From an uncultured Candidatus Hydrogenedens sp. (GTDB lineage Bacteria > Desulfobacterota_D > UBA1144), in the NCBI GenBank assembly GCA_902609885.1, contig CACLTT010000005.1:79476-119502 (forward strand): a DNA stretch of 40,027 nucleotides. Direction: 5' to 3'. How positions within the stretch are numbered: position 1 is the stretch's first letter; each line of letters starts with the position of its first letter. Positions 1-40,027 of the stretch are shown in pieces. Both the position numbers and the translations under genes were made by a program. Below the pieces are notes generated by a model. That model was given only the letters and a program-made list of their open reading frames with translations. It was not told the DNA's origin and searched no databases.

Positions 1-752
1 ATATTGTAAATGAAAGTGTTGGCTTGGTATCAGAAAAAACTAAAACTTTAGATGGTTTATATTTTAGTGAGTCTAAATTTTCCAGATTTGTTAAGAATAA
101 AGTTTTTTTAATTAATATATTTAACCCAATAACTGATATTGCGGATGACCTATTATCTTTTTGTAATAAAGAGAAAATAGATTGTGTATATGGTATGGAT
201 GTTGGAGGCGATGTTCTTGCAAGTGGAGACGAAAAAGGCTTGGCAAGTCCTTTGGCAGATTCGATAATGCTAAACGTATTATATAAAATTTCTAATAAAA
301 TTAGGACTTTCATAGGAGTCCTAGGATTCGGAAGTGATGGTGAATTAAACCAAAAAGAAATATTAAAAAGTTTAGAATTAATATCTAAAAAAAAAGGACT
401 AATATCATCCTTAGGAATTGATTCAGAATCATATGAATTAATGAAAAAAATGATTCTAAGTATTGAAACTGATGCAAGTAGAGTTCCACTATTAGCATAT
501 GAGGGTAAATATGGACTGACTCCAATAAGGAGGGGTCGGATTAATGTAGATGTCCATCCAATGTGTCAAATAACTTTTATTGTTGATACAAAAATTCTAT
601 TTAAATTTGTATCTAAAGTTTCAAGAAGAATTTCTAAAGCAAAAAATATATTTGATGCAAATGAATTACTAATAAAGAATAATTATCCATCCGAATTCAA
701 CTATGAAATAAAAAAACATAAAGAAGCTATTTCATTAAAAAATACAAAATAA
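1..752 (+). CDS. DUF1152-type conserved protein, C-terminal part (5' end off window)
   Basis: The reading frame is open from the first bases of the window, so the gene begins upstream. A TTG at position 24 is in frame, but nothing marks it as the start. The visible 240 or so residues contain the motif MDVGGDVLASGDE followed by ASPLADS. This Asp-Gly-Gly-Asp glycine-rich signature is what I associate with the DUF1152 family, whose members are usually around 300 residues or longer, so roughly the N-terminal fifth to quarter is probably missing. The function of the family is not known to me. There is no membrane segment. The gene ends inside the end of the convergent permease gene (26-base overlap). 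The family call rests on motif recognition only. Confidence 0.6.
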   Translation, partial: IVNESVGLVSEKTKTLDGLYFSESKFSRFVKNKVFLINIFNPITDIADDLLSFCNKEKIDCVYGMDVGGDVLASGDEKGLASPLADSIMLNVLYKISNKIRTFIGVLGFGSDGELNQKEILKSLELISKKKGLISSLGIDSESYELMKKMILSIETDASRVPLLAYEGKYGLTPIRRGRINVDVHPMCQITFIVDTKILFKFVSKVSRRISKAKNIFDANELLIKNNYPSEFNYEIKKHKEAISLKNTK

Positions 753-1608
753 AAGGAATTGTTATTAAAGACATTATTGTAGATACAAATACAATTGATG
801 CTACTCTATCAGGATTTTTATCATATTTATCAGCTAGTATATAATTAAAAACTGCCGAGGGCATTGAATATTGGATTATAAAAACTTTAATTAAAAGATT
901 ATCAATATCGAACATATTACAAATTGCTAAGCTGATTAAAAAACCATAACTTAGTCTAATTGAACTAAGCAGTAAATCACTTTTTAAATTTACTATCTTT
1001 GTCTCTGATAATTTATGACCAAGGCTAAACATCATTAATGGTATACAAGTTGTTCCAATAAGGTCCAATGAAATATTGATTGGTTTATAGATTTCAACTT
1101 CATAATTATTTAAAACTAGCGCTAAAGCTACAGTATAAATTAAGGGGATTTTAAATACTTCTTTTACATTAGATATTCCATTGATAAAAATAATTCCAAA
1201 TGAGCAATGCAAAAAGAAAACAATAGTTGTAAATAAAATTGCATAGTCAAATGCGGCATCCCCAAAAGCAAATAATACTACAGGTAGACCCAAGTTGGCT
1301 GTGTTAGGAAAAATTATAGGATTTAAAAAAATTTTTGGATCTTTATTTATTACTTTAAGAAATAAATAAATTATTGGTACTCCAATTAGAACTAATAATG
1401 TGCCAATAGAAATTATATTTAATATTTCAATAAATTGAACTCTATCCTCAGTAAGAGATGTAAAAATTAAGCAGGGAGTTGAGAGGTATAAAAGAATTGT
1501 ATTAACTGGCTTCATATTCACTTTTGTAAATAGACCAAAAACGTAGCCTACTGATACAACAGCAATAACAGGAAACATAACCTCAAAAACTCTAATCCAT
1601 AATTCCAT
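727..1608 (-). CDS. AEC-family (auxin efflux carrier type) permease
   Basis: An integral membrane protein of 293 residues, almost entirely made of about ten hydrophobic segments. Family-like features are the N-terminal PVIAVVSVGYVFG segment, a mid-protein FPNTANLGLPVVL segment and a C-terminal SMPSAVFNYILADKY segment. These match the bile/auxin-efflux-carrier (AEC, Mem_trans) family, whose bacterial members export or import organic anions such as malonate or malate; the substrate here cannot be read. It is divergent from the DoxX gene and convergent, with a 26-base 3' overlap, with the DUF1152 gene. The ATG has no Shine-Dalgarno sequence but has TAAAAT exactly six bases upstream (1615-1620), suggesting a leaderless transcript. 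Confidence 0.85.
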   Translation of the reverse strand: MELWIRVFEVMFPVIAVVSVGYVFGLFTKVNMKPVNTILLYLSTPCLIFTSLTEDRVQFIEILNIISIGTLLVLIGVPIIYLFLKVINKDPKIFLNPIIFPNTANLGLPVVLFAFGDAAFDYAILFTTIVFFLHCSFGIIFINGISNVKEVFKIPLIYTVALALVLNNYEVEIYKPINISLDLIGTTCIPLMMFSLGHKLSETKIVNLKSDLLLSSIRLSYGFLISLAICNMFDIDNLLIKVFIIQYSMPSAVFNYILADKYDKNPDRVASIVFVSTIMSLITIPFILYFLMK

Positions 1609-1667
1609 AATGATATTTTAAACACATTTATTATTGATATAGAAATGCATTTTGTTATAATCAAATT
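1609..1667. promoter_or_regulatory. Divergent promoter region, both genes apparently leaderless
   Basis: On the plus strand, TTGATA (1634-1639), a 16-base spacer and TATAAT (1656-1661) lie six bases before the DoxX ATG. On the minus strand, TAAAAT (1615-1620) lies six bases before the permease ATG. Neither start has a purine-rich ribosome site. A normal -10 to +1 distance puts both transcription starts at or next to the A of the ATG. The -35 for the minus gene is not clear. Confidence 0.6.
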
Positions 1668-2063
1668 ATGTGGCTTTTAAGAACTAATTCATCTTGGGCT
1701 CCAATTTTACCTAGAATTATTTTAGCACTCACATTTATTAATGCAGGATGGCCAAAATTAACTGACTTTCAGTCAAAAGCTTTATCATGGCAATTAAACT
1801 TTGGATTTGAATATTGGCAGACTGGCGTTGCAGTTTTTGTTGAATTCTTTGGTGGACTTGCAATTCTTTTTGGATTATTAACTCGTCCTGCTGCTTTTGG
1901 TGTGATTGTAGTTATGCTGGTTGGGATATGGGTGGCTCATCTGGATAGTGGATATTATCCAACATATGATACTTATGGATATCAGTTATGCTTAATAGGA
2001 CTTTCTTACGTGCTTTGCATAACTGGCGGCGGTAACCTCTCTTTAGATAAAAAATTTTTCTAA
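1668..2063 (+). CDS. DoxX-family membrane protein
   Basis: A small protein of 131 residues with about four membrane-spanning segments. The start RIILALTFINAGWPKL and the following EFFGGLAILFGLLTRPAA stretch are typical of the DoxX/SURF4-like family (DoxX of thiosulfate:quinone oxidoreductase and many relatives). Family members sit in the cytoplasmic membrane and are linked to redox or detoxification chemistry, but the role of this one is not shown by its neighbours. It is monocistronic, with its own promoter six bases before the ATG, and ends 3 bases before the convergent pgi gene without a visible terminator. Confidence 0.8.
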   Translation: MWLLRTNSSWAPILPRIILALTFINAGWPKLTDFQSKALSWQLNFGFEYWQTGVAVFVEFFGGLAILFGLLTRPAAFGVIVVMLVGIWVAHLDSGYYPTYDTYGYQLCLIGLSYVLCITGGGNLSLDKKFF

Positions 2064-2066
2064 TCT

Positions 2067-3194
2067 TTATTTAATCTTCTTCTTTATAAGTTCTACTGCA
2101 GGCTGATCAAATGGGTTTACACCTAATTTCAAGCCAATAACAGAAACTACAATCTGATAAATTATAAAAATAATTCCTAGAGATGATTCATTTAAATCCT
2201 CTAGTTCTATTTCAATATATGGAACATTTACTTCATCAAGCGCTTGAGCGGTTGCTCTTTGTTCGATATTTGAATACTTACTCAAGCCCTCATTTTTATT
2301 AACTCTAAAAAATGTCATAGTTTTATCTGGTGGACCATCTAACACTAGTTGAAGTTGTGAATGCTGATCTTTGGGACCTAAATAATTGATTGGTGTTAGT
2401 GCAACTGGGTACCCACCAAGATTTTTTTTACCCAAGCTTTCACCAAAAAGTTGCATTATCCATTCCGAAAAAGAGGACAATCTACTTGTATAAGGCATGA
2501 AGCATGAAATATTTTTTCCATTTTGGTAATTATTCATATAAAAATTTATCAAAGAGGAACAAATTTTAAAAGAATTTTTTTTATCAAAATTATAAAAATC
2601 TAGTGCGGATTTTTTTATTTTATACCAGTTGCATCCAATTAGTTCTAAAGGAAGAAAAGTTGATATACTCAATACCGAGTATCTACCACCAAGATTTTCA
2701 TTTACATTTGTAATAGCTATATTATTTTTTATAGCAAATTTTTCAAGTCGGGAAGATAAAGGTTGAGTAATAAAATGAAATCTATCTTTTTTAAAACCTT
2801 CTTTCACCATGTGATTTAGTAAAGAAATAACTTCATATGTATTTCCTGATTTGCTAACAAATAAAAATAAAGCTTTATTTTTATCAATTTCCGCAATACT
2901 TTTACTAAAAATTTCATCATCCAAATTATCAATAAAAAAAATTTTTTTTAATTTATATGAATTTTTTAATGAATCATAAATAGCTTTTGTACCCAGGCTT
3001 GATCCACCAAAGCCCACTAAAACAATGTCGGAAAAATTTGGAATTTTATTTAAGGTCGATTCTGTAAAATTTATTTCGGTTTTTAGTTCTTTTATGAATT
3101 GGGTCTCTTCCAAAAACCCTACTTCATCGTCAGATAAAACTGAAGAAAAATATTTTTCATTAATATTTAATTTAACATTTTGATGTATTACCAT
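2067..3194 (-). CDS. pgi: Glucose-6-phosphate isomerase (short form)
   Basis: Interconverts glucose-6-phosphate and fructose-6-phosphate in the cytoplasm. Visible PGI motifs are VLVGFGGSSLGTKA (sugar-phosphate SIS-type loop), FVSKSGNTYEV, LGGRYSVLS and GESLGKKNLGGYPVALTP with the conserved KDQHSQLQL. At 375 residues it is shorter than the enterobacterial enzyme (about 550) but in the range of compact bacterial PGIs. I prefer the ATG at 3194 over the one at 3215: the inner ATG sits in ATGGTAA, where it overlaps the fabH stop by 7 bases, a normal coupled junction. It is the second gene of a fabH-pgi unit and adds an entry point to the gap/pgk/fbaB/fbp genes at 14-18 kb. Confidence 0.9.
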   Translation of the reverse strand: MVIHQNVKLNINEKYFSSVLSDDEVGFLEETQFIKELKTEINFTESTLNKIPNFSDIVLVGFGGSSLGTKAIYDSLKNSYKLKKIFFIDNLDDEIFSKSIAEIDKNKALFLFVSKSGNTYEVISLLNHMVKEGFKKDRFHFITQPLSSRLEKFAIKNNIAITNVNENLGGRYSVLSISTFLPLELIGCNWYKIKKSALDFYNFDKKNSFKICSSLINFYMNNYQNGKNISCFMPYTSRLSSFSEWIMQLFGESLGKKNLGGYPVALTPINYLGPKDQHSQLQLVLDGPPDKTMTFFRVNKNEGLSKYSNIEQRATAQALDEVNVPYIEIELEDLNESSLGIIFIIYQIVVSVIGLKLGVNPFDQPAVELIKKKIK

Positions 3195-4144
3195 TTTAAA
3201 ACAGCCGAGCCCCATGCGAATCCAGCACCAAAAACAGAGAATAAAATATTATCTCCCCTTTTAATTTTTGATTCTTTATGTGCTTCGTGAAGTGCTAAAA
3301 GCACAGAAGCAGAAGATGTATTTCCATATTTATCAATATTAACAAAGCATTTTTCTAAAGGTAGTTCTAATCTCTCTCTAGCAGCTTCTATAATCCTCAT
3401 ATTTGCTTGATGTGGAATAAAAAGATCTATATCTGAAGGTTGAAGATTAGCTGCCTCTATAGCTTCAAGCGAATTAGATTGTATCACTTTTACAGCTTCT
3501 TTAAAAACCTCTTTGCCCTCCATTTTTAAGAATCTATAACCACCTACATCTTTAGCTCCACCACCGGGAACATATAGTAATTCCGCCTCTTTACCGCTTG
3601 CTCCTAAACAAACTGATAATATTCCCGGCTCTTCACTCGTTTCAATAACAACAGCCCCTGCACCGTCGCCAAAAAGAATACATGTGCCCCTATCTTTATA
3701 GTCGACAATACTTGATAAATACTCAGCACCAACCACCAATAATTTTTTTGATTGCTTATTTTCTATCAAGGCTTTTGCAATATTTAAACAATAAATAAAG
3801 CCCGAGCAGCCCGCAGATAAATCAAAAGCAAAAACTTTTCTAGTTTTTAGCCTGTCTTGCAACAAGCATGCTACTGAAGGAGTTATATAATCCGGAGTTA
3901 CTGTTGCTACTATTATTCCATCAATTTCTTCAGGATCCGTATTTGAATTATTTAATGCATCGATACATGCGCTATAACACATGTCAGATGTAGATTTTCC
4001 GTTTTCAAGCAATCTTCTTTCAGAAATACCAGTTCTAGCTTTTATCCATTCATCAGATGTATCAACTAATGATTCTAAATCTTCATTTGTGAGAAGTTTT
4101 TCAGGGACATATATTCCCGTTCCTGTTATTCTAGCATAGCTCAA
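3188..4144 (-). CDS. fabH: Beta-ketoacyl-ACP synthase III
   Basis: Condenses acetyl-CoA (or another primer) with malonyl-ACP to start fatty-acid synthesis. The catalytic triad is visible: Cys113 in DLSAGCSGF, His in FIPHQANMRI and Asn in YGNTSSASV. The length of 318 residues is normal. The start is TTG; an in-frame stop lies only six codons upstream, so no ATG or GTG start is available. A TAATAT hexamer lies seven bases before this TTG. fabH usually neighbours plsX and fabD; here it is followed by pgi with a 7-base overlap, and an unknown gene precedes it on the same strand. Confidence 0.95.
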   Translation of the reverse strand: MSYARITGTGIYVPEKLLTNEDLESLVDTSDEWIKARTGISERRLLENGKSTSDMCYSACIDALNNSNTDPEEIDGIIVATVTPDYITPSVACLLQDRLKTRKVFAFDLSAGCSGFIYCLNIAKALIENKQSKKLLVVGAEYLSSIVDYKDRGTCILFGDGAGAVVIETSEEPGILSVCLGASGKEAELLYVPGGGAKDVGGYRFLKMEGKEVFKEAVKVIQSNSLEAIEAANLQPSDIDLFIPHQANMRIIEAARERLELPLEKCFVNIDKYGNTSSASVLLALHEAHKESKIKRGDNILFSVFGAGFAWGSAVLKW

Positions 4145-4194
4145 ATTTTTGATATTACCTTAGATGGTTATTATTTTTTAATTATTTTTAAAAG

Positions 4195-4635
4195 TCAATT
4201 AATAAAGTTATTTAGTTCATTATTGAAAATTTCAACAAAATTATTATTAATTTGTAATAGTTCTAATTCGTTAGTTTTATTGCAAAATAGAACTATATTA
4301 ATTATTTCTGTATTTAAATAATTTTTGAAATCATCTATTTCGTTCTTATTTTTGATAGATATCAGATGCGATAAGTTCTCAATTTCAATTTTCTCTTTTA
4401 AAAAAGTAATCTTAATTTCTAGAGTTGGAAATTCGCCTTGCATTACAGAGTTAAAATTTACACGCAGAACAAAATCATCTGATTTTATAAATTCTATAGT
4501 TTGCAAAAAATTCTTTTTGAAAATTAAAAAATTTTTATTTTCAATAGATAATATTTTTGAGCCTTCTTTTATAAATTCAAAAGATTTAATGACTTTTTCT
4601 CTATCGATTAATAAACTTGATTTTTTTCCTATCAT
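4195..4635 (-). CDS. Unknown protein, 146 residues
   Basis: I do not recognise this protein. It has no signal peptide or membrane segment and is rich in Lys, Glu, Asn and Ile. The middle (about residues 50-85) alternates hydrophobic and charged residues as beta strands would, and the C-terminal third looks helical with many Asn. It is on the same strand as fabH and ends about 50 bases before the fabH start, so the two may be co-transcribed. I prefer this strand because the opposite-strand frame over 4325-4666 gives a Cys/Ser/Phe-rich translation typical of a shadow. The start ATG has no clear Shine-Dalgarno sequence. Confidence 0.55.
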   Translation of the reverse strand: MIGKKSSLLIDREKVIKSFEFIKEGSKILSIENKNFLIFKKNFLQTIEFIKSDDFVLRVNFNSVMQGEFPTLEIKITFLKEKIEIENLSHLISIKNKNEIDDFKNYLNTEIINIVLFCNKTNELELLQINNNFVEIFNNELNNFIN

Positions 4636-4672
4636 TAATGTACAATTGTATAAGTTACACTTTTAGTTATCA

Positions 4673-4678
4673 AGGAGG
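4673..4678 (+). promoter_or_regulatory. Strong ribosome binding site AGGAGG
   Basis: A perfect AGGAGG lies seven bases before the ATG at 4686 and fixes the start of the small membrane protein. It stands out because many gene starts in this window have no such site. Confidence 0.85.
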
Positions 4679-4685
4679 AGTGTTA

Positions 4686-4895
4686 ATGACAGCTATAGCT
4701 ATTACTCTAGGAATGGTTGCTTTGTTTTGGATGGCTGCTACAAATATTGGTGCAGATACTGGCTCTGAAACAGCTGAAGCGGCTCCAACAAGTGGTGAAA
4801 CTCAAAGACCTGCAGAAGAATCGTTAACAGATGGTACTCCACCATCTTCAAGCGGATCTACTGATCAATCAGAGTTTAAATCTGCAAAAGGTTAG
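4686..4895 (+). CDS. Small single-pass membrane protein with acidic Ser/Thr/Pro tail
   Basis: A 69-residue protein of unrecognised family. Residues 1-22 (MTAIAITLGMVALFWMAATN and on) form one hydrophobic segment without preceding positive charges. The remaining 45 residues are low-complexity, rich in Ser, Thr, Pro, Gly, Glu and Ala, with almost no Lys or Asn, unlike most other proteins in this AT-rich window. The perfect ribosome site and separate location suggest good expression. The lack of basic residues before the segment and the acidic tail would suit an N-in or tail-out anchor, but topology is a guess. It is monocistronic and ends 8 bases from the convergent BtuF-like gene. Confidence 0.75.
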   Translation: MTAIAITLGMVALFWMAATNIGADTGSETAEAAPTSGETQRPAEESLTDGTPPSSSGSTDQSEFKSAKG

Positions 4896-4903
4896 GCTCC
4901 TAT

Positions 4904-5836
4904 TTATCCTGCAAAAGATTCAAAATGAATGAAATTTTGCAAGTTTATTATTGAGTCTGGTTTAGGTTCGTATTGATAATTCAAGGGATTTATTGTCCTG
5001 GCAATTATTTTTATTCCCTCGATTACTCTTGGCCCTGGCCTTGTATAATATGAATCAGCATCTACTATGTAAACATTTCCTGAATTAAAGGCTGGTATCT
5101 TGTTTAAATCTTTATTGCTTAATAGGTTATCAATTTCATTTAAAGTTTTCTCGACGCTATATCCACAAGGCATTACAAAGATGTAGTTGGGAGAATAGTC
5201 AATAATTTTATTAAAATTTAATTTTTTAGATTTTTCTCCACCTTTTCCATACAACTCTTTGCCTCCTGCAATATTGATCATATCAGGTACCCAGTGGCCA
5301 GCAATATAAATTGGATCAATCCATTCCATAGCAAAAACTCTAGGTCTATCTATTATGTTTTTTGTTTTCGAAGCAATCTCATTAATTTCAAATAGAAATT
5401 TTTTTTTAATTTCTAAACCTTTTTCTTTAACGCCTAATTTATCTGAGATGTTAAGGATAGATTCAGGTATGTCGTCTAACGTTAATGGAGAGTAGTCGAC
5501 AATTTTATTATCAACATTTATCTTTTTAATGTCGCTCTTTGAAGCTGCACATACTGCACAAGTTTCTTGGGATATTATGAAATCAGGATTTAGCTCCTCA
5601 ATTAGATCTTCATCTATTATATAAGGCGATATACCTTGATTAATTAGATTTGATATAGCATTATCAATTTCTAAATTAGTTTTATCTTCTAAATCCAATC
5701 TAATTCTAGAAATAATTTTCTTATCTTTTACAATGTCCGGATAATTACATTCTTCCGATACACCAATAATATTATCAGCCAAACCTAAATCACAAAGTAT
5801 TTCAGTTGCAGCTGGTAATAAAGATATAATTTTCAC
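4904..5836 (-). CDS. BtuF-like cobalamin-binding protein without signal peptide
   Basis: Belongs to the BtuF/FepB-type periplasmic-binding-protein fold: it starts with SLLPAATEILCDLGLADN and contains GVSEECNYPD, both typical of cobalamin-binding BtuF relatives, plus the later FNKIIDYSPNYIFVMPCG region. Length is 310 residues. The start is GTG, four codons after an in-frame stop, so no signal peptide can be added. That fits the cytoplasmic subgroup of this family rather than a classical ABC-transporter binding protein. A Cys-rich ETCAVCAAS segment lies near residue 112. It follows btuB by 18 bases in the same direction and is presumably under the same cobalamin riboswitch. No BtuC or BtuD is present in the window. 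Confidence 0.8.
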   Translation of the reverse strand: MKIISLLPAATEILCDLGLADNIIGVSEECNYPDIVKDKKIISRIRLDLEDKTNLEIDNAISNLINQGISPYIIDEDLIEELNPDFIISQETCAVCAASKSDIKKINVDNKIVDYSPLTLDDIPESILNISDKLGVKEKGLEIKKKFLFEINEIASKTKNIIDRPRVFAMEWIDPIYIAGHWVPDMINIAGGKELYGKGGEKSKKLNFNKIIDYSPNYIFVMPCGYSVEKTLNEIDNLLSNKDLNKIPAFNSGNVYIVDADSYYTRPGPRVIEGIKIIARTINPLNYQYEPKPDSIINLQNFIHFESFAG

Positions 5837-5854
5837 ATCTTTATTTTAATTTAT

Positions 5855-7816
5855 TTAATTAGATGTGTCATATCTAAAACCGACCATAACTGTTCTTCCT
5901 GGTGAAGTGAAGTTTAAGATTTCTTCTTTTTTATCATTAAACATATTTGAAATAGTTAAAAAAATCTTACTTTTATAACCATTGCTATTATTAAATGTAT
6001 AATCACTGTATAATCCAAAATCCCAATAAGAATCATTATAAAGACGTGTAGTGCTATTTTCATAGTCCCATCTACCGCCAGTATATGTCGTATCTATTGA
6101 AACAAAATAGTTTTCATAAGTTTTGCTTAATATCAGGCCACCGCTGGTTTTTGGCCTTCTTAAAAGAGCTTCATCGTTTTGCCAATTAGCATAATTATAT
6201 GAATTTTGCTGAACAGTATTATTTGCATTTACAGCTTTAGTTTCTAAATAAGTAAAGAAATATCTTAAAGATAATTCGTTTTGTAGTTTAAGCAGACCAG
6301 ATAGCTCTAAGCCTTGATATTTTGCTTCATCAAGATTTCTATAACTTGGACTTCCTGAACTTCTATAAGCTATCATATTATCAGATTTGCTTTTAAATAA
6401 TGTTAAAGATAATGAATGTATATTGTTTTGATAATCAATTCCTATCTCATAAGATTCATTTTCCTCTGGTTTAAGACTTATTGCAGAGTAAGTCTCATAT
6501 ATACCAGGATATTTAATCCCTTGGCTGTAGCCACCCCTTATTTTTATTTGGGGGTTTATAAATTTTGATATGAACAAAGTAGGACTATAAGTTGAGCCAT
6601 GATATTCATGGTCATCTTTTCTTAAAGCAAAATCTGTAACTATTGATTCATAAAAATTAATTGAAAACATTCCATAAAAAGATTCAATATATGTATTGTG
6701 GCCATAATCCGTAGCATAAGAACTTGCATTTGTATGATAATTGCTTCTCTCATCCATATATTCAAAACCAAGTTTTGAATTCAAAGTAATACCAGAATTA
6801 ACATAATTATTTAGTTTGTAATAGTAGTTATATTTTTTCTTTTTTTCCCACCAATCTATATTATTACTTCCTGAATCTCGCGTAGCACGTTTATTAAAAA
6901 AGTAAGAATAGTCAAAACCAATTTGAGAGTAGTCATAAATCTCATAAGTTGTACTAACACCTCGTGAATTTAGATGTCTAAAGTCTCTTTGGGTTCCGGA
7001 TGTGGAACTGTAACTGCCCACCCCACCCGAGTTATTAGTGGGATATCTAACCGTTGCCCATGAATCGAATAGACTTGATTTTATTTTTAGCTTATTTTCC
7101 AGAGCAGTTATATTTAATTTTGCATTAAGTGATTTATTGTTAAATGAATCATTGAAAATTCTAAAACCGTCATCATCAACCCTTTGAAACGCAATAGAGT
7201 AGTCAAGTCTAACATCATTAGAATTTTTGTTTAAAGGCCCGCTAATTGATAGGGATTCTTCATTAACAAAAAATGTACCACCATCAGTCTGCCCAATGGT
7301 ATCTTTACCAAAAGATTGATTAAAGCCCATACTTGCCATTAATGAAATTTGTGTCTCATTTGTTGGATTTTTAGTATTAATTATAATTACAGATCCTAGT
7401 GCCTCTGATCCAAAGAATCCCGCCATGGGTCCTCTGAGCACTTCAATTGATTCAATATTATTTATAGGTATGTATTCATAATTGAATGATCCACCAACAT
7501 CATTCATTTTTATTCCATCTATTATAACAAGATTATGATCGGACTCTTGACCTCTAGCGAAAACACTAATCAAGCCTCCTCTGCTTCCACTTTGCTTTAC
7601 AGATAGCCCAGGAACTAATTTTAACAAGTCGCCAATGCTTTGCGCTCCAGATGTTTTAATTTCATCTTCAGTAATAACTGTTGTAGAACCGCCAAATTTC
7701 TTTGTTTCTATAGTTGTATCACCGATTTTATTTGGCTCTTTTAGTGTTATATCATCAGCAATACTTGAATTGATTGAAATTATTATTAAAAAAAAGATTT
7801 TAACAAAATAGTTCAT
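5855..7816 (-). CDS. btuB: TonB-dependent outer-membrane cobalamin receptor
   Basis: Outer-membrane receptor of 653 residues. Residues 1-20 are a signal peptide (Lys6, hydrophobic core, cleavage after SSIA). The plug domain follows, with TSGAQSIGDLLKLVPGLSV and the SIEVLRGPMAGFFGSEALGSVI stretch. The rest is a beta-barrel full of Tyr/Ser/Asn strands. The assignment to vitamin B12 rests on the cobalamin riboswitch directly upstream and the BtuF-like gene downstream. The final strand ends GFRYDTSN rather than with an aromatic residue. The ribosome site GGAGG (7823-7827) is six bases before the ATG, so riboswitch control of translation is possible. Confidence 0.9.
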   Translation of the reverse strand: MNYFVKIFFLIIISINSSIADDITLKEPNKIGDTTIETKKFGGSTTVITEDEIKTSGAQSIGDLLKLVPGLSVKQSGSRGGLISVFARGQESDHNLVIIDGIKMNDVGGSFNYEYIPINNIESIEVLRGPMAGFFGSEALGSVIIINTKNPTNETQISLMASMGFNQSFGKDTIGQTDGGTFFVNEESLSISGPLNKNSNDVRLDYSIAFQRVDDDGFRIFNDSFNNKSLNAKLNITALENKLKIKSSLFDSWATVRYPTNNSGGVGSYSSTSGTQRDFRHLNSRGVSTTYEIYDYSQIGFDYSYFFNKRATRDSGSNNIDWWEKKKKYNYYYKLNNYVNSGITLNSKLGFEYMDERSNYHTNASSYATDYGHNTYIESFYGMFSINFYESIVTDFALRKDDHEYHGSTYSPTLFISKFINPQIKIRGGYSQGIKYPGIYETYSAISLKPEENESYEIGIDYQNNIHSLSLTLFKSKSDNMIAYRSSGSPSYRNLDEAKYQGLELSGLLKLQNELSLRYFFTYLETKAVNANNTVQQNSYNYANWQNDEALLRRPKTSGGLILSKTYENYFVSIDTTYTGGRWDYENSTTRLYNDSYWDFGLYSDYTFNNSNGYKSKIFLTISNMFNDKKEEILNFTSPGRTVMVGFRYDTSN

Positions 7817-7908
7817 AGTAACCCTCCAAGCTACTTCGAACGATTAAAAATAAACACCTTTGAAATTCTAAAAGCATCTTTCCTTTAACCACGAAGAAAA
7901 ACATTTAA

Positions 7909-8059
7909 CATTGATGGCAGGTCTTCTGACTTTAGGCCTTGCAAGCGCCTTCCCGTAAAAAACAGTGGCAAATGCTTACAAGATTTAAATGCCTATTACA
8001 GCAGCGGGTCTGTGTCGGACTTTCACCGAACTTCCCTATTAAACTCTCGCGAGTACCAT
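7909..8059 (-). ncRNA. Cobalamin (B12, AdoCbl-type) riboswitch
   Basis: Read on the minus strand, the conserved elements occur in the expected order: TAGGGAAG then GGTGAAAGTCCG (about 8013-8038), GACCCGCTGCTGTAA (about 7996-8010), GCCACTG (about 7963-7969), ACGGGAAGGC (about 7946-7955) and the B12 box AGTCAGAAGACCTGCC (7916-7931). The core is complete. The distance from the B12 box to the btuB ATG is about 100 bases. I see no strong intrinsic terminator in it, which leans toward control of ribosome access at GGAGG, but this is not decided by sequence reading. Confidence 0.95.
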
Positions 8060-8065
8060 GTACCA

Positions 8066-8094
8066 ATTATCAATGTAAAATAAAATTATGTCAA
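8066..8094 (-). promoter_or_regulatory. Sigma-70 promoter of the btuB riboswitch transcript
   Basis: On the minus strand, TTGACA (8089-8094) is followed by a 17-base spacer and GATAAT (8066-8071). The -35 is perfect and the -10 is five of six. The predicted start near 8059 is just upstream of the aptamer. The -35 lies inside the first codons of cofD. Confidence 0.8.
8076..8081 (+). promoter_or_regulatory. -10 element of the cof operon
   Basis: TAAAAT sits exactly six bases before the cofD ATG, inside the spacer of the opposite btuB promoter. There is no Shine-Dalgarno site, so the cofD mRNA is probably leaderless. A -35 is not obvious. Confidence 0.55.
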
Positions 8095-9017
8095 ACAAAA
8101 GAAAAAATATTACAACTTTTGGTGGTGGAGTGGGCGCGGGTAAATTCTTGCGTGGTCTTTATAATTTTAGATCAGAGTATATTTTAAAATTCGTTGTTAA
8201 TACTTCTGATGACATTGATATTTATGATGTGAGAGTAAGCCCTGACGTTGACTCGGTTTTATATTGGATATCTGGAACTGTTAATAGAGAAAGAGGATGG
8301 GGAATTAAAGAAGATACATTTAAAATGGTAAGAAGCGATAAATCAAACTGGTTTAATTTAGGTGATCGAGACTTTGAATATAATAAAAGAAAAAAAGCAC
8401 AGTTAGATTCAGGTATTACTCTAAGTGAAACTATAAACATTAAAAAAGATGAACTTAAAATTAATAATGTTGATATTTTTCCAATGACAAATGATAAAGT
8501 TGAAACATATCTTGAAACAGATGCGGGATTATTACACATTCAAGAATATTTAATTAAACATAAGATGAGTCCAGGAATTAAGGATATTAAATTTGTTGAT
8601 GTAGAAAATGCAAAGCTTTATGAGCCTATTAAAGATGCTGTTTTCTCAAGTGACCTTATAATTTTTTGCCCTAGTAATCCTTTAATTAGTGTTGAGCCAA
8701 TATTGCAATTAAAAGAATTACAATCAATCATTAATACCTCAAATGCAAAAAAGGTTGCAATTTCACCCATTGTAAATGGTTTAGCTTTTCAAGGTCCAAT
8801 TTTGAATTTATTAAAATTGAAAAATCTTGATTGTTCAGTAATTGGTATTGCAGAATATTATAAAGATTTTGTTGATTATTTAGTTATTGATAATAGTGAC
8901 AGATTTTATGAAGATAAAATAAATAAAATGGGACTTAAAACATTGATACAAGAAATCAAAATGAAAGATGATAATGTCTCAACGGAGCTTGCATCAAGTA
9001 TCATTAAAATTTTATAA
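8088..9017 (+). CDS. cofD: 2-phospho-L-lactate transferase (F420 biosynthesis)
   Basis: CofD joins the activated phospholactate (or a related three-carbon acid) to the deazaflavin FO, giving F420-0. Recognised by TTFGGGVGAGKFLRGL near the N-terminus, VVNTSDDIDIYDVRVSPDVDS and GWGIKEDTF, which are hallmark CofD segments. Length 309 is normal. First gene of a four-gene operon cofD-cofE-cofG-cofH; cofE starts 6 bases after it. The partner guanylyltransferase CofC is not in the window. The ATG at 8088 is supported by alignment of the N-terminal motif and by the -10 box; no upstream extension is needed. Confidence 0.93.
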   Translation: MSNKRKNITTFGGGVGAGKFLRGLYNFRSEYILKFVVNTSDDIDIYDVRVSPDVDSVLYWISGTVNRERGWGIKEDTFKMVRSDKSNWFNLGDRDFEYNKRKKAQLDSGITLSETINIKKDELKINNVDIFPMTNDKVETYLETDAGLLHIQEYLIKHKMSPGIKDIKFVDVENAKLYEPIKDAVFSSDLIIFCPSNPLISVEPILQLKELQSIINTSNAKKVAISPIVNGLAFQGPILNLLKLKNLDCSVIGIAEYYKDFVDYLVIDNSDRFYEDKINKMGLKTLIQEIKMKDDNVSTELASSIIKIL

Positions 9018-9023
9018 TAAACT

Positions 9024-9770
9024 ATGAAAAGTATAGAAATAATTCCTATAAATAATTTTCCAATCATTAATAAAGGCGACTCTATATCTGAATCTATAGC
9101 TAATGTAATTAAACGAAATAAATTATCTTTAAAAAAAAATGATATTTTAGTCATAGCACATAAAATAATTTCAATTTCTGAAGGAAGAATTGTGAAGTTG
9201 TCAGATATTAAAATATCTCAAAAGATTAAGGAAGTATCGAAAAAAATAAAAAAATCTCCTGAGATAACTCAACTTATATTTAATGAGTCAGAAAAAATTA
9301 TAAAAATTAATAAAAATTTTATAATTACAAAAGACAAAAATGGCATCATAGCGGCAAATGCTGGAGTAGACCAATCAAATTTGAAAAATAAGGATTACGC
9401 ACTACTCCTACCTAAAAACCCAAATAAATCAGCAAAAAGAATTTCTTTAGAGATTGAAAAGAGATTTGGAAAATCTATTCCTGTAATAATTTCTGACAGC
9501 GTAGGACGACCATGGAGAAACGGCTTAACACAAATAGCTATAGGTAGTTATGGAATAAAATCAATAATTAAATATAATAAAGATCTCTATAACAACAGGC
9601 TTTATGATACAGATGTACCATTAGTAGATGAAATATCTTCTGCAGCTGGTTTATTAATGATTAAGGATGCGGGTATTCCAGTAGTAATTATTAGGGGGTA
9701 TAATTATATACCAATTAAAGAGGGGTTAAAAAACATAGTTAGATCGGAAAAAAATGATGTCTTTATTTAA
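9024..9770 (+). CDS. cofE: Coenzyme F420-0:L-glutamate ligase
   Basis: CofE adds L-glutamate residues to F420-0 using GTP. The 248-residue single-domain form is seen, as in archaea, without the nitroreductase-like C-terminal domain of actinobacterial FbiB. Key segments are IEIIPINNFPIINKGDS at the start, LVIAHKIISISEGR near residue 48 and VIISDSVGRPWRNGLTQIAIG near residue 155. It overlaps cofG by 17 bases, consistent with coupled translation. The number of glutamates added cannot be told from the sequence. Confidence 0.93.
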   Translation: MKSIEIIPINNFPIINKGDSISESIANVIKRNKLSLKKNDILVIAHKIISISEGRIVKLSDIKISQKIKEVSKKIKKSPEITQLIFNESEKIIKINKNFIITKDKNGIIAANAGVDQSNLKNKDYALLLPKNPNKSAKRISLEIEKRFGKSIPVIISDSVGRPWRNGLTQIAIGSYGIKSIIKYNKDLYNNRLYDTDVPLVDEISSAAGLLMIKDAGIPVVIIRGYNYIPIKEGLKNIVRSEKNDVFI

Positions 9771-11013
9771 TATTTATAATAATTTTAAAAAAGAAAAGAA
9801 TATAAAAAGTCTTTTTGATTCGCATTCAATCCCTATTAGGGATTATGATCTTATTGATAAAAAATACATTGAAATTTTAGAAGAATACTTAAATACCCAA
9901 AATTTAAGTAGAGATAAATTAATGGTATTAACAAAAATGCCGATAGAAGAGGTATCACTTCTGATGGCTGTCGCAAATGATACAAGAGAGAATTCTAAAG
10001 GAAATTTAATAAGTTTTTCGAAAAATGTATTTATACCTCTAACGCAATTATGCAGAGATCAATGTTCATACTGTACTTTTAAAATTGAACCGGGCGAAGG
10101 CCCATTGCTTGTTACTCCTGAAGAGGTCTTAAAATCTACCAAAAAAGCAGTAGAATTAGGTTGCACTGAACTCTTATTTGTATCGGGAGATAAACCTGAA
10201 AAAAATTATGATATTTATAAAGAAAAATTGAAATCAATGGGTTATACATCAACTGCTGATTATATGATTTCTATGAGTGAAATATGTCTAGAGGAAAATA
10301 TTTTTCCTCATTCAAATCTTGGTATTGCCAACCAATCTGAACTTATAAGATTTAAAAACTCTAATCCTAGCATGGGCCTTATGCTTGAAAGTATAAGTGA
10401 GAGGTTGATGGATCCAGGTATGGCTCATTTTCGATGCCCTGATAAATATCCAAAAGCCAGAATAAAGACAATTTCGTTGGCAGGAGAACTTAATATTCCT
10501 TGGACCTCGGGTATTTTGATTGGTATTGGTGAAAATTGGGATGAGAGAATTGACTCAATATTAGAATTAAATAGAATAAATAATCTCTATGGACATATTC
10601 AAGAAATAATTATTCAAAATTTTAATCCTAAACCAGGAATTAAAATGGAAGGCCATCCAGCGCCTACTGACCTGGATATGATAAAAACAGTTTCATTATC
10701 AAGATTAATAATGTCGAATTCTGTTAATATTCAGGTTCCACCTAATTTAAATTCTAAAACATATATGCTCCATGTTTTTTCTGGTGTTAATGATTTAGGA
10801 GGTGTATCTCCGATAACTATCGATTATGTAAACCCTGAATCTCCTTGGCCTCAAATTGATCTGATGAAAAATACAATTTCTGAATTTGGTTTTCATTTGC
10901 GCGAGAGATTGCCAGTATATCCTGAATACTTATCTAGTGATTACATTGAGGATCATATTCTTGGGAGGGCAAAAAAGTTTATAGATAAAACAGGCTTTGT
11001 TGCGGATAACTAA
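9754..11013 (+). CDS. cofG: FO synthase subunit 1, radical SAM (7,8-didemethyl-8-hydroxy-5-deazariboflavin synthase)
   Basis: Radical SAM enzyme that, with CofH, builds the deazaflavin chromophore FO. The 4Fe-4S site is Cys100, Cys104, Cys107 in CRDQCSYCTF. Later segments VSGDKPE and ILIGIGENWDER are typical of CofG. At 419 residues it is longer than archaeal CofG (about 330-360), with an N-terminal stretch of about 90 residues that resembles the helical pre-domain found in the CofG half of fused bacterial FbiC. Two adjacent ATGs (9754 and 9757) are possible starts; both lie within the end of cofE. Confidence 0.93.
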   Translation: MMSLFNIYNNFKKEKNIKSLFDSHSIPIRDYDLIDKKYIEILEEYLNTQNLSRDKLMVLTKMPIEEVSLLMAVANDTRENSKGNLISFSKNVFIPLTQLCRDQCSYCTFKIEPGEGPLLVTPEEVLKSTKKAVELGCTELLFVSGDKPEKNYDIYKEKLKSMGYTSTADYMISMSEICLEENIFPHSNLGIANQSELIRFKNSNPSMGLMLESISERLMDPGMAHFRCPDKYPKARIKTISLAGELNIPWTSGILIGIGENWDERIDSILELNRINNLYGHIQEIIIQNFNPKPGIKMEGHPAPTDLDMIKTVSLSRLIMSNSVNIQVPPNLNSKTYMLHVFSGVNDLGGVSPITIDYVNPESPWPQIDLMKNTISEFGFHLRERLPVYPEYLSSDYIEDHILGRAKKFIDKTGFVADN

Positions 11014-11017
11014 AACA

Positions 11018-12205
11018 ATGGATAAAGAGTTAAAAAAAATTATCAACACAATTGAAAATAATAGGGCTAAAGGTTTTGAAATAACCTTGTCCAAATCTTC
11101 TTCAGATATTTCAAAAATTATTGAAAAACCTTTTAATAACAAAGAAATCACCGAACAAGAAGCTGAAAAGCTTTTTTTAATTGATAATTCTTTCGATCTT
11201 TCATCGCTTGTTATCGCTGCAGATCTTGCAAGAAAAGAAGATATTGGAGACGATGTTACATTTGTAGTGAATCGAAATATCAATTTTACAAATATATGTA
11301 ATACATATTGTGGCTTTTGTAATTTTATGGCTGCTGAGGGAGACGAAAGAGCATACTTTCTTACAATGGATGAAATAAAAGAAAAAGTTCATGAGGCAAA
11401 AGATAACGGCGCTACAGAAGTTTGTATGCAGGGAGGTATGCATCCTGATATAGATGGAAACTTTTACGTAGAAATTATTAAAAGTGTCAAAGAGGCTGTC
11501 CCCGAGATGCACACACATTGTTTTTCTCCTTTTGAAGTTCACTATGGTGCTAGTACATTAAATATTCCTATTCGAGATTTTGTTTCAATGTTAAAAGATG
11601 TCGGTCATGGAACATTTCCTGGCACTGCTGCCGAGATACTTAGCGAGGATGTTAGAAAAATTATTGCACCAGGTAAAATTACAACTGATCAATGGGTAGA
11701 TACAATTAAAGAAATACATAAGGCAGGAATGAAAACAACATCTACTATTATGTATGGTCATGTTGATAAACCTTTCCACTGGGCCAGACACTTTGAAGTA
11801 ATACGTCAAATTCAAAAAGAGACAAATGGCATAACTGAGTTTGTACCACTAAGATTTATTCCTTGGGATACAAGATTATTTAAAAAAGGCATATCTCGTG
11901 AAGGGCCCACAGATTTAGATCAATTAAAAATGTATGCAGTTTCTAGACTATTTTTTCGTGGAATAATAAATAACATCCAAGTTTCTTGGGTAAAACAAGG
12001 TCCAGAATTTGCTCAATATTGTCTGACAGCAGGTGCCAATGATTTTGGCGGAACTTTGATGGAAGAAAAAATTACAACTGCCGCTGGGGGAAAGTATGGG
12101 CAATATTTTCCGCCTGAAGAATTCAGAAGGCTTACCTTAGAAATTAATAGACGCCCTGTCGAAAGATCAACTTCATATGAATATTTAAAAGTATTTGAAA
12201 ATTAA
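11018..12205 (+). CDS. cofH: FO synthase subunit 2, radical SAM (5-amino-6-(D-ribitylamino)uracil--L-tyrosine transferase)
   Basis: The second half of FO synthase: attaches the tyrosine-derived hydroxybenzyl unit to 5-amino-6-ribitylaminouracil. The 4Fe-4S site is Cys94, Cys98, Cys101 in CNTYCGFCNF, followed by GATEVCMQGGMHPD, GTFPGTAAEIL and STIMYGH, all typical of CofH/FbiC C-terminal half. The ATG at 11018, four bases after the cofG stop, gives a normal 395-residue protein; an in-frame TTG at 10997 would overlap cofG but is not needed. CofG and CofH are separate here, as in archaea and cyanobacteria, not fused as in actinobacteria. Confidence 0.93.
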   Translation: MDKELKKIINTIENNRAKGFEITLSKSSSDISKIIEKPFNNKEITEQEAEKLFLIDNSFDLSSLVIAADLARKEDIGDDVTFVVNRNINFTNICNTYCGFCNFMAAEGDERAYFLTMDEIKEKVHEAKDNGATEVCMQGGMHPDIDGNFYVEIIKSVKEAVPEMHTHCFSPFEVHYGASTLNIPIRDFVSMLKDVGHGTFPGTAAEILSEDVRKIIAPGKITTDQWVDTIKEIHKAGMKTTSTIMYGHVDKPFHWARHFEVIRQIQKETNGITEFVPLRFIPWDTRLFKKGISREGPTDLDQLKMYAVSRLFFRGIINNIQVSWVKQGPEFAQYCLTAGANDFGGTLMEEKITTAAGGKYGQYFPPEEFRRLTLEINRRPVERSTSYEYLKVFEN

Positions 12206-12228
12206 ACATATAGTTTATTCTTTAAGAA

Positions 12229-12870
12229 ATGAACCTCTTTAAATTGATTGGTAAAGATATAGACGCTGTGTTTGAGAGAGACCCTGCAGCTAGAAATGTA
12301 TTAGAAGTACTCTTGGCCTATCCTGGCTTTCATGCAATTATGTGGCATAGGATATCTCACTTATTATGGAAAATAAAACTTAAATTAGTCGCCAGAATAA
12401 TATCCAATATTCTTAGAACATTAACTGGTATAGAGATTCACCCTGGCGCAAAAATCCAAAGTGGTTTTTTTATAGATCATGGTATGGGAGTTGTTATAGG
12501 TGAAACCGCTGAGATAGGAAATAATGTAACAATTTACCAAGGAGTCACACTAGGAGGAATAAGTTCCAATAAAGGAAAAAGACATCCTACTATTGATGAT
12601 AATGTAATAGTTGGCGCAGGCAGTAAAATTTTAGGACCACTAAGGATAGGAATAAATACTAAAATCGGCGCAAATTCAGTAGTTATTGATGATATTCCAG
12701 AGAATTCAACTGTAGTTGGCATACCGGGGAAAGTTGTCAATAAAGAATTTACTTCAAATGCGCCTGATCTTTATCATAATAAATTACCGGACCCCACCGG
12801 TGAGGATATGATGATAATGAATAAAAAAATTGATGATCTAATTAGTAAAATAGATAAATTACAATCCTAA
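12229..12870 (+). CDS. cysE: Serine O-acetyltransferase
   Basis: Makes O-acetylserine from serine and acetyl-CoA for cysteine synthesis. It is the short (213-residue) form of CysE/EpsC. N-terminal helices precede a left-handed beta-helix of hexapeptide repeats from about residue 65 ([39 protein letters not shown]). The catalytic His and Asp of DHGMGV are visible, as is the GTLGG-like VTLGGIS. It starts 23 bases after cofH and could be co-transcribed, but a TATTCT hexamer (12216-12221) seven bases before the ATG suggests its own start. Convergent overlap of 12 bases with argC. Confidence 0.93.
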
Positions 12871-13866
12871 ATTTTCTTCAAATCCAAAAATTAAATTCAT
12901 GTTTTGTACTGCCTGACCTGATGCACCTTTTAACAAATTATCAATAACACTTGTAATCATATAAGTCTGAGTGTTTTTAATTTTTTTCATCCCTATAATA
13001 CAATTATTTGTATTAACAACGTCTTTGATTGATGGTAATCCACTATTTAATATCTTTATAAAATTTTTGTCCTTGTAAAACGTTGTAAATATATCTTTCA
13101 AAGAACTTTCTGTGATATTTCTTTTAAGCGTAACATAAACATTTGAAAGGATTCCTCTTGTTATTGGTAAAAGTTGAGGAACCATGAAAATATTAATTTT
13201 TTTCTTATAATTCACTCTAATCAAATTTTCAACCTCTGGAGCATGTCTATGTTCACCAGCATTATAAATACTGAAATTCTCATTAGCTTCATTGAATATA
13301 TACTGAATATTTATATTTTTTCCAGCCCCTGAAATTCCAGATTTACTATCGATTATTATTTCTGAACTTAAAACTTTACTTAGTGGAGCAATTGCAAGTG
13401 CAATAGAAGTGGCATAACATCCAGGGTTAGAAATAAATTTAGTACTTATCTTTTTTGTATTTAACTCTGGAAGAATATATTGAAATTTTTTGTAAATATT
13501 TTTCTTTCTTCCTATTCCGTACCATTTTTTATTTAAATTTTCCGGTAATCTAAAATCTGCGCTTAAGTCAATTAAACATTGGTCTTCGTTGAACTTAAAT
13601 TTACTAAAATTTTTGGAGAGCTCACCCTGCGGCATACATGAAAAAATAACATCGATATCTTTATAATTTTTAATATTATAATTATTTCTAATTGAAACAT
13701 TTGGTGAATTTTTCAAACCACTAAATAAACTTTGAGCCTTCAATTTCGTATTGCTATTAGCACCAAGGAACTTGATAGTTACTTTGGGGTGTTTATCTAA
13801 AATTTTTAATAGTTCTATGCCTGTATAACCAGTCGATCCAAGAATACCAACTTTGAGCTTATCCAT
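12859..13866 (-). CDS. argC: N-acetyl-gamma-glutamyl-phosphate reductase
   Basis: NADPH-dependent reductase in arginine synthesis. The N-terminal nucleotide-binding loop is [15 protein letters not shown]. The active-site Cys150 lies in [10 protein letters not shown], and the HRHAPEV segment ([12 protein letters not shown]) is conserved. Length is 335 residues. It is transcribed alone, from a promoter back to back with that of gap. The ATG has no ribosome site, but TATTGT lies six bases upstream with TTGAAG 17 bases before that, so the mRNA is probably leaderless. Confidence 0.94.
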
Positions 13867-13872
13867 AAATTC

Positions 13873-13932
13873 ACAATATCACGTTATTGAAAATTCTTCA
13901 ATCGTTGAAATCCAAAGCTAAAAAGGTAATAT
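13873..13932. promoter_or_regulatory. Back-to-back argC and gap promoters with symmetric -35 elements
   Basis: Minus strand: TTGAAG (13896-13901), 17-base spacer, TATTGT (13873-13878), then six bases to the argC ATG. Plus strand: TTGAAA (13905-13910), 16-base spacer, TAATAT (13927-13932), giving a start near 13939 and a leader of about 20 bases to gap. The two -35 elements form the inverted repeat TTCAA-TCG-TTGAA (13897-13909). Confidence 0.65.
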
Positions 13933-13950
13933 TTAAAAACTTACTATCTT

Positions 13951-13955
13951 GGAGG
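13951..13955 (+). promoter_or_regulatory. Ribosome binding site of gap
   Basis: GGAGG five bases before the ATG at 13961. It decides that start over the in-frame TTG at 13949, which overlaps the ribosome site itself. Confidence 0.85.
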
Positions 13956-13960
13956 TTGAA

Positions 13961-14968
13961 ATGTCTGTAAAAGTGGGAATTAATGGTTTTGGTAGAATAG
14001 GAAGGCAAGTGCTTAGAATTTCTCTAGATAGATCTGATATTGAGGTAGTGGCAATAAATGATATTGCCGATTTAAAAACATGTTTTCAACTTTTAAAATA
14101 TGATTCTGTATTTGGTCAACTCAATAAAGAGGTTGATATTTTAGACGATGGCCTTCAAGTTGATGGAAAAAATATTAAGTTCTTTTCAGAAATGTCTCCA
14201 AGTGAAATTGATTGGACTTCTATGAAGTGTGACATAGTTATTGAATCAACAGGTATTTTTACTACTAAAGAAAAAGCGTCAATGCATATTGGCGGAAGCG
14301 TAAAAAAAGTAGTTATTTCAGCACCTGCTAGTGGCCAAATAGATTTGACAACTGTCATGGGTGCTAATGATGAATTATATGATCCCTCAAGTCATAATGT
14401 AGTTTCTAATGCATCATGTACAACAAATTGCCTTGCAATGATTGTAAAGGTTTTAAGAGATAATTTTGGACTTAAGAATGGTCATATGACAACTGTTCAT
14501 TCTTACACAAATGATCAGAGAATTGTTGATTCACCACACAAAGATATTAGAAGGGCTAGGGCAGGAGCTTTATCAATGATTCCAACAAGTACTGGTGCCA
14601 CTAAAGCTATTGAAGAAATTTTTCCAGAGCTTAAAGGAAATTTATCTGCTATTTCAGTAAGAGTTCCAACACCAAATGTTTCAATGGTTGATTTTGTTGC
14701 AAATATTGAAAAAAAAACTACGTTGGATGAGATTAATAATGCCTTTGATAAAGCTTCAAGCTCATATTTAAATGGCTATCTAGGGATAGCTCATGATGGA
14801 GCTGTTTCTATGGATTTATTAGGAAATTCAAACTCTGCAATTTATGATCCTTTTGGAACAAGTGTAATATCAGATAGTTTTATAAAAATAGTCGCATGGT
14901 ACGACAACGAATATGGCTATTCGTCTAGAGTTATTGATTTAACAGTAAAAATTGGAAGTATGCTTTGA
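13961..14968 (+). CDS. gap: Glyceraldehyde-3-phosphate dehydrogenase (type I)
   Basis: Reversible oxidation and phosphorylation of glyceraldehyde-3-phosphate. Clear class I features: VGINGFGRIGRQVLRI at the start, SNASCTTNCLA with catalytic Cys153, and a C-terminal WYDNEYGYSSRV. Length is 335 residues. In the cofactor loop, INDIADLKT has Asp at the position that favours NAD. First gene of a gap-pgk unit; pgk begins inside the gap stop codon (TTGA). It is one of the few genes here with a strong Shine-Dalgarno site, in keeping with high expression. Confidence 0.96.
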   Translation: MSVKVGINGFGRIGRQVLRISLDRSDIEVVAINDIADLKTCFQLLKYDSVFGQLNKEVDILDDGLQVDGKNIKFFSEMSPSEIDWTSMKCDIVIESTGIFTTKEKASMHIGGSVKKVVISAPASGQIDLTTVMGANDELYDPSSHNVVSNASCTTNCLAMIVKVLRDNFGLKNGHMTTVHSYTNDQRIVDSPHKDIRRARAGALSMIPTSTGATKAIEEIFPELKGNLSAISVRVPTPNVSMVDFVANIEKKTTLDEINNAFDKASSSYLNGYLGIAHDGAVSMDLLGNSNSAIYDPFGTSVISDSFIKIVAWYDNEYGYSSRVIDLTVKIGSML

Positions 14969-16161
14969 ATAAAAAAAAAGTAATATCAGATTATCCGAAA
15001 GATTTTTTTAATGAAAAAAAGGTTTTTATTAGAGTAGATTTTAATGTTCCTATAAATAATGATTTAAATAATATTCGTGAAGATTATAGGATTAGGAGGT
15101 CAATACCAACTATTGATTTTTTGATTAATGCTGGAGCTAAAGTCATTTTGGGTTCACATTTAGGAAGACCTAAAGGTATTGTTAATGAGGATTTATCTTT
15201 AAAGATTGTCTCTGAAAGACTTTCTGAATTAATGGAAAGGCCAGTTATTTTTTGTAATGATTTTAAAGATAAAGGCTGGACAAATAAATTTGACAAATTA
15301 ACTAAAGGATCAGTTGTTCTATTAGAAAACCTAAGGTTTTTTAAGGAGGAAACTGATAATGACTCTGAGTTTTCAAAACTATTAGCGTCATTTGCTGACA
15401 TATATGTAAATGATGCATTTGGCACCTCTCACCGTGCTCATGCTTCAACTTTTGGAATGGCTGTAAATTTTAAATCAAAACTAGCTGGTTTTTTGGTTGA
15501 TAAAGAATTGAAGTTCATATCTAAGATGCTGGAAAAAGTAGAAAAACCTTTTGTTGTTATTATCGGTGGATCTAAAATTAAAGATAAAATATCAGCTATG
15601 TCTAAGTTATTAGATAAGGCAGATAAAATTATTATCGCTGGTGGTGCTGCATATACTTTTATTAAAGCGAATGGTGGAAAGATAGGCAATTCAATATTTG
15701 AATCAGAAATGGTGGATTGGGCTGGGAAAGTTTATGCAAAATATTCAAATAAAATAATTTTGCCAATCGATCATCTAGTTTCAGAATCTATAGAAAAAAC
15801 AAATTCATGTTTAATAGTTGATGATGATATTCCTGATGGCTATCAAGCCTTTGATATTGGGCCTAAAACAATTGATTTATTTAACTCAATAATTAAAGGC
15901 CCTGGTTGTATTTTCTGGAATGGTCCAATGGGTGTATTTGAAGTTGAAAAATATTCCTCTGGAACCATACATGTTGCTAGAGCGGTTGCTCTTGCTACAT
16001 GGCGTGGCGCCACATCCGTAGTTGGTGGTGGTGAAACTATTGCAGCATTGAGAAAAGCTGAAGTTTTAGAATCTGAAATTTCGCATATGTCTACAGGTGG
16101 TGGAGCCTTGTTAGAATATATTGGTGGATCGAAACTTCCAGGTATAGAAATTCTTGATTAA
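14965..16161 (+). CDS. pgk: Phosphoglycerate kinase
   Basis: Transfers phosphate between 1,3-bisphosphoglycerate and ADP. Motifs: [10 protein letters not shown] near the N-terminus, [23 protein letters not shown] and the C-terminal [13 protein letters not shown] and [10 protein letters not shown]. Length is 398 residues, normal for the family. The start is TTG in TTGA, overlapping the gap stop by four bases; there is no ATG or GTG nearby that keeps the N-terminus. The fbaB gene follows after 17 bases with a -10 box of its own in that gap. Confidence 0.95.
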
Positions 16162-16166
16162 TATTT

Positions 16167-16172
16167 TATAAT
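16167..16172 (+). promoter_or_regulatory. -10 element of fbaB
   Basis: TATAAT lies six bases before the fbaB ATG, inside the 17-base gap after pgk. No convincing -35 is seen upstream. It may give an internal leaderless fbaB transcript. Confidence 0.5.
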
Positions 16173-16178
16173 TCAAAC

Positions 16179-17255
16179 ATGGCAAAATCTCGACCTAGTA
16201 ATGATATCTCTTGGATTGAATCTATACTGGGAAATGAAGCAGAATCTCTTTTATATCATGAATGTAAATCCATTGACAAAAAAATGGTTATAACACCAGG
16301 AAAAGATTTTGTGGATCGGATACTTATTGATAGTGATCGTCCCAATTCAGTTTTAAAAAATTTCCAGTCTCTGTTCAACACTGGTAGATTGAAAGGAACT
16401 GGTTATTTATCTATTTTACCAGTCGATCAAGGAGTTGAACACTCTGCGGGAGCTTCTTTTGCACCTAATCCATTGTATTTTAATCCCGAGAACCTAGTTA
16501 AGCTAGCTATTGAGGGAGGTTGTAGCGCTATTACCTCTACACTTGGTGTTCTAGGATCAGTTTCGCGAAAATATGCGCATAAAATTCCCTTTATTGTTAA
16601 ATTGAATCATAATCAATTTTTATCTTATCCGAACGAATTTGATCAAATTCCATTTGCATCTGTCGATCAAGCTTTTAATATGGGTGCAATTGGTGTTGGA
16701 GCTACAATATACTTTGGTTCGTCTGAAAGTTCGAGGCAGATTCAAGAGGTTTCTCAAATGTTTGAATATGCTCACTCTTTAGGACTTATTACAATATTGT
16801 GGGCATATTTAAGAAATCAGAATTTTAAGACAGAAAGTAAAGATTATCATTTAGCCGCTGATTTGACAGGTCAAGCTAATCATCTCGCATCAACAATCCA
16901 AGCTGATATAGTAAAGCAAAAGCTCGCAGAAACTAACGGTGGATTTATCGATTTAAATTTTGGTAAAACAAATGATAAAGTTTATTCGGATTTAACATCT
17001 GAAAACCCAATTGACTTAAATAGATATCAGCTTTTAAATTGTCATGCTGGACGTTCAGGCCTCATTAATTCGGGAGGCCCATCTGGTGATAATGATATTG
17101 CTCAAGCAATAAAAACGGCGATAATCAACAAACGCTCAGGTGGTATGGGCCTGATAACTGGAAGAAAAGCATTTCAGAAATCAATGAAAGATGGTATTGA
17201 AATATTAAATACTGTTCAAGATGTATATTTAAATAAAAAAGTTACTATAGCTTAG
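16179..17255 (+). CDS. fbaB: Class I fructose-bisphosphate aldolase, DhnA/FbaB type
   Basis: Cleaves or forms fructose-1,6-bisphosphate by a Schiff-base mechanism. At 358 residues it matches FbaB of E. coli in length. Typical segments are [44 protein letters not shown] and a C-terminal glycine-rich phosphate site [17 protein letters not shown] with [13 protein letters not shown]. It follows gap-pgk in the same direction and faces fbp with a four-base convergent overlap, so the lower gluconeogenic steps are all within 4 kb. Confidence 0.92.
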
Positions 17256-18268
17256 TTGAACAATCTACTCTTTAAAAATTTATTAATTTGTTTAACCATA
17301 TCAGCAGAACCTATAAAGATTGGGGACTTCTGATGTATAGATTTTGGAGCAATATCTAAAATCCTTTTTTTTCCATCCGTTGCCATTCCACCAGCTTGTT
17401 CAATTAAAAAAGCCATCGGGTTACACTCATACAATAATCTTAATTTGCCTGCCGCAGCATTTTTTGATTTTGAATAAATAAATAAACCGCCTTTCAATAA
17501 ACTTCTATGTATATCTGCAACCATAGAGCCTACATACCTTAAAGAATAAGGCCTGCCTGATTTGCTATCTTCTTGCTCACACCATCTAATATATTCTTGT
17601 AAGGCCAGAGGAAATTCATAAAAATTGCCCTGATTTACAGAATACATCCTACCTTTTTTTGGTATTGTAATATTTTTATGGGATAAATAGAATTCTTGCA
17701 CTACCGGATCTAATGTAAAAGCATCAACACCCTTGCCCACAGTCAGTACATATATAGTTGAGGATCCATAAATTATATATCCTGCAGCAACTTGTTTGCT
17801 TCCTATTTGTAAAAAATCTTTTGAAAAAGTTTTATCTTCTAAGCTAGGTCTTTTTAGAACAGAAAATATTGTTCCAACAGGAACATTAACGTCTATGTTG
17901 GTAGAGCCATCAAGGGGATCAATACAAACTAGATATTTAGAATTCCTGGATACTTCATTATTAAAAATTAATACCTTTTCTTTTTCTTCTGAAACTATAC
18001 CAGCACAATTTCCCCCATTTTCTAGAGATTGGATAAAAAGATTATTGGCAACAATATCTAATTTTTTAACATCTTCACCATGTGTATTTTTTTTTCCATA
18101 CATTTCCCCTATCGTATTATTTAAAGTTGCGCTATTTAATTCTTTTGCAACTTGCCTCCCTGCTAATTTTATATCCTTTAATAGTGCAATAAGCTCACGA
18201 TTTTTGTCACCACTTAATTTATCTTTTAGAAGGTACTGATATGCTGTAAGTCTTTCTTTCTTTTTCAT
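17252..18268 (-). CDS. fbp: Fructose-1,6-bisphosphatase class I
   Basis: Hydrolyses fructose-1,6-bisphosphate, the committed gluconeogenic step. The metal site [20 protein letters not shown] is intact and the GLFIYSK and [24 protein letters not shown] segments are conserved. Length is 338 residues. The ATG overlaps the stop of the upstream cvpA-like gene (ATGA), so translation is probably coupled. Together with pgi and fbaB this supports a functional gluconeogenic path; no phosphofructokinase is seen in this window. Confidence 0.95.
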
Positions 18269-18702
18269 GATTTTATTTTAAATATTTCATTAACCAATTT
18301 AAAACTATATGTTTCTATATTAAAGAATTCATAAAGAATAATCAAAAAGATATAGCCTAAAATTATTCCTAATATACCACCTGTTAAAAATCCAATAAAT
18401 TTATTTATTAGATTTAAGCCAAAAGCAGAGATTATTCTATCTATTATCATACAAATCAACTTAATTGATATATACGAAATAAGAAAAACTATTAAAGACG
18501 CTAAAAACTTAGCCCCAGTCCCAGAATAAAAATTAAATTCATTTTGCAATAATAATAAAGACTTTTCAGAATATATGAAAGCAAAAAAAGGAGGAAAAAT
18601 CATTATAAAAAATTTAGATATGCTTTTAATAAAACCAAGAAATAATCCTATAATAGAAAATGAAATCAAAATACCTATTAAAATATAATCATAAATCAGC
18701 AT
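18265..18702 (-). CDS. CvpA-family membrane protein
   Basis: A 145-residue protein with four hydrophobic segments. The N-terminal YDYILIGILISFSIIGLFLGFI pattern and the GFLTGGILGIILGYIFL segment near the end match the CvpA/colicin V production family. These proteins sit in the inner membrane and influence envelope stress tolerance in some bacteria; the exact activity is unknown. The stop overlaps the fbp start by four bases. The start region is extremely AT-rich, with TATAAT five bases before the ATG. Confidence 0.75.
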   Translation of the reverse strand: MLIYDYILIGILISFSIIGLFLGFIKSISKFFIMIFPPFFAFIYSEKSLLLLQNEFNFYSGTGAKFLASLIVFLISYISIKLICMIIDRIISAFGLNLINKFIGFLTGGILGIILGYIFLIILYEFFNIETYSFKLVNEIFKIKS

Positions 18703-18754
18703 ATTATATTATATAATATTTTGACTTAATACTTTTATCTGATAATTTAAAAAA

Positions 18755-19735
18755 ATGAATTCTAGTGATATTTCTGAGCTTTTAAATAAATATTTATATC
18801 AAATTGAAAAAATATTAAATACATCCATTAAATCAAAAATTCCGATGTCTAAGCAAATATCACAACACATTGTTTTGAAAGCCGGCAAAAGGTTTAGACC
18901 AATTTTATTATTATTAAGCTATTTAGTATTCAAAGAAAAACCTAATGCACGTGTTTTTAATGCTGCGGCAGCAGTTGAAATTTTACATAATGCTTCATTA
19001 CTCCATGATGATATTGTAGATAATTCTTCAATGAGAAGAGGGCAAAAAACATCAAATTTGATATGGGGTGACCATGCAAGTGTCCTAGCTGGTGATTTTT
19101 TATTGTCGAAATCGTTATGGTTAATCAATAAAACTAAAAATCATTTTGTTATGGATTCTGTAACTAATGCCGCATCAGAATTAGCCAATGGTCAAATAAT
19201 GGATTTAACAATGTCGAGAAACTTTGATGAATTTTCTATTGATAATTACTTTAAGATGATAAATTTAAAAACAGCATCTTTGCTGTCATCGTGTTCAGAG
19301 GTGGGAGCAATACTGTCAGGTGCTTCAGATAAAGAAATTAGATCAATGAAAAATTTTGGTAAATTTTTGGGTATTTCTTTTCAAATAGTTGACGATTTAT
19401 TAGATTTTACAGGGGAGTCAAAATCATTGGGTAAAAAAACTTTACAAGATCTTAAAGACGGAAAAGTTACTTTACCACTTATAATTGCTGTTTCTTCATC
19501 GTCTAAATTAAACTATAAGAAAGCCGAAACAATATTAAAAACTAGAAAATTCGATAGAAAGAGTCTAAATTTTCTGTATAATCTTATTGTTCAAGAAGGT
19601 GCTTTAGGTAAAGCAAAAAAAGAGGCTGAAAAGTATTCAAAAAAAGCCTTAAATAATGTTACGCATCTCGAGAATTCAGAATACAAAATTGCTCTGCAAT
19701 ATTTATTAATTGGAAATTTGACGAGGATTAATTGA
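18755..19735 (+). CDS. Polyprenyl diphosphate synthase (IspB-like)
   Basis: A trans-prenyltransferase that builds the side chain for quinones. First aspartate-rich motif LLHDDIVDNSSMRRG near residue 85; second motif FQIVDDLLDFTG near residue 212; KAGKRFRPILL is the usual N-terminal substrate site. Length is 326 residues, in the octaprenyl/heptaprenyl synthase range; chain length is not certain. The mutase start codon overlaps this stop by one base. TTGACT (18721-18726) with a TAATTT or GATAAT hexamer just before the ATG is a possible promoter. Confidence 0.9.
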   Translation: MNSSDISELLNKYLYQIEKILNTSIKSKIPMSKQISQHIVLKAGKRFRPILLLLSYLVFKEKPNARVFNAAAAVEILHNASLLHDDIVDNSSMRRGQKTSNLIWGDHASVLAGDFLLSKSLWLINKTKNHFVMDSVTNAASELANGQIMDLTMSRNFDEFSIDNYFKMINLKTASLLSSCSEVGAILSGASDKEIRSMKNFGKFLGISFQIVDDLLDFTGESKSLGKKTLQDLKDGKVTLPLIIAVSSSSKLNYKKAETILKTRKFDRKSLNFLYNLIVQEGALGKAKKEAEKYSKKALNNVTHLENSEYKIALQYLLIGNLTRIN

Positions 19736-21357
19736 TGGATAAAAAGGGTTGGAAAGAAAAATTTCAAGATAAGTTAAAAGAGAGGAAAGATTCATTCTCA
19801 ACGTCTTCTGGTATTAATATAGATCGATTTTTTACAATTAATGATATAGATAAAAAAACTGAAGATAAAAACTCTTTGCCAGGACAATTTCCCTTTGTAC
19901 GTGGGGTTCAGCCAACTATGTATAGAGGAAGGTTCTGGACAATGAGGCAGTATGCAGGTTTTGGTTCAGCTCAAGAAACAAACAATAGGTTTAAATATTT
20001 ATTAGATAAAGGCCAGACTGGTCTTAGCGTGGCTTTTGACCTCCCAACTCAAATGGGATATGACTCTGATAGCGAAATAAGTAAAGGTGAGGTTGGTAAA
20101 GTGGGTGTTGCGATCGACTCACTTGAGGATATGGAAATTCTTATGGATGGTATTCCTCTAGATAAAGTTTCAACTTCTATGACTATAAATGCTACTGCTG
20201 GAATGTTGCTGGCCATGTATATGATTACTGCTGAGAAACAAGGTGTCTCCCCTGAAAAAATTATGGGAACAGTCCAAAATGATTTGTTGAAAGAGTTTAT
20301 TGCTAGAGGGACATATGCGTTTCCACCCGAACCATCAGTAAAAATAACTGTTGATATAATGGAGTACTGTAAAGATTATGTTCCAAAGTGGAATCCAATA
20401 AGTGTAAGCGGTTACCATATCAGAGAAGCAGGCTCAACTGCTGTCCAAGAACTATCTTTTATGTTAGCCGATGCTATTGAATATCTAGAGATTGCAAGAT
20501 CTAGGAATATTAATATTGAAAAAATTTGCCAAAGGGTATCATTCTTCTTTGCAGTTCATAATAATTTTTTTGAGGAAATTGCAAAGTATAGAGCCGCAAG
20601 AAGAATTTGGTCCAATATCCTTAAAAATAATTTTGGTGTCAAAAATGAAAATTCTTGTAAATTTAGAGTTCATTCACAGACAGGAGGTGTTACTCTTACA
20701 GCTCAACAACCATTAAATAATGTAGTACGGGTTTCTATGCAGGCACTTGCTGCAGTTTTAGGTGGTACACAATCATTACACACAAATTCATTTGATGAAG
20801 CATTAGGTCTTCCAACTGAGGATTCAGCTACAATTGCATTGAGAACTCAACAAATAATTGCGTTCGAATCAGAGGTCGCCGACTCAATTGACCCACTTGC
20901 TGGATCATACTATGTTGAATATTTAACTGATGAAATTGAAAAAAAAGTTTATGAATATTTGGAAATTATTAAAGATAAAGGTGGAATGATTAAATGTATT
21001 GAAGACAATTTCATTCAAGGTGAGATTGAAAGCTCAGCTTTTGATTTTCAAATAGAGTTGGAAAATAAAGATAGGGTTGTAGTTGGTGTAAATGATTTTA
21101 AAGCTACTGAAGAGAAAGAGATGCCAATCCAAGAAATCGATCCTATGTTAGAAAAAGATCAAGTTCAAAGATTAAATAATTTAAAGAATAAAAGGGATAA
21201 TGACTTAGTAGATAAATGCCTATCCGATTTAACTAAGGCTGCTGAAAAAAATGTTAATATCATGCCATTTATTGTAGAGTCTGTCAGAGCTTATTGTACA
21301 ATTGGTGAGATGACTTCGGCGTTAGAAAAAATATATGGTAGATATAAAGGTAATTAA
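19735..21357 (+). CDS. Methylmalonyl-CoA mutase large (catalytic) subunit
   Basis: Catalytic TIM-barrel subunit of a B12-dependent acyl-CoA mutase, 540 residues, without the C-terminal cobalamin-binding domain, which is expected as a separate small subunit and is not in this window. Methylmalonyl-type substrate residues appear present: Tyr63 in QPTMYRGR and the Arg in KEFIARGTYAFPPEP, where isobutyryl-CoA mutases have other residues. ISVSGYHIREAGSTA carries the conserved His. The ATG at 19735 shares one base with the preceding stop and has GAGG upstream; an in-frame TTG at 19732 is less likely. It works downstream of the propionyl-CoA carboxylase at 35-38.6 kb. Four-base convergent overlap with rimI. 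Confidence 0.92.
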   Translation: MDKKGWKEKFQDKLKERKDSFSTSSGINIDRFFTINDIDKKTEDKNSLPGQFPFVRGVQPTMYRGRFWTMRQYAGFGSAQETNNRFKYLLDKGQTGLSVAFDLPTQMGYDSDSEISKGEVGKVGVAIDSLEDMEILMDGIPLDKVSTSMTINATAGMLLAMYMITAEKQGVSPEKIMGTVQNDLLKEFIARGTYAFPPEPSVKITVDIMEYCKDYVPKWNPISVSGYHIREAGSTAVQELSFMLADAIEYLEIARSRNINIEKICQRVSFFFAVHNNFFEEIAKYRAARRIWSNILKNNFGVKNENSCKFRVHSQTGGVTLTAQQPLNNVVRVSMQALAAVLGGTQSLHTNSFDEALGLPTEDSATIALRTQQIIAFESEVADSIDPLAGSYYVEYLTDEIEKKVYEYLEIIKDKGGMIKCIEDNFIQGEIESSAFDFQIELENKDRVVVGVNDFKATEEKEMPIQEIDPMLEKDQVQRLNNLKNKRDNDLVDKCLSDLTKAAEKNVNIMPFIVESVRAYCTIGEMTSALEKIYGRYKGN

Positions 21358-21827
21358 ATATTTTTGCTCATTAAAACTGCGTTGGTATTTGAATTTTTAT
21401 AGTACTTTTTTCTAAGACCATCAATTCGAAAGCCTTTTTTCTTATAAAGATTAATTGCCGAATTATTTGTCTCATCTACTTCTAGACAAACTCTTTTTAA
21501 TGAATTATTTATTCCAAATTCCTCTACTTTGTCTAATAAGCTTATCGCAAACCCTCTTTCTCTGTGGCTTTGTATAGTCGCAATTTTTAGAATTTCAATA
21601 AATTCATCATTAGCTATACATAAACAATAACTTATTATTTTATCACCTAATTTAATATACAAATTATGACTATTTGAGCTTATAAAATGCGATAAGATTT
21701 GCTTATAGTTCCAGAAGTTTTTAAAATATGATTTTTCAATTTTTTCAATATCTGTAAAATATTTTTTTAATTTATTTTTGATTTCAAATTTAGATCCAAT
21801 TGTTTCAAATATTAAAACTTTGTTCAT
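21354..21827 (-). CDS. rimI: Ribosomal-protein-S18-alanine N-acetyltransferase-like GNAT enzyme
   Basis: GNAT-fold acetyltransferase, 157 residues. The acetyl-CoA loop is HRERGFAISLL and the C-terminal motif NNSAINLYKKKGFRIDGLRKKYY is typical of RimI. Direct assignment to RimI rather than another GNAT protein is likely but not certain. An upstream ATG at 21863 would extend it through the queC start, but the inner ATG at 21827 is preferred: TATAAT lies exactly six bases upstream and the protein then begins where RimI homologues do. Confidence 0.8.
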   Translation of the reverse strand: MNKVLIFETIGSKFEIKNKLKKYFTDIEKIEKSYFKNFWNYKQILSHFISSNSHNLYIKLGDKIISYCLCIANDEFIEILKIATIQSHRERGFAISLLDKVEEFGINNSLKRVCLEVDETNNSAINLYKKKGFRIDGLRKKYYKNSNTNAVLMSKNI

Positions 21828-21833
21828 GTTTAT

Positions 21834-21841
21834 ATTATAAT
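21834..21841. promoter_or_regulatory. Shared palindromic -10 box of rimI and queC
   Basis: The palindrome ATTATAAT gives TATAAT on both strands (minus 21834-21839, plus 21836-21841). Each is exactly six bases from the ATG of its gene (21827 and 21848). Neither gene has a ribosome binding site. Confidence 0.65.
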
Positions 21842-21847
21842 AGATCC

Positions 21848-22585
21848 ATGATGAAAAAAGCATTAGTTGTATTAAGTGGCGGTCAAGATTCTACTACATG
21901 TCTATTTTGGGCAATCAAGAATGGTTATGAATGTTCAGCTATAACATTTGAGTATAATCAAATCCACTCATTAGAAATTTCTTGTTCAAAAAAGATTGCA
22001 AAGATCGCAAATGTTATAAACCATAAAATATTAAATTTGGGCAGTATCTTTGAAGGTGACTCTCCGCTAACAAATAAGAATAAATTGCTAGAAACTAAAA
22101 ATGATTTAAAAGATTTTGAAAAAGGAATCCAACAAACTTTTGTCCCTTCAAGAAATATTGTATTTCTATCCCTTGCCGCAAATTACGCATATACTATTGG
22201 AGCTAACCGTTTAATAACAGGAATATGTCAAACTGATTATGCAGGCTACCCAGATTGTAGAGGTGATTTTATTAATTCATTAGAAAATACTCTATCCCTT
22301 GGATTAGATAAGAAAATAGAAATTATTACTCCTCTCTTAAATTTAAAAAAATTTCAAATAGTCCAACTTGCAAAAGATATAGGTGATAAATGTTGGAATG
22401 CTCTTGCATATACCCATACATCTTATTGTGGAAATTTTCCTCCAAGAGGTAATGATCATGCATCACTATTACGTGCCAAGGGATTTGAAGATGCAGGTTT
22501 GCCAGACCCATTAATTTTGAGAGCTTTTAAGGAGGGATTATTGGATTTACCAAAATCAAAAAATTATGAAAATCAAATTAAGTGA
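21848..22585 (+). CDS. queC: 7-cyano-7-deazaguanine (preQ0) synthase
   Basis: ATP-dependent ligase that converts 7-carboxy-7-deazaguanine to preQ0 for queuosine. The PP-loop VVLSGGQDSTTCLFW is near the N-terminus, and FVPSRNIVFLSLA, QTDYAGYPDCR and LLRAKGFEDAGLPDPL are typical. The usual four-cysteine zinc site is reduced: the region CWNALAYTHTSYCGNFPPRG retains two Cys, and the final CxxC pair is replaced by a stretch with Asn, Asp and His. The start is ATG 21848 (or the adjacent 21851); the frame is open further upstream, but the -10 box position argues for 21848. Overlaps queE by 20 bases. Confidence 0.92.
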   Translation: MMKKALVVLSGGQDSTTCLFWAIKNGYECSAITFEYNQIHSLEISCSKKIAKIANVINHKILNLGSIFEGDSPLTNKNKLLETKNDLKDFEKGIQQTFVPSRNIVFLSLAANYAYTIGANRLITGICQTDYAGYPDCRGDFINSLENTLSLGLDKKIEIITPLLNLKKFQIVQLAKDIGDKCWNALAYTHTSYCGNFPPRGNDHASLLRAKGFEDAGLPDPLILRAFKEGLLDLPKSKNYENQIK

Positions 22586-23210
22586 GATTTTTTTTTCTAT
22601 ACAAGGTGAAGGGGTACTTATAGGAACCCCCACGGTATTTATTAGACTTTACGGGTGTAATTTGAGATGTGACTGGTGTGATTCTATGTATGCGGTGGAA
22701 GGTAATGAATACTTTGTTAGAACAATCAATTCAATAATAAAAGAAACCGAAATCTACAGTTGTGATAATATTTGTATAACAGGAGGAGAACCGTTACTTC
22801 AAGTTGATCAGGTTGCATTAATGACAGAAAAATTTATTAATATAAACAAAAATATCATTTTAGAAACTGCAGGACATATTGAGCCACCTAATATTTTTCA
22901 AAGTAAAAATACTGTTATTAGCATGGATTGTAAGTGCCCATCATCTAAAATGGATAATTCTCTAAATATAAGAAATCTTCTCAAATTAAAAAATAAAGAT
23001 CAAATTAAATTTATTATTGATGATAATAATGATTATTTATATTCTAAAGAAATTATAAAAAAACATAAATTTCGAGCACAATTAATTTTTCAGCCCACCT
23101 GGGGATCGAGTATTAAATTACTAACTGAAAAAGTCCTAAGTGATAATTTAAATGTAAGAGTATTGCCCCAGCTACACAAGGATATTTGGGGCGATCTTAA
23201 AGGAAAATAG
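22566..23210 (+). CDS. queE: 7-carboxy-7-deazaguanine synthase, radical SAM
   Basis: Radical SAM enzyme that forms the deazapurine ring of queuosine from carboxy-tetrahydropterin. The N-terminal FFSIQGEGVLIGTPTVFIRL segment and the iron-sulfur Cys31, Cys35, Cys38 in CNLRCDWCDS are diagnostic, as is CITGGEPLLQ. Length is 214 residues. It directly follows and overlaps queC, so substrate and product enzymes are co-expressed. QueD, QueF and the folE-type entry enzyme are not in this window. Confidence 0.93.
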   Translation: MKIKLSEIFFSIQGEGVLIGTPTVFIRLYGCNLRCDWCDSMYAVEGNEYFVRTINSIIKETEIYSCDNICITGGEPLLQVDQVALMTEKFININKNIILETAGHIEPPNIFQSKNTVISMDCKCPSSKMDNSLNIRNLLKLKNKDQIKFIIDDNNDYLYSKEIIKKHKFRAQLIFQPTWGSSIKLLTEKVLSDNLNVRVLPQLHKDIWGDLKGK

Positions 23211-23319
23211 CTTAAATTATGAAATAAAATTAAATTAAAACTTTTAACATACATATTTTGTGCTCAAATCATAATTTTTAGATATACTTTTAAAGTTAAT
23301 TAATAAGAGAATTTTTAAA
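23211..23319. other. Intergenic region before thyX
   Basis: 109 bases, very AT-rich. TATACT at 23283-23288 could be a -10 with a leader of about 30 bases. I see no terminator hairpin for the queC-queE unit and no repeat. Confidence 0.35.
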
Positions 23320-23985
23320 ATGAAAGTAAGATTAGTTAGTTATTCAAAGCCAACATTAGAATTTGAAAATGAAGGTATAACAGATGTTCAAGAATTGGTA
23401 GCATTTTGCGCACGAGTTTCCAATCCATCAAATCAAAATAATAATGAAACTTCACAAAAGCTTATTAAGTATTTGATAAATAATAAACATTGGTCTCCAC
23501 TAGAAATGGTAACTGCATGTATTGAAATTGAGACTACACGAGATATTGCAAGACAGATATTGAGACATCGATCTTTTAGCTTTCAAGAATTTAGTCAAAG
23601 GTATGCTGACCCTACAAAAGATTTATCCTTTGTCTTTAAAGAGGCTAGATTGCAAGATAATAAAAATAGGCAAAACTCTATTGAGACGAATAATGAAAGC
23701 CTTAAATCAGAATGGATTAATAAGCAACAGAAATTAATCGATCTCTCATTGGAAACATATAAATGGGCTATTGATAATGGGATAGCTAAAGAACAGGCTC
23801 GGGCCGTTTTGCCTGAAGGTAATACTGTGAGTAGAATGTATATGAATGGTACTTTGAGAAGTTGGGTTCATTATATTGAATTAAGAAGTTCTAATGGAAC
23901 TCAAAAAGAACATATGGAAATTGCTAAATCAATTGCTAAAATAATAAGCGATATTTTTCCTATGATGTCAGATTTTTCAAGCTAG
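23320..23985 (+). CDS. thyX: FAD-dependent thymidylate synthase
   Basis: Methylates dUMP using methylenetetrahydrofolate and reduced flavin. The ThyX signature RHR followed by seven residues and Ser is present as RHRSFSFQEFSQRY (from residue 82). WSPLEMVTACIEIE and the C-terminal RSWVHYIELRSS are conserved. Length is 221 residues. No thyA is seen here, so this may be the organism's dTMP source, though that cannot be judged from one window. It ends 7 bases before the convergent acyl-CoA-synthetase-like gene. Confidence 0.95.
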   Translation: MKVRLVSYSKPTLEFENEGITDVQELVAFCARVSNPSNQNNNETSQKLIKYLINNKHWSPLEMVTACIEIETTRDIARQILRHRSFSFQEFSQRYADPTKDLSFVFKEARLQDNKNRQNSIETNNESLKSEWINKQQKLIDLSLETYKWAIDNGIAKEQARAVLPEGNTVSRMYMNGTLRSWVHYIELRSSNGTQKEHMEIAKSIAKIISDIFPMMSDFSS

Positions 23986-23992
23986 TCACTTA

Positions 23993-24895
23993 TCATAAAT
24001 TAATTAATTCTAATCCAAGATCATTGACTTTATCAATTAAATTTTTATCTATTACATCAGTTGAAATTATTCTTTTTATGTTTTTTCCTAATAATTCTTG
24101 AATTGATTGTTCAGTAGAATTTTGATCTTCGATTAATCTATATAAATTATTGGAATCCGTAAATAAATTTGTTGGCAATGTTTCTTTTAAATTATTGCAT
24201 AAATCTTTCCAATTGAAAAAATTTGTAAATTTCTTTTTATGTAATATCATTAGTGCGCAAATTTTTAAAGAAAATAAATCTTTTTTTTGATAAAATATAT
24301 TAGAAAATTCTCTTTCTGGTATATCAATAATTAAATTTTCTAGTGATTCGATCATTTTTAAGTTAACTTCTTCTTTTCTATCAAAAGTCAAATTTGAATT
24401 AAAATCATTCTTTAAAATTTGATTCCACTTATTTTTATCAATTTTGTTTTTACCAAGAAGTCCAAATTTATACATTAATTTAGGATTATAAATTTTAGGC
24501 AGTATTTTTTTATCAATACCCCCATAAAGGGTAATCAATATTTTATCCTCAAAATCTTTAAAATTCATCGAATCCTCAATTTTATCTATAATTATTATAT
24601 TATTTTCTTTAATCTTAGTATCGAAGCTATCAGGATCATATGTGCTAATATTTATTGAAGAGTTTACGCTTAAAAAAACATATGTTAGCAAAGTATTTTC
24701 TAATGATGACGATCCCGTATTATAAACTTTATTATTAAAGATATTATTATTAATAACAAAATATGTTAGATAATCGATAGAATTGATAATATCAAGGTAA
24801 GTATATTGTTTCCAATTTAAACCATCTAAAAACTGATAAGCTAACTTATTACCATTTTTTCTTAACTCTTCCTTTAGCAAAAATAAATTATTCAT
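23993..24895 (-). CDS. Degenerate, shortened acyl-CoA-synthetase-like protein (FAA1 type)
   Basis: A 300-residue protein that resembles the first half of AMP-binding long-chain acyl-CoA synthetases in order: residues about 14-50 (NKLAYQFLDGLNWKQYTY) match the usual substrate-entry start, 55-100 match the next alpha/beta unit ending in NNIIIID, 195-250 resemble the LPLSHxxER-to-ETxPT region (IPEREFSNIFYQ, then NLKETLPTNLF), and 275-298 resemble the SGGAPL region (IKRIISTDVIDKNLIDKV). The ATP-binding TSGTTGxPKG loop is missing, and there is no C-terminal half. It is an intact frame with its own promoter, so it may be a pseudoenzyme rather than a dead gene. The relationship is inferred by eye. 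Confidence 0.5.
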   Translation of the reverse strand: MNNLFLLKEELRKNGNKLAYQFLDGLNWKQYTYLDIINSIDYLTYFVINNNIFNNKVYNTGSSSLENTLLTYVFLSVNSSINISTYDPDSFDTKIKENNIIIIDKIEDSMNFKDFEDKILITLYGGIDKKILPKIYNPKLMYKFGLLGKNKIDKNKWNQILKNDFNSNLTFDRKEEVNLKMIESLENLIIDIPEREFSNIFYQKKDLFSLKICALMILHKKKFTNFFNWKDLCNNLKETLPTNLFTDSNNLYRLIEDQNSTEQSIQELLGKNIKRIISTDVIDKNLIDKVNDLGLELINL

Positions 24896-24923
24896 GGATT
24901 TATAAAACTTGAATTTTGTCTAT

Positions 24924-24951
24924 ACTATACATTAATGTTATTTATTGACAA
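24924..24951 (-). promoter_or_regulatory. Promoter of the acyl-CoA-synthetase-like gene
   Basis: On the minus strand, TTGTCA (24946-24951), a 16-base spacer and TATAGT (24924-24929). The predicted start near 24917 leaves a leader of about 22 bases before the ATG at 24895. Confidence 0.5.
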
Positions 24952-24960
24952 TTAAGCTAA

Positions 24961-26313
24961 ATGATTAAATTCTCAGAAAAAATTAAAAATTCAGAAATCT
25001 ATATTACTGCACTAGAAGTAATTAAAACTTTATCTGATGCTGGTTTTGAGAGTTATATTGTTGGTGGAGCAGTTAGAGATCTCTTAATTAAAAAAAATCC
25101 TAAAGAATATGACATATGTACATCTGCAACTCCAAATGAGATTAATAAAATCTTTAAAAAATCAAAATTAGTAGGGCAAAGCTTTGGTGTATCAATAGTA
25201 TTACAAAATCAATATGCATTTGAAATTGCAACATTTCGAGAGGATTTTGACTATCTTGATGGCAGACATCCAGATAAAGTTAAATATACAAAAAATGTAA
25301 AGAATGATATTCAAAGGCGCGATTTTACTGTTAATGGATTACTTTTTGATCCCATCAGTAATAAAGTTATTGATCACTGCGATGGAGTTTCAGACTTAAA
25401 GAATAAAATAATTAGAACAATAGGGGATCCATTTGAGAGATTTTCTGAAGATTATTTAAGAATTTTAAGAGCGATAAGATTTTCAAATCAACTTAATTTT
25501 GAGATAGAGAAAAAAACTTCAAAAGCTATGGAAGAATTGTCACAAAAAGTAGTAAATATAAGTATAGAGAGAGTCAGAGATGAAATTTCCAAAATTTTAC
25601 TAAGTGCTTCACCCGGAAAAGGAATAAGATTACTAGATAAATATTACATTCTAAATATCTTTCTTCCTGAAATATTAGAAATGAAAAATGTACAGCAGCC
25701 ACCTGATTTTCACCCAGAAGGTGATGTTTTTGTTCACACTTGCTTAGTTTTAGATAAATTGTCTGAATCTATTTCAGAAAATAGTATTGAAGTTGTATAT
25801 GGCGCACTATTTCATGACATTGGAAAACCAGATACCTATGATAAAACTGATAGGATAAGATTTAACAGACATGAATATGTTGGTGCAATCAAAGCTGAGA
25901 AGATCTGTAAAAGACTAAAATTTTCTAATAAACAGACGGAATCAATTGTATCTCTAGTTAAAGAGCATATGAAATTTGGAAATATAAAAAATATGAAAAA
26001 AAGTACTTTTAAAAAATTTGTCTCAATAGAAAATTTTAATGATCATTTAAAATTACATAAAGCTGATTGTCTAGGTAGTCATGAAGATCTGTCTCTTTTT
26101 GATTTTACTGTGCAAAAATTGGATCAGTTAAACAATGAGCCAATATTACCTAAGCCTTTTATAAATGGAAATGATCTCATTGATTTGGGCATTAAGCCCG
26201 GGCCAAATTATAAATCTATTTTATCAGAAATTTTTGATGATCAGCTAGAGGGTAATATTAAGTCAAGAGATGAGGCATTGATTAAATTAAAGGAAGTAAT
26301 TAATAATGACTAA
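24961..26313 (+). CDS. cca: tRNA nucleotidyltransferase (CCA-adding) with HD domain
   Basis: Class II nucleotidyltransferase that adds or repairs the CCA end of tRNA. Motifs in order: YIVGGAVRDLL, the metal site KEYDICTSATP, RRDFTVNGLLFDP, EDYLRILRAIRF and IERVRDEISKIL, then an HD domain with GDVFVHTCLV and ALFHDIGKP. Length is 450 residues. In the metal site the first Asp of the usual DxD is Glu (E-Y-D). The gene overlaps the next one by 8 bases. The tRNA-Gln gene in this window has no encoded CCA, so this activity is needed. A poly(A) polymerase role is an alternative in this superfamily. Confidence 0.88.
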   Translation: MIKFSEKIKNSEIYITALEVIKTLSDAGFESYIVGGAVRDLLIKKNPKEYDICTSATPNEINKIFKKSKLVGQSFGVSIVLQNQYAFEIATFREDFDYLDGRHPDKVKYTKNVKNDIQRRDFTVNGLLFDPISNKVIDHCDGVSDLKNKIIRTIGDPFERFSEDYLRILRAIRFSNQLNFEIEKKTSKAMEELSQKVVNISIERVRDEISKILLSASPGKGIRLLDKYYILNIFLPEILEMKNVQQPPDFHPEGDVFVHTCLVLDKLSESISENSIEVVYGALFHDIGKPDTYDKTDRIRFNRHEYVGAIKAEKICKRLKFSNKQTESIVSLVKEHMKFGNIKNMKKSTFKKFVSIENFNDHLKLHKADCLGSHEDLSLFDFTVQKLDQLNNEPILPKPFINGNDLIDLGIKPGPNYKSILSEIFDDQLEGNIKSRDEALIKLKEVINND

Positions 26314-27301
26314 AAATAGAAGAATAATTCAAAAAGAATTCAGTAGTATTGATAATTTGACAATAGATAGTTTTGATATTCCCGTGGTAAGTAACGATGA
26401 GGTTTTGATAGAAGTTTATTGTGCTGGGATAAGCTTTGCTGATATTCTTGCTTATGAAGGTAATTATCAAGATAGTCCATCCTTACCATTTGTTGCTGGA
26501 CTTGAAGTCTCAGGAGTCATTAAATCTATTGGATCAAATGTAGATAGTTTTGAACCAGGGAATGAAGTTATTGCTTTAACAAAATGGGGTGGTTTTTCAG
26601 AATATATATCAGTAAACCAGAACTTTGTTATAAAAAAATCTAAGAAAATTAATCATGATATTGGATCAAGCATGATCATAAATTATGGAACTGCTTTTTA
26701 TACAATATTCGAAAGATTAAAATGTAAGAAAAATGATAAAGTAATGATTCTAGGCGCTTCCGGTGGCATAGGAATAGCCACTATAGAAATTTGTAAAGCT
26801 TTAGGATGTGAAGTTATAGCTGTTGCCTCATCTATTGAAAAATTAAACGAGTGTAAAAAATATGGTGCAGACAAACTAATTCTAAAAGATGTGAATAAGC
26901 CCTTTAAGGAAATTTTAAAAAAAAATCTCAATGAAAAGGTCGATCATATTATTGATTCCATTGGTGGGAGTAGCACTATGGATTGTTTGAGTTTTTTGTC
27001 GTGGGAAGGATCATTAGTGCCAATGGGTTTTGCTTCAAAGGAGATTGCTAAGATTCCTGCAAACTTAATTCTGTTAAAAAATATTTCCATAGTGGGAGTG
27101 TTTTGGGGACCTTTTGCCAAAGGAAATAAAAGTTTTAATTTACAAGCAATTTCAAAGATTAATGATTTTTATGAACAAGGTCTGATCAAGATATCTAAGC
27201 CAACCCTCTATAGTTTTGATAATTTTAAAACAGCATTCAATTCGATAAAAGAGAGAAAATCTATAGGTAAACTTTCTCTTACAACTTCAAAATTTAAATA
27301 A
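26306..27301 (+). CDS. NADPH:quinone oxidoreductase-like MDR protein
   Basis: Medium-chain dehydrogenase/reductase of the zinc-free quinone oxidoreductase (QOR) branch. The GroES-like N-terminus (YCAGISFADILAYEGNY, then GLEVSGVIKSIG) is followed by a Rossmann fold with VMILGASGGIGIATIEICKA near residue 146. No structural or catalytic zinc ligands are evident. The length of 331 residues is normal. The substrate is not predictable: many relatives act on enoyl or quinone substrates. It overlaps cca by 8 bases and ends just before a bidirectional terminator. Confidence 0.85.
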   Translation: MTKNRRIIQKEFSSIDNLTIDSFDIPVVSNDEVLIEVYCAGISFADILAYEGNYQDSPSLPFVAGLEVSGVIKSIGSNVDSFEPGNEVIALTKWGGFSEYISVNQNFVIKKSKKINHDIGSSMIINYGTAFYTIFERLKCKKNDKVMILGASGGIGIATIEICKALGCEVIAVASSIEKLNECKKYGADKLILKDVNKPFKEILKKNLNEKVDHIIDSIGGSSTMDCLSFLSWEGSLVPMGFASKEIAKIPANLILLKNISIVGVFWGPFAKGNKSFNLQAISKINDFYEQGLIKISKPTLYSFDNFKTAFNSIKERKSIGKLSLTTSKFK

Positions 27302-27304
27302 AAA

Positions 27305-27339
27305 AATTAGGGGATAGCCTATAAGACAATCCCCTAATT
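27305..27339. terminator. Bidirectional Rho-independent terminator
   Basis: A perfect 11-bp inverted repeat, AATTAGGGGAT (27305-27315) and ATCCCCTAATT (27329-27339), with a 13-base loop. On the minus strand it is followed by a run of seven T (plus-strand A run 27300-27306), so it is strongest for the atp operon; AT-rich sequence follows on the plus side as well. It lies directly after the atpE stop codon. Confidence 0.85.
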
Positions 27340-27341
27340 AA

Positions 27342-27653
27342 TTAAATTTTACTCTGAAGTAAGAATGTTATAGCTAGGGCATAAATTACAAGTGACTCAA
27401 TAAGAGCTAAACCAATAATCATTGGTGTTTGAATTTGTCCAGCAGCACCTGGATTTCTACCAATTGCATTTAGAGCAGCATCCATAGTCTTACCTTGACC
27501 TATTGCACCACCTGCAGCTGCTAACCCAATACCTAACCCAGCACCAAGAGCTAAACCTGACACGGCTTCTCCGTTAGTAGCAGCATAAACTTCTGGTGAT
27601 ATCAAAAGCATTACTGATAAAATTGAAAAAGCATAAAGTGAAATTTTTCTCAT
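27342..27653 (-). CDS. atpE: ATP synthase Fo subunit c, with N-terminal leader
   Basis: Ring subunit of the Fo motor. Residues 1-24 look like a signal peptide (Lys3, hydrophobic core, VYAA), followed by a two-helix c subunit: first helix with glycine repeats (LALGAGLGIGLAAAGGAIGQG), polar loop GRNPGAAGQ and second helix GLALIESLVIYALAITFLL with the ion-carrying Glu86. Gln53, Glu86, Ser87 and Tyr91 occupy the same spacing as the sodium ligands Gln32, Glu65, Ser66 and Tyr70 of Ilyobacter tartaricus. Last gene of hemL-atpZ-atpI-atpB-atpE; a terminator follows at once, so atpF and F1 genes are elsewhere. Confidence 0.93.
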   Translation of the reverse strand: MRKISLYAFSILSVMLLISPEVYAATNGEAVSGLALGAGLGIGLAAAGGAIGQGKTMDAALNAIGRNPGAAGQIQTPMIIGLALIESLVIYALAITFLLQSKI

Positions 27654-27678
27654 TTTGGTCCTCCTTTAAAAATAATCT

Positions 27679-28380
27679 TTAATGATCATGACTCGTTGAG
27701 AGTGAAATATAAATACTTGAAAGAATTGTAAAAATAAATGCTTGTAAAAATGACACGAAGACACCCAAACCTATGAATATAGCAGGAACAATATATGGAG
27801 TTAAATTTGAAAAAATCTGTAAGACTAAATGATCACCAAACATATTCCAAAATAATCTTAATGATAAAGAAGCTGGTCTAACTAAATGACTAACAACTTC
27901 AATTATAATCATCAATGGAGCTAAATAAATAATTGGGCCCATAAAATGTTTCAGATAACCTAATCCATGCTCCTTAAAACCCATGTAATTATAGACAAAG
28001 AAAATAACAGATGCACAAGCAAGGGTCGAATTTAAATTTTGAGTAGCAGGGTAAAAACCGGGGAAAACTCCCAATAAGTTTGAAAAAAATATGAAGAAAA
28101 AAGAACCGCCAAGTAATGGAAGGAGTTTCTTCGCTTTCTCTTCGCTTCCAAATATATCAGTTAATAGCTTTAATAAAAAGTCTAATGATAAAAATTCAAA
28201 AAGATTTGTTAATGAAAATTTTGGGCTTGGAACTAAAGAATTATTGTTAGTTGATTGAGATCTCACTCTTAACGATACTAAGAGCAAAAAAGTAACAACT
28301 AATAATGATCCAATTACATGATCATATTCATTAACACCAATAAGCTCAGTCCATTGAGCATGATCTAAAGCTGCACCCAT
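27679..28380 (-). CDS. atpB: ATP synthase Fo subunit a
   Basis: Stator channel subunit, 233 residues with five to six membrane segments. The essential Arg lies in SLSLRLFWNMFGDHLVL, and the partner segment QAFIFTILSSIYISL closes the protein. FPGFYPATQNLNSTLACA matches the conserved PTxNLNxT loop. The overall pattern (KEHG, YLKHFMGP, HLVRPASLS) is like a subunits of deltaproteobacteria as I know them. It begins 2 bases after atpI and is followed after 25 bases by atpE. Confidence 0.95.
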   Translation of the reverse strand: MGAALDHAQWTELIGVNEYDHVIGSLLVVTFLLLVSLRVRSQSTNNNSLVPSPKFSLTNLFEFLSLDFLLKLLTDIFGSEEKAKKLLPLLGGSFFFIFFSNLLGVFPGFYPATQNLNSTLACASVIFFVYNYMGFKEHGLGYLKHFMGPIIYLAPLMIIIEVVSHLVRPASLSLRLFWNMFGDHLVLQIFSNLTPYIVPAIFIGLGVFVSFLQAFIFTILSSIYISLSTSHDH

Positions 28381-28382
28381 AA

Positions 28383-28709
28383 CTATTTATCCTGAATAAG
28401 TAAAATAAACACAATTAAAATTACACTAAAACCACTTAAAAATCCAATTAAGTCTAATGATAGATATTCAACTAAAAGGACTGTTGATAAAGCTATTAAA
28501 GATATCTTCAATAAAGTAGACAATAAAACGAAAAATTTACCCTTTTTCTTTAGTAAAAACATATTTGTGATCATCTTTATTCCGATACAATTTATGTAAG
28601 ATAGAACTGAGCCATAAAAAGCTCCTTTAACTAATGTGCTATTTGTTATTAGAAAGATAATATAAAAAAAAATTGTTAATCCCGATCCTATAAATATAAA
28701 TTTTTTCAT
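28383..28709 (-). CDS. atpI: ATP synthase I-type protein (AtpI)
   Basis: A 108-residue protein with four hydrophobic segments and basic loops (FLLKKKGKFF). Sequence conservation in this family is low; position between atpZ and atpB and the four-helix pattern support AtpI, a non-structural protein that helps assembly of the c ring and Mg2+ supply. It starts one base after the atpZ stop and ends 2 bases before atpB. Confidence 0.75.
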   Translation of the reverse strand: MKKFIFIGSGLTIFFYIIFLITNSTLVKGAFYGSVLSYINCIGIKMITNMFLLKKKGKFFVLLSTLLKISLIALSTVLLVEYLSLDLIGFLSGFSVILIVFILLIQDK

Positions 28710-28710
28710 A

Positions 28711-28923
28711 TCAATTTCCTTTTTTAAATTTGTTCAATATTTTAAACATTATAATAAAGCCTGATATACTTCCTAAAACAATGCCAATTAAAGCAAAAGT
28801 ATGACCCATATTAAACTTATTATCCAAGTAATCTCCGATAAATAGTCCTGCAAGAATGGTACAAGCAAGCTCTGAACCAACTAAAAAAGATTTAAACCAT
28901 ATATTCTTTATAGAATTTCTAAT
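28711..28923 (-). CDS. atpZ: AtpZ-type small membrane protein with apparent ATT start
   Basis: Fills the gap between hemL and atpI. The frame reads about 70 residues with two membrane segments: FLVGSELACTILAGLFIGDY (about 13-32), a short loop DNKFNMGHTF, then ALIGIVLGSISGFIIMFKIL. The G-x-(l)-G-D-x-L-D signature and the GxxLG of the second helix match AtpZ (ATPase gene 1 family), the usual first gene before atpI. No ATG, GTG or TTG occurs in frame before the first helix; an in-frame TGA lies upstream within the hemL sequence. ATT at 28923 has GGAG seven bases upstream and overlaps the hemL stop (ATTAG), so it is my choice; ATA at 28911 is an alternative. Confidence 0.75.
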   Translation of the reverse strand: MRNSIKNIWFKSFLVGSELACTILAGLFIGDYLDNKFNMGHTFALIGIVLGSISGFIIMFKILNKFKKGN

Positions 28924-30211
28924 TAGGAATCTCCAGGTTTTTCAGAGCATTTATACATATTTCAGAGGTCTTACTTATATCCTCTAGTGTATGAGCAGAA
29001 GATACAAATATTGTTTCAAATTGCGATGGAGGAAACATTATTCCTTTATTTAATATAAACCTGAAAAAATTACCAAATTTCTTAAAATTGCATTTTTTTA
29101 CATCATCAAAGTTTTTAGGACTATTATCTGTAAAAAATATCGTTAACATAGAACCCAATTGGTTAATAGAAACGCCTTTTACTTCAGATAGTATATTTTC
29201 TTTTAACTTTGATGCTTTTAATTCTATATCTTTATATAAGAATTTGTTCTCATGTAGCAGTAGATTTAAAGTTGCAAGACCAGCTGATACTGCCACAGGA
29301 TTACCTGATAAGGTTCCAGCATGATATACACCTCCAATAGGAGATATATTTTGCATAATTTCTTTTTTACCACCGAATGCACCTATTGGAAAACCTCCAC
29401 CAATAATTTTTCCAATACAAGACATATCTGGTTTTACCTTTAAATATTGTTCAGCCCCTCCCAAGGATGCTCTAAAACCTGTTATAACTTCATCAAAAAT
29501 TAAAACTATTTGGTTTTCATCACAAATTTTTCTTATTTCTTGTACAAAATTATCTTTTGGTAATATTAATCCCATATTTGCTGGAATTGGCTCCATAATT
29601 ATTGCAGCAATCTCATCTTTATTATTACCCACAATCTTTTTAACTTGGTCTAAATTGTTAAAATTTGCAATAAGTGTATTTTTTATAAAATCATCAGGAA
29701 CTCCTTTCGAAAAAGCTTCTCCAAAAGTTGAGGCACCGGAACCTGCTGATACTAATAAATGGTCAATATGCCCATGATAGCAACCTTCAAACTTAATAAT
29801 TTTATCTTTCCCAGTAAAACCTCTTGCTGCTCTTATTGCGCTCATAGTTGCTTCTGTGCCTGAACTAGTAAGTCTTAACATTTCCATAGAAGGCATTAGT
29901 TTAGAAATTATTTTAGCAAGCTTAACTTCTTTCATGTGGCATGCACCATATGTAGTACCAAAATCTAGAGCTGTTTTTGCTGCATCAATAACTTCTTTTT
30001 TCCCATGACCAAAAATTAGTGGTCCGAAGGAAGAGATATAGTCTATATATATATTATTATCGATATCTTCAATATATGCCCCAAAAGATCTTTTTATAAA
30101 CCTTGGATCTTCTTTGACTGCACTAAACGATCTGACAGGACTATTTACTCCACCAGGCATATATTTGAGTGCTTGTTTAAAAACATTTTTTGAATTTTTT
30201 ATATTTTTCAT
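28919..30211 (-). CDS. hemL: Glutamate-1-semialdehyde 2,1-aminomutase
   Basis: PLP enzyme that makes 5-aminolevulinate in the C5 heme pathway. PLP-site Lys lies in CIGKIIGGGFPIGAFGG near residue 268. The N-terminal YMPGGVNSPVRSF and the gate loop GTLSGNPVAVSAGLA are characteristic. Length is 430 residues. First gene of the minus-strand unit with atpZ-atpI-atpB-atpE. TATAATATAAT in the 36-base divergent gap to ispE is the likely -10 region; no ribosome site is seen. Confidence 0.95.
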   Translation of the reverse strand: MKNIKNSKNVFKQALKYMPGGVNSPVRSFSAVKEDPRFIKRSFGAYIEDIDNNIYIDYISSFGPLIFGHGKKEVIDAAKTALDFGTTYGACHMKEVKLAKIISKLMPSMEMLRLTSSGTEATMSAIRAARGFTGKDKIIKFEGCYHGHIDHLLVSAGSGASTFGEAFSKGVPDDFIKNTLIANFNNLDQVKKIVGNNKDEIAAIIMEPIPANMGLILPKDNFVQEIRKICDENQIVLIFDEVITGFRASLGGAEQYLKVKPDMSCIGKIIGGGFPIGAFGGKKEIMQNISPIGGVYHAGTLSGNPVAVSAGLATLNLLLHENKFLYKDIELKASKLKENILSEVKGVSINQLGSMLTIFFTDNSPKNFDDVKKCNFKKFGNFFRFILNKGIMFPPSQFETIFVSSAHTLEDISKTSEICINALKNLEIPN

Positions 30212-30247
30212 AAAATTTTTAAATTATGAATTATATTATATCAGTGT
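30212..30247. promoter_or_regulatory. Divergent hemL/ispE promoter region
   Basis: A 36-base region of nearly pure A and T apart from the last few bases. On the minus strand it has two overlapping TATAAT boxes (within about 30231-30241), leaving a leader of about 11-16 bases before hemL. On the plus strand TTATAT (30236-30241) lies six bases before the ispE ATG. The boxes for the two directions overlap each other. Confidence 0.45.
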
Positions 30248-31120
30248 ATGGAAAGGATTAATATTTTATCTCCAGCAAAAATAAATTTATCTTTAGATAT
30301 TATTTCAAAAAGAGAGGATAACTTTCACAATATTAGATCTTATGTGCAAATAATTGATTTTTTTGATGAAATAAGTATTGAAATAGATAATAATGATTCG
30401 AATATATCGCTTGATTGTTCAGAAAAAAAAATATCAACGAATGAAAATCTTGCATATATTGCTGCAAATAAATTTTTAGAAGCTTTTAACATTGATTCAG
30501 GTTTAAAAATTAAAATAAAAAAGAAGATTCCACTGGGCTCAGGAATGGGTGGTGGAAGTAGTAACGCCGCAGCAGTTTTAATCGGGCTCAGTAAAATTTT
30601 TAAAATTGAAGATTTTCAAAAAATTCTTAATTTAGGAGAAGAATTAGGCTCTGATATTCCTCTTTTTTTATATTCTAGATCAGCATGCATAAGCCAAAAG
30701 GGCCAAGTTGTAAATTTAGTTAAGAATCCACCCAAGCTAAATTATTTTATTGTTATGCCAAGACTAGAAATATCATCAAAAAAGTCCTATAGAAATTGGA
30801 AAGTTAATGAAGAGTATATAAATAATTTTCATAAGAGATCAAAGTATAAGAAAATTTATTTTGACGATAATACTATTGAAATTAAAAATGATTTTTATCC
30901 CTTAATAATCAAAAATTATTCAGAATTTTATGAAATCATTCATTTTCTTAATTCATCTGAACTTGAGAGTTTTTCAATTACTGGATCAGGATCAGCTATT
31001 TTTTCAATTATTGATAATAACGTTAATGTGGATGAATTAAAAAGTTATATTGAGTCATCAAATAAATTCAGGGTTTCAATCAACTCATCAATTGAAGGTT
31101 GGAGATTCCAAATCGATTGA
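30248..31120 (+). CDS. ispE: 4-diphosphocytidyl-2-C-methyl-D-erythritol kinase
   Basis: GHMP kinase of the MEP isoprenoid pathway. N-terminal SPAKINLSLDI with the catalytic Lys, and the ATP loop PLGSGMGGGSSNAAAVLIGL, are diagnostic; the C-terminal SFSITGSGSAIFSI is the third GHMP motif. Length is 290 residues. It stands alone upstream of tRNA-Gln. Its product pathway feeds the polyprenyl synthase at 18.7 kb. Confidence 0.94.
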   Translation: MERINILSPAKINLSLDIISKREDNFHNIRSYVQIIDFFDEISIEIDNNDSNISLDCSEKKISTNENLAYIAANKFLEAFNIDSGLKIKIKKKIPLGSGMGGGSSNAAAVLIGLSKIFKIEDFQKILNLGEELGSDIPLFLYSRSACISQKGQVVNLVKNPPKLNYFIVMPRLEISSKKSYRNWKVNEEYINNFHKRSKYKKIYFDDNTIEIKNDFYPLIIKNYSEFYEIIHFLNSSELESFSITGSGSAIFSIIDNNVNVDELKSYIESSNKFRVSINSSIEGWRFQID

Positions 31121-31164
31121 ATTTACAAAAAATACCTGTATCCTCAACATTTATATGATTTATT

Positions 31165-31235
31165 TGGCCCGTCGTCTAATGGCAGGACTCTTGGTTTTGG
31201 TCCAAGCAATGGAGGTTCGAATCCTTCCGGGCCAG
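31165..31235 (+). tRNA. tRNA-Gln (TTG anticodon), no encoded CCA
   Basis: Cloverleaf by eye: acceptor TGGCCCG pairs with CGGGCCA, D-arm around GTCTAATGGCAGGAC, anticodon stem CTTGG/CCAAG with loop TTTTGGT (anticodon TTG, reading CAA and CAG), T-arm GGAGG-TTCGAAT-CCTTC. The discriminator is G and is followed by TTTTT, so CCA must be added after transcription. Confidence 0.95.
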
Positions 31236-31243
31236 TTTTTCTC

Positions 31244-31272
31244 TTCACATTAAGAGTTGAAAATAGTATAAT
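31244..31272 (+). promoter_or_regulatory. Promoter of the sigma factor gene
   Basis: TTCACA (31244-31249), a 17-base spacer and TATAAT (31267-31272). The start near 31279 gives a leader of about 38 bases with AAGGA (31305-31309) seven bases before the ATG. It begins 8 bases after the tRNA-Gln gene. Confidence 0.7.
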
Positions 31273-31316
31273 TAGGCACGATATTTGTATGTCAATAAGA
31301 TTATAAGGATTAATAT

Positions 31317-32444
31317 ATGAGTTCCGATGATTTTCAAGAGTATAATGAGCAGCAACCAGCAGCTGATTCTGACTTAGATGATAAAGCTCTTTTAGAGGAA
31401 TATCAAAAAACAACTCTACGTAATGTAGGGGCTAAATCTAAAAAGAAAGACTGGGTTCCCGATGAACAATATAGGCTTCTATATGTATATTTCAAAGATA
31501 TGTCTTTAGAGCCTCTTTTGAAATCAAAGCAAGAGGTTGAGGTTTCGGCAAAAATAAAAAAATCTGAATTGATAGCAAGTAATTTTAAACAAATGTTAGA
31601 GGATGTTGAATCTTCATCAATTTCTGCTGTACAAAAAAGAAAGCTAGTAAGCTTAAAAGGTGGTAAAAAAAGAAGAGTTGCTGAGGTTGAAGGGTACATT
31701 AAGGCATATACAAACTTAGCTAATAACTTAAAGGAGAGATTTGTTAAGGCAAATTTAAGATTAGTTGTTAGTATTGCGAAAAGATATATTGGTAGAGGAT
31801 TGGCTTTACAGGATTTGATCCAAGAGGGAAATGTTGGTTTAATGAGAGCCGTTGAAAGATTCGATCATACAAAGGGATTTAAATTTTCAACTTATGCTTC
31901 ATGGTGGATTCATCAAGCTATATCTAGAGCGCTTTTGGATCAAACAAGGACAATAAGAGTTCCTGTGTACGTTTTAGAGCAGGCTAGCAAGGTATTTAAA
32001 GCAAGTACCGCTTTGCAAAAAGATTTAGGTAGAAAACCTACTCCTAATGAAATTTCAGAAAAAGTGGGAATATCAGTTGATGGTGTGAAAAGAATATTGG
32101 AATCAACAAATGAAGTTGTTCAGCTTGATACCCCTGTATTCGACGGGGAAAAAGCTACTCTATTAGACTTTATTCCTGATGAAGGTTCACCAGTTCCGGA
32201 CAGAATCGTTGCTGAGAGCTCATTAACCGAGAGAATAAAAGGTGCTTTAAAAGCCTTAACTCCAAGAGAAGAAGAAATCATAAAAATGAGATTTGGTATT
32301 GATATGGAAAGTACTTATACCTTAGATGAGATTGGGAAGAAATTTGATTTAACTCGTGAAAGAATAAGGCAGATTGAGAAAAAAGCATTAGAAAAACTTG
32401 CTAAATCCGACGTAGGTGAAGTTTTAAAGAGTTTTTTAGAATAG
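31317..32444 (+). CDS. RNA polymerase sigma-70 family factor (RpoD/group 2-like)
   Basis: A 375-residue sigma factor with regions 1.2 ([19 protein letters not shown]), 2 ([51 protein letters not shown]), 3 ([10 protein letters not shown] onward) and 4 ([33 protein letters not shown]). The long region 1.1 of classical RpoD is reduced to about 40 acidic residues. The -10 reading segment has WWIHQ where almost all housekeeping factors have WWIRQ. It could be the primary factor of a reduced genome or a group 2 factor. The LLM oxidoreductase starts 4 bases after it. Confidence 0.85.
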
Positions 32445-32448
32445 TTTT

Positions 32449-33501
32449 ATGAACAAAATCAAATTTGGACTTGTACCACCAATGCCTGGTGCCGATTGTG
32501 ATGAACTTATAAATTTCTCCATTAAAGCTGATAAATTAAAATTTGATTCATTATGGTTTCCAGACCATTTAGCTTTTATTGCTCCAAGCCCAGCTTTCGA
32601 AGCATGGACTATAGCTGCGGCAGTTGCAAAAGTTACAGAAAATATCACCATTGGAACAACATCTGATCCTCATAGAAATCATCCTGCAGTCTTCGCACAG
32701 AGGCTTGCTACTGTAGACCATATATCTAAGGGAAGAGTGGCTTTAGGTCTGGGGGTTGGGGAATCAATGAATACAGATGCTTATGGTATTCCCTGGGATA
32801 ATCCTTTTCAAAGGATGACAGAGTCAATGGATGTTATGAAGCTTTTATGGTCTACAAAGAATTCGATTAATTATGATGGAGATTTTTTTAAATTAAAAGA
32901 CGCATCACTACTTCTTAATCTATATAAAGACAAGAAGACTTTACCTTTTTATTTTGCTACCCATACAGATAAAGGTCTCGATTTAATTGGTAGGGCTGGC
33001 GATGGTTGGATGCCACTTGATTTAACACCGAATCTATATAGAGAATACTTAAGTAAGATAGAGGTATCTGCAAAAAATTCAGGAAGAAATCTCAACCAAA
33101 TTGACACTACCATATGGATATTTACTTCATTGGGATCTAATGAGGATGAAGCATATAAATCTCTTGAGCCTTTTAGATATGTATGTATTATGCAAGAACA
33201 ATTAAAAAAAGCAGGTTATGATATAAATATTCCTGAAGAATATAAGGGATTAAATTATTTTAATATCACGCCTACAGATGAAGCAAGAAAAGAAAAATTT
33301 AGGGACCTGGGAAAATATTTTCCTCGTGAGGCAATCATAGACTTTACAATAACGGGTTCAAAAAAAGATTGTATTAAAAAAATTGAAAAATATATTGAAA
33401 AGGGTGTGAAACATTTTGTCTTGTTTCATTATTTCAGCCCTGATCCTGATTTAGCGATGAAAATTTATGCTAAAGAAATTATTCCATATTTTAATTCTTA
33501 A
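32449..33501 (+). CDS. LLM-class (luciferase-like) flavin or F420-dependent oxidoreductase
   Basis: A TIM-barrel protein of the bacterial luciferase-like family, 350 residues. It contains FDSLWFPDHL near the start, the SDPHRNHPAVFAQRLATVDH segment and GRVALGLGVGES, features shared with F420-dependent members such as Mer and Fgd. Because the window encodes FO synthase, CofD and CofE, F420 is a credible cofactor, but FMN is possible and the substrate is unknown. It follows the sigma factor by 4 bases and overlaps the convergent binding-protein gene by 11. Confidence 0.85.
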   Translation: MNKIKFGLVPPMPGADCDELINFSIKADKLKFDSLWFPDHLAFIAPSPAFEAWTIAAAVAKVTENITIGTTSDPHRNHPAVFAQRLATVDHISKGRVALGLGVGESMNTDAYGIPWDNPFQRMTESMDVMKLLWSTKNSINYDGDFFKLKDASLLLNLYKDKKTLPFYFATHTDKGLDLIGRAGDGWMPLDLTPNLYREYLSKIEVSAKNSGRNLNQIDTTIWIFTSLGSNEDEAYKSLEPFRYVCIMQEQLKKAGYDINIPEEYKGLNYFNITPTDEARKEKFRDLGKYFPREAIIDFTITGSKKDCIKKIEKYIEKGVKHFVLFHYFSPDPDLAMKIYAKEIIPYFNS

Positions 33502-35017
33502 GATTTAAATCTGAAAAGTTTATAATGCCCATTTTTGAGTATTCAAATTCTTCTAGCCTATTGCTTTTTAAATATATTTGATTTGATTCATAAAGTGGGA
33601 TAATGACATTTTCTTTGTGAATTAAAATTTCTTGCGCGTTATCATAATACTTAATTCTTTCTTTTTCATCTATTTCACTAGAGCTTTTACGAATTAATTC
33701 GTCATATACTTTATTACACCAGCCAGTTTCATTATTTCCACTTTTACAAGTAAATAAGTTCATAAAATTATGAGGATCTGGGTAGTCTGCTGCCCATCCT
33801 GCTCTAAACATATTTGGCCTATCACTATCCAATGCACTTAAATAAACTTTCCACTCTAATCCTTGGATATCCACATTAATTTTTAAGTTTTCTTTCCACA
33901 TGCTTTGAAGGACTTCTGCAATAAGCCTATTGTTTGGCGATTCTGGAAATAAAAATTTAATTTTAGTCTTTTTTAAGTTCTTACGATCAATAATTTCTTT
34001 TGCCTTTTTTGGATCATATAAATTATTATATTTTCTATTACCAATCATTCCTTTTGGAATCCAAGAATTTGTTGCATTTACAGTATTTTGAAGAATTGAT
34101 TCAAAAACCTCTTTATTGATAGAGAGCATAAAAGCTTTTCTTGTTTCTGGATCATCAAACGGTTTTTTATTAACATTAAAACCAATATAGTTATTCCTAA
34201 ATTGATAATTAGTATTGATCATTCCTTTAGATTTAAGATATGGTATTTCCAATAATGGTATTCCACCACCATCAAGTATATCCAGTTGTCCGTTTTCAAA
34301 CATAGCTAATGATGAAGTTGAATTTTCATTTATGATAATTTTAATTTTTTTTTCTAATTTGTCTTTGAAAGTCATGTAGCTATTATTTTTTCTATCTATC
34401 ATTTTATATGGCCCTAGCGTTACAAGGTTCTCTATTTTTATCCATGATTCTCCATGTAAATCTATTAGATCTTTTCTGATTGGAAATGTTGACATGAAGC
34501 TCATTAGACTTGGAAAATAGCTTTTTTTTGTTTTTAAATCAATTTCAATCGTATAATCATCAATAGCTCTTACACCAACTTGCATGAAATTTTTTATTTT
34601 TCCAGAATTATATTTTTTTGCATTTTCAATATCAAATAAAAAATAAGCATAGTCTGCTGCTGTTTTAGGATTCAATAATCTTTCCCACGAATCAGTAAAG
34701 TGATATGATTTTAACTCTACGTTGTCAGACCAGAGTATGCCTTTTTTTATTTTAAAAATTATTTGATTTTTTCCCTCAACAAAAAACCATTTCTCTGCTA
34801 AATTATTTTCAAGTTCTAGTTTATTATTTAGTCTAGTTAGTCCTCCCATAATATTATTTATAATTAGGAAAGATGAGCTATCAGTAGCAAGATTCCAATC
34901 CAAAGTTCCTGGTTCACTAGACATATTAATATTTATATATTCCATGTCATTAGCAATAGAATTGTCTGTGATAAAAAAAAATAAAAGTAAAAAGCAATAA
35001 AGTTTATATTTAAGAAT
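33491..35017 (-). CDS. Periplasmic peptide-binding protein of ABC type (OppA/SBP family 5), ATT start proposed
   Basis: Solute-binding protein with family 5 features: SSEPGTLDWNLATDSSS at the start of the mature part, LAEKWFFVEGKNQIIFKIKKGILWSD and MFRAGWAADYPDPHNFMNLFTC. The first ATG (34945) would give 484 residues without export signal. Reading upstream in frame gives MLKYKLYCFLLLFFFITDNS followed by IA and ND, a textbook signal peptide, whose only nearby initiator is ATT at 35017 (CTG at 35023 or 35032 are alternatives). I therefore extend it to 508 residues. It overlaps the stop of the biotin carrier gene (ATTCTTAA). No permease genes are present; it is the last gene of the pcc unit. Confidence 0.8.
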   Translation of the reverse strand: MLKYKLYCFLLLFFFITDNSIANDMEYININMSSEPGTLDWNLATDSSSFLIINNIMGGLTRLNNKLELENNLAEKWFFVEGKNQIIFKIKKGILWSDNVELKSYHFTDSWERLLNPKTAADYAYFLFDIENAKKYNSGKIKNFMQVGVRAIDDYTIEIDLKTKKSYFPSLMSFMSTFPIRKDLIDLHGESWIKIENLVTLGPYKMIDRKNNSYMTFKDKLEKKIKIIINENSTSSLAMFENGQLDILDGGGIPLLEIPYLKSKGMINTNYQFRNNYIGFNVNKKPFDDPETRKAFMLSINKEVFESILQNTVNATNSWIPKGMIGNRKYNNLYDPKKAKEIIDRKNLKKTKIKFLFPESPNNRLIAEVLQSMWKENLKINVDIQGLEWKVYLSALDSDRPNMFRAGWAADYPDPHNFMNLFTCKSGNNETGWCNKVYDELIRKSSSEIDEKERIKYYDNAQEILIHKENVIIPLYESNQIYLKSNRLEEFEYSKMGIINFSDLNLKN

Positions 35018-35516
35018 TTTCAGATTCTTCAGCCTCGACTGTAATTAAGTGAGCACCTAGATCAACAGTATCTCCATCTTTTACACTGACTTCAGTGATT
35101 TTTCCATCGATTGAACTTTTAAGCTCACTTTCCATTTTCATAGCTTCAACTATAATTAAGCCCTCACCTTCACCCACTATCTCCCCCACTGCTTTAAGGA
35201 CTTTTACTACCCTGCCTGGCATAGGGGCTGATATTTTATCAACACCTGATGCATTATCCAAAGAACTTTTATCTCGGGCGGAGGGTACTTCGAATGTAAA
35301 TAGATCACCCTTATAAAAAACCTCAATTAATTTACCTTCTTTTTTTAAAGCTATAGTACAAGTTTGACCATCTAAAATCATTGAATATAAATTAGAATCA
35401 ATTTTAACTAATTCTGCATTAAAGTTTTTTTCATTATTCTCAATTTTAAAAATTCCATTCTCATCAACTAAATCAAATTCTAGTAAATCTTTTCCAATTT
35501 TTAAATTATATTTCAT
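35010..35516 (-). CDS. Biotin carboxyl carrier subunit of acyl-CoA carboxylase
   Basis: A 168-residue protein: a variable beta-rich N-terminus (about 1-90), then a biotinyl domain with SAPMPGRVVKVLKAVGE and the biotinylation site EAMKMES (Lys127). It directly follows the biotin carboxylase by 11 bases. Having carrier and carboxylase on separate chains is typical of many bacterial propionyl-CoA carboxylases and decarboxylase-type complexes. Carries carboxybiotin between the carboxylase and the PccB carboxyltransferase. Confidence 0.9.
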   Translation of the reverse strand: MKYNLKIGKDLLEFDLVDENGIFKIENNEKNFNAELVKIDSNLYSMILDGQTCTIALKKEGKLIEVFYKGDLFTFEVPSARDKSSLDNASGVDKISAPMPGRVVKVLKAVGEIVGEGEGLIIVEAMKMESELKSSIDGKITEVSVKDGDTVDLGAHLITVEAEESENS

Positions 35517-35527
35517 AATATTAAATC

Positions 35528-37024
35528 CTAAAACATTGAATTTCTTGAAACACTAGACCTTCTTGCAATATATTTCCAGGGCGTAAATCTAGGGTCTCTA
35601 TCATTGCTTTGTGAATCTGTGGCGGTGTGTAAAGTAATTACTCCTGCTATAGACGATATCTCTAGGCTCTCTTTTGGGGTTTTAAGAAGTTCTTTATGTT
35701 TATCAATAAAACCAGTATCAAGCTTCCCTGCTATAAAGTCCTTTTCTGCCATAAGTCTATTTAAGAATCCCAAATTGGTTTTTAATCCTAAAACTATATA
35801 CTCATCCAGAGCTCTAGCCATTCTTTTTATGGCATCATTTCTGTCTTTACCCCATACAATAAGTTTTGAAAGCATAGGATCATAAAATGTTGTAACCTGA
35901 TAGCCATTAAAAAGGGATGAATCATCTCTTACTCCTGGACCTTGAGGAGATTTTGTATATACAGCTGTTCCAGGAGTTGGAATAAAATTATTTTCTGGAT
36001 CTTCAGCACAAATTCTGCATTCAATCGCATGACCATTTATTTCAACATCTTTCTGTTTGAAACTAAGTGGCTCTCCAGCAGAAACCTTAATCATTTCTTT
36101 AACAATATCGATTCCTGTAATCATTTCAGTTATAGGATGTTCAACCTGTACTCTAGTATTCATCTCTAAAAAATAAAAATTTTCTTTCTGATCCATAATA
36201 AACTCAACAGTTCCTGCTCCAACATAAGATACTTTTTTTGCAAGTTTTACAGCTATATCACCCATAATCTCTCTAGTTTTTTTACTCACGCCAGGTGATG
36301 GTGCTTCCTCAACAACTTTTTGGTGTCTTCTTTGGATAGAACATTCTCTTTCAAATAAATGGACAACATTACCTTTTTTATCACCAATTACTTGAATTTC
36401 AATATGTCTGGGTTCTTGAATAAATCTTTCTATAAAAACTGCATCATTATTGAAAGCAGATTTAGCTTCACTTTTTGCCATTTTTAATGAATTTTCAAAG
36501 TCAGACATTTTATGTACTAATCTCATTCCTTTACCGCCACCACCGGCAGATGCTTTTATCATTAACGGAAATCCAATTTCTTTAGCTACTGAAACAGCCT
36601 CTTCATCTTGTACTTCGCCTTCTGTTCCAGGCACTAAAGGTACTTTTGCAGATTTAGCTATCTCACGTGAAGTTATTTTATCGCCCATAAGTCTTATTGC
36701 TTCCGCACTTGGACCTATGAAATCAATTTTATTTTTTATACAATTTTCTGCAAATTCTGCATTTTCTGAGAGAAATCCATAGCCGGGATGTATACCATCA
36801 CACTTAGCTTTTTTTGCAACTTTTATAATATTTTCTCCAATCAAATAACTTTCGCTAGGAAGAGGTCCTCCAATATTATATGCCTCATCTGCCATGTTTA
36901 CATGTAAAGAACTTTTGTCGGCATCAGAATAAACTGCTACAGTTTTAATGTTCAACTCTTTACATGCCCTAATAACTCTTATCGCTATTTCGCCACGATT
37001 TGCGACCAAAATTTTCTTATACAT
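35528..37024 (-). CDS. pccA: Biotin carboxylase subunit, probable propionyl-CoA carboxylase alpha
   Basis: ATP-grasp carboxylase of 498 residues that loads CO2 onto biotin. KILVANRGEIAIRVIRAC starts the protein; KASAGGGGKGMRLV is the glycine-rich ATP loop; EMNTRVQVEHPITEMITGID is the catalytic stretch. The biotinyl domain is absent and is supplied by the next gene. It starts 14 bases after pccB, with GAGG before the ATG. Partner choice (propionyl-CoA rather than acetyl-CoA) is inferred from the PccB-type beta subunit next to it and the mutase at 19.7 kb. Confidence 0.9.
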   Translation of the reverse strand: MYKKILVANRGEIAIRVIRACKELNIKTVAVYSDADKSSLHVNMADEAYNIGGPLPSESYLIGENIIKVAKKAKCDGIHPGYGFLSENAEFAENCIKNKIDFIGPSAEAIRLMGDKITSREIAKSAKVPLVPGTEGEVQDEEAVSVAKEIGFPLMIKASAGGGGKGMRLVHKMSDFENSLKMAKSEAKSAFNNDAVFIERFIQEPRHIEIQVIGDKKGNVVHLFERECSIQRRHQKVVEEAPSPGVSKKTREIMGDIAVKLAKKVSYVGAGTVEFIMDQKENFYFLEMNTRVQVEHPITEMITGIDIVKEMIKVSAGEPLSFKQKDVEINGHAIECRICAEDPENNFIPTPGTAVYTKSPQGPGVRDDSSLFNGYQVTTFYDPMLSKLIVWGKDRNDAIKRMARALDEYIVLGLKTNLGFLNRLMAEKDFIAGKLDTGFIDKHKELLKTPKESLEISSIAGVITLHTATDSQSNDRDPRFTPWKYIARRSSVSRNSMF

Positions 37025-37038
37025 ATTTACCTCATAAT

Positions 37039-38601
37039 TTATAAAGGGATTAATCCATGTTTTTTAGGTGGATTATTTTGCCTCTTCCCTTCAAGCATTT
37101 CAAAAGAATTTGCAACTCTTACCCTGGTATCTTCGGGTTTTATTACTTCATCGATGTATCCAAGATTTGCAGCTCTATATGGATTAGCAAAAAGATCTTT
37201 ATATTCTTGAACAAGACGAGCTTTTTCCGCTACTGGATCATCAGCATTTTGAATTTCTCTTTTGTTAACAATATTAACGGCACCATCAGGACCCATTACA
37301 GCAATTTCTGCTGTAGGGAATGCCAAATTGATATCGCCTCTTAAATGTTTAGAGGACATAACATCATAAGCGCCGCCATAAGCCTTTCTTGTAATAACTG
37401 TTACCCTTGGGACTGTTGCTTCACAATAGGCATACAAAAGTTTTGCACCATGCAAAATGATTCCATTTAATTCTTGGTCAACCCCTGGTAGAAAGCCTGG
37501 AACATCTACTAAAGTTAAAAGTGGAATATTAAAGCAATCACAGAATCTAACAAACCTAGCACCTTTAATTGATGATTTAATATCTAAAACTCCTGCTAAA
37601 ACATTTGGCTGATTACCGACAACTCCAATAGTTTTTCCATTTATTCTTGCAAAGCCAATAACTATATTTTTTGCATAATTTTCTGCTACTTCAAAAAAAT
37701 ACTCATTATCTACGATATTAGAAATAACTTCTTTCATGTCATAAGGTTTGTTAGGATTTGTAGGAACGATATCTCCAAGTTTATCAACTTTTCTGTCTAT
37801 AGGATCATCACATTTAATTTGAGGAGGATCTTCCATATTATTTAAGGGTAAAAATGTAAAAAGTTCTCTTAATAGAGACAAACAGTCTTCATCGTTCTCA
37901 GCTGCAAATTGTGCTACACCACTTTCTGAAGTATGGACTACTGCACCGCCTAGTTCTTCAGATGTAACTTCTTCGTTTGTTACAGTCTTAACTACGTCAG
38001 GTCCAGTAATAAACATATAACTTGTATTCTTAACCATTGCTATAAAATCTGTCATAGCAGGTGAATATACTGCACCCCCAGCACTCGGTCCCATAATTGC
38101 AGAAATTTGGGGAATAACACCAGAAGATTGAACATTCCTTAAAAATATTTCAGCATAGCCAGCTAGGCCACGAACACCTTCTTGAATTCTTGCGCCACCT
38201 GAATCGCTAAGCCCAATTACAGGACAACCGACTTGCATAGCCATATCCATTATTTTTGTAATTTTTCTAGCATGTGCCAAGCCCAGAGCACCACCAAAGA
38301 TTGTGAAATCTTGAGCGTACACAAAAACTTGCCTACCATCAATCTTTCCATATCCTGTTACAACACCATCACCTAGGAATTTTGTTTTTTCCATACCAAA
38401 ATTATAATTTTGATGTTCAACAAATTTATCTAGTTCAACGAAAGTCGAATTATCAAGAAGCAAATTAATTCTTTCCCTTGCTGTTAATTTTCCTTGTTTA
38501 TGTTGTTTTTCAACCCTAGTCTCACCACCTGCTTCCTCTGCTTTAGATAATTTATCTTCAAGAAACTTAATCTTTTCTTCCATTGTAATTTCTACACTCA
38601 T
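37039..38601 (-). CDS. pccB: Propionyl-CoA carboxylase beta subunit (carboxyltransferase)
   Basis: Transfers the carboxyl group from biotin to propionyl-CoA, giving methylmalonyl-CoA. A 520-residue crotonase-fold double domain: N-terminal [13 protein letters not shown], the acyl-CoA oxyanion loops SGGARIQEG and [12 protein letters not shown], and the C-terminal biotin-side [11 protein letters not shown] and [13 protein letters not shown]. In PccB relatives an Asp at the substrate pocket favours propionyl-CoA, but I did not place it with certainty. First gene of a pccB-pccA-carrier-binding-protein unit, with GAGG seven bases before the ATG. Confidence 0.92.
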
Positions 38602-38643
38602 AAGAAACCTCTATATTTAATATATAATTCAACTTATTATTAT

Positions 38644-38669
38644 AAAAAAACGATTATAAAAATATAATC
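38644..38669 (-). terminator. Rho-independent terminator after coaE
   Basis: On the minus strand the stem GATTATA-TTTT-TATAATC (38652-38669) is followed by GTTTTTTT (38644-38651). The stem is weak because it is A-T rich, but the T run is long. It begins at the coaE stop codon and separates gltX-coaE from the pcc unit. Confidence 0.65.
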
Positions 38670-39280
38670 TAATGTGATATTTTTTCTAGTATTGAATTTA
38701 ATTTGTTTTTGAAATCATATATTTTCTCGTTATTGTTAACAACATAATCAAAGTCTTTGGTATGGATATTTGTATTCTTTTGAGCCTCCAAAATATTAAA
38801 TATCTCACTAGTGGACATCCCATCTCTTCTAGAAACACGCCTTATAATCTCGTTCTTTTTCGATTTAATAAGTATTATTTTATCCAGATATTTGCCCATT
38901 TTTGTTTTTTTTGCAATTAGTGCACCTTCAAAGAAAATTATTTTATCTTTTTTGTTTATATGAAATTTTACATATTCTTTAACTTTACTGAAAATTTCAG
39001 GGTGAACTATAGAATTATATTTCTCTCTTATTTTATTATCTTTAAAAATAATTTTTTTTATTTTATTTCTGTTAAGATTTTTATTTTTATATAAAATATT
39101 TGACCCAAATAATTTTACAATTTTTTTATAACATTTTTCACCTGGAGACATAATTTCATACGATATGTTATCTAAATCATAAGCAGGATATTTTTTATGT
39201 TTAAAAAATTTGATTGCCAAGCTCTTTCCACTTCCTATATTCCCAGATATTCCGATCTTTAATATATTATATTTTCTCAA
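38669..39280 (-). CDS. coaE: Dephospho-CoA kinase
   Basis: Last step of coenzyme A synthesis. P-loop GNIGSGKS at residues 13-20, followed by PAYDLDNISYEIM (the substrate Asp region), and EGALIAKK. Length is 203 residues. The start is TTG within TTGA, overlapping the gltX stop by four bases; no ATG or GTG occurs before the P-loop. It supplies CoA used by the neighbouring carboxylase, but adjacency alone does not prove a functional link. Confidence 0.92.
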   Translation of the reverse strand: MRKYNILKIGISGNIGSGKSLAIKFFKHKKYPAYDLDNISYEIMSPGEKCYKKIVKLFGSNILYKNKNLNRNKIKKIIFKDNKIREKYNSIVHPEIFSKVKEYVKFHINKKDKIIFFEGALIAKKTKMGKYLDKIILIKSKKNEIIRRVSRRDGMSTSEIFNILEAQKNTNIHTKDFDYVVNNNEKIYDFKNKLNSILEKISH

Positions 39281-40027
39281 AAGCAGCTTTCCTCAATTCT
39301 TTCTTTAATTATTTCGGTCCCTAATAAATCAAGTATCTCGAATATGCCAGGTGACGACTTGGTGCCTGTTAAAATTATTCTTAACGGAAAAGCTAGTTCT
39401 TTCATTCTAAGTTTGTTTTCTGTTAAAAAGTTATTAAAACATTTTTTAATTTCGTCGTGAGTGTTAGGATTAACTTTTATATAGTAGTTTGAAAAATTTT
39501 TAAGAATTAATTTCTGTTCATTATTAATTAGTTTAATCAAATTTTGATCTACTTTAATTTTTCTTGATTCACAAAATAATAGACTTTCTTTTAACTGGAC
39601 CAAATTTGATGATTTATTTTTTGCTATATCTAATGCTTTATTAGAATCTATTTCAGGGATAAATTTAATATCTAATTCGGAAAGTAATAAATCGTTACTT
39701 TGTTTTTTAATTTGACTGCTATTAACCCATGAAAATTTCTCAATATCAAATACAGCAGGAGACTTATTTAAATTGTCTAGCGAAAAGAATTCCTTCATTT
39801 CGTTCATTGAAAATATTTCCTGATCTCCATATGACCAGCCCAATCTCGCAAGGTAATTAATAATTGAAATTGGTAAAAAACCTTTTTCTCGAAAATTATT
39901 TACAGACTCAGCTCCATGTCTTTTACTAAGCTTGGTTTTATCACTACCTAATATCATTGAAACATGTGTAAACTCAGGTTGATGATTTGATAAAGCATTA
40001 AATATTAATATTTGTTTAGGTGTATTT
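39277..40027 (-). CDS. gltX: Glutamyl-tRNA synthetase, C-terminal part (5' end off window)
   Basis: The frame is open to the right edge and begins with NTPKQILIFNALSNHQPEFT, typical of the GltX catalytic domain, so the ATG at 39957 is internal. The class I signature is KLSKRHG, followed by LPISIINYLARLGWSYGDQE and the anticodon-binding helical domain. About 250 residues are visible; the family has about 470. Whether it is a discriminating or non-discriminating form cannot be told from this part. Downstream coaE overlaps by four bases. Confidence 0.95.
   Translation of the reverse strand, partial: NTPKQILIFNALSNHQPEFTHVSMILGSDKTKLSKRHGAESVNNFREKGFLPISIINYLARLGWSYGDQEIFSMNEMKEFFSLDNLNKSPAVFDIEKFSWVNSSQIKKQSNDLLLSELDIKFIPEIDSNKALDIAKNKSSNLVQLKESLLFCESRKIKVDQNLIKLINNEQKLILKNFSNYYIKVNPNTHDEIKKCFNNFLTENKLRMKELAFPLRIILTGTKSSPGIFEILDLLGTEIIKERIEESCF

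Follow-up and report, generated by a model that had tools for sequence, protein, structure and literature searches.

In the 40,027-nucleotide stretch of DNA analysed here (the window), two divergent promoters of the housekeeping type appear to overlap in the compact interval that separates the F420 genes cofDEGH from a B12-uptake operon comprising a riboswitch, a btuB-like gene and a binding protein. The overlap is real and tidy, ordinary in kind, and has a neat history. It is probably best regarded as a side effect of genome compaction, without cross-control of the two cofactor systems. The same seven bases serve as the start of a gene when read on one strand and as a -35 element when read on the opposite one, and the locus, in a marine bacterium with a small genome, is a clean, tree-placed example of how compaction brings coding and regulatory sequence to overlap. 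The features are listed in Table 1.

Table 1. Features of the btuB/cofD region, in window coordinates.
Feature	Position	Strand	Basis
Periplasmic binding protein, BtuF position in operon	4904..5836	-	PF01497
TonB-dependent receptor, BtuB-like	5855..7816	-	PF00593, PF07715; best NCBIfam match TonB-B12, E 1.6e-46, below cut-off
Expression platform: potential extended hairpin, then hairpin with btuB ribosome-binding site	7817..7898	-	Folding of the platform alone
Cobalamin riboswitch aptamer, RF00174	7899..8075	-	88.8 bits (curated threshold 31.5), full model 1-189/189
Predicted riboswitch mRNA start, just ahead of the first conserved GGU of the aptamer	8059 (about ±2)	-	Placed from the -10
btuB/riboswitch promoter -10, GATAAT	8066..8071	-	Sequence reading and scan; identical in 7/7 g1 and g3 genomes
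cofD -10, TAAAAT, ending 6 nt before ATG, inside btuB spacer	8076..8081	+	Distance to ATG; genome-wide peak
btuB/riboswitch promoter -35, TTGACA	8089..8094	-	Sequence reading and scan; identical in 7/7 g1 and g3 genomes
cofD, 2-phospho-L-lactate transferase	8088..9017	+	PF01933; TIGR01819 E 4.6e-70, score 236, just below equivalog cut-off of 257.45
cofE, F420-0:glutamate ligase	9024..9770	+	TIGR01916 above cut-off
cofG	9754..11013	+	TIGR03550 above cut-off
cofH	10997..12205	+	TIGR03551 above cut-off

Geometry of the overlapping promoters

The promoter assigned to the B12-uptake operon, with a spacer of 17 bases (8088-8072, minus strand) between its -35 and -10, lies near the sigma70 consensus, matching it at 11 of 12 positions in the promoter scan. 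It was the sole site with this score in 4 kb, the remaining 17 promoter-like sites scoring 9/12. In Markov sequence of the same composition, sites of at least 11/12 arose at ~0.046 per kb per strand, and the chance of one at either position 8 or 9 nt ahead of the aptamer was ~1e-4 against this background. Since the first positions of the RF00174 model overlap the promoter, the real riboswitch RNA probably starts near 8059.

On the opposite strand, the cofD promoter was assigned as -10-only, because no recognisable plus-strand -35 was found at 16-18 bp. The assignment is supported by a fixed distance of 6-7 nt between hexamer and ATG in all 14 family genomes, wherever the ATG stands; the hexamer scores 5/6 in 13 of them and 4/6 in G003. 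Across the genome, 26 of 206 divergent genes had a -10 hexamer of at least 5/6 ending precisely 6 nt ahead of the start, compared with a mean of 6.9 at other distances, and Shine-Dalgarno sequences preceded 4% of the genes with a -10 located 4-9 nt before the start versus 25% of the rest. The cofD gene combines a -10 ending 6-7 nt before its start with the lack of a Shine-Dalgarno sequence and, as its 6-nt gap coincides with the genome-wide peak, its mRNA is probably leaderless. The 688 kb sampled from one genome suggest that leaderless mRNAs are widespread in the marine lineage concerned. Leaderless genes with a -10 just before the open reading frame occur in other bacteria (PMC3160421; PMC12340547), and cofD resembles them in the 6-7-nt distance and the lack of a Shine-Dalgarno sequence; it differs in that its -10 overlaps an opposing promoter.

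The cofD ATG occupies 8088-8090, of which bases 8089-8090 are common to the opposing -35, and ATGTCAA at the beginning of the gene is the reverse complement of TTGACAT. In the preferred reading the -10s are separate and 4 bp apart, and we infer transcription starts ~29 bp apart that face away from each other. Because this distance is so short, simultaneous occupancy by two polymerases is probably excluded. The initial annotation had described a minus-strand promoter of TTGACA, a 17-base spacer and GATAAT, a complete riboswitch, an ATG sharing bases with the -35, and a cofD -10 within the btuB spacer; direct reading, the scan and the full-length RF00174 match bear out all of these elements.

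Conservation and origin of the register

Each of the 14 family genomes carries one riboswitch, divergent from cofD. Six relatives retrieved in a separate contig search, all with the riboswitch beside cofD, correspond contig for contig to six of the 14 and are not independent. Every family genome had a sigma70-like promoter (9-11 of 12) at the equivalent site of the btuB strand, and the distance from its -10 to the aptamer GGU was 8 nt (g1, g3, g5) or 9 nt (g2, g4) in all 14, a constancy that supports the assignment of the btuB -10.

The interlocked register itself was observed in 7/14 genomes, those of the sister genera g1 and g3, so that in the comparison of related genomes suggested in the initial annotation, the divergent arrangement stood throughout the family and the exact overlap in only half of it. 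In these seven genomes, cofD begins with ATGTCAA, six bases of which are covered by the TTGACA -35, and the btuB spacer measures 17 in g1 and 16 in g3. The window protein has a short N-terminal extension, MSNKRKN-ITT, compared with relatives that begin M-ITT. In the seven genomes of g2, g4 and g5, whose cofD begins with MITTF or MITTL, 22-34 bp separate the ATG from the -35 upstream of it; the cofD -10, TATTAT, falls within this interval and outside the btuB spacer. MIT likewise precedes the conserved GGG in each of the 16 outgroup cofD frames that were read. In the cofD tree, g1 and g3 form one clade (94/93). On the evidence of these sequences, the MIT..GGG start is ancestral and the interlock is younger than the btuB/cofD pairing. 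The MIT start in all others, together with the single clade, points to a single relocation of the cofD start into the btuB promoter, where it has remained. The tight register would have arisen in the common ancestor of g1 and g3 through an upstream shift of the start codon, after which the new cofD -10 would sit in the opposing spacer and ATGTCAA over the opposing -35. It was kept in 7/7 genomes of the clade while cofD identity to the window protein dropped to 51%, which could reflect selection for the combined elements, as opposed to selection on each promoter separately. Of note, the g5 genome (L009, G013) has, upstream of cofD, a TTGACAT -35 and TAAAAT 6 nt before an ATGTCAA that is out of frame, with the frame counted by hand; this arrangement looks like a forerunner of the interlock.

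The pairing of the two operons was compared with its surroundings using tblastn. The twelve relatives for which sufficient sequence was available all kept the order of a block of window proteins extending up to 17.3 kb, the sole exception to collinearity being a 69-residue open reading frame (4686-4895) for which g2 and g5 gave no match. The btuB/cofD junction is no better conserved than the neighbouring genes. Kept adjacency was rejected as a sign of function, since every gene of the 17-kb block is equally collinear. Outside the family, cofD was present in 43 genomes of the class; the riboswitch, where found in other families, was either on a different contig from cofD or, in eight genomes, at a distance of 54-83 kb on the cofD contig, as judged by comparing contigs by eye. 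No riboswitch was detected by cmscan within 1.5 kb of cofD at 16 outgroup loci. Elsewhere in the class, cofD and the riboswitch are not linked.

Frequency of tight divergent gaps

A census was taken over 688 kb of the ~985-kb genome, sampled as stretches containing 103 divergent pairs (206 genes), with genes called by a simple codon-score caller, so that some start codons are approximate. Gaps of ≤45 bp separated 23 of the 103 pairs and gaps of ≤75 bp separated 49, and nine pairs with starts ≤59 bp apart had leaderless-type -10s on both sides. Three pairs overlap even more tightly than btuB/cofD, with just 23-28 bp between start codons and a leaderless-type -10 in each case (G000:C5:101302-101325, C7:6938-6961 and C2:127483-127511). 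A -35 of at least 5/6 in the cofD register combined with a -10 of at least 5/6 at 17 was exclusive to btuB/cofD among the 206 divergent genes, so in the ~70% of the genome examined the strong-consensus version of the overlap is rare. ATGTCAA starts, which read TTGACAT on the other strand, were not enriched in divergent genes (3/206 versus 7/465). A looser census of -35s of at least 9/12 over opposite start codons returned 23 pairs and was discarded, as chance matches are frequent in DNA of 30% GC.

Regulatory interpretation

The initial annotation had proposed that polymerase cannot occupy both promoters at once, and that transcription for B12 uptake and for F420 synthesis would compete, leading to cross-control. 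Mutual exclusion fits the geometry and is probable, but cross-control of the two cofactor systems found no support. Speaking against cross-control are the collinearity, which accounts for the adjacency, the absence of the register from half of the family, the lack of linkage in other families of the class, the commonness of tight gaps, the logic of the riboswitch and data from E. coli. A riboswitch acts on RNA that is already being made, after initiation, and B12 should for this reason not alter polymerase occupancy of the btuB promoter or access to cofD. Control by B12 would act later, on the btuB RNA, with the F420 genes being constitutive or otherwise controlled. In E. coli, none of the five overlapping divergent promoters that were examined showed substantial competition at basal activity, which was too low for it, although activation in one direction was able to repress transcription in the opposite one (PMC12825309). 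Competition is thus possible if one direction is strongly activated, and a regulatory interlock, in which firing of the strong btuB promoter occludes cofD and sets the cofactor operons against each other, would also suit the geometry of the overlap, the retention of the register throughout the g1 and g3 clade, and a btuB promoter that is near consensus opposite a cofD promoter that is not. With B12 acting through the riboswitch and with the other points above against it, such an interlock is unlikely. Very unlikely is a variant in which selection holds the moved start codon, and occlusion by the B12-uptake promoter sets basal F420 synthesis in the g1 and g3 clade as a regulator-free link between cofactors. 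If the operons did compete, two cofactor systems would be linked without a regulator; the evidence points otherwise, and we infer that cross-regulation is absent. A literature search for cobalamin riboswitches together with F420 returned no paper covering both.

The locus resembles the bidirectional promoters of Warman et al. (PMC12825309) in having two predicted divergent mRNAs and overlapping sigma70 promoters that probably cannot be co-occupied. In the preferred reading it differs from them in its separate -10s and start spacing, the shared -10s of that type having starts mostly 10, 18 or 23 bp apart, and in its products, a riboswitch mRNA and a probably leaderless mRNA. A true shared -10 can also be read in the sequence: AATTAT (8065-8070, plus strand) shares bases with GATAAT (8071-8066, minus strand), which would place the starts ~18 bp apart, the most frequent distance in bidirectional promoters (PMC12825309), and give cofD an 11-nt leader. 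AATTATC is kept in 6/7 g1 and g3 genomes, with GATTATC in G004. The plus-strand hexamer, however, is a weak one of only 4/6, without the -12 T, and any good minus-strand -10 would give rise to its A and T. TAAAAT at 6 nt matches the genome-wide leaderless mode, and its counterpart is kept where the cofD start has another position. The shared -10, with the start spacing and leader that go with it, is accordingly quite unlikely, and separate -10s are the preferred reading.

The riboswitch and adjoining genes

The cobalamin riboswitch is present as a single copy in the 985-kb genome. As in known RF00174 riboswitches upstream of btuB, a complete aptamer is followed by a btuB-type receptor gene; nothing else sets it apart, and transcription seems to begin right at the aptamer's edge. 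When the platform was folded alone, a hairpin around the btuB ribosome-binding site (AGUARC..GGAG..GUUACU-AUG), which ends at the AUG, was predicted in the seven g1 and g3 genomes and suggests control at translation. The platform, 3' of the aptamer, also contains a conserved UUUUUCUUCGWGGUUAAAGG, and inspection by eye indicates that its GGUU/GGUC could pair with GACC in the GACCCGC loop of the aptamer.

The receptor scored 159.1 bits against the BtuB equivalog TIGR01779, below the cut-off of 599.7, and the label BtuB-like derives solely from the riboswitch, the best match and the adjoining binding protein. Beyond the latter, small open reading frames at 4195-4635 (minus strand) and 4686-4895 (plus strand) have no Pfam match; the former is kept in all family genomes and the latter in most. 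On the plus strand, cofD, cofE, cofG and cofH are followed by cysE, and a gene of the cofC family is located elsewhere in the genome. Four genes of the luciferase-like monooxygenase family (PF00296), one at 32449-33501 and three in other places of the genome, are candidates for F420-dependent enzymes.
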